The position numbers were made by a program, and so were the translations under genes. A stretch of DNA of 46,918 nt from a virus. The stretch covers positions 1 through 46,918 of IMG/VR virus record IMGVR_UViG_3300007351_000366, one strand, 5' to 3'. The stretch's first letter is position 1, and every line of letters starts with the position of its first letter. Of this stretch, positions 1 through 46,918 are shown piece after piece. The notes under the pieces are model-generated. The model was given only the letters and a program-made list of their open reading frames with translations, searched no databases and had not been told where the DNA came from.

Positions 1-1
1 G

Positions 2-1939
2 ATGCCAACCACCAAGGCGGGGATTACGTCTTATCTGACTTCTACGGCCTACGGGGTGGGCCGGGTGAAGGCGGCGGCGATTTATGATGAGCTGGGCGAA
101 AACTGCCTGGATACCATCCAAAGGGAGGGCCCTGGCTGTCTGCTGAAGGTTAAGGGGATTACCCCGGAAATGGCAGAGGAAATTCACAAACACTTAACCG
201 CTAACAGTGTAGTTGCTGAATTGTCCGCGCTAATCTGCCGCGAAGGGGTTACCCCAAACCTGGCAGTTAAGATATATAATGCTTTTGGGCAGGATGCGGT
301 CAAAACGGTCAAGGAAAATCCGTTTGTGTTGGCTGACCATATCCACGGAGTAGGTTTTAAGCTGGCTGACAAAGTAGCCTACTCCGTGGGCATCCTCCCT
401 AATGACCCGCACAGGATTGAGGCAGCGATTGAATTTGCCCTCAAAGAAGCGCAGAATGATGGACATTGTTATCTTAGGCCCAGGGATATTGTACCGGCGG
501 TACTGAAACTATGTGGCAAAGCCAGCGGGGTTGATGTTGGCGATGTTGCCCAAGCCAATGCTAAAATTATCCGGGATGAACGCTGTATCCGGGAAGGTGA
601 CTGTATTTACCCTGTCAAGATGTATGAAGCAGAAGTCAGTCTGGCTAACCGGATACGGGCACTGAACCGGCAAAACAAAATTGAAGTACCGGAACTCAGC
701 TTGAAGATTGTTCAATTAGAACAATCCATCAATGTTAAATATGCCACTGAACAGGTAAAAGCGATCAAAACATCGTTAAAAGCTTCCCTCAGTATTATAA
801 CCGGGGGTCCGGGTACTGGCAAAAGTACTGTTATTAATGGGATTGTCTCAATCTACAAAGACATGTATCCTGATAAACCTATTTACCTTGCAGCCCCTAC
901 CGGGCGGGCGGCAAAAAGGATTACCGAAACAACGGGGCAGGAAGGGTTAACTTTGCACCGGTTACTGAAATATATCCCGGAATGCGGGTTCCAGCATAAT
1001 GAGTTGAATCCGCTGGAACCGGGATTACTGGTTGTGGATGAGTATTCAATGGCAGACGTAGAGCTGTCAGATAGTCTTTTCAGGGCGTTAAAGCTTGATA
1101 TGCAGGTTATTCTTGTTGGGGATGTGGATCAGTTACCGAGTGTGGGGCCGGGCAGTGTTTTGCGGGATTGCATTTCCTCCGAGGAAATTCCCACGGTGTT
1201 CTTGGAGTATAATTACCGGCAGGCGCAGGGCAGTAAGATTGCGTACTATGCTCACCAGATACGCCACGGGCTGGAAATACCGTTATATGAGCAGTTTAAT
1301 GATTATGTTTGCCGGATAGTGGATGATGCTGACGGTGTGGCCGGGTGGGTAGAAACCGAGATTAGGAACGCTGTTTTGAGCGGCCTGGGGATTATGGGCT
1401 TCCAGGTATTGTGTCCGATGCGAAAGGGGTCGGCCGGAGTCAATAAGCTGAATGATTTAATCCGGGATATCGTGAATCCGGAATCGCCGGAAAACAAGAC
1501 CAAGAGTTTTTACCGGATCAAGGATAAGGTCATGGTAATCCGGAACGATTATACTAAGCTGGTTTTTAACGGTGATATTGGACAGATAGTTGCCACCGGG
1601 GAAGAACCTGACAAATCCGGGGGGAACGTTGAAGGGGTATATATCAACTTTGGTAACGGGACCGACATCTTTTTTCCGTATGATGATTTAGACGAAGTAG
1701 TATTGGCCTATGCCAGCACAATTCATAAGAGCCAGGGTTCAGAATTTCCGCTGGTGATTATGCCAATTGTCAACCAGCACTATATCATGCTTCAGCGGAA
1801 CCTAATCTATACCGGCATTACAAGGGCCAAGAACAAGCTGGTATTAATCTGCCAGCCGGAAGCCGTGAACCGGGCCATTAATAATGACCGGATAGCGGAA
1901 CGGCACAGCAGGCTGAAAGAGAGGTTGAAGGGAGAATGA
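2..1939 (+). CDS. recD2: RecD2-like ATP-dependent DNA helicase, probably 5'-truncated by the window edge
   Basis: Superfamily 1B 5'-3' DNA helicase of the RecD/TraA type, expected to act in phage recombination or replication. The N-terminal part carries helix-hairpin-helix repeats (around residues 12-65). The ATPase shows Walker A GGPGTGKST at residues 268-276, Walker B VVDE with D346-E347, and a C-terminal UvrD_C_2 motif with STIHKSQGSEF near residue 580. Family members have about 90 more residues (an OB-like domain) before the helix-hairpin-helix part. Here the first Met lies at base 2, its second codon aligns with the middle of family proteins, and no ribosome site is visible, so the true start is probably upstream of the window. 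The stop overlaps the next start (ATGA). Identity is sure; only the 5' end is uncertain. Confidence 0.93.
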   Translation: MPTTKAGITSYLTSTAYGVGRVKAAAIYDELGENCLDTIQREGPGCLLKVKGITPEMAEEIHKHLTANSVVAELSALICREGVTPNLAVKIYNAFGQDAVKTVKENPFVLADHIHGVGFKLADKVAYSVGILPNDPHRIEAAIEFALKEAQNDGHCYLRPRDIVPAVLKLCGKASGVDVGDVAQANAKIIRDERCIREGDCIYPVKMYEAEVSLANRIRALNRQNKIEVPELSLKIVQLEQSINVKYATEQVKAIKTSLKASLSIITGGPGTGKSTVINGIVSIYKDMYPDKPIYLAAPTGRAAKRITETTGQEGLTLHRLLKYIPECGFQHNELNPLEPGLLVVDEYSMADVELSDSLFRALKLDMQVILVGDVDQLPSVGPGSVLRDCISSEEIPTVFLEYNYRQAQGSKIAYYAHQIRHGLEIPLYEQFNDYVCRIVDDADGVAGWVETEIRNAVLSGLGIMGFQVLCPMRKGSAGVNKLNDLIRDIVNPESPENKTKSFYRIKDKVMVIRNDYTKLVFNGDIGQIVATGEEPDKSGGNVEGVYINFGNGTDIFFPYDDLDEVVLAYASTIHKSQGSEFPLVIMPIVNQHYIMLQRNLIYTGITRAKNKLVLICQPEAVNRAINNDRIAERHSRLKERLKGE

Positions 1940-2205
1940 CAATATTCACCGACAGCCTCGGACACCTAATAACAGATGGAGATGTTGAAGAGCTTCATCG
2001 GTTTGCCGTCGAAGGGTTGGGATTAAAAAGAAAATGGTTTCAGAATAAGCCTGGCTATCCGCACTATGACCTAACAACTGAGAACGCAAAGCGCAGAGCA
2101 ATTGAAGCCGGGGCAATATTAATCAGCCCTAAGAAACTGGTTAAGAAGTTGCCTGAAGGAGGGGATCGCAACCATGCCAAAAGTCACCTTAACCGAACTG
2201 AATGA
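1936..2205 (+). CDS. DUF4031 family protein
   Basis: This 89-residue protein matches the DUF4031 pattern: a leading strand MTIFTDSLGHL, then EELHRFA, then the signature WFQNKPGYPHYDLT (residues about 34-47), then a basic tail with ISPKKLVKKL. The biochemical function of the family is unknown. The ATG start overlaps the RecD-like stop in an ATGA arrangement and is preceded by GAAGGGAGA, so it is translationally coupled to the helicase. DUF4031 genes are common in phages and actinobacteria; here the placement suggests a role in DNA metabolism, but that is inference. Confidence 0.8.
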   Translation: MTIFTDSLGHLITDGDVEELHRFAVEGLGLKRKWFQNKPGYPHYDLTTENAKRRAIEAGAILISPKKLVKKLPEGGDRNHAKSHLNRTE

Positions 2206-2455
2206 AGCTCGTGACGAAGTATTCAGGGCCAGGGCCGCTTTTGATCAGGCCGAACCCGAGTTTGTTGATACTGCGACATTACAGGTCGCAGCTGCTCAAG
2301 AAAAATTTAATACGTTAATCCGGTTAGCCAAGCAACAAACCTTGGCAGAGCTTTTCCCGCCGGAACAACCGGTTCCAAATAAACCTAAACGACTGTTTTT
2401 GAAATGTCTTAGCTTTTTACCTCATGTTCATCAACCCACAGATTTATCCAATTAA
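2174..2455 (+). CDS. Small helical protein, DUF2508-like
   Basis: A 93-residue protein that starts inside the previous gene (32-base overlap) behind a good ribosome site, AGGAGGGG, 8 bases from the ATG. Residues 5-55 form two predicted helices with the spacing LNEARDEVFRARAAFD...VDTATLQVAAAQEKFNTL. This resembles the small DUF2508/YaaL family of Firmicutes (pattern ELxxAkxEWxxAxxxFxxvxdpdLIDxAiyxlxAAexrY). Residues 60-93 are proline-rich and look disordered. The family assignment is by eye and moderate; the function is unknown. Confidence 0.6.
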   Translation: MPKVTLTELNEARDEVFRARAAFDQAEPEFVDTATLQVAAAQEKFNTLIRLAKQQTLAELFPPEQPVPNKPKRLFLKCLSFLPHVHQPTDLSN

Positions 2456-2553
2456 CTTTTTTTAGCTCCACTCACTCATAAATAATAACCAAAAATGAAG
2501 CGGGGTGATGTTTTGAACAACGGCAGGCCCCCTCCATAAAGGAGTTGAGTATT

Positions 2554-2799
2554 TTGCCAAACACAAGAGAATATTGCAGTCAAAAAGTTAGTCACTGTTA
2601 TGTTTCCGAGGCCAAGGACGGCGGGTTATTTATTGAGCCGAGTTACAATATAGCGTTTTCGCAGGCCATAAAGGACCATATTCCAAAAGAACGCCGTAGA
2701 TGGGAACCTGATTTAAGGAGGTGGTACATTTCGCCGCAATACAGGCGGCAGGCCATGATTGATGTTAAAGCCTTTTTTGAGAAGGTAATAGAAACGTAG
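2554..2799 (+). CDS. Small protein with HARP-like W-x-P...RRWY motif
   Basis: An 81-residue protein. I place the start at TTG 2554 because AAAGGAG (2538-2544) lies 9 bases upstream; the in-frame TTG at 2545 directly abuts that site and is unlikely. The core (residues about 40-75) reads IKDHIPKERRRWEPDLRRWY and then a helix ending VKAFF. This resembles the HARP-type domain that precedes SNF2 ATPases (RxWDPxxKxWxxP) and is also found as a stand-alone domain in phages. DNA-structure binding is therefore plausible but not shown. No helicase is fused to it here. Confidence 0.6.
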   Translation: MPNTREYCSQKVSHCYVSEAKDGGLFIEPSYNIAFSQAIKDHIPKERRRWEPDLRRWYISPQYRRQAMIDVKAFFEKVIET

Positions 2800-2818
2800 A
2801 GGGGGAGGTTGAAATGTA

Positions 2819-2998
2819 ATGCCAAAGCTGCCTAAAGGTTATTATGTTGTAGTCGTTTTACCGAGTAAAAGGCAACGGGTTATCCTGTCTTTTGCCTGTG
2901 GTCGTGACAGGGAAGATTTTTTAAAAGCCTTAAACAAGGCACAGGAAGCACGGGAACATGGCACGGTAAGGATTGACCTGTGGTCATTTAAAGATTGA
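2819..2998 (+). CDS. Small hypothetical protein, 59 aa
   Basis: A short gene with ATG at 2819 preceded by GGGGGAGG about 10 bases upstream. The product begins MPKLPKGYYVVVVLPSKRQR and ends RIDLWSFKD, with one cysteine and a central basic helix (DREDFLKALNKAQEAREH). The stop overlaps the region just before the next gene. The ribosome site and tight packing support it as a real gene; I do not recognise the family. Confidence 0.6.
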   Translation: MPKLPKGYYVVVVLPSKRQRVILSFACGRDREDFLKALNKAQEAREHGTVRIDLWSFKD

Positions 2999-3012
2999 GA
3001 GGGGGATTGTTT

Positions 3013-3345
3013 ATGCCGGAAAAACGTGTTGAACTACAACTTAACACTATGAGCGGGGGAGCGCTCGAAGAAGATTTTCAGGGGGCATTAAAAAACGTAC
3101 TGTCGAAACTGGGTGATGGGGAGAAGGGGACCATTACAATAACGATCGATGTACAGCGGAGCAAAGGAACAAGTACTGCGGCGGTTGTATCGTATAAACT
3201 TAAGCATGCCACGCCGCCCAAGGCCAAGGCCGACCTTTGCTACTTTGACAATGACTTTAACTGTAAGGTCGACCACGCGCCGGAAAAGCAGGATAATCTC
3301 CGGCAACTTAAAATTGCGGAAGGGGGACTGTTGAGCAATGAGTGA
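3013..3345 (+). CDS. Phage early protein resembling the family annotated as replication terminator protein
   Basis: A 110-residue product from ATG 3013, chosen because GAGAGGGGGA (2997-3006) sits 6-8 bases upstream; a TTG at 2995 would overlap the previous stop but lacks a site. The sequence has LNTMSGGALEEDFQGALKNVLSKL, a GTITITIDV strand, and a tail with DLCYFDNDFNCK. This order (GALxxxF helix, then alternating beta strands ITITI) resembles a family common in Firmicutes phages that databases label replication terminator protein, although a terminator role is not established. It overlaps the next gene by 8 bases and probably works with it. Confidence 0.6.
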   Translation: MPEKRVELQLNTMSGGALEEDFQGALKNVLSKLGDGEKGTITITIDVQRSKGTSTAAVVSYKLKHATPPKAKADLCYFDNDFNCKVDHAPEKQDNLRQLKIAEGGLLSNE

Positions 3346-4246
3346 TATGGATAATGTAACAGGCAATGTTTTTGATGATGAGCTGACCGCTGAGGAGCAG
3401 GTTTATGCCGAAGAAACCGGGGCAGATATGGAGAAGGAAGCTCCAGCCACTGAAATGGACGATGAAGAGGCCGAACTCCATAACTTCAGACAACAGAGGG
3501 AAATTGCGCAAATGCTGTGTGAAATATATAACGCTGTCCATGGCCTGCCGGCACGGAAGCAAAGCAAAGATATTACTATCCGGAAACAGAATTTGCCAAT
3601 TCCGTATGTTTATGAAGGTCAGCAGTATGCCTTGGCATCTATTGAGGCCGTTGCCCAGTTGGTTAAGATTAAGGGCAGCCAGGAACGCACAGTCATTATC
3701 TACAGCGAAGAAGGGGTCAAGGTTGTGCTGGATGATACTGTCCAGCACAGAACGCAGGATACAGCCAGGTTTTCTTTTGAATATTCGGATGAATGGAACG
3801 AATGGCGCTGGTTTGTATCAAATAACCAAATCAGTCAAAAGGATTTTGTTGATTTCCTGCGCAAACGGGATATGTATGAAGTTACAGGCGGAGACGAATT
3901 GATTGCCAAAATTCAAAACCTCAAAATAGCAACTGAGATTGTCGGGGACTTTACTTATGATGACAATAACAATGTTTCCGTCATGATTAAAATCAGGGAC
4001 AAAGAACAGGCTGTCAAGTTGCCCAGGGAAATTGAAGTGTGGTTTCCGCTTGTCAGGAATACAGGCAACCGTTTTAACTTAAAATTTGACCTGGAACTGT
4101 TTAAACCGAAGGCAGAAAACGAGAAACCGTATTTTACCTTAACCTGTAACAATTTTGACAAGAATTACCGCAGAGCCGTAGAAGCGGAAATCAAAAAACT
4201 GAAAGACATGCTGCCTGAACATCTTATCCTGGCCGGTAAGTTTTAA
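3338..4246 (+). CDS. DUF2303 family phage protein (YfdQ-like)
   Basis: A 302-residue protein typical in length for DUF2303. Residues 1-50 are very acidic and likely disordered. The conserved body starts at about residue 85 with RKQNLPIPYVYEGQ, then SIEAVAQLVK. The middle has FSFEYSDEWNEWRWF and SQKDFVDFLRKR, both characteristic of the family, and the C-terminal half is beta-rich. DUF2303 genes sit in early phage operons; no biochemical function is established. The ATG lies about 12 bases after GGAAGGGGG. It is the last gene before a hairpin at 4281-4305. Confidence 0.85.
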   Translation: MSDMDNVTGNVFDDELTAEEQVYAEETGADMEKEAPATEMDDEEAELHNFRQQREIAQMLCEIYNAVHGLPARKQSKDITIRKQNLPIPYVYEGQQYALASIEAVAQLVKIKGSQERTVIIYSEEGVKVVLDDTVQHRTQDTARFSFEYSDEWNEWRWFVSNNQISQKDFVDFLRKRDMYEVTGGDELIAKIQNLKIATEIVGDFTYDDNNNVSVMIKIRDKEQAVKLPREIEVWFPLVRNTGNRFNLKFDLELFKPKAENEKPYFTLTCNNFDKNYRRAVEAEIKKLKDMLPEHLILAGKF

Positions 4247-4280
4247 TTACTGCACAAAGACATAACTGAAGCACATAGTT

Positions 4281-4305
4281 AAGCCGGGCGCCTAACCCGG
4301 CTTTT
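4281..4305 (+). terminator. Short hairpin, likely weak intrinsic terminator
   Basis: AAGCCGGG (4281-4288) pairs perfectly with CCCGGCTT (4296-4303) across a 7-base loop, followed only by a TTTT run. It lies 35 bases after the DUF2303 gene. The short T run suggests partial termination, with read-through into the primase gene. Confidence 0.55.
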
Positions 4306-4331
4306 AGCCCTAATCTGAGGGGTGAATAAAT

Positions 4332-7211
4332 TTGGCAAACGATTTAGACAACATCGTATCACAGATTGATATGCCACAGTGGTTTGAAATGCACGGGCTC
4401 AAAATTGTTAAGCGCAAGGGCAAGTCCTGGTCCTCTATGTGCCCCTTCTGCCATGACCCGAAGCATTTTTCTTTGAATCCGCAGACCGGCCTTTGGAAGT
4501 GCTGGAAGTGCAATGAGTCAGGGAATGCTATAACCTTCTATGCTAAGATCAAGAACACGGATAACAAGGCTGCGGTCAGCGCCATGAAAAAGATGCTCGG
4601 GATAGAGGATGAACCAAAACCAAAGAAGCCACGCAAAAAGAAGTCTCCGGAAGAACAGAAACCGGTTGACCTGCCGGATATCACGAAGCAGATCTACGAG
4701 AAGTTTTTCAGCCTGTTGCCACTGACCGACAAACACCGGGAAGAGTTTAAAGCCAAGCGGGGTTTTACAGATGCAACCATAAACCTGCTCCGATACCGGT
4801 CGGGCGGGGAGCATGTTGTAAGTATCGTTGACAAGCTCCGGGCAGAGTTTTCCAAAGAAGATATGCTAAATTCCGGGATCATCAAAAAAGCAAACAATGC
4901 AGTTATCATCGAAGAACAACTGCTGCAGGACGTTCCACTAATCCCATACATAAACGAGGAAAATATTATTTATCATGTCCGACCGCACAAGATAGGGTTT
5001 GAGAATTTTCCGGCACACCTGTACTGCTCCTTCCTCCTGAACGGCAAAGACCCCAAACACGTTGTGTTGACAGAGGGCGAATTTAAGGCTGGTGCCCTCC
5101 TGCAGTGGGGCATACCGGCCCTGGCTGAACCTGGTATATCATCTTTTGGCCGGAACCTGTTCGACCGCCTGGTAACGACCCTGCGCAAGCTCGGTGTGGA
5201 AGAAGCCACGGTTATTTTCGATAACGAAGTCAAGGATAATCCGGCCTACCCAAACTATAAGCCCCGGGCAGATAAAAGGTATGACACCCAGTTTTGGGCC
5301 TATATCACAGCCTATAACCTGAATAATGCAGGAATTTCGGCACAGGTGGGGACGCTGCCGGACGAATGGCGGGTTGATGGTAAGATCGATTTTGATATGG
5401 CCCTGGCCCAGGGGCACACCCGGGAGGAAATACTGGCGGTTATTAATGCTGCAATATCTCCAGAGGATTATTTAGTCCAGTTACCTGATGAAGCACTACG
5501 CATCATTAAGCGGAAAAAGGAGCGTTTTTTCGCCGGGACACTACCCATTAAGCGGGAGTTTAACCAATATGTCGTAACAAAAAAAACCCGGTCAGGCGGC
5601 GAGGAATATGACCAGATAATCTCCAACTTTGTTATCAATATCCGGTCAAGTTTTCATACTCCTTCCGGAGTAATCCGGAATGTTGAATTTGTGAACAAAC
5701 ATAATGAACGGTCAGAAATATTTACCATGGACCCCGGAGACATGGCAGGGCTCGATAGTTTCAAAAAGTTCTGCCTGGGCAAAGGGAATTATTTATTCAA
5801 AGGCCGAGCTGAAGATCTGAGTCTGATTTGGGAATATGAATTTATGCGGGACACGGGCGAAATTATCTACATGCCGGAGAAAATCGGGTACCTGGACAAT
5901 GGCCTTTGGCTTTTCGGCAATATGGCCATCAAAAAGGGTGAAGTTAAGTACCCGGACAATGACGGGATAATATGGCTATCAGGCAAAGGATATAAGCCTC
6001 AGAGCCTTCAAATCGGGGCCAGGGGTGAGCCGGTGGAGGATGTTATCCCAAGCCTTTACGAAGGTGAAGTCGATATTAGAGACATAGCCAGGAAGCTTTA
6101 TAACACGGTTGGTGGGTACGAGGCTTACATGGCTATAGGATGGGTTATTGGAACTATCTTTTCAAAAGACATCTTTGCCCGGTACAAGCTGTACCCAATA
6201 TTGTTCCCGCACGGAAAAAGAGAATCAGGCAAAAGTACATTTATGCGCTGGATACAGGCTTTTTTCGGGACCGAATCGGAGGGGGTTGCTGTTGGTGACA
6301 CAACTACGGCGAATTACATCGCACGGATATTATCATATTACAGCAGTCTCGGTGTCTGGTTTGATGAGTACCGTAATGAAACTAAAGTCATTCAAAAGGA
6401 CGGGTTTTTTAGATCAGCTTATAACCGGCAACTCAGCGGCAAGGGTACCGCCACTGCATTTCAAACACGAGGATTTACCGTTAATTCTACTGTGTCCATT
6501 TCGGGCGAAGAGTTACCCAGAGATAATGGCCTGTTTACGCGTCTTGTTCCTCTCCAAATCAGCACGAATAAAAGAAAAAGCACTAACGCGGATTCTCAGT
6601 TTGAATGGATCAATAAGCATTGTCAAAAATTCAGCGGTTTTGTGCGATACCTCATCGTCAATTATGACAGGTTGCTGCCCACCGTTCTTGAGCGAATATC
6701 CGGACTTAAAAAGTTTCTTACAGCCCTTGACATATCCGACAGAACCGCAGAAAACTGGGCCATTTGCGCCGGGGCGTTCGAAGCAGCAGTGTTTGAAGAT
6801 GATACGTTTATCGAATGGGTTGAGATTTCCTGCCAGGAAATTAGGCAGACCGGTGAGCAGGAGCACATGCTGAATCAGTTCTGGGATGATGTCCATTACA
6901 TGTTTGTTGAAGGGCAGCTCGGAGAAAATTATCTTAAGGTATCCGGAGACAGGCTGTATATTTGGCCCAAAGGTTTATATGAAGCGTGGACTATCCATTA
7001 CCGTAAAAAGACCGGCCGGGAACCATTTGATTATACTTCAATCATGCAGTATCTAAAGGATGAACAGTATTATCTGCCGGTGACTAAAACTATCAGAATG
7101 GGGCAGGGGCCCTGTCGGGTTATAGGTGTGGATATAAACAGTGCAACGGAGACAATTAAGGAACTGACGGAGAGAATCAGGGCCAAATATCCGCCTTCAA
7201 TGGATTTGTAA
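4332..7211 (+). CDS. Primase-helicase (CHC2 zinc finger, TOPRIM, ATPase)
   Basis: A 959-residue replication protein. Zinc-finger cysteines are C37, C40, C57 and C60 in a CHC2-like setting (MCPFC...LWKCWKC). A TOPRIM region follows at about residues 240-300, with LTEGEFKAGAL for the catalytic glutamate and VIFDNEV for the acidic pair. The C-terminal ATPase has Walker A HGKRESGKST at 627-636 and Walker B WFDEYRN with D678-E679. It should synthesise primers and unwind DNA at the phage origin. The start is TTG 4332 behind GAGGGGTG. The stop codon itself lies inside the first TGTAACA element of the repeat region, so the gene abuts the proposed origin. Confidence 0.9.
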   Translation: MANDLDNIVSQIDMPQWFEMHGLKIVKRKGKSWSSMCPFCHDPKHFSLNPQTGLWKCWKCNESGNAITFYAKIKNTDNKAAVSAMKKMLGIEDEPKPKKPRKKKSPEEQKPVDLPDITKQIYEKFFSLLPLTDKHREEFKAKRGFTDATINLLRYRSGGEHVVSIVDKLRAEFSKEDMLNSGIIKKANNAVIIEEQLLQDVPLIPYINEENIIYHVRPHKIGFENFPAHLYCSFLLNGKDPKHVVLTEGEFKAGALLQWGIPALAEPGISSFGRNLFDRLVTTLRKLGVEEATVIFDNEVKDNPAYPNYKPRADKRYDTQFWAYITAYNLNNAGISAQVGTLPDEWRVDGKIDFDMALAQGHTREEILAVINAAISPEDYLVQLPDEALRIIKRKKERFFAGTLPIKREFNQYVVTKKTRSGGEEYDQIISNFVINIRSSFHTPSGVIRNVEFVNKHNERSEIFTMDPGDMAGLDSFKKFCLGKGNYLFKGRAEDLSLIWEYEFMRDTGEIIYMPEKIGYLDNGLWLFGNMAIKKGEVKYPDNDGIIWLSGKGYKPQSLQIGARGEPVEDVIPSLYEGEVDIRDIARKLYNTVGGYEAYMAIGWVIGTIFSKDIFARYKLYPILFPHGKRESGKSTFMRWIQAFFGTESEGVAVGDTTTANYIARILSYYSSLGVWFDEYRNETKVIQKDGFFRSAYNRQLSGKGTATAFQTRGFTVNSTVSISGEELPRDNGLFTRLVPLQISTNKRKSTNADSQFEWINKHCQKFSGFVRYLIVNYDRLLPTVLERISGLKKFLTALDISDRTAENWAICAGAFEAAVFEDDTFIEWVEISCQEIRQTGEQEHMLNQFWDDVHYMFVEGQLGENYLKVSGDRLYIWPKGLYEAWTIHYRKKTGREPFDYTSIMQYLKDEQYYLPVTKTIRMGQGPCRVIGVDINSATETIKELTERIRAKYPPSMDL

Positions 7212-7569
7212 CATGGGGATGTTACAAATGTTACAGGTTTGTTACAGGGCTGTTACAGCCTAAAACCATATAAATCAAGGGTTCGCAGGGGGTGTAACAT
7301 TTGTAACATGTTTTGAAGGACAAAAATTTCTTGGCAACTTATAGGGCATGTCCAAAACAAATAAAATAAACTTTGTTAAATTGTAAAAATAAATATATAC
7401 CCCCAAAAAAGATGTTACAAATGTTACAGATACCCTGGTTGGGTATATAAACATAGAAACATCAACCATTTAAACCTGTAACATTGATTCTATGTTTCTG
7501 TAACAAATGTAACATGCCATTAGTGAAAGTGTTTAATATAAGTATTTTTAAGAGCATGATGATGTTACA
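7207..7569. repeat. TGTWACA repeat array, candidate replication origin, partition site or operator array
   Basis: Thirteen exact copies of TGTTACA or TGTAACA start at 7207, 7220, 7229, 7240, 7251, 7293, 7302, 7413, 7422, 7477, 7499, 7508 and 7563. Four pairs have a 9-bp period and form 16-bp units: TGTTACAAATGTTACA at 7220-7235 and 7413-7428, its reverse complement at 7293-7308, and TGTAACAAATGTAACA at 7499-7514. Between them is a very AT-rich stretch (about 7350-7400) that could be an unwinding element. The whole 415-base gap between the primase stop and the next gene has no coding capacity. The position after a primase-helicase and before a small DNA-binding protein fits iterons or a centromere. 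Confidence 0.8.
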
Positions 7570-7607
7570 AAGAGTTAGTTACCAATAAAAACCAGTAGGG
7601 GTATATA
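7394..7607. repeat. Second repeat family, TATATACCC / GGGTATATA, three copies
   Basis: TATATACCC occurs at 7394-7402 and its reverse complement GGGTATATA at 7441-7449 and 7599-7607. The middle copy is also one arm of a dyad ATACCC-N5-GGGTAT (7430-7446). These sites alternate with the TGTWACA units in the same intergenic region, which suggests that a second protein binds here or that they mark an unwinding or entry site. Confidence 0.5.
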
Positions 7608-7626
7608 TAGCATGGTTTATTTTGGC

Positions 7627-7875
7627 TTATCCCAGTCCTATTAAGAGGTTTTGGTATTTTTTAATAAGACGCTTATGATAATATTCGGTTAGTTCATTAA
7701 CAATTTGAGATATTTTTTCTTCGTTAAATTCCTCGTGATTGGTTTTAATATAATCTGCAATACCTTTTTTAAAAAGAATAATTACCTCATCATAGCTTAA
7801 ACCAAAATCTCTGATAAGTTTTATTATCTCCTGTTCTTCCTTTGTAACCCTTAACACGACATCTTTTTTTGACAT
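7627..7875 (-). CDS. Small ribbon-helix-helix (CopG/Arc-like) DNA-binding protein
   Basis: An 82-residue protein on the opposite strand to its neighbours. Residues 4-12 (DVVLRVTKE) form the beta strand, about 13-25 helix A, and about 29-45 helix B (SYDEVIILFKKGIADYI), the classic ribbon-helix-helix order. Residues 50-82 form a basic C-terminal helix. Such dimers bind short repeated DNA sites. The TGTWACA array lies downstream of its stop, and three more copies lie directly upstream of its start (7897-7927), so self-repression plus binding of the array is the simplest reading. The ribosome site AAGGAGG lies 9-10 bases before the ATG. Confidence 0.75.
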   Translation of the reverse strand: MSKKDVVLRVTKEEQEIIKLIRDFGLSYDEVIILFKKGIADYIKTNHEEFNEEKISQIVNELTEYYHKRLIKKYQNLLIGLG

Positions 7876-7898
7876 CTAACCGGCCTCCTTAATATTTG
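7869..7898 (+). promoter_or_regulatory. Possible rightward promoter, TTGACA -35 with weak -10
   Basis: TTGACA at 7869-7874 is followed after 18 bases by TATTTG (7893-7898). The first TGTTACA element of the operator cluster overlaps the proposed -10. It would drive the + strand genes from 7957. The -35 is perfect but the -10 is poor, so the call is tentative. Confidence 0.35.
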
Positions 7899-7927
7899 TT
7901 ACATATATTGTAACAAATAATGTAACA
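7897..7927. promoter_or_regulatory. Three phased TGTWACA operator-like sites between divergent genes
   Basis: TGTTACA at 7897-7903, TGTAACA at 7909-7915 and TGTAACA at 7921-7927 start exactly 12 bases apart, in the 81-base gap between the ribbon-helix-helix gene and the rightward gene at 7957. The same heptamer makes up the large array on the other side of the regulator gene. The regular phasing and placement fit a self-regulatory operator controlling both directions. Confidence 0.65.
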
Positions 7928-7956
7928 AATAGCAATATGAAAAGGGGTGGAAACCT

Positions 7957-8406
7957 ATGTCTGATAGGTATTCGCGGCTACTTGCAAAGAAAAAAGCGGG
8001 CTCAAAAACAGGCGAAACCACTGTTACAGAAAAAAGTAATGCAAATAATGTATCAGATAACACAACAGATCCCCGCAGCGATTTAAAAAATGACCACTTT
8101 TTTTGGGAAGAACTGCTCATAAATAGTAAACAAATGTTCCCGGAAGTATTTCCAACCTTGCACGGTATAAGATGTTCCGGTGCCGGACTGGCCAAGACTG
8201 ATACAAGAGGACTTAAGCTGTTACCAGGTGAAAATACGCCGAAAGAATGGGAGGATACTAAAACGCGCTGGCTGGCACCTATCCGGGAGCAGTTGGTGAA
8301 ATTGCTACAGGTTACATCAATGGGCAGGCTGGAAGATGGTGAGTTTCCGGTTTTGCCTCAACCGGAACAGACTTCATTAAGAGATGCCTGGCTGAAGGGA
8401 AGGTGA
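7957..8406 (+). CDS. Hypothetical protein, 149 aa
   Basis: Starts with ATG behind AAAAGGGGTGG, 7-8 bases away. Residues 1-45 are basic then Thr/Ser/Asn-rich and probably disordered. The folded part starts near FFWEELLINSKQMFPEVFPTL and includes GIRCSGAGLA and a tryptophan-rich TKTRWLAPIREQLVKLL helix. I do not recognise a characterised family. As the first gene right of the operator cluster it is probably controlled by the ribbon-helix-helix protein. An additional TGTTACA lies inside it at 8022. Confidence 0.75.
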   Translation: MSDRYSRLLAKKKAGSKTGETTVTEKSNANNVSDNTTDPRSDLKNDHFFWEELLINSKQMFPEVFPTLHGIRCSGAGLAKTDTRGLKLLPGENTPKEWEDTKTRWLAPIREQLVKLLQVTSMGRLEDGEFPVLPQPEQTSLRDAWLKGR

Positions 8407-8451
8407 AACATTAGAAAACTTATATTATAGATTTTAAGGGGGTAGGTAACT

Positions 8452-8736
8452 ATGGAAACATCAAAAACCAGGATACTGATTGACCCGGAAACATTTTTAG
8501 CATGGTTGCGGGAAGAACCTAATTGTATTACAGAAGTGATGGGTTTAGACAGTGAAGAGTTTAAAACAATGGTAAATATTATAGATATCCTTTTTGAAGA
8601 ACACGTTAAATGGCTTGACAAATTGTTAGACGAAGCAGGGTTAACAAACCAATTATATAATGTATTGCAGTTTCCTGGTAAGAAATCAAATCCGTTTAAG
8701 CTGGCAGTGGACAACACCAACAAAGGGGAGGAATAG
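8452..8736 (+). CDS. Hypothetical acidic helical protein, 94 aa
   Basis: ATG at 8452 follows AAGGGGGTAGG by about 7 bases. The product is acidic and helical (FLAWLREEPNCITEVMGLDSEEF, then IIDILFEEHVKWLDKLLDEAG) with no recognisable domain. It ends 4 bases before the AbrB-like gene and is surely co-transcribed with it. The function is unknown. Confidence 0.7.
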   Translation: METSKTRILIDPETFLAWLREEPNCITEVMGLDSEEFKTMVNIIDILFEEHVKWLDKLLDEAGLTNQLYNVLQFPGKKSNPFKLAVDNTNKGEE

Positions 8737-8740
8737 ATAA

Positions 8741-9046
8741 ATGAAGACTACTGGTATTGTAAGAAAGATTGATCAGTTAGGCCGGGTTGTAATTCCGATT
8801 GAATTAAGGAGAACCCTGGGGATCGATGAAAAGGATTCACTGGAATTCTTTGTTGACGGTAATAAGATTATTCTCAGAAAATATGAACCCGACTGTATTT
8901 TCTGTAGCAACACTAATGATATTATGGTTTTTCGAGGGAAGAGGGTTTGTAAAATCTGTGTCAGGATTCAAGGGCAGATGGTGGATGAGTTGAAATCGGA
9001 GGAAAAAAACAATGAGGTGGGCAAACCCAAAAAAGAAAAGAAATAA
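8741..9046 (+). CDS. SpoVT/AbrB-type transcriptional regulator with C-terminal zinc-ribbon cysteines
   Basis: Residues 1-48 are a canonical AbrB swapped-hairpin DNA-binding domain (GIVRKIDQLGRVVIPIELRR, then LGIDEKDSLEFFVDGNKIIL). They are followed by two Cys pairs, CIFC near residue 53 and CKIC near residue 75, a combination common in AbrB proteins of clostridial hosts and their phages. The tail is basic and disordered. The role is transition-state-like transcription control; its target in the phage is unknown. The ribosome site GGGGAGG lies before the ATG. Confidence 0.88.
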   Translation: MKTTGIVRKIDQLGRVVIPIELRRTLGIDEKDSLEFFVDGNKIILRKYEPDCIFCSNTNDIMVFRGKRVCKICVRIQGQMVDELKSEEKNNEVGKPKKEKK

Positions 9047-9221
9047 TTTTACATCCAGGACAGGTGAAAATGGAAGGGCTGGGCCGATAAAGGTTACCAA
9101 AATACTATGTTGCAGGTTCAGCTTTAAACCGTGTTCGATGCTGGATATCGGGTACTGCGGGAAGGATGAGGTTGTATGTCCGTTGGGCAGGGTAGTGCCA
9201 AGGAAGGGGGTATGGTTGTGA
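9012..9221 (+). CDS. Small cysteine-containing protein, 69 aa, coupled to rusA
   Basis: ATG 9012 lies inside the end of the AbrB-like gene, with GGAGG (8998-9002) 9 bases upstream. The stop TGA (9219-9221) overlaps the GTG start of the resolvase gene in a GTGA arrangement, which argues that both are real. The product starts basic (MRWANPKKKRNN) and carries five cysteines, including CC and the stretch IGYCGKDEVVCPLG, so metal binding is possible. No family is recognised. Shadow translation of a regulatory leader cannot be ruled out. Confidence 0.5.
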   Translation: MRWANPKKKRNNFTSRTGENGRAGPIKVTKILCCRFSFKPCSMLDIGYCGKDEVVCPLGRVVPRKGVWL

Positions 9222-9706
9222 GGTTCGAATTTATAATATATGGTCAGCCTGTTGCATGGCAGCGGGCCGGGTCAAAAAGGATTCAGCCTAAGGATGAAGG
9301 CAAAAAGGCTTTTACTGTTCATTTTACCAGGGAAGAAACCAGGCAGGCAGAAGTTAATTACCGTGCCCAGGCCAGAATGGAGCTTGAAAAGCAATTTGGA
9401 TGCGTACCCCATCCTATTGCCGGACAAATTATTCTAACGGTAAAAGCTTACAGGTCTATCCCAAAATCGTTCTCAAAGAAAAAAGCACAATTAGCTGAAG
9501 CAGGTATTATCCGGCCAATAACAAAACCTGACCTGGATAATTATATTAAAGCTGTTAAAGATGCATTTAAATCCCTGGTATGGATTGATGATTGCCAGGT
9601 TATTGGATATGGGCCGGGCACAGGTAAATATTATAGCAGTCAACCGCGAATTGAGATTATTGTGGAGGAATTGATTCCTGATGAAATCACCAAACAAAAC
9701 CAATGA
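9218..9706 (+). CDS. rusA: RusA-family Holliday junction resolvase
   Basis: A 162-residue endonuclease that cleaves four-way DNA junctions during phage recombination and packaging. Family marks are the opening FEFIIYGQPVAWQR, the AYRSIPKSFSKKK segment, and the catalytic aspartates: D105 and D107 in KPDLDNYIKAVKDAF, then D124-D125 in WIDD. The start is GTG 9218, because AAGGAAGGGGG (9200-9210) is correctly spaced for it, whereas the in-frame ATG at 9212 is only 1 base away from that site. It overlaps the following gene by 26 bases. Confidence 0.92.
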   Translation: MRFEFIIYGQPVAWQRAGSKRIQPKDEGKKAFTVHFTREETRQAEVNYRAQARMELEKQFGCVPHPIAGQIILTVKAYRSIPKSFSKKKAQLAEAGIIRPITKPDLDNYIKAVKDAFKSLVWIDDCQVIGYGPGTGKYYSSQPRIEIIVEELIPDEITKQNQ

Positions 9707-10004
9707 TCTACTGTTTAATATCGCCGAAGTGATGAACCAGTTCCGGAAGCTGTACCAGTTACACGGAATAGAGATCACCGGGATCACGGTTAACACTACC
9801 TGTCCGTTCTGTAATAGGAACCGGTTTAGTATCAGGCTGAAAAACTTCTCCGGAAAATGTAATGTCTGCGGCAAAAAGCTGTCCGATTATCGAGAGTTTG
9901 AAAAGTATTACCTGATTTACTTCGAACAGAAGGAGCGCCGGGAGGTCAAAAGAAACAGCACCTTCCGGCGCATGATGGAAAAACCTGAAGATATTATTTA
10001 TTAG
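9681..10004 (+). CDS. Stand-alone CHC2-like zinc-finger protein, 107 aa
   Basis: The central part carries two CxxC pairs, CPFC (about C41, C44) and CNVC (about C60, C63), separated by a short beta hairpin NRFSIRLKNFSGK. This spacing resembles the primase CHC2-type finger (CPFC...FxxxxxxxFxCxxC), without any catalytic domain. Residues 70-107 are a basic helix. It may be a replication accessory factor that binds single-stranded DNA or an RNA polymerase ligand, but that is inference. The ribosome site GGAGG is 13 bases from the ATG, inside rusA. Confidence 0.65.
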   Translation: MKSPNKTNDLLFNIAEVMNQFRKLYQLHGIEITGITVNTTCPFCNRNRFSIRLKNFSGKCNVCGKKLSDYREFEKYYLIYFEQKERREVKRNSTFRRMMEKPEDIIY

Positions 10005-10019
10005 AAAGGATGAGTGAAT

Positions 10020-10430
10020 ATGTTAGCATGGGCAAGTTTTATAGGTGTTGTTTTGTTGCTGGTAATTGCGATAATTATTGCGGTGTCATTGGATAGACAG
10101 GAAGATGTCCGGAGAGAAAACAATGTTTTGCGCTACAGGCTTATGGATCAGTTTGAAAAGCAGGAGTCTGAACCGGAAGACCAGACCTGTAACAACTGCA
10201 TGTATGGACAAACAGAATGGAAACTTACTATTATTGTTAAAAAACAAAAAAAGATGGTGCCTATCTACCGTTGTTTACTGGCCAATAAAGAAATGGATGA
10301 TAATAGTCCCTGTAATAAGTGGAAATCGGAAAAAGAGTACTTGGCACAGTTTAATCAGCCGGGCAGAATTATTTTTCCTTCCCTTATAAAAGGTGATTAT
10401 GATGATGTCAGTCAAAAACAGGTATGGTAG
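10020..10430 (+). CDS. Membrane-anchored small protein with four cysteines
   Basis: 136 residues from ATG 10020, the start with AGAAAGGA at a 9-base distance (GTG 10014 is too close to that site). Residues 4-25 form one hydrophobic transmembrane helix (WASFIGVVLLLVIAIIIAV), followed by a charged cytoplasmic-looking region. The C-terminal domain has CNNC, a later single Cys in YRCLL and another in SPCNKW, a pattern that could bind one zinc ion. No family is recognised. An inner-membrane anchored accessory factor is a possibility. Confidence 0.7.
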   Translation: MLAWASFIGVVLLLVIAIIIAVSLDRQEDVRRENNVLRYRLMDQFEKQESEPEDQTCNNCMYGQTEWKLTIIVKKQKKMVPIYRCLLANKEMDDNSPCNKWKSEKEYLAQFNQPGRIIFPSLIKGDYDDVSQKQVW

Positions 10431-10502
10431 ATGAATATCGGGCTGGTTAATGTTGATAGTACTATTTCTAATTTGGCCTTAATGAAAATATCAGCATATT
10501 AA
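10431..10502 (+). pseudogene. 23-codon remnant of a phage radical-SAM-type gene
   Basis: ATG directly follows the previous stop. The 23 codons read MNIGLVNVDSTISNLALMKI and end SAY before TAA. This is the N-terminus, almost residue by residue, of a large protein common in Firmicutes phages that begins MNIGLVDVDSHNFPNLALMK and continues as a cobalamin-binding/radical-SAM-like enzyme. Here the frame stops where the family would continue, and no further family sequence follows. The likeliest explanation is a deletion that left only the start; a reused leader peptide is possible. The family recognition is from memory of the motif. Confidence 0.55.
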
Positions 10503-10521
10503 GTACAGGGAGGGGTAACTG

Positions 10522-10872
10522 TTGGCCGAAGAAGTTAATCCTGTTAAACCTGTCAAGACGGTTCCGGGTGGCCGGATCATAATAGATGATAAGACACGCA
10601 GATGCCTGGAATGTAACGAACCCCTCATAAAGAAGATTATTGATGATGTTCTGTATTATATATGTCCCGGCGGGTGTGGCAGGTGGGCCCCTAATGAGAA
10701 AATGCTCCAGACCAGGGCGAAGAACGCTGTTAATACAGTGTTAGGTAAACGGCCTTGGGTACCGGAGCCGCAGGCTGGCGGTGGCGGGAAGGGGAAAGGG
10801 AAAGGTGGGAGCCGGTCCGGGAGGAAACGGAAGAAACCGGTGAAAAAGAAAAGGTCCTGGGAATGGGAGTAG
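10522..10872 (+). CDS. Zinc-ribbon protein with lysine/glycine-rich basic tail
   Basis: 116 residues from TTG 10522 behind GGGAGGGGT. A zinc-ribbon-like set of cysteines (RCLEC, then YYICPGGCGRW) occupies residues 30-57. The last 35 residues are almost wholly Gly, Lys and Arg (GGGKGKGKGG, then RKRKKPVKKKR), which would bind nucleic acid nonspecifically. The protein closes the early + strand block and is followed by an AT-rich spacer with a promoter. No family is recognised; a DNA- or RNA-binding accessory role is inferred. Confidence 0.7.
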   Translation: MAEEVNPVKPVKTVPGGRIIIDDKTRRCLECNEPLIKKIIDDVLYYICPGGCGRWAPNEKMLQTRAKNAVNTVLGKRPWVPEPQAGGGGKGKGKGGSRSGRKRKKPVKKKRSWEWE

Positions 10873-10948
10873 CGAAAATTTACATAAAAAAACTCTGTTA
10901 GCCTAGTTATATCAATGGTTGGCAGTGTGTCAAAAACAGCCTGACCTA

Positions 10949-10978
10949 TTGACTTTTGGCAAATTTGTATGCTACAAT
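10949..10978 (+). promoter_or_regulatory. Strong sigma-A-type promoter with extended -10
   Basis: TTGACT (10949-10954), 18 bases, then TACAAT (10973-10978) preceded by TGC, an extended -10 feature. Transcription would start near 10985. No + strand gene follows for 1.7 kb; instead an intrinsic terminator lies about 45 bases after the start site. Confidence 0.7.
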
Positions 10979-10993
10979 GGACGCGTAGCGTAC
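10967..10993. promoter_or_regulatory. Dyad operator overlapping the -10 element and start site
   Basis: GTATGCTAC (10967-10975) and GTAGCGTAC (10985-10993) form an inverted repeat matching at 8 of 9 positions around a 9-base centre. The left arm covers part of the -10 hexamer and the right arm the expected start site, the usual position for a repressor site. Confidence 0.5.
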
Positions 10994-11055
10994 ACCCTAA
11001 AACGCCTAACAGTAAAACATAAAGAAAACCGCTCAACTGAGCGGCTTCTTTTTTT
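10985..11055 (+). ncRNA. Putative small RNA of about 70 nt
   Basis: The promoter at 10949-10978 and the terminator at 11029-11055 bracket about 70 bases without any usable ORF (the only ATG, at 10977, leads to a stop after three codons and lies before the predicted start). The expected product has an unpaired AC-rich 5' part and a 3' terminator stem. Its 3' end is antisense to the last codons of the convergent - strand gene at 11033-11194. Expression has not been seen, so this is a prediction. Confidence 0.4.
11029..11055 (+). terminator. Intrinsic terminator, possibly bidirectional
   Basis: CCGCTC (11029-11034) pairs with GAGCGG (11039-11044) and is followed by TTCTTTTTTT on the + strand. 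On the - strand the same hairpin is followed by TTTTCTTTA, so it can end transcripts from both sides. The stop codon of the - strand gene lies inside the stem. Confidence 0.75.
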
Positions 11056-11194
11056 GTTTCTTTTCTGCTGTTTTGACTAGCATTTTCAGGCCCTTGCGGT
11101 AGATCTCCGAATCCGAGAGGGGTCCGTAAAGCTGTTTAGCCCGGACGATGAGTGCTGCGTCAGTGGCAGTCTGGTAGATGTCTTTTCGCGGCAA
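11033..11194 (-). CDS. Small basic helical protein, 53 aa
   Basis: I start this gene at the TTG whose complement is at 11192-11194, because AAAGGAG lies 9 bases before it; longer readings to 11323 have no ribosome site. The product is helical and basic (DIYQTATDAALIVRAKQLYG, then SEIYRKGLKMLVKTAEKK), ending in a lysine-rich tail. The two-helix size and charge would suit a small DNA-binding protein, but no family is recognised. It is the last gene of the leftward cluster and ends in a bidirectional terminator. Confidence 0.6.
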   Translation of the reverse strand: MPRKDIYQTATDAALIVRAKQLYGPLSDSEIYRKGLKMLVKTAEKKQKKKPLS

Positions 11195-11254
11195 ATGTAT
11201 CAACTCCTTTGTTAATTTACCTAACCTCCCCTTATCATATATGCTTTGTATTGT

Positions 11255-11290
11255 GCTGGTGGCAGGTGTGCAGGTATGTCTGCCACCAGC
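11255..11290. repeat. 11-bp perfect inverted repeat in the leftward cluster
   Basis: GCTGGTGGCAG (11255-11265) and CTGCCACCAGC (11280-11290) are perfect complements separated by 14 bases. They lie between the - strand genes at 11194 and 11310. There is no T run on the - strand side, so this is more likely an operator, mRNA-processing hairpin or attenuator than a terminator. A TATGAT-like -10 sequence on the - strand lies just downstream (around 11232-11240). Confidence 0.55.
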
Positions 11291-11309
11291 AAATGTTTTT
11301 ATTTGGAGG

Positions 11310-11819
11310 CTATACATTGACACAAAAGGCGGGAAATCCGAGTTTCCGCACCCAAAACCATGAGGTTAAATAACGTTCTTTTTCATATTGATTGAAATAA
11401 ACACGAATCCCCGCGGCAACCAATTGATATCTCCGGTAATCATCTAGGTGGCAAGGATTCCAGCGCAGTTGATTCCAGTGTTTTTTTGCAATTGGAAGCA
11501 TATACTTTTCAACGGCATTTGGTTCCTGGTCAGCACCTTCCGGCAAATCTAACCATGCAGGCCAAAATTCTGTTGATACATAATATAGATAAGCGTCTTT
11601 GTCCCTGGTAAAAATAAGCCAATCATCACAAAAGGAAAACTGTAAATCATAGTTCACAGGATTTGGATAGTTAAATGCTTCTAGTCCTATTTCATCTATA
11701 ATATCAATATCATCTTGAATTTCTTCCTCACACTCAGTACAGCACTCAAGAATTTTATACCCTCCAACATGCTTGGTGGGCTGGTCGGCTTCGCGGCTAC
11801 AATAAGTGCATTTAGCCAT
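11310..11819 (-). CDS. Hypothetical zinc-ribbon protein, 169 aa
   Basis: The ATG follows AGGAGG by 8 bases. The N-terminus holds CTYC (C4, C7) and LECCTEC (around C26-C30), a likely zinc ribbon, followed by a very acidic helix. The rest is rich in aromatic residues (FCDDWLIFTRDKDAYLYYVS, then FWPAWLDLPEG, then HWNQLRWNPCHLDDYRRY). It looks like a folded globular protein of unknown family. It is the largest member of the leftward zinc-protein cluster. Confidence 0.75.
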   Translation of the reverse strand: MAKCTYCSREADQPTKHVGGYKILECCTECEEEIQDDIDIIDEIGLEAFNYPNPVNYDLQFSFCDDWLIFTRDKDAYLYYVSTEFWPAWLDLPEGADQEPNAVEKYMLPIAKKHWNQLRWNPCHLDDYRRYQLVAAGIRVYFNQYEKERYLTSWFWVRKLGFPAFCVNV

Positions 11820-11835
11820 TAATCATCCTCCTGTT

Positions 11836-12033
11836 CTATTTGTTATCAGCAATTGTGATACCCATATGTTCTGCCCGGTCTTCGTAACTGGCATACCCTT
11901 GGCCTTGTGCCCACCGGTCTGCCTGATCGCGCCGAAATTCTTCGGCGCAATGGTCGTTGTTGCAAAATGGGTGGCTGTTACGGATAATGCCATCGGTAAA
12001 AGGTTCGCCGCAGTGGTGACAGATGTAAGACAT
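11836..12033 (-). CDS. Small zinc-finger protein, 65 aa
   Basis: The ATG follows AAAGGGGGTT by about 10 bases. The cysteine pattern CHHC (C5, C8) and FCNNDHC (C24, C29) fits a single treble-clef or zinc-ribbon site, like proteins that recognise MYM/FYVE-type short zinc motifs. The C-terminal half is a charged helix (EEFRRDQADRW) and then EDRAEHMG. It ends 16 bases before the next gene's start. No family is assigned. Confidence 0.65.
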   Translation of the reverse strand: MSYICHHCGEPFTDGIIRNSHPFCNNDHCAEEFRRDQADRWAQGQGYASYEDRAEHMGITIADNK

Positions 12034-12035
12034 AT

Positions 12036-12206
12036 TCAGTTTAACCCCCTTTGTTCCAGCATAGGTACATCAAGTACCCCGCCAGTGATTTGTGCTGTAC
12101 CGCAGTGGATACAGGTGGCTTCATGGTCTTCGACAAATATGGTGCCGTCCGGTATTTCTTCTTCATTAAGCTGTAGGCATTTTTCGCATTCCCAGTATAT
12201 GGTCAC
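12036..12206 (-). CDS. Small zinc-ribbon protein, 56 aa
   Basis: The start is the GTG complementary to 12204-12206, with GGAAGGAGGG 5 bases before it; the longer ATG reading to 12254 lacks a ribosome site. Two CxxC pairs (CEKC at C7-C10 and CIHC at C32-C35) around a beta-rich acidic middle make a typical zinc ribbon. It sits 2 bases upstream of the next leftward gene. The function is unknown. Confidence 0.65.
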   Translation of the reverse strand: MTIYWECEKCLQLNEEEIPDGTIFVEDHEATCIHCGTAQITGGVLDVPMLEQRGLN

Positions 12207-12241
12207 GGTATCCCTCCTTCCTGTGTTCGGGTTAAACTGGA

Positions 12242-12261
12242 GGGGGAGCGGCAACTCCCCC
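12242..12261. other. GC-rich hairpin between leftward genes
   Basis: GGGGGAG (12242-12248) pairs perfectly with CTCCCCC (12255-12261) over a 6-base loop. It lies between the first and second genes of the leftward cluster, just before the next ribosome site. No T run follows on either strand, so it may tune expression rather than terminate. Confidence 0.45.
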
Positions 12262-12298
12262 CTGCCGGGATTCTCGGCCTAGCCCTTAGCCCCGATTA

Positions 12299-12601
12299 TT
12301 ATTCGTCTGTGCCAAAAATTTTCTCGTATTCGGTTGTACCAATATATCCGGCTGCTGCCATACAAAAGTGTTCACCAAGGTTTTCATCGTCACAGTGGAT
12401 TTCTATGTTTCCGTTTTGCAGTCGGGTGTATTCTGCTTCCATAATAGCCTTGTATTTTTCAATACCGTAATCAGTGATTTTGCAATCCTCATCCCAGACA
12501 AAGGACGCTGGCATGTCGCATCCCCCGATAATGAGGTCGCAGTCGATATCTTCTCCGCTGCGCAGAAGGTCCAGGAATTTTGTACCTGATTTTTTACTCA
12601 T
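12299..12601 (-). CDS. Hypothetical protein, 100 aa, first gene of the leftward operon
   Basis: The ATG follows AAGGGGATGG by 7 bases and lies about 60 bases after the predicted leftward promoter. The product is acidic with scattered cysteines (IDCDLIIGGCDMPASF, then DEDCK, then EIHCDDENLGEHFCMAAAGY). No known domain is recognised. As the promoter-proximal gene it is expected to be the most strongly expressed of the cluster. Confidence 0.7.
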   Translation of the reverse strand: MSKKSGTKFLDLLRSGEDIDCDLIIGGCDMPASFVWDEDCKITDYGIEKYKAIMEAEYTRLQNGNIEIHCDDENLGEHFCMAAAGYIGTTEYEKIFGTDE

Positions 12602-12633
12602 TCAACCATCCCCTTATATTTTTTTGCCTAAAC

Positions 12634-12650
12634 GCTCATATATAATGAGC
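12634..12650. promoter_or_regulatory. Dyad GCTCAT-N5-ATGAGC near the leftward start site
   Basis: GCTCAT (12634-12639) and ATGAGC (12645-12650) are perfect inverted arms just downstream of the leftward -10. A third copy, ATGAGC, lies at 12698-12703, upstream of the -35. In addition, two copies of TGTGTATG (12668-12675 and 12680-12687) lie 12 bases apart inside the promoter. These are candidate binding sites for a regulator of the leftward operon and the terminase genes. Confidence 0.45.
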
Positions 12651-12661
12651 ATCTTAATCAT

Positions 12662-12691
12662 ATTATATGTGTATGCACATGTGTATGTCAA
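12662..12691 (-). promoter_or_regulatory. Near-consensus leftward promoter, TTGACA-18-TATAAT
   Basis: Read on the - strand, TTGACA (12691-12686) is followed by 18 bases and a perfect TATAAT (12667-12662). It is the best promoter in the window and drives the leftward zinc-protein cluster. Such a consensus site would be used at once by host RNA polymerase, which suggests immediate-early or lysogenic expression. Confidence 0.85.
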
Positions 12692-12734
12692 GTATTTATG
12701 AGCAAAACGGCAGTAATATTGGCAGGTGATTAGT

Positions 12735-13379
12735 GTGGCAGAACAAGAAAAAACAGAACAAGAACAGGAGAAATTAAAGAAACTTAATACAAAGCAGCAG
12801 AGATTCGTGGAAGAATATTTGATTGACCATAATGCCACGCAGGCCGCTATTCGTGCCGGATATTCAAAGAGGACGGCTGGGTCTATTGGTGAAGAAAACC
12901 TGAAGAAACCTGAAATAAAGGCCGCAATTGATGCGGGCCTGGAGGAACTGCGCAAAAAGGCTGCTGTCACCGTAGAACAGATTATTGCTGAATATAAGCG
13001 CATAGCCTTCGCCGACATTAAAAACTTCCTGGAGTTTAAGACAGTTAAAGCCATTGTTGGCCACGATAAAGACGGTTCTCCAATATTTGGGTATCAAAAC
13101 ATAGTCGAAGTTAAACCTAGTGACAAGGTTGACGGCAGAGTTATCAGTGAAGTATCTATATCCAAGGATGGCACCTTTAAATTTAAACTGCATGACAAGA
13201 AAGGTGCTCTCGATGCACTTGGCAAGCATCTTCAGATGTTTATTGAAAAACATGAGCACACAGGCGCAGATGGCGGACCAATTGAAACGAGTATTAAATT
13301 TGATTTGACCCAGTTGTCAGATGAGGAGTTGAATCTCCTTGAGCGAATCATCAATAAATCAACTAGCCCTACCGAGTAA
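12735..13379 (+). CDS. terS: Terminase small subunit
   Basis: A 214-residue Terminase_2 family protein that recognises the packaging site in phage DNA and loads the large subunit. It has the family opening LNTKQQRFVEEYLIDHNATQ followed by AAIRAGYSKRTA (helix-turn-helix), then a charged helical oligomerisation region and a C-terminal beta part ending with SDEELNLLERII. I choose GTG 12735, since AGGTG (12724-12728) is correctly spaced; GTG 12726 overlaps that site. The gene overlaps terL by 41 bases, as is usual for packaging pairs. Confidence 0.92.
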   Translation: MAEQEKTEQEQEKLKKLNTKQQRFVEEYLIDHNATQAAIRAGYSKRTAGSIGEENLKKPEIKAAIDAGLEELRKKAAVTVEQIIAEYKRIAFADIKNFLEFKTVKAIVGHDKDGSPIFGYQNIVEVKPSDKVDGRVISEVSISKDGTFKFKLHDKKGALDALGKHLQMFIEKHEHTGADGGPIETSIKFDLTQLSDEELNLLERIINKSTSPTE

Positions 13380-14916
13380 AGAACAGGTTCAAAAAGAGAT
13401 ATCCCGCCGCAGTGCAGATCACTACATTCAAAATTTTGTTAAAATAGAGGACCGTGATGCGGTTGATAGTGACGGTGGCGATATTGCTGTCCCGTTTATT
13501 TTATGGCCAGGACAGATAAAGGCCCTGATGCTATTCCTTGTTACCAGATTGTCAATCGTCCTAAAGGCCAGGCAGTTAGGTCTTACCTGGTTGGCATTGG
13601 CTTATGCTTCCTGGAAGATGGTGTTTAATGCTGGTTATGCCGTTGTCGCTCTGTCCAAAAGGGAGAAGGATGCAAAGGAGCTTACCAGGAGGTTAGCTTT
13701 TATTTTGCGACATTTACCGGACTGGATGATCCAGGAAAAGAAGACAGCAAAACCTGATTGGAATGGTCCAGTTTGGGAAGACACAACCTTAACCATTACC
13801 ATATATCACCCAGGAAAAGAACCAAGCACATTTAGAGCAGAAACTTCCGGCCCGGATTCAGGCCGGTCTTTTACTGCCAACTTAGTTATCTTGGATGAAT
13901 GGGCATTCCAGCAATATGCTGAAGATATATGGGCAGCTGCATACCCGACAATCAACCGTCCGACCGGTGGACAGGTTATCGGATTAAGCACAAATAAGCG
14001 GGGCAGTTTGTTTGAGAGGATTTGCAAAGACTCTATCAGCGGAAAGAACACATTTAAGTTGATATTTCTCGATGTGTTCACTGACCCGCGCCGGACCCCT
14101 GAATGGTATAAACAATCTAAAATTGACTTGCCATTATCATGGATGCAGGAGTATCCTGAAACAATTGAACAGGCATTCAGTGCTGGTGAGGAAACCGCTT
14201 TTCCGGAGTTCTCTGAATCTATCCATGTTTGTAAGCCATTCGACATACCGGCACACTGGCGGCGGTGGAGGTCACTGGACAATGGATATGCAGATCCTTT
14301 TGCCTGGTATTGGCTGACGGTTAGTGAAGATGGAATTGTTTATATTTACCGGGAGTTTACAAGGGCACACAATGACCCGCGTCTTACTTATAGCCAGCAG
14401 GCGCAAAAAGCCGTAGAGATGTCAACGTATAAAGATGATGAAACCGGTCGGGAAGTGTGGGTACCCGAGAAGATTGATTTCACTGTAGCCGGTCACGATG
14501 CTTGGCAGAAGCATGTCCGGGATGAATCCGGAAAAACCCTGATTAACTATTATCAGGATGGCGGGGTATACGGGTTTGTCCGGCCCATCACTGACCGGAA
14601 GTTCAGGAAGGCTGTTTGGCACGAATACCTAAAGCCGTTTGACGATGATATATTAGGCAGGAAGGTTGCCAGGGTTCAGATATTTGATACTTGTCAATTT
14701 CTAATAGATTCACTACCGATGTTAGTAGTTGATGAAAATGATTCCGAAAAAGTAGAAGAATCCAGCATTGACCACTGGTATGACGGGGCAGGTTACGGGC
14801 TCATAGCTTACCATGTGCAATACACCAAGCCCCCTAAAGAGGATGAGCCGCCTATTGCCAGGCACAAGAATAAGCTGGCCAAGCGGCGCAGCCATACAAA
14901 GCGGAGGCTTAGTTAG
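13339..14916 (+). CDS. terL: Terminase large subunit (ATPase and nuclease)
   Basis: A 525-residue packaging motor. The N-terminal ATPase has the phage-type Walker A KARQLGLTW at residues 76-84 and Walker B VILDEW with D186-E187. The C-terminal RNase H-like nuclease begins near RWRSLDNGYADPFAWYW (about residue 310), with further acidic positions at GHDAWQ and the DHWYDG end region. The start is TTG 13339 with GAGGAG 10 bases upstream, inside terS. Length and order are normal for Terminase_6-type enzymes. The last 25 residues are basic. Confidence 0.94.
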   Translation: MSESSINQLALPSKEQVQKEISRRSADHYIQNFVKIEDRDAVDSDGGDIAVPFILWPGQIKALMLFLVTRLSIVLKARQLGLTWLALAYASWKMVFNAGYAVVALSKREKDAKELTRRLAFILRHLPDWMIQEKKTAKPDWNGPVWEDTTLTITIYHPGKEPSTFRAETSGPDSGRSFTANLVILDEWAFQQYAEDIWAAAYPTINRPTGGQVIGLSTNKRGSLFERICKDSISGKNTFKLIFLDVFTDPRRTPEWYKQSKIDLPLSWMQEYPETIEQAFSAGEETAFPEFSESIHVCKPFDIPAHWRRWRSLDNGYADPFAWYWLTVSEDGIVYIYREFTRAHNDPRLTYSQQAQKAVEMSTYKDDETGREVWVPEKIDFTVAGHDAWQKHVRDESGKTLINYYQDGGVYGFVRPITDRKFRKAVWHEYLKPFDDDILGRKVARVQIFDTCQFLIDSLPMLVVDENDSEKVEESSIDHWYDGAGYGLIAYHVQYTKPPKEDEPPIARHKNKLAKRRSHTKRRLS

Positions 14917-14947
14917 TTGAATATAGAAGGGAGGCGAAAACGCGAAG

Positions 14948-15298
14948 ATGGTAAATATTATATGTCCAACGTCTTGTGAAGAGAGTAGGCAGGGAACCTG
15001 CTTAACAACCCCACGAAACTGTGAAAAATATTTGGAATGGGCAAATCAAGCAGAAGCGGAAGAGAAAGATAAACCGATAGAGCCTAAAACTGCTATTACC
15101 GACCTCGAGAACAGGTTCACCTATCACGCACCAAAGCCGGGCCAGCCGGAAATTTACACAGCCATCCGGGACAAGGCAAAAGAGTTTGCAGTGATGATTG
15201 ACATTAACTGTCCGGCCAGCCGGGAGAAGTCCCTGGCACTGACCAAGCTGGATGAAGTGGTGTTTTGGGCCAATGCAAGTGTAGCAAGGAATGGGTGA
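14948..15298 (+). CDS. Acb2/Tad1-hairpin domain protein, putative cyclic-oligonucleotide sponge with Cys-rich N-terminus
   Basis: Residues 52-116 match the Acb2 (T4 Vs.4-type) family: DLENRFTYHAPKPGQ, then Y-x-x-IRDKAKEFA, then the signature CPASREKSLALTKLDE followed by WANASVARNG. Family members form compact helical hexamers that bind cyclic di- and trinucleotides and so disarm CBASS; the same fold is used by Tad1 against Thoeris. Unlike typical Acb2 proteins of about 90 residues, this one has a 47-residue extension with C6, C10, C18 and C25, possibly a metal site. The ribosome site GGGAGG is 12 bases from the ATG. Family assignment is strong; ligand choice is unknown. Confidence 0.85.
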   Translation: MVNIICPTSCEESRQGTCLTTPRNCEKYLEWANQAEAEEKDKPIEPKTAITDLENRFTYHAPKPGQPEIYTAIRDKAKEFAVMIDINCPASREKSLALTKLDEVVFWANASVARNG

Positions 15299-15304
15299 AG
15301 ATGG

Positions 15305-15430
15305 ATGGACCAAGAATGGATTAATGCGATTAAATCTACGTTTAAGGATGTTGGGTTTTATAAATTATTAATTAAAGTATTGTTGCCTTTAATTGTTTTG
15401 GCTTATATATGTGATTATTTCGGATTGTAA
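15305..15430 (+). CDS. Tiny membrane protein, 41 aa
   Basis: ATG 15305 starts 6 bases after the sponge gene, with only a weak site (GGGTGAAG). The product is MDQEWINAIKSTFKDVGFYK followed by a hydrophobic helix LLIKVLLPLIVLAYICDYFG. One transmembrane span with a short amphipathic N-terminus recalls small holin- or toxin-like peptides, but no family is recognised and other lysis genes are absent nearby. It could also partner the sponge protein. Confidence 0.5.
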   Translation: MDQEWINAIKSTFKDVGFYKLLIKVLLPLIVLAYICDYFGL

Positions 15431-15438
15431 CACCCCTT

Positions 15439-15498
15439 GGCCCGCCGCGACTGCGGGACGTGGCTCCCGTGTGGCCTGTGGAGCCTTGACGGCGGGCC
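15439..15498. other. GC-rich structured element with two competing inner hairpins
   Basis: GGCCCGCCG (15439-15447) and CGGCGGGCC (15490-15498) form a perfect 9-bp outer stem. Inside it CGGGA (15454-15458) can pair with TCCCG (15465-15469), or alternatively GGCTCC (15462-15467) with GGAGCC (15480-15485); the two inner hairpins exclude each other. There is no T run, so it is not a standard terminator. It may be a structured RNA, an attenuator or a mobile palindromic unit, and it is much more GC-rich than its surroundings. Confidence 0.5.
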
Positions 15499-15517
15499 GG
15501 GTTAATACAGTTATAAT
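15486..15517 (+). promoter_or_regulatory. Weak promoter candidate
   Basis: TTGACG (15486-15491) and a perfect TATAAT (15512-15517) are separated by 20 bases, longer than the preferred 17. The right arm of the GC-rich stem overlaps the -35. It could give the following small genes their own start. Confidence 0.3.
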
Positions 15518-15537
15518 ACAAAGGCAGGTGATGCCCA

Positions 15538-15648
15538 ATGAAAGACAATATGCCAATATTTGTTTCTCCCCCTGTACAACCCCGCCCGATGAAGCCGTAA
15601 GCGGAGGTCGAACCGCTGACCGGACCCGGTGGAGGGCGGCGCCTATAA
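15538..15648 (+). pseudogene. Very short proline-rich ORF, possibly interrupted by an in-frame TAA
   Basis: ATG 15538, preceded by GGCAGGTG, encodes 20 residues (MKDNMPIFVSPPVQPRPMKP) before TAA at 15598-15600. The same frame continues with AEVEPLTGPGGGRRL to a second TAA at 15646-15648, and the two parts look like one proline/glycine-rich peptide. Either the gene is broken, the stop is read through, or only 20 codons are used. An overlapping frame from ATG 15531 (to 15665, 44 codons) is a competing reading. Evidence is weak. Confidence 0.3.
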
Positions 15649-15693
15649 ATTCGACACCAAAATAAAACCGAAAACGGAAAGGATGGTTAATGT

Positions 15694-15984
15694 ATGTATG
15701 GCAACGAAGGATGTAACATAGGACCAACTAACCAATTATCAGGAGGAATGGCTCTCACTAAGAAGGCAGACGTAATATTTGACAGGGTTATTAATGCCAG
15801 GAACACAAGTGAGCGAATCATTAGTGTTATTGATTCAATTAATTCCAGGTTGTTTGGGCCAAGCCCGGCATGTGACGAACAATGCAGTTCACCGGCCCCG
15901 TGTATCGAGTATGTGGTAGATGAAGCAAACGGCAACCTGAATCGCATTGAAAAGGCTCTGGCCGATATCTGTAACCGGCTGTAA
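15694..15984 (+). CDS. Hypothetical protein, 96 aa
   Basis: ATG 15694 follows AAAGGATGG by 8 bases. The N-terminus is glycine-rich and flexible, followed by a helix (KADVIFDRVINARNTSERII) and a second helix (GNLNRIEKALADICNRL). Between them lies a cysteine cluster (SPACDEQCSSPAPCIEY). The two-helix hairpin layout resembles small phage proteins near terminase genes, but the function is unknown. Confidence 0.65.
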   Translation: MYGNEGCNIGPTNQLSGGMALTKKADVIFDRVINARNTSERIISVIDSINSRLFGPSPACDEQCSSPAPCIEYVVDEANGNLNRIEKALADICNRL

Positions 15985-16014
15985 GGAATATATCTTCCAG
16001 GAGGAAGCAGTGAA

Positions 16015-16257
16015 ATGAACAACAATCAAGTTAATCGTAGCTCTAATGGCATACCAAATATTCTCCCCCTTAAACCGGAGGAAGAGGATCTAATCAGGTT
16101 CATCCGCGGCCTGCAGTGGGGGCATTTAACAATCGAAGTGAAGGAACTTGTCCGGGGGAATGGCGGTGTGCCAGTTATGATTAAACAGCCACAGAGGGAT
16201 ATTAAGCTCAGCCGGGACGATAGGCCGAACAGGACGCAGCGGAGGGGTGAGCCATGA
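16015..16257 (+). CDS. DUF2292 (YezD-like) small protein
   Basis: An 80-residue product with AGGAGG ideally placed before the ATG. Residues 19-62 match DUF2292: a helix EEEDLIRFIRGLQWGHLTIE, then a strand pair with GGVPVMIKQPQRDIKL. DUF2292 proteins are small, widespread in Firmicutes and of unknown function. The C-terminus is basic. The stop overlaps the next start (ATGA), so the two are coupled. Confidence 0.7.
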   Translation: MNNNQVNRSSNGIPNILPLKPEEEDLIRFIRGLQWGHLTIEVKELVRGNGGVPVMIKQPQRDIKLSRDDRPNRTQRRGEP

Positions 16258-16415
16258 CAGGTAAAAATGTTCCACCATGGAAAAGCAACGGACATCTCGA
16301 AGCCGTAGCGCATCTTAACACAGATGAGTATGTAGCGATTTCAAATAATGATGAAACTGCAATATATGCCGTAGCAATAGATAAAGACGGCAACTTGGTT
16401 TATGAGAAGTATTAA
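16254..16415 (+). CDS. Small hypothetical protein, 53 aa
   Basis: ATG 16254 overlaps the DUF2292 stop (ATGA) and has GGAGGGGTG close upstream. The product contains two predicted beta strands (EYVAISNNDETAIYAVAIDK), then GNLVYEKY, suggesting a small beta-rich fold. No family is recognised. The coupling to its neighbour supports it as a real gene. Confidence 0.6.
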   Translation: MTGKNVPPWKSNGHLEAVAHLNTDEYVAISNNDETAIYAVAIDKDGNLVYEKY

Positions 16416-16446
16416 CCATGTGTAACAGAAACCGGAGGAATCAACC

Positions 16447-16794
16447 ATGAGCAAACCGTCATTACGTGACTTCCGTCGCCGCAATAACCCTGCCAACGTA
16501 GTGTCAGACTTCGCTAAGGCAAAAGACATACCTTACCATGAAGTGACCCGCCAGGCGGGGCTTGTTATCCGGGTACATAATCCTTCGCTGGACAAGCACG
16601 AAGCATGTATGAAACGGTGTGCGGAGCGGAAGAGGGAAGAGATTGCCAGGTTAAAGCGGAGGCTGGAATGGGTTAAGGCCGAGATAACACGCCGGACGGA
16701 GAGTATGAAGAAGGGTGCAAAGTATCAGCCGGTGGATGATCTGCTGGAAGAGGCCCGGAAGGTTAAACAGAAGCTGGAAAGGCTGGGTGGGTAA
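16447..16794 (+). CDS. Basic coiled-coil protein, 115 aa
   Basis: The ATG follows CGGAGGAA by 7 bases. Residues 1-45 are basic and loop-rich. Residues 55-115 form a long charged helix with heptad-like leucines (RKREEIARLKRRLEWVKAEI, then DDLLEEARKVKQKLERLGG) and two cysteines at the helix start. It probably dimerises as a coiled coil. No family is recognised. Confidence 0.65.
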   Translation: MSKPSLRDFRRRNNPANVVSDFAKAKDIPYHEVTRQAGLVIRVHNPSLDKHEACMKRCAERKREEIARLKRRLEWVKAEITRRTESMKKGAKYQPVDDLLEEARKVKQKLERLGG

Positions 16795-16795
16795 A

Positions 16796-17467
16796 ATGCC
16801 TGAGTTTACTGATTTAATGAACAAGCATATGAAACTACCCTCCATATTGGACCAGTTATCGGAACTGATGCTGTTTAATAGTGCCGATGATTTTTCGCAA
16901 ATACATTCTAGGTTGTCTAATAAGCAGCCTGAACAATTCAATTTTTTCAAAGGTGAAGCCGTTGATCCTTATGTAAGTCGCCTTGAAAAGTCTGTACCAG
17001 AAGTCGATATAATTTCAGAATACATGTCACGGGAATTAAAAAAGTCTATACAGGCAACACTCGACAGGTGTATTCATTTGTCCCTGGCAGGGTTCACGAT
17101 TCCAGAACCGAAAGAACAATTTTACGGTTTACCCAGGCATGGAATGACCTGCACTTCCCCGGCACCTGAAACCGGAGCGTTTACGGCAGAAGAGTTGAGA
17201 CATGTTATTAACAGGCACAGGCCGCCAAGAATCGAAGCCGGTGAGTTCGCAAGAAAAATGCTGGCCAGAATACTTTTAAAAGAGGCCGGAGTTAACTGTT
17301 CGCCTGACATGGTAATTAATGAAGTATGGGGCATCAAAATTCAAGCAAGTCCTTATTTGCCGCCAGATACGTTAGCTATACTTAGTTATGACCCGGACAC
17401 AGGGGAACCAAATGTGCAGTTAGTTAAGTTTGATGGGCTAGGTGAAGCCGATGGCTCAACCAAATGA
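16796..17467 (+). CDS. Hypothetical protein, 223 aa
   Basis: I use ATG 16796, one base after the previous stop, with GGTGGG upstream, rather than an in-frame start at 16715 inside the previous gene. The N-terminal half is helical. The C-terminal half (about residues 155-215) includes INEVWGIKIQASPYLPPDTL and then AILSYDP, a pattern seen at the ends of several uncharacterised phage proteins. No enzymatic motif is visible. The role is unknown. Confidence 0.7.
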   Translation: MPEFTDLMNKHMKLPSILDQLSELMLFNSADDFSQIHSRLSNKQPEQFNFFKGEAVDPYVSRLEKSVPEVDIISEYMSRELKKSIQATLDRCIHLSLAGFTIPEPKEQFYGLPRHGMTCTSPAPETGAFTAEELRHVINRHRPPRIEAGEFARKMLARILLKEAGVNCSPDMVINEVWGIKIQASPYLPPDTLAILSYDPDTGEPNVQLVKFDGLGEADGSTK

Positions 17468-17573
17468 CTGCAGGCATTTCACCGGTAAAAAGAAACAAAA
17501 TGGACCCAAGAAGCGGAAACGCACTCCCCGAAGCAAACGGATCCATATAAACAAGTATTCTATAACCAAATAA
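17451..17573 (+). CDS. Very basic 40-aa protein
   Basis: ATG 17451 overlaps the end of the previous gene, with GGTGAAG upstream. The product is extremely basic (GKKKQNGPKKRKRTPRSKRI), so it should bind nucleic acid or a membrane surface. It ends 24 bases before a strong terminator, making it the last gene of this transcription unit. The short size keeps confidence moderate. Confidence 0.45.
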   Translation: MAQPNDCRHFTGKKKQNGPKKRKRTPRSKRIHINKYSITK

Positions 17574-17596
17574 CAACCCTGAATGTAAAAACATAG

Positions 17597-17655
17597 GGGG
17601 TATGTGGACTACAGAGCAGAATTTGTCTGCCTTGTAGCCTGCATACCCCTTTTTT
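17597..17655 (+). terminator. Strong intrinsic terminator upstream of the Tad2-like gene
   Basis: A long stem is built from GGGGTATG (17597-17604) with CATACCCC (17642-17649), inner CTACA (17609-17613) with TGTAG (17633-17637), and GCAGA (17616-17620) with TCTGC (17626-17630). It is followed by TTTTTT and more A/T. It separates the small-gene run from the Tad2-like gene. No obvious promoter lies between it and that gene, so regulated read-through is possible. Confidence 0.85.
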
Positions 17656-17699
17656 ATTTTTACCATTTAACAATAAAAATGAAAAGAGGATGGTATTTA

Positions 17700-18137
17700 A
17701 TGGAAAAGTATATCGGAGTTAAGATTATCCATGCTGTACCAATGACTGGAAGGGAAGCTGCTATTGAGCTTCAAAGACCGATAGACACAACTAACGCAGA
17801 TGAGGAAGGTAATGGATACCTGGTACAGTATCCGGACGGTTACCACAGCTGGTCCCCGAAGGTCCAGTTTGAAGAAGCATACCGCAAGACCGATAGGCTC
17901 ACCTTTGGGCTGGCTATTGAAGCACTAAGAAAAGGGTTACGTGTTGCCCGGTCCGGCTGGAACGGTAAAAATATGCGGATTCTGATGCAGGTTCCGGATG
18001 AACACAGCAAAATGACCCTGCCATACCTGTATATCGAATATCCGGCAGGGCATCCGGCATATCCAAACGGTTCCCGTGTTCCTTGGCTGGCATCACAAAC
18101 CGACATACTTTCAGAGGACTGGATGGTGGTCGAATAA
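17700..18137 (+). CDS. Tad2/DUF2829 domain protein, putative anti-Thoeris sponge with KYIGxK N-terminal domain
   Basis: 145 residues from ATG 17700 (AAAGAGGATGG upstream). Residues 67-145 match DUF2829/Tad2: LTFGLAIEALRKGLRVARSG, then WNGKNM, a beta core, and the signature VPWLASQTDILSEDWMV. Tad2 proteins form tetramers that trap gcADPR-type signals and some cyclic dinucleotides, blocking Thoeris or CBASS effectors. Residues 1-62 form a separate beta domain (KYIGVKIIHAVPM, then YPDGYHSWSPKVQFEEAYR) often seen in phage proteins alone or fused to Tad2. The stop overlaps the next start (TAATG). Family assignment is strong; the ligand is unknown. Confidence 0.87.
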   Translation: MEKYIGVKIIHAVPMTGREAAIELQRPIDTTNADEEGNGYLVQYPDGYHSWSPKVQFEEAYRKTDRLTFGLAIEALRKGLRVARSGWNGKNMRILMQVPDEHSKMTLPYLYIEYPAGHPAYPNGSRVPWLASQTDILSEDWMVVE

Positions 18138-18652
18138 TGGCAGACAAGCAGCAAACTCCGTTACCGATTAACCAGTGCCAGATATTCCCGCACAGTTACC
18201 AGATTCCGTGTGAGACATATAACTGCCTTACCAGGTCAACATACCACATCGGCCGGCCGGACGGTCCGTTATCAGTGATGCGTAACCTTTGCTCCGATTG
18301 TGCCGATAAACTGGTGGAGTCAATCCTGGCAACTCCGGAACTGGTCGAGAAACACATTGGCCGGATCAAAGAGATTGCCATGGCTGACCAGGACTATCAG
18401 GAACTTGTTGGCAGTGTCCGTGAGGCTGAGAGAAAAGAACAGCAGGCCAAAATGCAGGCTGTTGTTGAGCTTCTCAAGGTTGTCAAAATGGATGAAGTTG
18501 TCAGGGCTGAGCTGTGCAAACTCTTGGAGATTGAGCTTCCTATACCGGAGCCCAAGAAGTATCCATGTGCCCAGTGTGAGACTGAACCGTTTGATTCGCC
18601 GCAGAAGCTGGCTGCGCATGTCAAAAAAGAACATCCCAAAGCCAGGGAGTGA
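18137..18652 (+). CDS. Zinc protein with C-terminal C2H2-like finger, 171 aa
   Basis: ATG 18137 overlaps the previous stop by one base, so it is co-translated with the Tad2-like protein. The N-terminus has cysteines at about 14, 25 and 30 and the pair CSDC near 52-55, a likely zinc site. The middle is a long charged helix. The C-terminus has a C2H2 finger-like motif, CAQC, 13 residues, H, 4 residues, H. No exact family is known; single C2H2 fingers are unusual in bacteria and often mark phage or plasmid DNA-binding proteins. Confidence 0.65.
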   Translation: MADKQQTPLPINQCQIFPHSYQIPCETYNCLTRSTYHIGRPDGPLSVMRNLCSDCADKLVESILATPELVEKHIGRIKEIAMADQDYQELVGSVREAERKEQQAKMQAVVELLKVVKMDEVVRAELCKLLEIELPIPEPKKYPCAQCETEPFDSPQKLAAHVKKEHPKARE

Positions 18653-18658
18653 TAACAG

Positions 18659-18901
18659 ATGGCTGAATGGATACTGGGCCTTATATGTCTGATACTGGTC
18701 GGCCTTGTGATATGGCGTGAACATCAGTTTGACCTTGAACGCAAAGACCTGTATGACCGGATTATGGCAGGGAATCTCCACGACTATTCCGCCAACAAAG
18801 ACGGAACCGCGCCTCCCAGGGGGCGTAATTTTGTTAAAAAGGGCATTAAAAAAGGGTACCAGGCATTGGGGAACCCAAGAGGGGAGGCTGATTATGATTG
18901 A
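18659..18901 (+). CDS. Small single-pass membrane protein, 80 aa
   Basis: The ATG follows AGGGAG by about 8 bases. Residues 2-20 form one transmembrane helix (AEWILGLICLILVGLVIW) and the rest is charged and cytoplasmic-looking. It overlaps the portal gene by 4 bases (TTGA). The position is unusual for a virion protein and the function is unknown; a spanin-like or superinfection role would be guesswork. Confidence 0.65.
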   Translation: MAEWILGLICLILVGLVIWREHQFDLERKDLYDRIMAGNLHDYSANKDGTAPPRGRNFVKKGIKKGYQALGNPRGEADYD

Positions 18902-20985
18902 GCTTACTTAACCTGAACATTTTTGGTGGCGGTAACAGCCGGGATGCGCCGCCACAACAGCAACAATCACAGATGCCACAACTGAATAGTTATATCTCAT
19001 CTCTTCCCCCGGAAGTGCAGATGGAATTTCATGATGATGCTATTGTTGCCATGATCCAGAAGGAATTTAAACGCCGCCAGGATGAACGGAGGCCGTTTGA
19101 ACTGCAGTGGCGACTCAACCAGGCATTCCTTGAGGGGAACCAATACGTTGACATCAACCCGGTATCCATGGCCCTGGATGAAATACCGAAAATGTTCTGG
19201 TGGCAGGAGCGGGAAGTATTCAATGTAGTGGCGCCAAACATTGAAATGAGGTCAGCCAAACTGGGCAGGATGCGGCCTATTCTGAAGTGTCGTCCCGGAA
19301 CAGGGGAACAGCAGGATGTACGGTCAGCTAAGGTTGGTACCCAATTACTGAAGAATATTTACTACGATGAGGGTATCCATACAAAACAGAACGATGTTAT
19401 CTGCTGGATGGAATACTGCGGCAGCGGGTTTTTCAAGAACACATGGAACCGGAATGCTGGCAAGGTATTCGCCAAGATGATTTCACAAGACCCTGTTACG
19501 TTGAAGGAGATCGCGGAAGAAATCAGGGAGGGCAATATCGACATTGCCGTTGTTCCTTCACCTGAGATATATCCCGATTCATGTTATCACCAGGATATAT
19601 CTAACTGCCGGTCAATTATCCATGCCAAAGCTTACCATGTTGATGAAGTTGAAGAAATATGGGGTGTCAGGATACCGGCAGAACAAACAACGGCCATGCA
19701 GCTGCAAAGAAGTATGACCGGTATTGGCGGCCTTGGTTACGGCCTGGGCGGGTTTAACATTGTGACCACCAAACTTGAGAACCATGCGGTAGTCATGGAA
19801 TATTGGGAGATCCCGACCAAGAAGTTTCCCCAGGGCAGGCTGTTGATTGTGGCCAGCGGCAGAGTTCTTTATAAAGGCCCACTGCCGTATCCGGTTGGTG
19901 AGGATTGGCAGTTAGCCCTTCCGTTTACCAAAGTTGACTGTATCCGCAGGCCGGGAATCTTCTGGGGCAAGACGGTCCTTGAGCGGCTTATTCCCCCGCA
20001 GCGCCGGTATAATGCCTTGCGTAACCGTAAAGCGGAATACCTTAACCGGTGCAGTATAGGCCAGTTTGATGCTGAAGAAGGTTCGGTAGATGACGAATAC
20101 ATGGAAGATAATGCCGGGGCTCCTGGGGCAATTATTTTCTATAAGAAAGGTTTCAATCGACCGCAACGTGTCCAGAATGACCAGCTTCCTGCAGCCTTTG
20201 AAACCGAACACCGGTCACTGCTGGAAGAAATCAGTATTCTGTCCGGTGTCAGTGAACTCAGCCGCCAGAGTGCGGCACCTTCCGGAACTTCCGGTTCCGG
20301 TGTGAGCCTGGCAATTGCGCTGGAACAGGATGATACCAGGTTGTCTACCACTGCAGGCAATGTTGAGCAGTTTATAGTGCAGTCAGGTAAACAATGGCTA
20401 AGACTTCACAAGGCCTTTGTCAAGCTGCCGAGAACACTCCGGTCCATAGGCAGGAACAATGTTGTTGAGGTTATGGACTGGACTGCCGGGGATCTCCGGT
20501 CTGATGATGTTGTTGTTGAGCCCTTCTCAGCCCTGGCAGAATCACCGGCACAGCGCAGGCAGATGGTGTTTGACCTGATGAACACTCCGCTTGTTAATGA
20601 TCCAGAAACCGGTAAAATGACCAAAGAAATGCAGTCCAAGCTGCTTGAAATGATTGAACTGGGCCACTGGGAGACAATGGATGATGATAACGAAATTCAT
20701 ATTAACAAGGCAGAGCGCGAAAACCGCGATATTGTACAGGGCATGTTCCCGATGCCCGTTAACTATGATGATCATGTTATTCATATTGAACGGCACAACA
20801 AATTCCGGCTTACCGTCGATTATGAGATGATGAAGGCTCAGAACCCGATGCTGGAAATTCTGTTCCAGCAGCATGTGCAGGTACATATGACATACCTAAG
20901 CCTCCATGCGCAGCAATTGGTATCACAGATAATGCCCCCGCCCGGGGCACCTGGTTTACTGCCTGCTTCTGGAGGAATGGTTTAA
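18898..20985 (+). CDS. Portal protein
   Basis: A 695-residue dodecameric portal that forms the DNA gate of the capsid. The size fits P22-type portals (about 725). Residues 45-110 contain AIVAMIQKEFKRRQDERRPF and then LNQAFLEGNQY, a typical clip/wing opening, followed by EVFNVVAPNIEMRSAKLGRM. The C-terminal part has the helical stem and barrel region (EISILSGVSELSRQSA, then GTSGSGVSLAIALEQDDTRL). The start is TTG 18898 with GGGGAGG 10 bases upstream. It lies after terL and the accessory island and before scaffold, the expected order. Confidence 0.9.
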   Translation: MSLLNLNIFGGGNSRDAPPQQQQSQMPQLNSYISSLPPEVQMEFHDDAIVAMIQKEFKRRQDERRPFELQWRLNQAFLEGNQYVDINPVSMALDEIPKMFWWQEREVFNVVAPNIEMRSAKLGRMRPILKCRPGTGEQQDVRSAKVGTQLLKNIYYDEGIHTKQNDVICWMEYCGSGFFKNTWNRNAGKVFAKMISQDPVTLKEIAEEIREGNIDIAVVPSPEIYPDSCYHQDISNCRSIIHAKAYHVDEVEEIWGVRIPAEQTTAMQLQRSMTGIGGLGYGLGGFNIVTTKLENHAVVMEYWEIPTKKFPQGRLLIVASGRVLYKGPLPYPVGEDWQLALPFTKVDCIRRPGIFWGKTVLERLIPPQRRYNALRNRKAEYLNRCSIGQFDAEEGSVDDEYMEDNAGAPGAIIFYKKGFNRPQRVQNDQLPAAFETEHRSLLEEISILSGVSELSRQSAAPSGTSGSGVSLAIALEQDDTRLSTTAGNVEQFIVQSGKQWLRLHKAFVKLPRTLRSIGRNNVVEVMDWTAGDLRSDDVVVEPFSALAESPAQRRQMVFDLMNTPLVNDPETGKMTKEMQSKLLEMIELGHWETMDDDNEIHINKAERENRDIVQGMFPMPVNYDDHVIHIERHNKFRLTVDYEMMKAQNPMLEILFQQHVQVHMTYLSLHAQQLVSQIMPPPGAPGLLPASGGMV

Positions 20986-21009
20986 AAATCGTTAACACAG
21001 CGAAAAAGA

Positions 21010-21051
21010 CCTTGATGCGATAACGTGAACCGCGCCGCATAAGGCTTTTTT
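21010..21051 (+). terminator. Intrinsic terminator after portal
   Basis: CCTTGATGCG (21010-21019) pairs with CGCATAAGG (21036-21044) with one bulged base, followed by CTTTTTT. It lies 25 bases after the portal gene and just before the scaffold ribosome site, and may lower portal relative to scaffold expression or the reverse. Confidence 0.7.
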
Positions 21052-21072
21052 ATTTAAGGAGGATTATCTTTT

Positions 21073-22353
21073 ATGAAAAAACAGAATACAGCTGACAACC
21101 CCTTGCGTGATTTTAGGATTAACCTGACTTTGTTTGGTGACGGACCGGCAGGTGATCCCGGTTCCGCTGCTCCTGCTTCACCATCCTCTGAACCTGCGCC
21201 TGCTCCTGCGGCTGAACCTGCAGCGAGTACGGGTGGAGTACCGGCAGCCGGTCAACCTACAACCGTTCAACCGTCAACCGTACCATCATCCAGCGAACCG
21301 TCTGGGAGCGGAAACCCGCTTCTCGACTACTTCAAAAGCGGAGGGGCCAGCCAATACGATCCGTCAAAGATACCCGGAGCAAATCCGGCAACAGTTCAGC
21401 CGCAGACACCCGTGGTAACACAGCCTGCACAACCGGCACAACCGGCGCAGCCAGTGCAAACCGAACCGTCAGCGGTACCACCTTCTGCCCCCGTGTCAAC
21501 TGAGCCCCAGGACTGGACAAAACAAGTCCCGGACAAGTTCAGGAACCCGGATGGAAGCGTGAATGTCGAGGCCCTTGTTAAGAGCTATACTCACCTTGAA
21601 CCAAAACTAACCGAACAGGGCCGGACAATAAGCGAATTAACCAGCAGACTTGAAACATTTGGTCAGGGTCAGCAGCCACAGCAGGCCCAGCCTGGTCAGA
21701 ATCCGCAGCAGATACCGGGACAACAACCCGGGCAACAGCCGCAAACACCGGCAGAACCTGAGATTACTCCGGAACAGATTAAGGAAATCAATGAAAAATT
21801 TGTTGAGAGCCTTCTTGATCCGGAGAAAAACCCTGTTCAGGCATTGTCTCAGATTATTAAAGACGTGGTTACGCCTATGGTTGCCCCGATACAGCAAAGG
21901 ACAGAGTACCAGGACAGGCTTACTGAGTGGAACCAAAAAGTGGATAAGTTTAAGTCAAATACACCTGATTTTGCTGAACTGGAAACAGATATAACCCAGG
22001 TTATTCAGGAAATGGGACCATATCTGGCAACTATGCCTGATCCTTTGCAGTCTGCATACGAAATGGCCAAAGGCAGGAAAGCGCAGAATTTCAAGCCTCA
22101 GCCGGTACCGACACTCGAAGAAATGCTGGCTGACCCGAATAATATTGCAAAAGTTGTCCAAAATCCGCAGGTTCAGCAAATGATTCTGTCACAGACGGCA
22201 ACGCAAATACAAAATGGTGCCCCACCGGTTGTAATGGCTTCACAGCCGGGAGGAACACCGCCTGCGGCACCGTCTACCCCGATTACAAATGTAAAAGAAG
22301 CCACAAATGCAGCGAAAGGATTCTTCTCTAATCTTCTTAGAGGGGGGTCTTAA
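21073..22353 (+). CDS. Scaffolding protein
   Basis: A 426-residue protein between portal and coat, the scaffold position. Residues 25-150 are a low-complexity Pro/Ala/Ser/Gln linker. A folded segment follows (QDWTKQVPDKFRNPDGSVNV, then EALVKSYTHLEPKL), typical of phage scaffold or capsid-assembly proteins. A Gln/Pro-rich linker separates it from a C-terminal helical part (EITPEQIKEINEKFVESLL) that ends basic, as coat-binding tails do. The ribosome site AAGGAGG lies 11 bases before the ATG. It should guide coat assembly and then leave the capsid. Confidence 0.82.
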   Translation: MKKQNTADNPLRDFRINLTLFGDGPAGDPGSAAPASPSSEPAPAPAAEPAASTGGVPAAGQPTTVQPSTVPSSSEPSGSGNPLLDYFKSGGASQYDPSKIPGANPATVQPQTPVVTQPAQPAQPAQPVQTEPSAVPPSAPVSTEPQDWTKQVPDKFRNPDGSVNVEALVKSYTHLEPKLTEQGRTISELTSRLETFGQGQQPQQAQPGQNPQQIPGQQPGQQPQTPAEPEITPEQIKEINEKFVESLLDPEKNPVQALSQIIKDVVTPMVAPIQQRTEYQDRLTEWNQKVDKFKSNTPDFAELETDITQVIQEMGPYLATMPDPLQSAYEMAKGRKAQNFKPQPVPTLEEMLADPNNIAKVVQNPQVQQMILSQTATQIQNGAPPVVMASQPGGTPPAAPSTPITNVKEATNAAKGFFSNLLRGGS

Positions 22354-22383
22354 TTTTTTTTATCTGAAGGAGAGTGATTTTTA

Positions 22384-23559
22384 ATGGCTGAACTCACCAT
22401 GGCTGCCATTACGGAGGCTCTGAAACTTTGGTATCTTGAAGGGCTCCGTTATCAGATGAACGAAAAAGCCAGTGCGTTCCTTACTCAGATTGAGCGCACC
22501 AGTGAGCACGTTGAAGGTAAGAAAATCATCATGGCCCTGCGCTACGGGGTCCAGGGCGGGATCGGTAACAGAGCAGATAACGGAACCTTGCCGACTGCCA
22601 ATAGCCGGAAAACCAAGCAGGCCGAATGGGAAACCAAGAACCTGTTTGCCCGTATTCAGCTTAGTGACAAGACTATCAAGGCCAGCCGGTCCAATGTAGG
22701 GGCTTTCGCCAGAATGCTGGAAACTGAAATCTCCGATTGTGAGATTGATAGTAAGCGTGACCTGTCCAGGCAGGCTGTTGGTGACGGTACCGGTGTTCTT
22801 TGTACTATTACCAGTATTAATGCCGGGACCAAGACCATTACCTGTAATAATGACCTTGGGGTGCAGTACCTTGCTGTCGGTATGCTGGTAGATGTTTACG
22901 ATGTAGATGCTGCTACAATTGACAATGCTGGCGTAGAGATTACTGCAGTTGACCGTGCGAACAAAACCGCAGTTCTTTCGGCCTTAGATGCTTCTATCGG
23001 TAACGGTGACGTGCTGTATGTCAACGGTAACAAGGACTTGGAAGTAACCGGCCTGAAGGGTGTCTTTGAAAACAGCACCCTTTATAATGTTAACAGGACA
23101 ACTGAAACCTGGTTCAATGCTACCAAGATTCCCAACGTTGGCGAAATTTCTGAGATTAAGATGCAGCAGGGTATTGACGATGCTGACATCGAGGCCGGTT
23201 CTGAGATTGACTTTATGATCGGTTCTCATGGTGTGCGCCGGGGATACCTAAACCTGCTCAATGCTCAGAAGCAGCTTGTAAACACAATGGAACTGAAGGG
23301 CGGTTTCAAGGCGATCAGTTTCAACGGGCTCCCGTTCGTAGCTGATAAGTTTATCGCCCCCGGGGAACTCTATTTCCTTGATCTGTCTGACTGGAAGACC
23401 TATGAAATGAGTGACTATGAGTGGCTCAACGAAGATGGCGCAGTATTGTCCAGGGTAGCCAATAAACCTGTATGGGAAGCAACCATGGCCAAGTACTGTG
23501 ACCTCGGATGTCAGAAGCCTAAAGGACAGGTCAAAATGTCCGGAATAACCGAACACTAA
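22384..23559 (+). CDS. Major capsid (coat) protein, HK97-fold with inserted beta domain
   Basis: A 391-residue coat protein directly after the scaffold. The N-arm and E-loop region include LKLWYLEGLRYQMNEKASAF and GGIGNRADNGTLPTANSRK. A beta-rich insertion spans about residues 137-225 (TITSINAGTKTITCNNDLG and AVGMLVDVYDVDAAT), comparable in placement to the accessory domain of P22-like coats. The P-domain and end carry IDFMIGSHGVRRGYLNLL. Strong AGGAGA upstream and a terminator after the gene fit high expression. Confidence 0.88.
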   Translation: MAELTMAAITEALKLWYLEGLRYQMNEKASAFLTQIERTSEHVEGKKIIMALRYGVQGGIGNRADNGTLPTANSRKTKQAEWETKNLFARIQLSDKTIKASRSNVGAFARMLETEISDCEIDSKRDLSRQAVGDGTGVLCTITSINAGTKTITCNNDLGVQYLAVGMLVDVYDVDAATIDNAGVEITAVDRANKTAVLSALDASIGNGDVLYVNGNKDLEVTGLKGVFENSTLYNVNRTTETWFNATKIPNVGEISEIKMQQGIDDADIEAGSEIDFMIGSHGVRRGYLNLLNAQKQLVNTMELKGGFKAISFNGLPFVADKFIAPGELYFLDLSDWKTYEMSDYEWLNEDGAVLSRVANKPVWEATMAKYCDLGCQKPKGQVKMSGITEH

Positions 23560-23581
23560 TTTGAAGCAGTAGTTGCAGGAA

Positions 23582-23610
23582 AGAGAGGGGGAGACTCTCC
23601 CTCTCTTTTT
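23582..23610 (+). terminator. Intrinsic terminator after the coat gene
   Basis: AGAGAGGG (23582-23589) pairs with CCCTCTCT (23599-23606), with inner GAG/CTC pairing, followed by a run of T. It lies about 20 bases after the coat stop codon. Confidence 0.85.
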
Positions 23611-23645
23611 GTTAATCTAATTCTAGTTAGAAAGGGGATTAATCT

Positions 23646-24650
23646 ATGGCTGCAAGCGTAACGGTAAAAAAGAGGAATAAATTTGGTAACGGTTATGCTG
23701 TTACCGCTGATGTTACCTTAGATGATAGTTACCCGACTGGTGGGGAGGCCTTGGCGGCAAAGCAGTTTGGGTTGGCGGTGCTCAACTTTATTCTTCCTTC
23801 TCCTTCTGCTGGGTACATTTTTGAATTTGACCATGACAACAGCAAGTTAAAGGCTTTTACACCCGTAAAAGCTCAGGCCGCGCATAGTCATGTAAATACT
23901 CTTACCCCCACTGCCAAGACGCTGCGATTGGTACATGCCGGAGCGGATATCAAGGGTTCGGCTAATACCAATTCTGAAAACGCTGATGCCGATGCATTGC
24001 CTACAAACGGGGCACTTGTTGGTGCTGAAACTGCCGTTGCTGATGCTGCTTATGCATTTCCCGCTACGGCTAATCCCGATATGGGTAGAAACGTGTGTAT
24101 CGTATTTCACAACGATTCGGGCGGACCACTGAATCTTTATGAAGGGGTTATGACCTTTACCGTGACCGGTACTTACCGGGGAGCTGTACAAACTGAGGAT
24201 ATTACTTTTACATCGGATGCTGGGAACAAAGCTATGGCAACTGCTAAATACCGGTATAAGTACGGTGTTAAGCCGTTTGACACTGTGACCGATGTAACCG
24301 TAGACAATATTTGTGAAAACGCCATTAAAATTGCTGTTGGTATCGGCTCTAAGATTGGTTTACCGACTGACTTAAAGACTCCGGCTGAAGCAGATGTAGT
24401 TAAGATAACCAAAAATGCTGCCGACTTAGCAGTTGCCGGAACCGTTGACACTGCCAATATGACAGTCAATCTTGGAGTCCTGGCCGACAATAATGATTTC
24501 GAAATTGTATACGAAGGCGTGTCCGCTCTGACCGGAGTTGCAATTAGCAACGTAACAGGTGGAGCCATATCTGCTGCCGCTGCCGCAGAAGTGGATAACG
24601 AGGCCAACCTTTCCAATGTAACAGCCAGGGTGCTGGCAATCGGGTACTAA
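23646..24650 (+). CDS. Virion structural protein, probable head-associated, 334 aa
   Basis: Follows the coat gene with its own ribosome site (AGAAAGGGG). The N-terminal 140 residues resemble small head or decoration proteins found after coat genes in many phages (SVTVKKRNKFGNGYAVTADV, then SYPTGGEALAAKQFGL). The C-terminal half is beta-rich and Ala/Thr/Val-rich (DITFTSDAGNKAMATAKY), as in bacterial Ig-like or beta-sandwich modules. It may decorate the capsid surface. Exact placement in the particle is unknown. Confidence 0.65.
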   Translation: MAASVTVKKRNKFGNGYAVTADVTLDDSYPTGGEALAAKQFGLAVLNFILPSPSAGYIFEFDHDNSKLKAFTPVKAQAAHSHVNTLTPTAKTLRLVHAGADIKGSANTNSENADADALPTNGALVGAETAVADAAYAFPATANPDMGRNVCIVFHNDSGGPLNLYEGVMTFTVTGTYRGAVQTEDITFTSDAGNKAMATAKYRYKYGVKPFDTVTDVTVDNICENAIKIAVGIGSKIGLPTDLKTPAEADVVKITKNAADLAVAGTVDTANMTVNLGVLADNNDFEIVYEGVSALTGVAISNVTGGAISAAAAAEVDNEANLSNVTARVLAIGY

Positions 24651-24680
24651 GAATCGTAAAAAACTAATAACCAACAAAAA

Positions 24681-24720
24681 TCTAAGAGAGGGGGTATCCC
24701 CTCTCTTAGATTTGTTTTTT
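24681..24720 (+). terminator. Strong intrinsic terminator, 13-bp perfect stem
   Basis: TCTAAGAGAGGGG (24681-24693) and CCCCTCTCTTAGA (24698-24710) pair perfectly across GTAT, followed by TTTGTTTTTT. Downstream, AAATCCG (24735-24741) and CGGATTT (24759-24765) form a second small hairpin in the leader of the next gene. Confidence 0.9.
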
Positions 24721-24787
24721 AGCTTTTCTCTGTGAAATCCGGTGCAATGCGCAAGTATCGGATTTCTAACGAAGGGAGGAAAATGAA

Positions 24788-25177
24788 TTGAGACAAGGCA
24801 CTAGTACATTTGATCCGGAAAAACATAATATTCAGGATGTCTCGCTATCGGGAAGTGATGTTGAAGAAGTAACCTTCCACGATGCCGCCGAAGCACAGGC
24901 CACAGGAGCCGAATGGGCTGTCGGCGGGAAAAAGACCCTCACGGTTGAAATATACGGCACATCATCCGGCAGGACCGTAGAGTTTAAAGCCAAGGGGCCA
25001 AGCGGAACCGCCAGAGCAATATCGGGTATCAAACTGTCCGACTTTTCAACAGCTACCAGCACAACCGGGACTGGTGAGTTATGGCAGTTTGATGTAACCG
25101 GGCTGACTTCTGTAATCATGGATTTAACTGCTGTAGCTGATGGTAATGTTTCCGTCAAAGGGAAGGCGGTGGCATAA
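24788..25177 (+). CDS. Virion structural protein, beta-rich, 129 aa
   Basis: The start is TTG 24788 with GGGAGGA 7 bases upstream. The product is acidic at the N-terminus, then beta-rich (KTLTVEIYGTSSGRTVEFKA, then LWQFDVTGLTSVIMDLTAVA), as in small jelly-roll virion proteins. The stop overlaps the start of the next gene (TAATG), so both are made together, and a role at the base of the adjacent fibre is plausible. Confidence 0.65.
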   Translation: MRQGTSTFDPEKHNIQDVSLSGSDVEEVTFHDAAEAQATGAEWAVGGKKTLTVEIYGTSSGRTVEFKAKGPSGTARAISGIKLSDFSTATSTTGTGELWQFDVTGLTSVIMDLTAVADGNVSVKGKAVA

Positions 25178-26073
25178 TGTCACGGTTAACTGATATGGTG
25201 ATTGGTGGAAAAATATTCGGCGGGGTAGTAAGACAATATCCTGATGACGCCGTTGCTCCGTCTGGTGTGATTTATACCGTGCCAAACCTTCCTCCAACTG
25301 TTCCCGTAATTTCGGGGATACCAGGTAACCAACTAATTGCAATTACCGTAGATACCGCATCAACCGATGCAGAAGACGGCACTGTAAACCTTTACAATGT
25401 CTATGTTGATGGTGTTCTCCATGCGGAGGATGTGACAATTTTGGAGGACGCATCTTATAATGTGACTGGTTTGACAAACGGGGTGCAGGTTGCGGTAACT
25501 CTGAAGGCTAAGGATTCGGGAGGGGCGCTGTCTGCGGCATCAAACGGAGTGACCGGAATACCTTCTGATATTTATGTACAACAAACCGCTTCGCTTTCAA
25601 TGGCAGCCGGTATTCGTGAACCTTCCACTGATAAATCGTGGGTAGCACAAGCATTTACAACTCTTGGTTCTCCTGTGAATATAACAGATGTTGAATTGTG
25701 TCTTTACAGGTCTGCAGGCGTAAATTTTGATTTAACGGTTGAATTGCGAACTGATAACGCAGGTCAACCATCAGGATCAGTTGTCCCGAACAGCACGGTC
25801 ACGATTCCTTATACTGAAATTACTACAGATTCGGCAGGCACATGGATAAAAAAAGTCTTTACTGCTCCTTTATCACTTTCAGCTAATACAAAATATTGGA
25901 TTGTATGCAAACCTGCCACATCTCCAACGCCAGTGGGCGAAAACGTTTTCTGGAGAGGGAATCTCGACCCCGATTTATACCCCAACAATGGACGGCGTAT
26001 CTCTACAACAAATGGGAGCACTTGGAATCCTGAGCACGCAACGGCTGACATGGCATTTAAGCTGTATGCATAA
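25177..26073 (+). CDS. Tail-fibre-like protein with fibronectin type III and jelly-roll domains
   Basis: 298 residues. Residues 38-135 form a fibronectin type III domain (PPTVPVISGIPGNQLIAITV, then YNVTGLTNGVQVAVTLKAKD). Residues 140-298 form a beta-sandwich of the kind found in surface-bound choice-of-anchor proteins (SWVAQAFTTLGSPVNITDVE, then YWIVCKPAT). Such combinations bind carbohydrates on host surfaces. It is next to a large spike and an acyltransferase, and so belongs to the host-recognition module. Confidence 0.68.
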   Translation: MSRLTDMVIGGKIFGGVVRQYPDDAVAPSGVIYTVPNLPPTVPVISGIPGNQLIAITVDTASTDAEDGTVNLYNVYVDGVLHAEDVTILEDASYNVTGLTNGVQVAVTLKAKDSGGALSAASNGVTGIPSDIYVQQTASLSMAAGIREPSTDKSWVAQAFTTLGSPVNITDVELCLYRSAGVNFDLTVELRTDNAGQPSGSVVPNSTVTIPYTEITTDSAGTWIKKVFTAPLSLSANTKYWIVCKPATSPTPVGENVFWRGNLDPDLYPNNGRRISTTNGSTWNPEHATADMAFKLYA

Positions 26074-26086
26074 AAATATTCAAATG

Positions 26087-26992
26087 TTAAGCAAGCCCAA
26101 TGTCTTGTGAAGTTCTAGCTTTTCTGAATGGCGGCCATTTCCCAAAAAGCACTTTTGTTAACAGTCTGCTTCTGTGAATCAAAAAAATAATAATTACGGA
26201 TATGACAGTACTTGTTAAAAAAGTGCTCAAAACATCAATATAACCAGTGCCAAAGCCCATACTCATAAACATTCCGCTAATTAAATATGTTTCCAGGCTT
26301 ATACGACCTAAATATCTGACAAAGCCAAAATTGAAAAATCTATTTACAAAAAAATAACTTAAAGCCATACCTGTTAAAGCAAGAGGTAGTTTTAAGTATG
26401 GTATTTGCGCCAATAACAGAAAGGGAAACCCGATAGCTGAAATGTATAAAACGGGCTTTTGATAGTTAGTTAGCCTATCCTTATACTTTGCTATTAAGTA
26501 ACCTATGATTAAAATTGGAGCATACCACTTGACCTGTCCGTAATAAGGAAACGGAACAAAATAAATCATAGCAAAAAACATTATGTACGACCAATTACCA
26601 ATAACTTTTTCAAAATACACCAGAACCGCCAGAACAGCTAAACATGCAAATAAAATCGGAAGAAACCAGGGCGCATCAGGATAAAGAACAGCATTAGTAT
26701 AAAAGGTTTTTATACTACCAATGTCTCGATGCCCAATTAACGGATACAGAGTGTGCCATACAAAATAAGTTGGGATTAGGCTGATAAACCTTTTATAAAC
26801 CAAGTTATTCATTTTATTAAACGAAACGTATCCGCTTAACAAAAAGAAAAGCGGCATATGAAAAGAGTATATTGCTTGAAATAATAGGTTTTCGTTGTAG
26901 GATGTGGGAAATGCCTTTGCAACACTATGCCCTAGCACTACAAGTAAAATAGCATATCCTTTTAAAGCATCAATTTTTTTATCACGGATCAT
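26087..26992 (-). CDS. Acyltransferase-3 family membrane protein (moron)
   Basis: A 301-residue multi-pass membrane enzyme with the family opening KKIDALKGYAILLVVLGHS, in which the conserved His is the catalytic one, and a second mark FHMPLFFLLSGYVSF. It has about ten hydrophobic spans. Family members transfer acetyl groups onto sugars of the cell surface, in O-antigen or wall teichoic acid. It lies on the opposite strand inside the virion block and is clearly more AT-rich than its neighbours, so it was probably acquired separately. Its own ribosome site GGGAGG is present. Lysogenic conversion or exclusion of other phages by receptor change is the likely role. Confidence 0.87.
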   Translation of the reverse strand: MIRDKKIDALKGYAILLVVLGHSVAKAFPTSYNENLLFQAIYSFHMPLFFLLSGYVSFNKMNNLVYKRFISLIPTYFVWHTLYPLIGHRDIGSIKTFYTNAVLYPDAPWFLPILFACLAVLAVLVYFEKVIGNWSYIMFFAMIYFVPFPYYGQVKWYAPILIIGYLIAKYKDRLTNYQKPVLYISAIGFPFLLLAQIPYLKLPLALTGMALSYFFVNRFFNFGFVRYLGRISLETYLISGMFMSMGFGTGYIDVLSTFLTSTVISVIIIFLIHRSRLLTKVLFGKWPPFRKARTSQDIGLA

Positions 26993-27063
26993 AATAATTT
27001 CCTCCCAGGGCTATATTTCCACAATTGTCGCTATAATCCTGCATGATAAGGAGAGGTGATACA

Positions 27064-29073
27064 ATGCCGGCATTCACTAATGTTATTACTGGAACCCCGA
27101 TAAAAGAACTGACCAATTACACCATACTAATAACGGTACTTTGGGCCAATGATATGCAAAATAATTTTTCTGATGTATATTTTACAGCCACTGATGGCTC
27201 AGAACTTGATTCTTGGCTAGATACTAAGACTGATGGTGTAGAAGCAAAGTTTTGGGTTAAAATACCATATATTCCTGTCTCATCAGGTACGGTCAAGTTT
27301 TACACCCGATGGAACGATGGACACGCTCCGACCAGAAGTAGAAGTGCATTATTGGTGGCAGATGACATTGAAGACGGCGGAAACATGACTCTGCTGAAGC
27401 CCTATTCAGGGAACCCTGTTATTGACCCATCAGATGCAGGTAACTGGACAGCGCAACATATGTATTTCGACCACTTAATATACCATGATAACAAATACAT
27501 TTTATATTGGAATGGGCGACCGGATGAACAATCTGTTAATCTTAATTCTATTGGTGCGGCAACTTCTCTCGATGGTTTTAGTTTTTCGTGTGCCGGAATT
27601 AACTCCGGAGATGATTTGGGCAAAATATTTTCTGGTACTGGGTTGGATGAAGATTGGGACGGGGGATACGTTAATTTTTCTTGTTATTATGTTGAAAATA
27701 ACACAGTTCATATGTTTTATTTGGGAAGCAACAAGGCTCAAACAGCTACAGGAATTGGGCACGCCACATCAGCAGACGGTTTAACCAATTGGCAACGGGA
27801 CGCTAATAACCCCGTCTTTGGAAGCGGTAAACGTCCTGGTGGAATTGTAAAATTTAACGACACTTACTTTTTTTATTATTTGACCAGTGATCCCGGTATT
27901 ACCGGAATGACCTTACATGTGGCCACTGCTCCTTCTTTAGATGGACCCTGGACTGATTACGAAAGTAATCCAATTTTAACCGCTGTAGACCCAAGCATGG
28001 ACTATGGCATACCAATCGCAAAACCCGTGTTATGGGATGGCAAAATATATCTTATATCTGCTATAGGCAGGGATCTTCCGGCTGACAACAAATTTCGTTT
28101 TATTTTAGCGGTTTCCGAGGATGGGTATAATTTCACATCGCTTGGCTATCCCGAACAAGCTCCATTTTGGAGCTATGACTCTAATAATGCCTGGGAAAAC
28201 TACTATATTAATGGTCGTCCTTTTGCAATAAGGATTCAAAATAACCCAAACGAAAGAATGCTCTTTTATTGGGGAGCAGACAATACGGTTAACGGTAAAG
28301 ATGCTATAGGTGTGGCAGAATCAACTTATAGTGAAATGCCGTGGCTTCCTGCTGGAAAATCCGGCACAGAGCGGATAACAAAATGGGCTGACGAATCCGT
28401 AAATCCTATTATTGGCAGTCACAGTTTAAAGTGCGAGGGAGTAGGTGCAGGACGGGATTATATCTTTATTGATGTTGGCGAAAGTGATGTCGAGGTTATT
28501 GCCAAGGTGAAATCACTTGAAGCACTTTCTGAGCATGGAATTTGTTTGCGCCTTACCCCTACAACTGGTTCAGAAAATGGAACGGGCTATGGATTATGGT
28601 TAGACCGAACAACAGGCACTTTTGCATTAAAGAAAATGGCTGATGCTTCGGTTAATATCCTTGATAACGCAGGCATTCCTGATGGAGAAGAATATGAATT
28701 AGTATTACGGGCTTACAATAATAATATTGTGGGCTTTGTTAGAAATTTGCAAGGAGAAACCATTGCAGAGTTGGCGGCAAATGATGCAGCTTATACATCA
28801 ACTTTAATCGGTCTTGGAAGCAAAGGGGTTTATCAAACACTATTTGATTCAATCCGGGTACGGAAATACGTGTTTCCTGAACCGCTTATTAATAAAACAC
28901 CTAATATAAGTGTTCCGAAATCACCACGGCCAGCAAAATTGATGCTAAACTCATATTTAAGATATCAAGATGAAAGTGGGTCTGTTTATGCATTTAATCT
29001 GCAACCCGTAGACCAAACAAAACATAAATACAGATACAAAAGAAATGGAGTAGTTTACGGCATAGAGGATTAA
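27064..29073 (+). CDS. Tail spike with DUF2341, glycosidase-like beta-propeller and lectin-like domains
   Basis: 669 residues from ATG 27064 (AAGGAGAGGTG upstream). Residues 1-95 resemble DUF2341 (DVYFTATDGSELDSW, then WVKIPYIPVSSGTVKFY). Residues 115-440 are a five-bladed propeller like GH43/GH32 enzymes (SGNPVIDPSDAGNW, then repeats with SLDGPW and SEDGYNF). Residues 450-600 look like a concanavalin-type lectin domain. This set-up can bind and cut host surface glycans. Whether the propeller is catalytic is not clear, as I cannot assign all acidic residues. Confidence 0.7.
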   Translation: MPAFTNVITGTPIKELTNYTILITVLWANDMQNNFSDVYFTATDGSELDSWLDTKTDGVEAKFWVKIPYIPVSSGTVKFYTRWNDGHAPTRSRSALLVADDIEDGGNMTLLKPYSGNPVIDPSDAGNWTAQHMYFDHLIYHDNKYILYWNGRPDEQSVNLNSIGAATSLDGFSFSCAGINSGDDLGKIFSGTGLDEDWDGGYVNFSCYYVENNTVHMFYLGSNKAQTATGIGHATSADGLTNWQRDANNPVFGSGKRPGGIVKFNDTYFFYYLTSDPGITGMTLHVATAPSLDGPWTDYESNPILTAVDPSMDYGIPIAKPVLWDGKIYLISAIGRDLPADNKFRFILAVSEDGYNFTSLGYPEQAPFWSYDSNNAWENYYINGRPFAIRIQNNPNERMLFYWGADNTVNGKDAIGVAESTYSEMPWLPAGKSGTERITKWADESVNPIIGSHSLKCEGVGAGRDYIFIDVGESDVEVIAKVKSLEALSEHGICLRLTPTTGSENGTGYGLWLDRTTGTFALKKMADASVNILDNAGIPDGEEYELVLRAYNNNIVGFVRNLQGETIAELAANDAAYTSTLIGLGSKGVYQTLFDSIRVRKYVFPEPLINKTPNISVPKSPRPAKLMLNSYLRYQDESGSVYAFNLQPVDQTKHKYRYKRNGVVYGIED

Positions 29074-29126
29074 CCTTCAACTAACGGAAGAGCGTTACTC
29101 CGATAACAAAACAGAGGTGAAAACAC

Positions 29127-29531
29127 ATGGGTAAAATCGCATATGAAACACAAATTTATGATAGGCTGCAGGGCAAATTACACCTGCGGCCTATATTTAC
29201 ATCTACATTGAGCATACCGGAACGGCTCAGAGAACTGGACCCTAACTTCTTCCTGGTGTTTAACACTAAAACACAGAAATACGAGGTCCATAACCTGGCT
29301 CATAAAGGCAATTCTTACGGGATCACTGTTTACTATGATGAGCTTGATTACCGGACACTATATGTTACCAGGGCCAGTGATATCCGGTACCGCAAGAACC
29401 TGTTCCGGGAAATTGATGAGCACAATGAAAAACTTGAACGGACTGCCGAAAAGGACAGGCGAAACGACCTTCGAGGTATCGGAGAAGAAATGAAGCCTTA
29501 CTTCTCCAGGCTGGCATGGGAAGGGATATAA
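29127..29531 (+). CDS. Phage structural or assembly protein, 134 aa
   Basis: The ATG follows AGAGGTG. The product has a compact N-terminal part (IPERLRELDPNFFLVFNTKT, then KYEVHNLAHKGNSYGIT) and a long charged C-terminal helix (ENEKLER-like, then RRNDLRGIGEEMKPYFS). It lies between the spike and the head-tail genes. A beta domain followed by a basic helix suggests a scaffold-like or connector accessory role; no family is recognised. Confidence 0.6.
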   Translation: MGKIAYETQIYDRLQGKLHLRPIFTSTLSIPERLRELDPNFFLVFNTKTQKYEVHNLAHKGNSYGITVYYDELDYRTLYVTRASDIRYRKNLFREIDEHNEKLERTAEKDRRNDLRGIGEEMKPYFSRLAWEGI

Positions 29532-29553
29532 CCATTAAAAGGGGGTGGATCGT

Positions 29554-30123
29554 TTGGCATTGACACTTCTTCAGATGCGAACAAGGGTAGTAAACAGGGT
29601 TGGGACCAGTGATGACAATGATGTTCTGCTCAATAAGGGACAAGAAAAGCTGGCTCAGATGTCCAAACGGAGAGCACGAGCAACGCTGGCCTTTGTTTCC
29701 GGAGAAGCGACTATTCCCGCGACATGCCTGATACTTAAGAAACTGGCGTTTAGCGGATACCCTTGCAACCTGGCGCCGGAGAGCGATTTTGTTTTTCCCA
29801 AATATGAATCCAATATCACCCCGGAAGAATACCAGATAAGCAATGGTACGATAGTCCTTGAAACCAAGTACACCGGTTCAGGGACTATTCTTTATGTGCC
29901 GAAACCCGCAACAATGTCCCTGGATGCCGCCACACCGGACCTTGCCGGTTGTGAAGAAGCAATTATTGCTTATGCTATCCATAAAAGATACAAAGATAAT
30001 GAGGATATTGCCCAGGCCGAGTTTTGGAAAAATGAATGGCTTAGCGAAGCTGAGGACTGGTTAGATCTTGATAAGAAACAAAACCGGCAATCACTCCGGA
30101 TCAAGGCGGGGAGTTGGTCATAA
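29554..30123 (+). CDS. Head-tail adaptor protein
   Basis: 189 residues from TTG 29554, 8 bases after AAAAGGGGGTGG; the GTG at 29545 lies inside that site. The N-terminal helices (LTLLQMRTRVVNRVGTSDDN, then LLNKGQEKLAQMSKRRAR) and the C-terminal helix rich in Trp and acidic residues (FWKNEWLSEAEDWLDLDKK) match the helical adaptor proteins that bind under the portal in short-tailed phages, such as P22 gp4 or T7 gp11 types. The stop overlaps the next start (TAATG). Confidence 0.7.
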   Translation: MALTLLQMRTRVVNRVGTSDDNDVLLNKGQEKLAQMSKRRARATLAFVSGEATIPATCLILKKLAFSGYPCNLAPESDFVFPKYESNITPEEYQISNGTIVLETKYTGSGTILYVPKPATMSLDAATPDLAGCEEAIIAYAIHKRYKDNEDIAQAEFWKNEWLSEAEDWLDLDKKQNRQSLRIKAGSWS

Positions 30124-31523
30124 TGATTACTTCAAGGACTCCAAATTGGCCGGTCATAGACTTTTCCGGTGGGATGAATGATTTTGTGGAAGATGGTTTT
30201 GTGGCGGCGAACGAATGTACCGATGTCCAAAACTGTATTTGTATAACACCAGGCCGGCTTCAGAAACGCAAGGGACAGGCTAAACTTAATGCTTCCGCAT
30301 TAGCTGCCGCCATACAGGGGCTGCATCCGTTTTATTATGGCAGCCCTATTACCCGTAAATTAATTGCCGCGGCAAACGGTAAAGTCTCCTACTGGGATTC
30401 CGGGACCAGTGCTTTTGTCGAGATAAAAACCGGGTTATCTACAACCAACCCAATTATGTTCGAAACTTGTGTTAATTACATGGTTGGCTTTGACGGTGTA
30501 AATGCGTCATTTAAGTATGATGGCACTAATCCGGTTTCAGCGCTGGCAAATGCTCCGGCAACGGGCCGTTGTCCGGTCCTGCAGCATGAAAAACTTTTTG
30601 TTATTACCGATGCAGACACAATCCGGTGGTCAGATTCGTTCGCGCCGGAGACTTGGCCGGGGGTAAATGAGAAAAAGTTTGACCAGGGTGACGGTGATAC
30701 CCTGATGATGCTGGCCCGGTATGGGCAGCAGCTTTTATGCTGTAAAAAACGGCGTATATTCAACCTTACGGGCACCAGTCTTGATGATTTCAGGAGCAGT
30801 TGTCCGGAACAGAATCGCGGGGTAGTGGGGCCAAGGGCAGGGTTCGTAATGGAGCCCTATTTTTATTATATTTCTTACGAAGGCCCCATGGTTTTTGATA
30901 CTTTACAGTCAATAAATCTCATAGAAACAAAACTTCCCCGTACCTGGGCCAATGTAAACCAGCAATATCTTGAAAAAGCGGTAGCTTATTATAATCCGTA
31001 TTACAAATTTCTTTGTTTTGCGGTACCGGAAGGGGTAAGCACTGTACCCAACTTGGTATTAGCTTATGACCGGAAACTTAAAGGCTGGTGGATATTCCGG
31101 GGAATTACTCCGAGCTGTGTAATTGAATTTGACAGCGGAACCGGGGAAGAACTTTATGCCGGGCATAATACTTCAGGCTATGTTATTAAACAGAACACTG
31201 GTTATAACGATATTGGTTCAGCTATTGAAGCCTATTGGGTTGGGCCTAATTTTGACGATAAAGACCCTGTTAGGGTTAAAAACTTTATGGATGTGTTTGC
31301 TACAGATGTGGCCGGGCTAAATACGGCTGTGTTCAAATACCGGATTAATTTAGGGGCATGGGTAACACCTACAGTAAAAACCGACATTAACGCCGTTCGC
31401 CGGTACCGGTTGATAGGGGCTAAAGGCAGACAGTATCAGCCCAGGTTTGAACACAGTACAATTGATGAGGATTTCTGCCTGTCAGGATTGAAAACATATT
31501 ACGACAAAGGGCTTGTTAAGTAA
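30123..31523 (+). CDS. Beta-propeller tail protein (nozzle or head-closure, P22 gp10-like)
   Basis: 466 residues from ATG 30123. The start NWPVIDFSGGMNDFVEDGFV followed by NECTDVQNC and PGRLQKRKG is typical of phage propeller-type closure and nozzle proteins. The body has about six blade-like repeats with FxxxD and W-rich strands (KLIAAANGKVSYWDSGTSAF, then LKGWWIFRGITPS). It should extend the tail below the adaptor. It is coupled to the adaptor gene by overlapping stop and start. The analogy to P22 gp10 rests on fold and order. Confidence 0.68.
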   Translation: MITSRTPNWPVIDFSGGMNDFVEDGFVAANECTDVQNCICITPGRLQKRKGQAKLNASALAAAIQGLHPFYYGSPITRKLIAAANGKVSYWDSGTSAFVEIKTGLSTTNPIMFETCVNYMVGFDGVNASFKYDGTNPVSALANAPATGRCPVLQHEKLFVITDADTIRWSDSFAPETWPGVNEKKFDQGDGDTLMMLARYGQQLLCCKKRRIFNLTGTSLDDFRSSCPEQNRGVVGPRAGFVMEPYFYYISYEGPMVFDTLQSINLIETKLPRTWANVNQQYLEKAVAYYNPYYKFLCFAVPEGVSTVPNLVLAYDRKLKGWWIFRGITPSCVIEFDSGTGEELYAGHNTSGYVIKQNTGYNDIGSAIEAYWVGPNFDDKDPVRVKNFMDVFATDVAGLNTAVFKYRINLGAWVTPTVKTDINAVRRYRLIGAKGRQYQPRFEHSTIDEDFCLSGLKTYYDKGLVK

Positions 31524-31536
31524 GGGGTGAAGGTCT

Positions 31537-33258
31537 TTGGCTTATCAACCTTTTCAAATGCCATACAGGATTACAGGTGACGAAGATTTATCGACCCTGG
31601 CACGGAAGGTTAACGCAATCATAGAAGGCTTAACCTTCTATGTAAACCAGCTTCAGGTTTATGAGAATAATACAGGGTTACCGATAAATGACCTTGTTGA
31701 TGCTAACAAAGATTCATGGTCTGCGGTTGCAACTAATTTTGATACCAGAAATGACCGGATAAGCACTGTTCCGGCTGATCCGGTCATTTCTGCTGACGGT
31801 TCAGCAGTTGACCACACCATCAATACCGATGGTTCGGCAAACATAAGCGTTGAATGGGAAAATGACGGTTCAGGTGATGCTTATAACATAGACGGGTTTA
31901 TTATATGGCTGCGGTCCGGGGATACCTCAGGTGCTTATGTTTTTGGCACTAATCCCGCAGAGGAAACAGATTACTATGTAAGCGCAGAAAAAAGAGCAAC
32001 TATATTCAAAGGGCTTCCGGCTGACAAGTATTATACCTTTGGTGTGCAGGCTTACCGGATGGTTGACCAGGATATAAATGCTGATGGGATTCTAAAATCA
32101 GCTATCGTCCAGCCTGCGCTGGCTCAGGAAAACCCCTACCAACCGTCTGCTAACGTAGCTTTTGCCGGGGATGTGACGGGAAGTATAGACGGCAAAGCTG
32201 TTTCAACTGAGATAAATATTACTTCGCCTGATATTACAGGGAATGCATCAGACGGGACTTTTAACAGTGTTGGAAACGTAACTTGGAGTGTTACTGCTGA
32301 CCAAGGCCCGGTTGTAAAACAATTCGATTCATTTACCCTTAATGCCGGACATACTCTGACTGTTGATAACAGGTGTAAAGGTTTAATTTTGTTGGTAAAA
32401 GGAGATGTAAATGTCTCCGGGACAATTTCAATGAACGATAAAGCGGCAAGGGTTACAAGAGACACAGATTCGCTTCCTTGGGTAGAAAGTTGTGCTAAGC
32501 TGAGTTATTATGATTATATGTCAAAAGTAGTCGTTGATTTTCTTATGCCTGCTGGTGGTTCTGGTGGTTCTGGTGGCACTGGAGGTAATGCTATTAAAAG
32601 CAATGATTGGGCTCCTGGCGGCGGCCCAGGTGGTTCAGGAGGAACTAATTGTGCTTATGGTGGCAGTAGCGGCGGTGGCGGCGGTGGTGGTGCTGTTCAT
32701 TGTGGGCCGGGAAGTCAAAAAGCTGGTGGAAATGGTTCGGATGGTATTTCCGGCGGCGGCCCAGGCGGGTCAGGAGGAACAGTAGAAAATGCGGCTGGCA
32801 CAGCCGGAGTAAATGGCGGCGGTGGCGGCGGTGGAATTATAGTTATTATTGCCAAAGGAAACATAACAATAAATCCTAGTGGTATTATTACTGCTAAATC
32901 TAGTGGTAATGGTGGTAATGGTGGTAATGGTAACACTAATGGTTCTAATGCTACTTGTGGCGGCGGTGGCGGCGGTGGAAGTGGTGCTGGAACTGGTGGA
33001 ACTGGCGTAGGATATTCGTCTATCGGTTATGCTGGCGGCGGCGGTGGCGGCGGTGGAGCAGGTGGCGGTATTGTGCTTCTTGTATATGGCAATACCTATA
33101 TCAATAATGGTAGTATTAATGTTAATGGTAGTATAGGCGGTTCAGGCGGTTCAGGTAATTATTTTGACATTACAAATCGTGGTTTTCCTGGTTCTAATGG
33201 TTCTGATGGTTCAGTTGGTTCTATTTTTACTGTTAAGGCGGTGACGTCTTATGTCTAG
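31537..33258 (+). CDS. Tail fibre or adhesin with glycine-rich receptor-binding region
   Basis: A 573-residue protein from TTG 31537 behind AAGGGGTGAAGG. The N-terminal 60 residues would attach to the tail. Residues 90-200 form a fibronectin-like domain. Residues about 338-545 are extremely glycine-rich, with runs such as GGSGGSGGTGG and GGGGGGG alternating with loops of different sequence. This layout resembles glycine-rich adhesins such as the T-even gp38 type, where polyglycine II helices stack and the loops contact the receptor. The DNA repeats of GGCGGT in this part could expand or contract by slippage. Confidence 0.75.
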   Translation: MAYQPFQMPYRITGDEDLSTLARKVNAIIEGLTFYVNQLQVYENNTGLPINDLVDANKDSWSAVATNFDTRNDRISTVPADPVISADGSAVDHTINTDGSANISVEWENDGSGDAYNIDGFIIWLRSGDTSGAYVFGTNPAEETDYYVSAEKRATIFKGLPADKYYTFGVQAYRMVDQDINADGILKSAIVQPALAQENPYQPSANVAFAGDVTGSIDGKAVSTEINITSPDITGNASDGTFNSVGNVTWSVTADQGPVVKQFDSFTLNAGHTLTVDNRCKGLILLVKGDVNVSGTISMNDKAARVTRDTDSLPWVESCAKLSYYDYMSKVVVDFLMPAGGSGGSGGTGGNAIKSNDWAPGGGPGGSGGTNCAYGGSSGGGGGGGAVHCGPGSQKAGGNGSDGISGGGPGGSGGTVENAAGTAGVNGGGGGGGIIVIIAKGNITINPSGIITAKSSGNGGNGGNGNTNGSNATCGGGGGGGSGAGTGGTGVGYSSIGYAGGGGGGGGAGGGIVLLVYGNTYINNGSINVNGSIGGSGGSGNYFDITNRGFPGSNGSDGSVGSIFTVKAVTSYV

Positions 33259-33757
33259 GCTCATATATGTTCACAATCCACATCAAACTGAAAGCCAGCG
33301 CATATTAGAAGAAATTCAAAACGACCCTGAGTTGTCTCATGTAGAGGTTATTGACTTTATGGAGTTTAGAAAACAACATAATTTTCGGGCTACTCCTGCA
33401 TTATGGATAATGCCTGACGGTGCAGACATTGACAGGACGAATGTAGCTGTTGAATTATCAGAAACCTTCATGGTCCAGCAGGTAAAAGATAAGATTAGCA
33501 CTGCCCGTAAGATAACTTTATCTGCACCGAAAACCGTAATACAGCCAAACGAAATACTGCAAATTACGGCAAGCATGACAGATATGCAAAATAATCCCGT
33601 GTCAATAGAACCTGTAACATTTTGGTTAGGAGGGTTAGTTGCAGAAGATTCAGACGGCAAACTTGATTTTTCTGCACCGACACCTGGGGTTTATATTATA
33701 GAGACAAAAAATGCCGACTCTGTAAACGGGTATTTGGAGGTGGTTGTCGGTGGTTAG
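33251..33757 (+). CDS. Thioredoxin-like fold plus Ig-like domain, tail-associated
   Basis: 168 residues, overlapping the fibre gene by 8 bases. Residues 1-70 look like a thioredoxin fold without the CxxC pair (RLIYVHNPHQTESQRILEEI, then the cis-Pro segment FRATPALWIMPDG). Residues 85-165 form an Ig-like beta sandwich (LSAPKTVIQPNEILQITASM). It may be a chaperone or trimerisation partner of the fibre. No catalytic pair remains, so a redox role is unlikely. Confidence 0.55.
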   Translation: MSRLIYVHNPHQTESQRILEEIQNDPELSHVEVIDFMEFRKQHNFRATPALWIMPDGADIDRTNVAVELSETFMVQQVKDKISTARKITLSAPKTVIQPNEILQITASMTDMQNNPVSIEPVTFWLGGLVAEDSDGKLDFSAPTPGVYIIETKNADSVNGYLEVVVGG

Positions 33758-33953
33758 AATACACGTCCCGGTTAGCCATCCTCAAAAGGTTTTAACACCG
33801 GAAGAAATGGCAGAAATGGAAGAGTTGAAGGAAAAAGAAGTGATTCTCTCTGCATTAGCAGAAGTCATTTCCAAAAGTAGTCCAAAAAAAGAATCTTTGG
33901 AAAACATATTGAACAAAACAAGACAAATTTTATATACCAAAAGGGGGTTTTAG
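33750..33953 (+). CDS. Small helical protein, 67 aa
   Basis: I use GTG 33750, 9 bases after GGAGG; a TTG at 33744 is closer to that site. The product has a short strand (RIHVPVSHP) and then charged helices (PEEMAEMEELKEKEVILSAL, then NILNKTRQILYTKRG). It lies between fibre and ejection genes, overlapping the gene before by 8 bases and preceding the next by 1 base. The function is unknown. Confidence 0.6.
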   Translation: MVRIHVPVSHPQKVLTPEEMAEMEELKEKEVILSALAEVISKSSPKKESLENILNKTRQILYTKRGF

Positions 33954-33954
33954 T

Positions 33955-34860
33955 ATGGCATGGGACCCTAGAGCATTAATCCACGGTGAAGATTTCTACA
34001 AAAATCCGCAAAAATATACTACTCCTAGTTCTCAGTCACCAAACATAAGCTCAGGAGATGCGCCGAAAAAAACTGGCGGGACCGTTGATTTTAACAAAAT
34101 AGCTATGGATACTTATGGAACCATGAATCCGTTAAGCGGAGGGCAGGGTTCTAAACCTACTGCACCACAACAGTCACCACAACAACCGCTAAATCAATCG
34201 CAGTCACCACAACAAACGAATGCTAACAACTGGCCATATTACGAACAGTTGTTATTGGGTCTCCTTAACCAGCCTTCTGCTTATACGCCCCCAAGCAAGG
34301 ATGATATGCTGGCTCAGGCCAAACAATATGCCGGACTGCAGGTTGACCCTGTTTTATCCTCAATCACTGACATGATTCAAAAGGCAATTACCAGTTCAAG
34401 CAAAGGAAAAGCCGAGATAGAGGCCGCTTATTCCGGTATCCCTGCTAAAACTCAGGCGATGCTCGGTGAAGCAAGGAACTATGCCCTGGAAAATGCCATT
34501 TCGCGGGGCATGGGCAGGAGCGGGGTAGTTAACTGGGAAACGGAGAAACGTACTACGCCAATAATCCAATGGTCCCAGGAAAAAGAAGGGGAAAAGGCCG
34601 CGAAACTGTCCGGGTTAGCAGAAGAATTGGCTTCTGCCGAAGCTTCTGCAAACAGAATGAGGACCGATACGGAGTCTAGGCGTGGCACACTGGAAGCAAC
34701 AAAGTTAAGTGAGCTTGAACAAATGTCACGGGCCATGGAACAGCAGGCGCAAGCGCAGAAATATCAGCAGGCTATGGGAATTGCAAATATGGCCCTGCAG
34801 GACAAGTCTATCGACCAGAGAATGTTAACCCAGCTTTTAAGTCAGTTTATGTATGGTTAG
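33955..34860 (+). CDS. Putative ejection (internal virion) protein, 301 aa
   Basis: The N-terminal 90 residues are Pro/Gln/Ser-rich and disordered. The rest is a long helical, Ala/Gln/Glu-rich region (EKEGEKAAKLSGLAEELASA, then EQMSRAMEQQAQAQKYQQAM), with a short GLY/ARG hinge (ISRGMGRSG). This helical make-up and the position just before the giant protein match P22 gp7/gp20-type ejection proteins that form a channel into the host. AAGGGGGT precedes the ATG. Confidence 0.65.
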   Translation: MAWDPRALIHGEDFYKNPQKYTTPSSQSPNISSGDAPKKTGGTVDFNKIAMDTYGTMNPLSGGQGSKPTAPQQSPQQPLNQSQSPQQTNANNWPYYEQLLLGLLNQPSAYTPPSKDDMLAQAKQYAGLQVDPVLSSITDMIQKAITSSSKGKAEIEAAYSGIPAKTQAMLGEARNYALENAISRGMGRSGVVNWETEKRTTPIIQWSQEKEGEKAAKLSGLAEELASAEASANRMRTDTESRRGTLEATKLSELEQMSRAMEQQAQAQKYQQAMGIANMALQDKSIDQRMLTQLLSQFMYG

Positions 34861-34872
34861 GAGGGGTCTTAA

Positions 34873-35664
34873 ATGGATTTAGCTTCATTATTGGCACAGC
34901 TATCACCAAACAATGGACAGCAGAGAATGGACCCTTATCAGGCTGCTCCTTTGCTGGCAAATGCTGTTACCGGGTTTCAAAAAGAGCAGCGGGCCACTCC
35001 GTTTATCAAAGCATTGAAAACGTTAGGTGACCAATGGGCAACTGCAAATCCAGAACAGCAAAACGATATCAATACACAGGCCAGTAAAGTAAGGGGCGAT
35101 TATATTGCTTCCGGTGGAAGCCCAATCGACATGCCGAAGGAGCTATGGGGTTCTGACCCGTCTAAGGGCTTCCAGACGGGCGCGGGAACATATGCTCCAA
35201 GCTATACTGGTGACAACTTGAGTATGGGACAAAAGGCGCAGAGGGCTGGCTTGACAGGACAGTTTGAAGGTAATTTGACTTGGCCGGCGCATGTGCAAAA
35301 TGAAGGATTAAACCTGGAGAGTCAGGGCCTTCAAAATCAAATGGCTAATGCTCAAATGGACTACAATGCTACCATGACAGGTATTAACGAACAATCACGG
35401 TATCGTGATTTAGAGAATAAGCGGTATATAGCAACCAATACTTATGTTAACCAGGTTTTGGGTGCCGAAAACCCGGAGGCTGCCTTTGAGTATCTGAACC
35501 AATTCGGTTCGCAGATTGCCAGCCAGGGCGCAGATATATCCGCTATTCTTAAGGCTATGGCTATGAAGTGGCCTGAATACTTTGTGAAATATAGTGGCAG
35601 CCTGGATTCTGCCGGTGGACAAAATCCTTACATGAACATGTATCCTCCCCAAGGGGGGCCCTAA
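34873..35664 (+). CDS. Putative second ejection protein, 263 aa
   Basis: Starts 12 bases after the previous gene with AGGAGGGG. It is Gln/Ala/Asn-rich, with helices (LLANAVTGFQKEQRATPFIK, then QNQMANAQMDYNATMTGINE) and a C-terminal segment with EYLNQFGSQIASQGADISAI. The order of two helical proteins followed by a very large multi-domain protein is the usual ejection-protein cassette of short-tailed phages. Direct homology is not recognised. Confidence 0.6.
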   Translation: MDLASLLAQLSPNNGQQRMDPYQAAPLLANAVTGFQKEQRATPFIKALKTLGDQWATANPEQQNDINTQASKVRGDYIASGGSPIDMPKELWGSDPSKGFQTGAGTYAPSYTGDNLSMGQKAQRAGLTGQFEGNLTWPAHVQNEGLNLESQGLQNQMANAQMDYNATMTGINEQSRYRDLENKRYIATNTYVNQVLGAENPEAAFEYLNQFGSQIASQGADISAILKAMAMKWPEYFVKYSGSLDSAGGQNPYMNMYPPQGGP

Positions 35665-35726
35665 TGTCTAGCATGTAATTAGAATAACGGACGGCATTAC
35701 AGCAAGAGTTAAGAGGGGGTTTTTAA

Positions 35727-38700
35727 ATGCCCTGGATCAAGGATGAGAACGGAAGAGATATATTGGTACCGGAAGGCGGGTTTGATTATTTTCGGAAAAA
35801 CAAAAGCGTTCCCACTCAAGGGAGCGCTTTTGGTGTTTCCGGTGGTATCCCGGCTAATGTTCCCGGTGAAGAAACGAGCGGGTGGACTCAGGATGTGAAC
35901 GGCAACCATGTTTTGATTCCGGCTGGAGGCTTTGATTATTTTAAAAAGAAGGCAACAATACCTAACCTTCCACCAGAGACATTGCCTGGGGGGGCAGTTC
36001 CGGCCCCTGCCACGTCCGAACCAGTTTTTAATACTTCTATGCCCTCCGGACCGGTTAATATTGATGTTAGGACCGGCAAACCAACAAGATCAGTAATGCC
36101 GACATCACAGCCCGGAACACAGGAGCCGTTTATCATAAACAATCCCAGTTTGCCGGGGAATGCTGTCCCAACCATAGAGGATGTTGTTCATGCCCAAGAT
36201 CCTTTACTTGTATCACCGGGAAGTCAAACAGCAGCGCAAAGGGCTATGCAGAGTGCAACTGTTCCGGGCCTTATTCAGAAACCTCTGGAAGCATTGGGCG
36301 AAACTGATACCTTTAAGTCACTTATTGCCGGGATGTATTCCAATATTCCTATGTATTATGGTGGTGGTATGGAGTGGCTTGGTGATAAGTTTGATGTTGA
36401 CACTCTGAGTGGAAAAGGGAAAAATATTCGGGAATTCGGTGAAACCACTGCCGAACGATATGCCGACCCAGACTGGGCGCAGCCCATTGAATTTGAGAGT
36501 TGGGGACAAGCTCTTACGGATCCCCGTTTTTATACCCGAAATGTTATGAGAAATGTTCCCTTGATGGCATCTCTCCTTATTCCAACGGTTTTAGGTGCTG
36601 AGGCTGGTGGGCTTGTAGCCGGGGCAGCCGGATGGAGCAAGTTGGGCAGCTTAGGGAAATGGGGAACAAAATTACTGAGGGTTATTGGCGGTCTTTCCGG
36701 GGGCGTACCATTAGAATCTGCATTAGAAGCCGGGGGAGTTTATACTGAAGCAAAAAACAGAGGTTTGTCAGAAGAAGAAGCAATGCAGGCCGCCGATGAT
36801 GCTTTTACAAAGAACGCTGCTTTGTTGTCAGTGACAAACTTGCCGGAATTAGCTGCCATGTTTAGTCCGGCTCCTAAATGGCTGGTGAAAATGCTTGGGA
36901 CAGCAGCGGATTCTAAATTGGGAAGAGCAGCAGTAGGAGCCGGTAGGATTGGTATGGCCGGAGTGTCCGAAGGGCTGGAGGAAGGCGCACAGGAAGTAAT
37001 CCAGCGCAGTTCTTTGGGTGATGAAATCAGTTTTGACCCGGCTATGCAGGAATCTATTGCACAGGGGTTGGTTCTTGGTGGTGGCCCTGGTATCATTGGT
37101 GCCCTTCAACATGAAATGCAGACCCGGGCCTATGGCAAAGCATCTAAGGAAGCCAAAAAGTTTCTGGAAACTGCCGTTGATGAAAAAGTTAAGGCCGGTG
37201 TGTCCGTAGAGGAAGCGGTAAAACAGGTGTTTGATGAGTTTGCCGGAACCGAGGAAGGCGACAAGGTTGTCGGCGAATCAATGCAGGAAGTACTTCAGGA
37301 TGTTGCGGACGTGGAAAGGGTAGCGGCTGAGAAGCAGAAGAGTAGGCAGGAGGGACAACAACCGGAGGGACAGCAGGCACAGCCTGTAATACAGCCGGTG
37401 CAGAAGCCTGTTCAGCAGACACAGGAGCCTGTTCAGCCGGTGCAGCAACCAGAAATACAACCGATTCAGGAGCCTGTGTCCGTACAGGCAGAACCAGAAC
37501 CGGTTACAGGGTCGACTGTTAAACCTGTGGAAACTGGTCAGAAACCTATTGAAAAACCTGTCAAGGAGCCCGTAAAATATGGTAAAAGAGGTAATAGAGT
37601 TTTAAAGAAATTAGCACAAGTGTCTGGTTTGGATTTATCTGACCCGGATAATTCAGACGTGGCAGATTTGATAGATTTCTTTGAAACATATTACAGTGCA
37701 GGGCTGGAAGGTAGAAATATCCCCGAAATAACTATGCACCCGCAGGACGCTAATGAAGCATATAATGCGGGCAGACTAGACAATGAAGGTCAGCCTGAAG
37801 AACCCACAAAACAACCTGCGAAATATGGCAGAATCGGGAACAATGTCTTCAAGAAATGGGCTAACAATGAGTATGTTATGGCAGATTTGGACAAGTCGGA
37901 TGATCCATATGTGCAGGCATATAGACAGTTCTTTGAAAAATGGTATCAGGCGGGAAAAGAAGGTATTAGAACAATTGATGTACCTTTTGACCAGGAAATA
38001 GATTCACAGTTTCCGCATTTCTTGACCCAACTGTTTTATCAGGCAGGCAGCGCAGATGTAAGGGCTCAACCTTCAAAGGAAGTTTCTGTACAACCTGAAA
38101 TCCAAAAGGCAAAAGAACTCGAAACAAAGTCAGTCGAGCAGGTTAAGACGGTTGATGAAGCACAAAAACCTAAAAAATCTACCAACATTGGATACCATGC
38201 CGGAGACTTAGGAAAAGCTGAACACCTTGCAAGGTTCCACGGTTCAAACAGGGGAACCGGGCATTTTGGTACCGGAACCTATTTTGTGGGAAGCAAAGAA
38301 GCAGTAAATTTGGGTAATTATAAAGATAGGCCCGTTCAAGAAATTAACTTTGATGGGTATAACCTATATAGACCAGATGGTCATAATCAAGCAAACAATC
38401 TGCATGAAGGCTTGAAATTCATTAATGACTCCACTAATTTTTATAAACCGGGAATGACGTTAGAACAGCTTCTTGAAGCTCAGGCCAAAGGAAAGGATGA
38501 CTACCGAGCTGAGGCGTTTCAAAACAGGTTTAAAGACCTATATTCTTTGTTTTACAGAGATTTTGGCATTGAAGAATTTAGTCCTTATCGAAAAGGTCAA
38601 GAGTTTTTTGAAAAAGCCCTTATCCCGATATTGGATGAAATCTACAACGAAGTTAGCGGTTCGGGATTGAAATGGGCTTACGAAAAAGCTGATTCTGCTT

Positions 38701-41700
38701 CTACACGTTTTATGAAAAAACTCGGTTATGAAGGGGTGGATGTCAGGGGAATAAAAGGATTTGATAATACTCAGTATGGAAGCGTTATTTATGACCTCCG
38801 AGTTGAACAAGAAGAAGTTGCCAAAATTGGGGAAACTGAGGTACAATCAAAGCAAGAGGAGCCTGTTGTTGAGGAATCAAAGCCAGAAGAACGGGCCACT
38901 CCAAGCAGAAAAGTGGCAATTGCCGTTAAGGATATACTGGTACAAGGCCAAAAATTTACTTCCGCTGAGCTATTTAAGATTGCCGACCAGTTCTTTGAGG
39001 GTACTCAGGCGGAGAAGAAATACACTTCCAAAGATGCTTATGATGCTTTGGAATTGGGAGTTAACCTCTACCTGTTGGAACATAAAAAGAGTGTTGGCCC
39101 GATGGTTAGTGCTGAGCAGGCTAAACGTATCTTAGAATCTATCAGGCAGGAAATATTGGAGGTAATCCCCACTCAAACCAAGAGGACAGAAGAACAGGAT
39201 AGATTACAACAGTTTTCCACTCCTCCCAACATAGCTTATATTGCCGCATGGGTAGCAAATATTTCATCGAGGGATGTTGCGTTGGAACCCAGCGCAGGGA
39301 TTGGTGGTTTAGCTGTATTTGCAAAATCCGCCGGCGCAAAAGAGGTTATTGTTAATGAGTTTTCTCCCAGACGTGCTGAAGTATTAAAGGAAATGGGGTT
39401 TGATCGGGTATTCACTGAGAATGCTGAACAGTTAAATAATGTGTTACCAAAAGACATCAAGCCTACCGTTATTATAATGAATCCGCCGTTTTCATCAACC
39501 GCCAGGATAAGAAGTAAAAACGATACTAAAAACGCTATTCTACACATAGAGCAGGCTTTAAAGAAGCTGGCTCCCGGAGGCAGGTTGGTGGCGATTGTTG
39601 GCCAGGGGATGTCTGACAGTGCCGCAAACTTCAAAGGTTGGTGGAACAAACTACGGGAAACTTACAACATTCGTGCTAATATAGTCATAAATGGGAAGAA
39701 TTATACCAAATATGGCACTAACTTTGGTGTTCAGTTGGTAGTAATTGATAAAACAGGACCGCTGCCAAAAGGAGTTAATAGCACAGTTGTTAAGAGCGTA
39801 GACTTGTTGGAAGATGCACTTCCTTTATTGGAGGGGATTAAGAATGACCGGATTACATCAGAGAATAGACAGACTCAACAGGCAACCGATAAACCTGTTG
39901 GCGAAAAACCTGCTGAACAAGGCAGGCCAGAAACCGGACCCGAGCCTGCTGTACCTGTATCAACTGATCAACTGGGGACTACAGACCGGGAAGGTGGAGC
40001 CGAACAACCCGGAGAACAGGAACGAATACCACGATCTGAGACAACAAGCGGAAAAACTCCTGTATCACATGAACCCGGAACAGGCAATGAACCTTCTGAC
40101 CAAGGAAGGCCCGGATCAGGGGAACCGGCAGGAAGCGTGGGTCAATCCCAAGAGGCTGGCCAGGAAGACACCGCTGGAAGCAGCGGAGTACCTGACGGAA
40201 AGACTGATGTACGCACTCCAGCAGAAGCAGCCAAAGAACCCGGAAGCGGAACAGTAAAAACTACAAAGACCGAGATTGAAGTTAAATCAGAGAAAACAAA
40301 AACTACTAACCAGGAATTAACGGATGCAGTCTTTACTGATTATGCGCCGCAAAAACTGAAAATCACCGGGGCTAAGCAACATCCCGGCGCACTTGCCCAA
40401 AGCGCAGCTATGGCTGCAGTGGAACCGCCAACACCAACTTATACCCCTAACTTGCCAAAAGAGATTATAAGTGAAGGAAAACTGTCATTAGCTCAGCTTG
40501 AATCTGTTGTCTATGCCGGACAATCACACCAGCAAACCCTTCCAGACGGAACAAGGAAGGGTTTCTTTATTGGGGATGGTACCGGTGTTGGTAAAGGCCG
40601 GGAGATTTCTGGTATAATTTTGGACAATATTCGCCAGGGACGCAAAAAAGCTGTCTGGATAAGTAAGAACGGTATTCTGTTTGAAGATGCGCAAAGAGAC
40701 TTCGGGGACATTGGTGGAGACAAAAACACTGTTTTTGAATTTAACAAAATAAAAATGGGCACCCCGGTCAAGCAAAAGGACGGGGTTTTGTTTACAACTT
40801 ATGATACTCTTGGTCAAGGCCTAAGCTCTTCTAACACCGGTGAGCTGATTGTTAAGGAAGGTAAATCTGCAAGGATTGATCAGGTAATAAATTGGCTGGG
40901 TAAGGATTTCGATGGGGTTATTGTTTTTGACGAAGCTCATCAAATGCAGAACAGTATAACCCAAAAAGGAAAACGTGGGGCAAAAAAACCTTCCACCAGG
41001 GCACTTGCTGGCATAGAACTACAAAAACGCTTGCCTAATGCCAGGATAGTTTATGTTTCAGCAACCGGGGCCACTGAGGTTTCAAATTTAGCTTATGCTG
41101 ACCGGTTGGGTCTTTGGGGGGAAGGCACTCCGTTTGCCAACAAGCTTGATTTCATTGACAAGGTTCAGGCCGGTGGGTTAGCGGCAATGGAGCTGGTTGC
41201 CCGCGACATGAAGGCCATGGGCGCTTATATTGCCCGTAACCTGAGCTATGACGGAGTAACCTATGGTACGCTTGAACATAATCTTACCCCTGAACAGACG
41301 GAAATATATGATGAAATGGCTAAGGCGTGGCAGATTGTCCTGCAAAACGTTAATAAGGCACTGGAAGAAACCGGTCAGGGCAAAGACGGTCACTCCAAGG
41401 GCAGGGCCATAGGTCAGTTTTGGGGGGCCCAGCAGAGATTTTTTAATCAGGTACTAACTTCCGTCCAGATGCCTTCAGTGGTTGAACAGGTAAAAAAAGA
41501 TCTGGCAAACGGAAACGCTGTTGTAATGCAATTGGTTAACACTAATGAGGCAGCTCAGAACAGGGCCATTTCCAAGATGAATGAAGAAGACAGTTTGGAA
41601 GATTTGGATCTTACACCCCGGGATATGTTGATGCAGTATCTTGATAAGAGTTTTCCCATTCAACAATATGAAGAGTATGAAGACGATAATGGCAACATCC

Positions 41701-44700
41701 GGTCAAGACCCGTTGTTGACAGTCACGGTAATCCGGTTATAAACCAGGAAGCAATGGAAATGAAGGAAGATCTTCTGTCAAAACTGGGTGCGTTAAAAGT
41801 ACCGGAAGGCCCGTTGGAAATTATTTTGAATGAGTTTGGAACTGAAATGGTTGCCGAAGTTACCGGACGTACCCGCAGGGTTGTTCGTGAGTCAGATGAT
41901 GGCGGGCGCACGAAGGCAAAGCTTGAATCAAGAACACCGAAACATGCTTCAGCTGATGCTCAGGCTTTTCTTGATGATAAGAAAAAGATACTGGTTTTCT
42001 CTGATGCCGGTGGAACCGGACGCAGTTACCATGCCTCTCTTAAAGAAAAAAACCAGCGGCGCAGGATTCATTATCTGATTCAAGCCGGTTGGAGAGCAGA
42101 TAACGCTGTCCAGGGTTTCGGAAGAACTCACCGGACTAATCAGGCGAATGCCCCTCATTATATATTGGTTACCACTAACCTAAAGGGGCAAAAACGGTTT
42201 ATTTCATCTATTGCCAGAAGGTTGGATCAGTTAGGAGCGCTGACTAAAGGGCAGAGGCAAACCGGCAGTCAAGGGCTTTTTAGCGCTAAGGATAACCTTG
42301 AAAGTGATCTGGCCAGGGATGCCTTGCAGCAGTTTTATGAGGATTTAGCCAGAGAACTGATCGAAGGGGTTACCGCCAAAGAACTGTTATCCAAAATGGG
42401 CCTGTCAAAAATGCTCGATGAAAACAGAAACGTTAGTAACGAAAACCCTGACTTAAGGGATATTACCAAATTCCTTAACCGTATTCTGGCTCTTGAGTCC
42501 ACACTGCAAAATAAGATTTTTGAAGAATTTACCGAAAGACTTGACGCTAAGGTTGAAAAAGCCATTGCCGATGGAACCCTTGATGTCGGTTTAGAGAATT
42601 ACCGGGCCGACAAAGTTGTGGTATCTGAAGAGAAGTCTGTATTTGTTGATGAATCGTCCGGAGCTGAAACAAAATATTTTGCACTCGAAGCTTATCATAA
42701 AAACAAAAAGGTTTCTTTTGAAAATGCTTCACGGTTGCCAAAGTTAAAGGGTTTTTACAGGAACACTAAAAGTGACCGGGTTTATGCAGTTAAAAGATAT
42801 GGTCACAGGACACTGACCAGTGGTAGCGTGGTTGAGATCTATCAGGTTCAGGGTCAGGCGCAGTCAAGCAGCCACAATATAACCAGGCCCGATTTTGAGA
42901 AAGGGAACTGGGAAGAAATCCCTGAGTCAGAAGCCGAAAAAGCATGGAATGAAGCACTGGAAAAGGTTCCGGAATTTCGTATTGACAAGGTTAACCTGAT
43001 AAGCGGCGCGCTGCTTCCTATTTGGGATAGACTGCCGACAGGTCATGTTAGGGTTATCCGTGTTAAAACCGAGGATGGCCGGATGCTGTTGGGCCGCATT
43101 GTGCCCGAAAAAGCAATCGACCTGACATTAAAGAAGCTCGGTGCCAACAGGGTAAAACAAGAGGTATCTCCGGCAGAAATAGCTGACAAGATATTAAACG
43201 AGAATTATACCGTCTACTTGTCAAACGAGTGGAAACTAGTAAAACGCAGGGTTTCAGGGGAAAATCGCATTGAGATAATTGGCCGTGATCTTTATACGCA
43301 TATGGGCCAGTTAAGGAATGAAGGGGTTTTCACTGAGCGCATAAACTGGGACACAAGGTTTTTTATCCCGACAGGGGAAGAAGCCGCGCGGGTGATTGAA
43401 AAAGTAACCAAGTACAGGCCCGTGGTGGATATGGTCTCTCCGGACGCAAGCGGAGAGTTTTCATTAGCTGCCAAGAAAAAAAAGTCCAAAAAGAAAAAAT
43501 CTAAAAAACCTGCTCCTACCATTGACAAAGAACTTACTGATCCTAACGAATTAATCACCAGGGCCGAGAACATTTCTCCCAAGGCAGCCCGCAAGATGGG
43601 TGAAAAACTGGCCCAGCTGCTCAACACAGTCCTCCGTTCCGGCAGGCACACCAGGGGGACGGAAGGTTCGTTCAGCAAAAAATCCAAGACCGGCAAAATC
43701 AGAAAACCTAAAACTGAAAACTGGCGGGTTATGGGCCATGAGTTAGCTCATGGTATTTCTTTTATCCTTCTTGATGAAGCCAAGTTCAAGCCCAGGAAGT
43801 CTGAGATGTGGGATATCGCCGAAGAGATGTATCCCGGCCAGATTCCGGAAGGCCAGAAGACCCAGGAGGGCCTTGCCGAATACCTGATGTTGTGGTTCTC
43901 CGACAACAAGACGGCCCGCGAAATGGCCCCGGTTACATCTGAACTGTTTGATGAGTTCCTGGACAATAATCCTCAGATTGGAACACAGTTTGATGAAATC
44001 CTGGCTATTGCTGAACTTGACCTTGAAGGAGATATTCTGGCTCAAATGGCCAATTTAATAGCAAAACCGGGCGAACGGGTTAAAGTTAATATTGGGGACG
44101 AATACGCTGTTCCATGGTTTAAGAAACTGCAGTTCCAGTTAGCAGACTTCACTATACCCCTAAAAGACCTGTACCGGGCTGCTGTTGAACAGGGATTTGA
44201 GGGACTTGACCCGGCAAAACTGGCAGCGGTTTCAGGTTCGGCCAGAGAGAAGGCTACTAACCTGTTCTCGGGTTCGGCCAGGGATGAAGCCGGCAGGTTC
44301 CTTCTTCCCGGAAAACGTTCTCTCCGGGAAATAGTCGAAGATGCAGCGCAAATCCCTCACGGCGTTCAATTGATGGATTGGATATACCATGCCATGAGAT
44401 ACCAGGAACGGTACAAGGTGATGGAAGAATCGAAAGGAACGAAGCAATTCGAACTACCCAAAACAAAGGCTTATTTTGACGAAGTGGTTGAGCAGGCCCG
44501 CGACAGGTATCCTGAAATGGTTAAACTTGTTGAAGAATATGCCGAAATTCTTAGCGAGATTAACCTGCGCCTGCTGGTCCGGGGTGAAGTAATAAGCGAA
44601 GAAGATGCCGATTATATCCGGGCCGGTTCAAAGTATTATTTGCCCTTGTACCATGTCGGTGAACAGGAGTATCACGGCTCAGGTAACAACAGGCGGGCTT

Positions 44701-46907
44701 CCGGTGAAGGTGTGCGCCGGTTTAAGGGACATGAAGGGCAGACAATGAATTTCATTGAGGCATCCATCATCAGGCTCAACGATACAGTCCTGGCGGTAGA
44801 GATTGAAAGGCTTATGCAGTCCATAGAAGGGGCTCTCAGGCAGCCTAACATGGGTCTGTTCGGTGACTTTATTCAGGCGCCCATTAAATCTGTATCTGTA
44901 TCCGCGGAGGACATAGTAAAACACCTTAACGGAGAAATAAGCATTGAGGACGAGGAACGGGTTATTAGAATGTTTATACCCGGCGGATTGCGTGACATAA
45001 GTCAAAGGGAAACCATTTTAATGGCGCGTCACGGCGGGCGGCATGTTTATATGAGGGTGGCGCCGGATATTTACCGGGCAGCCCTTTCCATGAAGCCTAT
45101 AACCGTTGACATTGTTGCCAAGACCCTTGCCTATTTAACACAGATAGGCCGGTTCGGGGCCCTGGCCAACATCAGATATATAACCAACGCTGTCATGCGT
45201 GACATTATTGTTTCCAAGATACAGTCTAAGGCCGGTATGGGTGAACGGTCCCTGATAGCTGATTTCATCAAAGGTGTTGCTACTGCCGTTGGCATGAACC
45301 CCGAGGTTATGGACATGTATATTCAGTCCGGTGGATATGGTTCTTCGCCACAGGAAGTCATTAACGGGGTCCTGCGGGCATCGGTAAGCGATGGGCTGAT
45401 GGCAACTCCGGTACCGGGATGGAAACGGACAGCAACCGGGGCCCTGGTCAGGGTGGTTACTTCACCACTGGAAGCACTCCGGATTCTTGAAGAAATGCCC
45501 AGGCTGGCTGAATTTGAAGCAGTATTAAAAAGGGATCTTGAACCATTAGGGGTGTCTTATGAAGATTTTATGGCCGGTGACGTTCCGGATGAACTGGCCC
45601 CGGACGTGGAAAAAGCTCTGCTGGAAGCTGCATATGCTTCGCGGGAGATCCTTGTCAACTTCGGTCTTCACGGTATCCATGAAGGGTTTAGGAAATATGC
45701 CCGGACGGTTCAGTTTATGCAGGGCAGTATCCAGGGTGTTTACAGGTTCGGCCGGCAAATAAAAGATAAGCTTTATACAACATTAATGAGGATGGCTATT
45801 TACATGGCTCCGTTGACTATTTTGGCCTGGATGCTGTCCGCTGACGATGATAAGTATAAGGATATGCCCTCCGAATCCCGTGACCGGTATTGGTGGTTCC
45901 CTGTACCGGGGGCTAAGGACTTCCGGATTGCCCTGGCAAAACCGTATGAATATGCGTTACCGGCTAATATGCTGGAACGGTTCCTTGATTGGGCCTCTAA
46001 TAATGACCCAAACAGCAGGAAACTGTTATCTGATTTTAGAACAGCTGTTAAAACATCATTTGGCATCCCCATGACTTCTATGCTGGTAGATACGATAATC
46101 AGCCTTTATTCGGGCAAAAACTCTTTTGGGAGCCCGATTGAACCGGAACGGGAGCAGAATTTGTTGCCGCAGGAAAGGTATGGCACCGGCACATCAAAGT
46201 TTGCCATCAATATGGCGAAGGTTGTTGGTGCAGTTACCGAGAAGGGACCAAGCCCCAGGGTTATTGACTATTTCATGAAAAACTCCTTCGGCGGTATTGG
46301 TAAAACAGTGACCAACATCCTCAGTAACCCGCTGAACCCGCTTAAATGGTTGAAGGGTGATGACAGGCCGGGGGTGGAATACTGGCCGGTTATAGGTTCC
46401 CTTATTTATGGTTCCGGTGAGGGCGGCAGCCGGATTGTGGATAGGTTCTACGAAGACAAGACAAGGGCTGAACAGCTTTATAAATCATCGGGACTTTGGC
46501 GGAAACAATGGGAGGATCAGGCCAGGGCGAAAGGGCTGTCACCGGAAGAAACCGCGAATTTTGTTAACGAGAACCTCCGCAAAAGGCTCAAAGAAGAAGA
46601 TGTCCGGTTGATATTGTCTATCCCGGTCCGCAACATGTTTGCCAAAGAAATGTCTGACATGCGGGCTGCCCAAAGAGATATGGCAAAACGCACCGACATT
46701 TCGCCGGAGCAGAAAAAGATATTCAACCTGAGAATGAGCTATCTGCAAAAGCTGGCAGCCGGGTATCTCTACCAGAGGCCGATACCGGAGGCTCCTCCTG
46801 AAGCGGAATTAACTGACGTACAGATTCAGGACATGCTGAAATATTATGATTACAAGGTGCAAAGGGCAATAACCAATGCCCTTAAAACCAAGGGTGGACC
46901 AGTGTAA
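35727..46907 (+). CDS. Giant polyvalent virion protein: ART-like, N6-adenine methyltransferase, Sno-type helicase, HEXXH and LPD38 domains
   Basis: A 3726-residue protein, probably packed in the virion and ejected with the DNA to counter host defence, like P1 DarB. Order: two short repeats with GGFDYF (1-26, 52-76); glycine/alanine hydrophobic segments (about 272-336); Q/P linker (532-616); an 81-residue tandem duplication (617-690, 698-780); an ADP-ribosyltransferase-like domain (820-1028, with YHAG, GTGHFGTGTYF and YGSVIYDL); a methyltransferase (1150-1390) with LEPSAGIGG near 1187 and NPPF at 1252; a low-complexity linker (1375-1528); a Strawberry-notch helicase with GDGTGVGK at 1616-1623, DEAH at 1735 and QGFGRTHR near 2129; a lysine tract (about 2583); HELAH at 2671-2675; an LPD38-type end (2960-3455). 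AGAGGGGG precedes the ATG. Confidence 0.9.
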   Translation: MPWIKDENGRDILVPEGGFDYFRKNKSVPTQGSAFGVSGGIPANVPGEETSGWTQDVNGNHVLIPAGGFDYFKKKATIPNLPPETLPGGAVPAPATSEPVFNTSMPSGPVNIDVRTGKPTRSVMPTSQPGTQEPFIINNPSLPGNAVPTIEDVVHAQDPLLVSPGSQTAAQRAMQSATVPGLIQKPLEALGETDTFKSLIAGMYSNIPMYYGGGMEWLGDKFDVDTLSGKGKNIREFGETTAERYADPDWAQPIEFESWGQALTDPRFYTRNVMRNVPLMASLLIPTVLGAEAGGLVAGAAGWSKLGSLGKWGTKLLRVIGGLSGGVPLESALEAGGVYTEAKNRGLSEEEAMQAADDAFTKNAALLSVTNLPELAAMFSPAPKWLVKMLGTAADSKLGRAAVGAGRIGMAGVSEGLEEGAQEVIQRSSLGDEISFDPAMQESIAQGLVLGGGPGIIGALQHEMQTRAYGKASKEAKKFLETAVDEKVKAGVSVEEAVKQVFDEFAGTEEGDKVVGESMQEVLQDVADVERVAAEKQKSRQEGQQPEGQQAQPVIQPVQKPVQQTQEPVQPVQQPEIQPIQEPVSVQAEPEPVTGSTVKPVETGQKPIEKPVKEPVKYGKRGNRVLKKLAQVSGLDLSDPDNSDVADLIDFFETYYSAGLEGRNIPEITMHPQDANEAYNAGRLDNEGQPEEPTKQPAKYGRIGNNVFKKWANNEYVMADLDKSDDPYVQAYRQFFEKWYQAGKEGIRTIDVPFDQEIDSQFPHFLTQLFYQAGSADVRAQPSKEVSVQPEIQKAKELETKSVEQVKTVDEAQKPKKSTNIGYHAGDLGKAEHLARFHGSNRGTGHFGTGTYFVGSKEAVNLGNYKDRPVQEINFDGYNLYRPDGHNQANNLHEGLKFINDSTNFYKPGMTLEQLLEAQAKGKDDYRAEAFQNRFKDLYSLFYRDFGIEEFSPYRKGQEFFEKALIPILDEIYNEVSGSGLKWAYEKADSASTRFMKKLGYEGVDVRGIKGFDNTQYGSVIYDLRVEQEEVAKIGETEVQSKQEEPVVEESKPEERATPSRKVAIAVKDILVQGQKFTSAELFKIADQFFEGTQAEKKYTSKDAYDALELGVNLYLLEHKKSVGPMVSAEQAKRILESIRQEILEVIPTQTKRTEEQDRLQQFSTPPNIAYIAAWVANISSRDVALEPSAGIGGLAVFAKSAGAKEVIVNEFSPRRAEVLKEMGFDRVFTENAEQLNNVLPKDIKPTVIIMNPPFSSTARIRSKNDTKNAILHIEQALKKLAPGGRLVAIVGQGMSDSAANFKGWWNKLRETYNIRANIVINGKNYTKYGTNFGVQLVVIDKTGPLPKGVNSTVVKSVDLLEDALPLLEGIKNDRITSENRQTQQATDKPVGEKPAEQGRPETGPEPAVPVSTDQLGTTDREGGAEQPGEQERIPRSETTSGKTPVSHEPGTGNEPSDQGRPGSGEPAGSVGQSQEAGQEDTAGSSGVPDGKTDVRTPAEAAKEPGSGTVKTTKTEIEVKSEKTKTTNQELTDAVFTDYAPQKLKITGAKQHPGALAQSAAMAAVEPPTPTYTPNLPKEIISEGKLSLAQLESVVYAGQSHQQTLPDGTRKGFFIGDGTGVGKGREISGIILDNIRQGRKKAVWISKNGILFEDAQRDFGDIGGDKNTVFEFNKIKMGTPVKQKDGVLFTTYDTLGQGLSSSNTGELIVKEGKSARIDQVINWLGKDFDGVIVFDEAHQMQNSITQKGKRGAKKPSTRALAGIELQKRLPNARIVYVSATGATEVSNLAYADRLGLWGEGTPFANKLDFIDKVQAGGLAAMELVARDMKAMGAYIARNLSYDGVTYGTLEHNLTPEQTEIYDEMAKAWQIVLQNVNKALEETGQGKDGHSKGRAIGQFWGAQQRFFNQVLTSVQMPSVVEQVKKDLANGNAVVMQLVNTNEAAQNRAISKMNEEDSLEDLDLTPRDMLMQYLDKSFPIQQYEEYEDDNGNIRSRPVVDSHGNPVINQEAMEMKEDLLSKLGALKVPEGPLEIILNEFGTEMVAEVTGRTRRVVRESDDGGRTKAKLESRTPKHASADAQAFLDDKKKILVFSDAGGTGRSYHASLKEKNQRRRIHYLIQAGWRADNAVQGFGRTHRTNQANAPHYILVTTNLKGQKRFISSIARRLDQLGALTKGQRQTGSQGLFSAKDNLESDLARDALQQFYEDLARELIEGVTAKELLSKMGLSKMLDENRNVSNENPDLRDITKFLNRILALESTLQNKIFEEFTERLDAKVEKAIADGTLDVGLENYRADKVVVSEEKSVFVDESSGAETKYFALEAYHKNKKVSFENASRLPKLKGFYRNTKSDRVYAVKRYGHRTLTSGSVVEIYQVQGQAQSSSHNITRPDFEKGNWEEIPESEAEKAWNEALEKVPEFRIDKVNLISGALLPIWDRLPTGHVRVIRVKTEDGRMLLGRIVPEKAIDLTLKKLGANRVKQEVSPAEIADKILNENYTVYLSNEWKLVKRRVSGENRIEIIGRDLYTHMGQLRNEGVFTERINWDTRFFIPTGEEAARVIEKVTKYRPVVDMVSPDASGEFSLAAKKKKSKKKKSKKPAPTIDKELTDPNELITRAENISPKAARKMGEKLAQLLNTVLRSGRHTRGTEGSFSKKSKTGKIRKPKTENWRVMGHELAHGISFILLDEAKFKPRKSEMWDIAEEMYPGQIPEGQKTQEGLAEYLMLWFSDNKTAREMAPVTSELFDEFLDNNPQIGTQFDEILAIAELDLEGDILAQMANLIAKPGERVKVNIGDEYAVPWFKKLQFQLADFTIPLKDLYRAAVEQGFEGLDPAKLAAVSGSAREKATNLFSGSARDEAGRFLLPGKRSLREIVEDAAQIPHGVQLMDWIYHAMRYQERYKVMEESKGTKQFELPKTKAYFDEVVEQARDRYPEMVKLVEEYAEILSEINLRLLVRGEVISEEDADYIRAGSKYYLPLYHVGEQEYHGSGNNRRASGEGVRRFKGHEGQTMNFIEASIIRLNDTVLAVEIERLMQSIEGALRQPNMGLFGDFIQAPIKSVSVSAEDIVKHLNGEISIEDEERVIRMFIPGGLRDISQRETILMARHGGRHVYMRVAPDIYRAALSMKPITVDIVAKTLAYLTQIGRFGALANIRYITNAVMRDIIVSKIQSKAGMGERSLIADFIKGVATAVGMNPEVMDMYIQSGGYGSSPQEVINGVLRASVSDGLMATPVPGWKRTATGALVRVVTSPLEALRILEEMPRLAEFEAVLKRDLEPLGVSYEDFMAGDVPDELAPDVEKALLEAAYASREILVNFGLHGIHEGFRKYARTVQFMQGSIQGVYRFGRQIKDKLYTTLMRMAIYMAPLTILAWMLSADDDKYKDMPSESRDRYWWFPVPGAKDFRIALAKPYEYALPANMLERFLDWASNNDPNSRKLLSDFRTAVKTSFGIPMTSMLVDTIISLYSGKNSFGSPIEPEREQNLLPQERYGTGTSKFAINMAKVVGAVTEKGPSPRVIDYFMKNSFGGIGKTVTNILSNPLNPLKWLKGDDRPGVEYWPVIGSLIYGSGEGGSRIVDRFYEDKTRAEQLYKSSGLWRKQWEDQARAKGLSPEETANFVNENLRKRLKEEDVRLILSIPVRNMFAKEMSDMRAAQRDMAKRTDISPEQKKIFNLRMSYLQKLAAGYLYQRPIPEAPPEAELTDVQIQDMLKYYDYKVQRAITNALKTKGGPV
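39844..40257 (+). CDS. Candidate overlapping gene nested in the giant gene, 137 aa
   Basis: In the +1 frame relative to the giant gene, ATG 39844 has GGAGGGG (39830-39836) at ideal distance and an uninterrupted frame to TAA 40255-40257. The product looks like a genuine helical protein: MTGLHQRIDRLNRQPINLLA, then PDPSLLYLYQLINWGLQTGK, then DLRQQAEKLLYHMNPEQAMN, then PLEAAEYLTERLMYALQQ. In exactly this span the giant protein reads as disordered Gly/Glu/Pro/Thr/Gln-rich linker, so the linker frame seems to yield to the other frame. An unused frame in a low-complexity region is the alternative. No homologue is recognised. Confidence 0.5.
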   Translation: MTGLHQRIDRLNRQPINLLAKNLLNKAGQKPDPSLLYLYQLINWGLQTGKVEPNNPENRNEYHDLRQQAEKLLYHMNPEQAMNLLTKEGPDQGNRQEAWVNPKRLARKTPLEAAEYLTERLMYALQQKQPKNPEAEQ

Positions 46908-46918
46908 AATTTTACACT
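46901..46918. repeat. 18-bp perfect palindrome at the very end of the window
   Basis: AGTGTAAAATTTTACACT is fully self-complementary, contains the giant gene's stop codon (TAA 46905-46907), and forms the last bases of the window. It could be a regulatory dyad, a DNA end structure such as a hairpin telomere target, or a fold-back or assembly break point. The sequence beyond it is not available. Confidence 0.7.

Follow-up and report, generated by a model that had tools for sequence, protein, structure and literature searches.

A candidate replication origin with mirror-symmetric iterons downstream of a primase-helicase gene in a P22-portal phage

The alpha protein of P4 is reportedly a fusion of primase and helicase whose C-terminal winged-helix origin-binding domain reads short iterons, a description attributed to Yeo et al. 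2002 (as cited in PMC4234260). In the SaPIs, the C-terminal domain of Rep recognises iterons situated directly downstream of the rep gene (PMC7581432), and the origins of the PICIs are located 3' of rep, where two sets of iterons flank AT-rich DNA (PMC6092414). The C-terminal domain of Cch2 binds repeats directly downstream of the Cch2 gene (PMC7581432). In pRN1 (orf56/orf904), a required element lies just downstream of the replication protein, and a small transcriptional repressor is part of the same replicon (PMC4234260).

We analysed the complete sequence of an IMG/VR virus record (the window; 46,918 bp), which encodes a terminase, a P22-type portal and a major head protein and is therefore not a satellite lacking virion genes. 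It has an array of TGTWACA heptamers next to a primase-helicase gene (Table 1). This candidate origin resembles the Rep-ori of the SaPIs and PICIs in having two iteron sets around an AT-rich region and, as regards position only, in lying immediately 3' of the proposed initiator helicase gene in the window and in its relatives. It differs in that the window, about 47 kb long, belongs to a phage that encodes its own virion with a P22-type portal, and in that the primase part is of the DnaG type. With P4 it would share an AAA+ helicase-primase followed by a C-terminal winged helix, as predicted from the modelled structure, whereas P4 has separate ori and crr sites and another iteron. SCCmec Cch/Cch2 gave the best fold match of the primase C-terminus, although the Cch2 site has only three iterons and belongs to a different element. 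As in pRN1, a replication protein, a downstream element and a small putative repressor are together in one replicon; however, the pRN1 element is a stem-loop in which no iterons were found, and its repressor gene is upstream in the operon (PMC4234260). We concluded that the closest known systems are the SaPI/PICI Rep-ori and the P4 alpha-ori, here in virion-encoding phages. An origin organisation described in satellites, and said there to be common to no other known replicon, would thereby be extended to such phages.

The initial annotation had described sixteen copies of the heptamer in this region, and an exact-copy count gave the same number between 7207 and 7927. Base composition predicts 0.17 copies, and 2000 dinucleotide shuffles of the segment yielded a mean of 0.33 and a maximum of 3. 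A 17th copy is at 8022, within the next gene, and the whole window contains 25 copies compared with a shuffle mean of 6.1. The geometry reported in that annotation was also right: we observed four 9-bp paired units (two per orientation), a run of copies 11 bp apart (7229/7240/7251) and a triplet phased at 12 bp (7897/7909/7921), and the array does begin in the stop codon of the primase-helicase gene (4332–7211), whose final codon and stop both fall within the first copy. From the first copy onward, counting exact copies only, the spacings are 13, 9, 11, 11 / 42 / 9 / 111 / 9 / 55 / 22, 9 / 55 bp. Neither TGTTACA nor TGTAACA was found named as a phage origin word in the literature searched.

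Table 1. Features of the primase-helicase gene and the downstream array (window coordinates)
Feature	Position	Strand	Basis or remark
DnaG-type primase fused to AAA+ helicase, 959 aa; proposed initiator	4332..7211	+	Zn_ribbon_DnaG and PHROG 'DNA primase' matches
Primase C-terminal winged-helix domain, about residues 849-952; proposed word reader	6876..7187	+	AF2 model
Recognition helix; wing	about 7032-7061; about 7089-7133	+	within predicted winged helix of primase
TGTWACA starts	7207, 7220, 7229, 7240, 7251, 7293, 7302, 7413, 7422, 7477, 7499, 7508, 7563, 7897, 7909, 7921		
Left outer block, five TGTWACA words (13, 9, 11, 11 bp apart)	7207..7257	.	first overlaps primase stop
Left inner pair, 9 bp apart	7293..7308	.	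word positions
Core flanked by the inner pairs, AT-rich (104 bp, 74% AT); proposed site of melting	7309..7412	.	
Right inner pair, 9 bp apart	7413..7428	.	word positions
Right arm words at 7477, 7499, 7508, 7563 (55, 22, 9, 55 bp)	7477..7569	.	
82-residue ORF, called ribbon-helix-helix by the initial annotation	7627..7875	-	strong Shine-Dalgarno AAGGAGG
Triplet of words phased at 12 bp, 30 bp upstream of the next ORF; would form the far end of the right arm	7897..7927	.	
Next ORF, 149 aa, conserved, putative protein	7957..8406	+	after array in 15/21 loci

The last 190 residues of the primase were modelled as helices followed by a winged helix (AF2, 24 homologues), with a pLDDT of about 90–97 in the winged helix. 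In a Foldseek comparison, the best PDB match of this C-terminus was the SCCmec Cch helicase 5dgk (probability 0.97, E=0.005, not <0.001), followed by an Orc1/Cdc6 initiator on origin DNA (E=0.035); P4 alpha was absent among the fold matches listed.

Next, we compared the DNA downstream of related primases. A profile search gave 30 loci, and 27 primase loci, window included, were analysed. An array was called when, in the 700 bp following the primase stop, the enrichment of a 6-mer exceeded that in every one of 60 shuffles. We observed a significant array in 22 of the 27 loci (the window and 21 others), control regions being flat, and no array at this place in five homologues (L243, L244, L245, L247 and L252). 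Because L228 and L234 are nearly the same, the later comparisons used 21 arrays. The comparison of related phages suggested in the initial annotation shows the array kept, with other words standing in place of the heptamer. A fixed heptamer after the primase looked refuted when the first-round relatives L005–L008 were found to be without a TGTWACA array, until the nearest of them, L007 (primase 56% identical), gave repeats of TGGGACA and TGGGATCA at the matching place. The words among the relatives include GGTTACG, CGTTCCA, TGGGACA, TGAGCCA, TGTACCA, GGTAACA, TGAACCA, TTACCCA, GGTTGCA, TATTACA, GTGGACA, CGGAACA and GGTTAGA, plus others; they were oriented and trimmed by hand, by analogy with the window, and most of them fit xGnnnCR.

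Most of these arrays share one layout, in which an outer block phased at ~11 bp is followed after ~45 bp (or 55) by a pair 8–9 bp apart, then by ~100 bp of AT-rich DNA and the mirror image of the same arrangement. The inner pairs of the relatives are 94–120 bp apart. We tested a ruler consisting of a pair (7–9 bp), a core of 60–130 bp, a second pair and flanks of 40–58 bp on both sides. It was satisfied by 16 of the 21 arrays, against a mean of 0.8 and a maximum of 4 when the same number of sites was placed at random (200 trials). The primase is the only gene family near the array that is present in all 21 compared loci; as these loci were fetched by their primase, what is informative is the lack of any other family common to all of them. 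Among 23 related records, ten have a phage integrase and three a P22-type portal, and hence the origin is tied to no single lifestyle or virion type.

The array is thus very probably a phage replication origin, to which the upstream primase-helicase would bind through its C-terminal winged helix before opening the AT-rich core. This reading is drawn from the position of the array, its spacing ruler, its mirror symmetry and the divergence of its words, all of which are seen when the sequences are compared; binding, melting and replication are what we infer. The protein made from the gene just upstream would place its winged helix on the heptamers, two assemblies, one for each mirror-image half, would load on either side of the core, and the loaded assemblies would then open it, as proposed for the SaPI Rep.

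The array might at the same time be regulatory, with the initiator on the triplet controlling the small gene and a downstream early operon. This would be compatible with an origin, and we regard it as possible though doubtful. In several relatives, words phased at 10–12 bp end 17–68 bp before the next conserved ORF, as the window's triplet does at 30 bp (the relatives' start codons were chosen automatically, so some of these distances are uncertain), and a small Xre-like ORF adjoins the array of L251. However, the origin layout by itself also accounts for where the words lie.

A small regulatory gene next to an array is reminiscent of the par loci of plasmids. The initial annotation had taken the 82-residue protein for a ribbon-helix-helix regulator that could read two site spacings, and such a protein might bind the array as a partition centromere or an operator and repress its own gene; the words do flank this gene, three of them in its promoter region. 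We nevertheless consider this extremely improbable, since arrays of the same layout occur without the 82-residue protein. It is absent from 20/20 other array loci and also from loci found by the TGTWACA motif, and no homologue was detected in viral contigs, plasmids or seven related phage records. It has no significant Pfam, PHROG or NCBIfam match, and across 398 genomes gave one weak match (E=8e-4, 31% identity). Its single-sequence structure model is of low confidence (pLDDT 60), and its best PDB sequence matches are designed helical repeats. No ParA-like gene was found among the genes scanned. Moreover, the promoter triplet is placed where the right arm of the relatives has its outer words, just ahead of the next conserved ORF, and therefore the suggested self-regulation through these 5'-end copies need not be invoked. 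Thus, of the earlier idea of an iteron origin or centromere, the origin is well supported by the relatives' arrays, whereas partition, the small regulator as reader and the reading of two spacings are not supported. The relatives present an array kept without the regulator, not a regulator kept after loss of the repeats. With no co-conservation in viral contigs, plasmids or related loci, we rejected the small protein as the main explanation of the array; its gene was probably inserted into the right arm at a later time, and the origin would not need it. We also noticed, in L251, the small Xre-like ORF on the minus strand between the primase stop at 7111 and the array, with word-like copies near its 5' end; this ORF is an insertion similar to the small gene of the window.

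Over all loci, the correlation between word and primase C-terminus was weak (r 0.15, P 0.08), and the partial correlation on the core was r 0.23, with a permutation P of 0.009. When close pairs from the primase family of the window were compared, no C-terminal excess of differences over the whole protein was seen. Words can differ between close relatives: L232 and L235 have a helicase core distance of 0.02, yet their words are TGTACCA and TTACCCA, and at a core distance of 0.08 L229 and L231 have CGTTCCA and TGAGCCA, respectively.

A closer comparison was available among primases of another group with TGTWACA arrays. The primase of L257 (stop at 6110) is 96% identical to those of L092 and L011, but its word is TGTATAC instead of TGTAACA, with eleven words within 0–2 bp of the same positions. 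Of the 39 residue differences, 12 are found among the 26 residues that end this 869-residue protein (P=7e-11), compared with 1 of 21 in the same-word pair. The C-terminal end and the array of L257 may have been exchanged as one recombined segment; even so, the case shows that the two travel together, and it provides a ready-made natural experiment on the change of word.

These data also bear on the view that the words are read by some other phage or host protein and not by the primase, which we find very unlikely. The weak overall correlation would fit it, as would the co-occurrence of the next ORF (149 aa) with the array in 15 of the 21 loci. That ORF is, however, missing from six array loci, and in L257 the word switches while the DNA beyond the array hardly changes. 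A host factor is improbable as reader because the words differ among close relatives.

We then searched for the TGTWACA array pattern alone and obtained 100 stretches from viruses and at least 118 from genomes, some of which look like in-frame coding repeats. Many of the non-coding arrays begin within about 100 bp of the place where a large ORF ends, and 9 of 10 such phage genes encode primases or helicases of several families. Many of these large ORFs are primases or helicases of families other than that of the window: DUF5906, VapE, DUF927, Prim-Pol and D5_N. One of these primases, that of L153, carries a Cch HTH domain. Neither the window's primase nor its small protein is carried by the motif-found loci, and the TGTWACA form is thereby extended to several primase families. 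The spacing pattern was found 26 times in these motif-selected loci, against a mean of 12 and a maximum of 22 for permuted spacings; several loci are near-duplicates, so this result is no more than suggestive. In L013, L021, L047 and L074, the copies are spaced by multiples of 9 bp; such arrays look like coding repeats rather than origins, and those of L021 and L074, for example, were set aside. Separately, in Bacteroidales loci (L110, L112, L114, L116, L117, L119 and others), we observed short non-coding TGTWACA clusters on several contigs of one genome; these seem untied to a primase and may be some other kind of dispersed element, regulatory or repeat.

A wider proposal is that such origins form a widespread class in full phages, with a fixed mirror-symmetric ruler, a word and an initiator winged helix that change together, and origins that are mutually private among close relatives. 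We consider this proposal evenly poised. As the spacing is fixed and the word alone changes, about 20 natural initiator-word pairs are available for study, and they offer a way to work out the choice of DNA by a winged helix and to learn if changes of word make phage origins mutually exclusive. If the proposal is true, the collected pairs would amount to a protein-to-word table that can be decoded, and the joint change could account for exclusivity in replication when phages co-infect.

Some minor features were also noted. In L229, L230, L231 and L239, the DNA that separates the inner pair from the left outer block contains a ACCAANGGTTTNAGGG-like element, which is weaker in the window, at about 7255–7290. 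Shortly after the origin region, the window encodes a protein with a MazE-like antitoxin domain (8741–9046), and a single ORF of 3726 residues (35727–46907) fills the last 11 kb of the record.

Follow-up and report, generated by a model that had tools for sequence, protein, structure and literature searches.

An open reading frame nested in the +1 frame of a giant polyvalent protein gene in all probability encodes a real small protein missed by annotation. The reading preferred here, with a probability of roughly 0.62, is that of a separately translated gene overprinting the linker between the methyltransferase and the helicase of the giant, the product being most likely a small partner of the latter. 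The window, i.e., the whole stretch of 46,918 bases that was analysed, is the virus record IMGVR_UViG_3300007351_000366, with the terminase small subunit, portal, major head protein and adaptor-like genes, and the giant ORF stands at its right end (Table 1). An Acyltransferase_3 gene at 26087-26992 (-), possibly a surface-modifying accessory gene, lies on the strand opposite to the virion gene cluster around it. The original prediction of a 137-codon frame with its own Shine-Dalgarno (SD) sequence inside the methyltransferase-helicase linker was confirmed, while the SD spacing of 9 bases claimed with it holds from the GGAGG core (9 nt) and not from the whole GGAGGGG (7 nt). The nested frame is also open upstream to a further ATG, with which the protein would count 147 aa. 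The linker of the giant is of low hydrophobicity, and the host stretch over the nested ORF is indeed of low complexity, as had been proposed, with 46% of G/P/S/T and 8% of hydrophobic residues vs. 28% in the nested frame.

Table 1. Features of the giant ORF and of the nested genes (positions in the window unless an accession is given)
Feature	Position	Strand	Remarks
Giant polyvalent ORF containing the nested gene	35727..46907	+	3726 aa; at the right end of the window
DNA methyltransferase domain of the giant (NPPF motif)	39195..39617	+	PHROG phrog_6263, residues 1157-1297
Upstream in-frame ATG extension of the nested frame	39814..39843	+	probably not the start; relatives keep 39844
Host motif LLEGIKNDR	39825..39851	+	encodes the SD and the start of the nested gene
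Shine-Dalgarno GGAGGGG of the nested gene	39830..39836	+	spelled by the host L-E-G codons
Nested (putatively overprinted) CDS	39844..40257	+	137 aa and stop; +1 frame relative to the giant ORF; ATG at 39844
Helicase N-terminal half of the giant	40377..41315	+	Pfam AAA_34
Helicase_C_4 of the giant	41814..42596	+	C-terminal domain of Strawberry notch homologue
LPD38 of the giant	45846..46325	+	large polyvalent protein associated domain
Lessievirus nested ORF (L237)	NC_012743.2, about 51295-51618		107 codons in four parsed phages; SD AAGGAGG upstream of ATG

The related loci (167, or 168 with the window) were collected by scans for the methyltransferase stretch and the helicase, so that the set is selected by similarity to these two regions, 80 being kept of 131, and of 184, confirmed; at least two contigs, L071 and L088, were fetched twice, and both are within the 13 exact duplicates of the nested protein. 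By tblastn, collinear +1-frame homologues of the nested protein were met at the same place of the related loci (best E 1e-35, 51% identity), and the gene was found in the same frame between the methyltransferase and the Strawberry-notch helicase in 132 of the 168 loci, window included, with 119 distinct protein sequences falling into 90 clusters at 60% identity, whose representatives are counted below. The other loci comprise two with a shifted start (L083 and L085), two probable carriers (L107, masked and with a broken frame, and the uncertain L132), three cut off before the linker (L022, L077 and L094) and 29 without the nested gene, namely the giants L074 and L078 and 27 shorter methyltransferase-helicase ORFs of 852-1606 aa, both ends of which are within the fetched stretch and which are nearly all from Alphaproteobacteria, with one cyanobacterial. 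The 13 exact duplicates, L083/L085, L107 and L132 were left out of the statistics.

Not a single stop was found among the 11,304 nested-frame codons of the 90 representatives, a figure to be read beside the 29 loci lacking the gene, which are reported separately because the carriers were counted by the open frame and the start. For comparison, the host flanks read in the same frame contain 2564 stops in 69,106 codons (3.7%), and the overlap read in the +2 frame contains 916 in 11,304. Multiplied over the loci, the probabilities of an open frame with the host residues kept come to ~1e-74, and zero stops were also observed at GC of 0.36-0.45; one TAA flagged for L198 in the search table is sited just upstream of the start. 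In the sequence of the window alone, the nested frame is unremarkable and not beyond chance, since synonymous recoding of the host residues leaves it open with P = 0.20, and in 22% of 300 synonymous shufflings of the giant the longest +1 run reached or exceeded the 151 codons observed; judged from the relatives, the frame is overwhelmingly beyond chance.

The start codon stands at the conserved place in all 90 representatives (ATG in 88 and GTG in two), with an SD core upstream in 81 of the 90 vs. 401 of 3015 control ATGs of the same frame. The starts were mostly picked by an SD rule, with 13 set by hand and three added later, so that the count of 81 is biased upwards, and the test of codon choice is biased less. 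The host consensus in the carrier loci is LLEG(I/V)RN(D/E)R, where Glu is encoded by GAG in 48 of 57 cases, while these genes would lead one to expect 26.6, and the Leu before it has a G-ending codon in 52 of 83 vs. 38.0 expected, both choices together spelling GGAG. The full motif of this type was not met in any of the 29 loci that lack the nested gene, and the remnant VRDSR is left in L074 and L078, the pattern that would be expected after gene loss. The conservation of the start site, which had been proposed as a check, is thus found among the relatives at the level of sequence, for the start and the SD alike.

Substitutions in the two frames point to selection acting mainly on the nested one. 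Across 28 disjoint pairs, the host codon positions 1/2/3 differ at 0.341/0.219/0.188 in the overlap (3376 codons) and at 0.136/0.091/0.358 in the flanks, i.e., the host third position varies least and the first most in the overlap, with the reverse in the flanks, and the identity of the nested protein exceeds that of the host stretch in 27 of the 28 pairs, with one tie. Because these pairs had been aligned by the nested protein, with a possible alignment bias, the test was repeated on the host-protein alignment of the window giant and four relatives in 60-codon segments, where position 3 fell below position 1 only at 39867-40046 and 40047-40226 among the scored segments (the first three and two late segments of the giant, with too few aligned codons, were unscored). 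In the N-terminal part of this giant, the stretches of weak conservation showed no reversal, and in several poorly aligned segments position 3 exceeded position 1 by only 0.05-0.10, a weak contrast, likewise with no reversal. Hence, within the overlap the main frame no longer has its freedom at the third position, the opposite of the pattern named in the original prediction as speaking against a second gene, and together with the open frame in the homologues this argues for the suggested overprinting and separate translation. The host linker may be partly low-complexity because selection acts mainly on the nested frame, the pattern being observed and this cause proposed.

One iterated profile recognises 80 of the 90 representatives, and the 10 missed were retained in the counts of the stops and of the starts with SD; 62 of the 80 profile members make up the A2 set. 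AlphaFold2, run on 62 sequences, returned a helical model with pLDDT of 88.2 and pTM of 0.84, in agreement with the translation being of the folded-protein type, as had been predicted from its composition. The family diverges fast (20% mean column identity), with pI below 6 in 87% of the 90 representatives, and the window's own protein is basic, with pI of 9.2. The scanning of 62 members against Pfam, PHROGs and NCBIfam gave no accepted match, the weak hits being each to a single member; the PDB sequence search yielded nothing acceptable (best E 0.18), and Foldseek against PDB and BFVD gave no match at E<=0.001, with the best Z of 2.9 by VIA, such an absence being no proof of a new fold. With the window's nested protein as the query, tblastn gave no match in the phage collection, and neither did a single-sequence pattern scan of IMG/VR, which is too insensitive, because the homologues do exist in IMG/VR.

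The nested gene occurs in phage contigs, in bacterial genomes of Bacillota, Pseudomonadota, Thermodesulfobacteriota and others, and in plasmids, the taxonomic groups of the carriers being taken from the record titles, many of which are of metagenome bins. Three plasmid giants with the gene were found, all in Gammaproteobacteria, those of Methylotuvimicrobium alcaliphilum 20Z and Thioflavicoccus mobilis on plasmids typed as conjugative and that of Methylomonas sp. LL1 on a plasmid typed as non-mobilizable. Among the cultured methanotrophs, Methylotuvimicrobium buryatense 5G (L103) is a carrier as well, next to the M. alcaliphilum 20Z plasmid (L169). The three plasmid records hold no gene annotated for the nested frame, in a plasmid gene table that is incomplete, and in the Thioflavicoccus plasmid the first half of the giant is also unannotated; in the phage records examined, the giant alone is annotated and the nested gene is absent from the annotation.

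A family-profile search of 919 genomes, drawn from the orders and a class around the known carriers, resulted in 22 hits, 16 of them known loci and six new (four of the six nested); 20 of the 22 are embedded in a host ORF bearing the motifs of both the methyltransferase and the helicase, the other two being a copy within a decayed host and a stand-alone one. In the decayed giant (L192), the host frame is broken on both sides of the linker and the nested frame is still open. The stand-alone relative (L181:1489-1863, minus strand) is chromosomal, in a bacterial genome, and has its own start; it precedes a DUF4126 gene and follows a frame that we take to be aldolase-like, with no methyltransferase or helicase motif in its surroundings, and its protein, used as a query against 199 genomes of its order, found L181 only.

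By the helicase tree, the nested gene has long been part of the giants, which have probably lost it at least once, because L074 is placed among the giants carrying the gene and the shorter proteins apart, as one clade without it. The tree (FastTree, unrooted) has 108 rows, 92 with the gene and 16 without it, the latter being 16 of the 29 gene-lacking loci, and the gene label needs two changes on it; 45 of its 105 inner branches are poorly supported, and, being unrooted, it does not distinguish gain from loss at the deep split. The contigs L074 and L078 are near-identical (99.985% over 6822 bases), with a shorter linker in their giants, and a search run without a positive control found no copy of the nested gene elsewhere in these two records.

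Other explanations of the nested frame were weighed against this evidence. That it is a by-product of a biased, low-complexity linker, with no protein made, would agree with the value of about 0.2 for the window alone and with the +1 frame being often open by chance at high GC, for example in the alphaproteobacterial loci without the gene; however, the lack of stops also at GC of 0.36-0.45, with the very small joint probability given above, the amino-acid homology, the conservation of the start and SD and the reversed codon-position pattern leave this explanation a negligible probability. Programmed +1 frameshifting from the giant, by which the methyltransferase would be fused to a small domain instead of a separate protein being made, is very improbable. 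An SD-like sequence upstream is a known feature of bacterial frameshift sites and is present before the nested frame, but a nested-frame stop lies at most 12 codons 5' of the conserved start in 60 of the 90 representatives, and the start itself is always an ATG or GTG.

It had also been supposed that an older layout is recorded here, the nested gene having once been separate between the methyltransferase and helicase genes, with the giant arisen by fusion through it. The nested frame being protein-like and the host frame a linker is as would be expected were the linker frame younger, but a search of limited scope found no unfused locus with the small gene between, in the shorter proteins that lack the nested gene the methyltransferase and the helicase are already joined in one ORF, and the sole stand-alone copy, L181, is not located between such genes; the older layout thus gained no support and is considered improbable. 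Unlikely too, while deserving more weight, is the explanation that the nested gene is real and its product an independent effector, e.g., of anti-defence function, which shares the transcript and is not the partner of the giant. The fast divergence, the usually acidic character, the stand-alone copy outside any giant and the view, expressed in the available text of PMC5512222, that giants of such kind counter host defence are in its favour, but a free effector would be expected alone more often, and 20 of the 22 profile hits are nested in the methyltransferase-helicase frame.

In the preferred reading of an overprinted gene for a small partner, the ribosomes would start the nested gene at the internal SD and ATG written in the host codons, as their conservation suggests, and the product would be a small, usually acidic, helical protein, judging from the sequences and the predicted structure, of a family absent from the libraries searched. 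As it would be made from the same mRNA, it would appear beside the nascent giant chains. Its action on the methyltransferase-helicase is proposed because the nested gene goes with the giants in phages and plasmids, being absent from the 27 shorter methyltransferase-helicase ORFs and present in the phage and the three plasmid giants; a capsid-only role is disfavoured because it leaves the plasmid giants unexplained. The small partner may act on the methyltransferase-helicase module in the producing cell until packaging or transfer, and the odds are about even that it holds, folds or keeps inactive this module. The giants of L074 and L078 without the gene, the basic protein of the window and the 10 of 90 representatives outside the profile are points against this explanation.

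Small proteins from within larger genes are a familiar arrangement: Rz1 is encoded out of frame in Rz, ComS is a fully embedded out-of-frame gene in srfA, and the Cas11 small subunits are small helical partners produced from an internal start in the large-subunit gene, in frame, whereas the nested product described here is out of frame. The nested gene is like Rz1, which belongs to the embedded class in the available passages of PMC9144972, in encoding a small protein with its own start wholly within a larger coding sequence, and it is different from both Rz1 and ComS in that it sits inside the gene of a giant multi-domain protein, overlaps an interdomain linker and is conserved across the phages and plasmids of distant bacteria. 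The host giant itself, with its methyltransferase, Strawberry-notch helicase and LPD38, belongs by domain content with the polyvalent proteins of the methylase-helicase dyad described in the accessible portion of Iyer et al. 2017 (PMC5512222), a source in whose main text, as available, the word "overlap" occurs 0 times and no overlapping gene is mentioned.

A further likeness is to the Dar system of P1, where, according to the available part of PMC9024508, DarB is a giant virion methyltransferase-helicase accompanied by the small 17 kDa Ulx, a head protein encoded beside darB and listed as an aid to the localization of DarB; the accessible text of PMC12810830 puts Ulx, DarB and DdrB together for the EcoB/EcoK branch. 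However, ulx is a separate downstream gene, and the nested gene lies inside the frame of the giant; the comparison of the nested family with Ulx, taken as a single sequence, revealed no sequence similarity (hhalign probability 0.1). In JC1, a DarB-like giant was found in the virion, and its authors, in the part of PMC9144972 available, describe it as having no homologue of Ulx or of the other partners beside it; a nested protein could fill the place of Ulx in a JC1-type giant, which is put forward here as a proposal.

Overlapping genes are of a known kind, while a deeply conserved nested family in the linkers of giant polyvalent proteins is apparently new, with no report of a nested gene in polyvalent or DarB-like proteins found in the literature searched, the scope of which left subscription papers and preprints mostly outside. 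PMC13299392 was considered as a prior report and set aside, since the matching phrases in its available text refer to other things. Long overlapping genes outside viruses are disallowed by the standard annotation programs, as stated in the accessible part of PMC8665328, and a conserved protein family of phage contigs, bacterial genomes and plasmids is invisible in the records examined. The nested gene would be a compact natural system in which to study how translation initiates inside a very long coding sequence; it also supplies a reason why a "disordered" linker has the sequence it has, and it points to candidate small subunits of the giant anti-restriction proteins, for which the partners otherwise met have been described for P1 only.

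Small partner genes overprinted in the interdomain linkers might even be a general, repeatedly evolved design of the phage and plasmid giant methyltransferase-helicases, with at least three nested families without detected similarity (the first one, the Bacteroides-type and that of Lessievirus), the low-complexity linkers being a by-product of the selection on these hidden genes and the hidden proteins the missing small subunits of such delivery systems, i.e., the counterparts of Ulx; this generalization is offered tentatively, as slightly less probable than its denial. The giant of the Bacteroides phage BS-TP4 (PQ571277.1), the only relative of the methyltransferase-helicase stretch in the phage collection at E<=1e-10 (22% identity), contains a different +1 ORF in the same linker (the L207-L236 clade). 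This nested gene was found in 28 of 30 loci (the giant and 29 IMG/VR relatives), L232 being cut and L235 being without it; the product of probabilities for the 24 distinct sequences is ~1e-26, and in eight disjoint pairs the positions 1/2/3 differ at 0.341/0.227/0.160 in the overlap vs. 0.129/0.095/0.458 in the flanks. The conserved start has mostly no SD, as seen by eye, and the predicted fold (10 sequences; pLDDT 78.5, pTM 0.73) consists mostly of helices, along with a few strand residues. Homology between the Bacteroides-type and the first nested family was not detectable (hhalign probability 0.2 and 1.2), and the two Bacteroides-type subgroups may be related to each other (probability 67).

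In the giant of the window, a further +1-frame ORF of 124 codons, starting with TTG, is located at 38761-39135 (+), with no overlap signal by the codon-position scan. The darB gene of P1 has +1 runs of 177 and 128 codons, which by eye look unlike a protein and have no good start, and neither was accepted as a nested gene. In the DarB-like giants of the Lessievirus phages of Burkholderia (BcepIL02, BcepMigl, DC1, CSP3 and JC1), an unannotated +1 ORF lies in a linker that precedes the methyltransferase (Table 1); these phages have diverged too little for a decision by the codon test, and E of 0.033 with the profile of the first family, in a small search, was not counted as a match. The copy of this ORF in JC1 was identified by tblastn, with 75.7% similarity.
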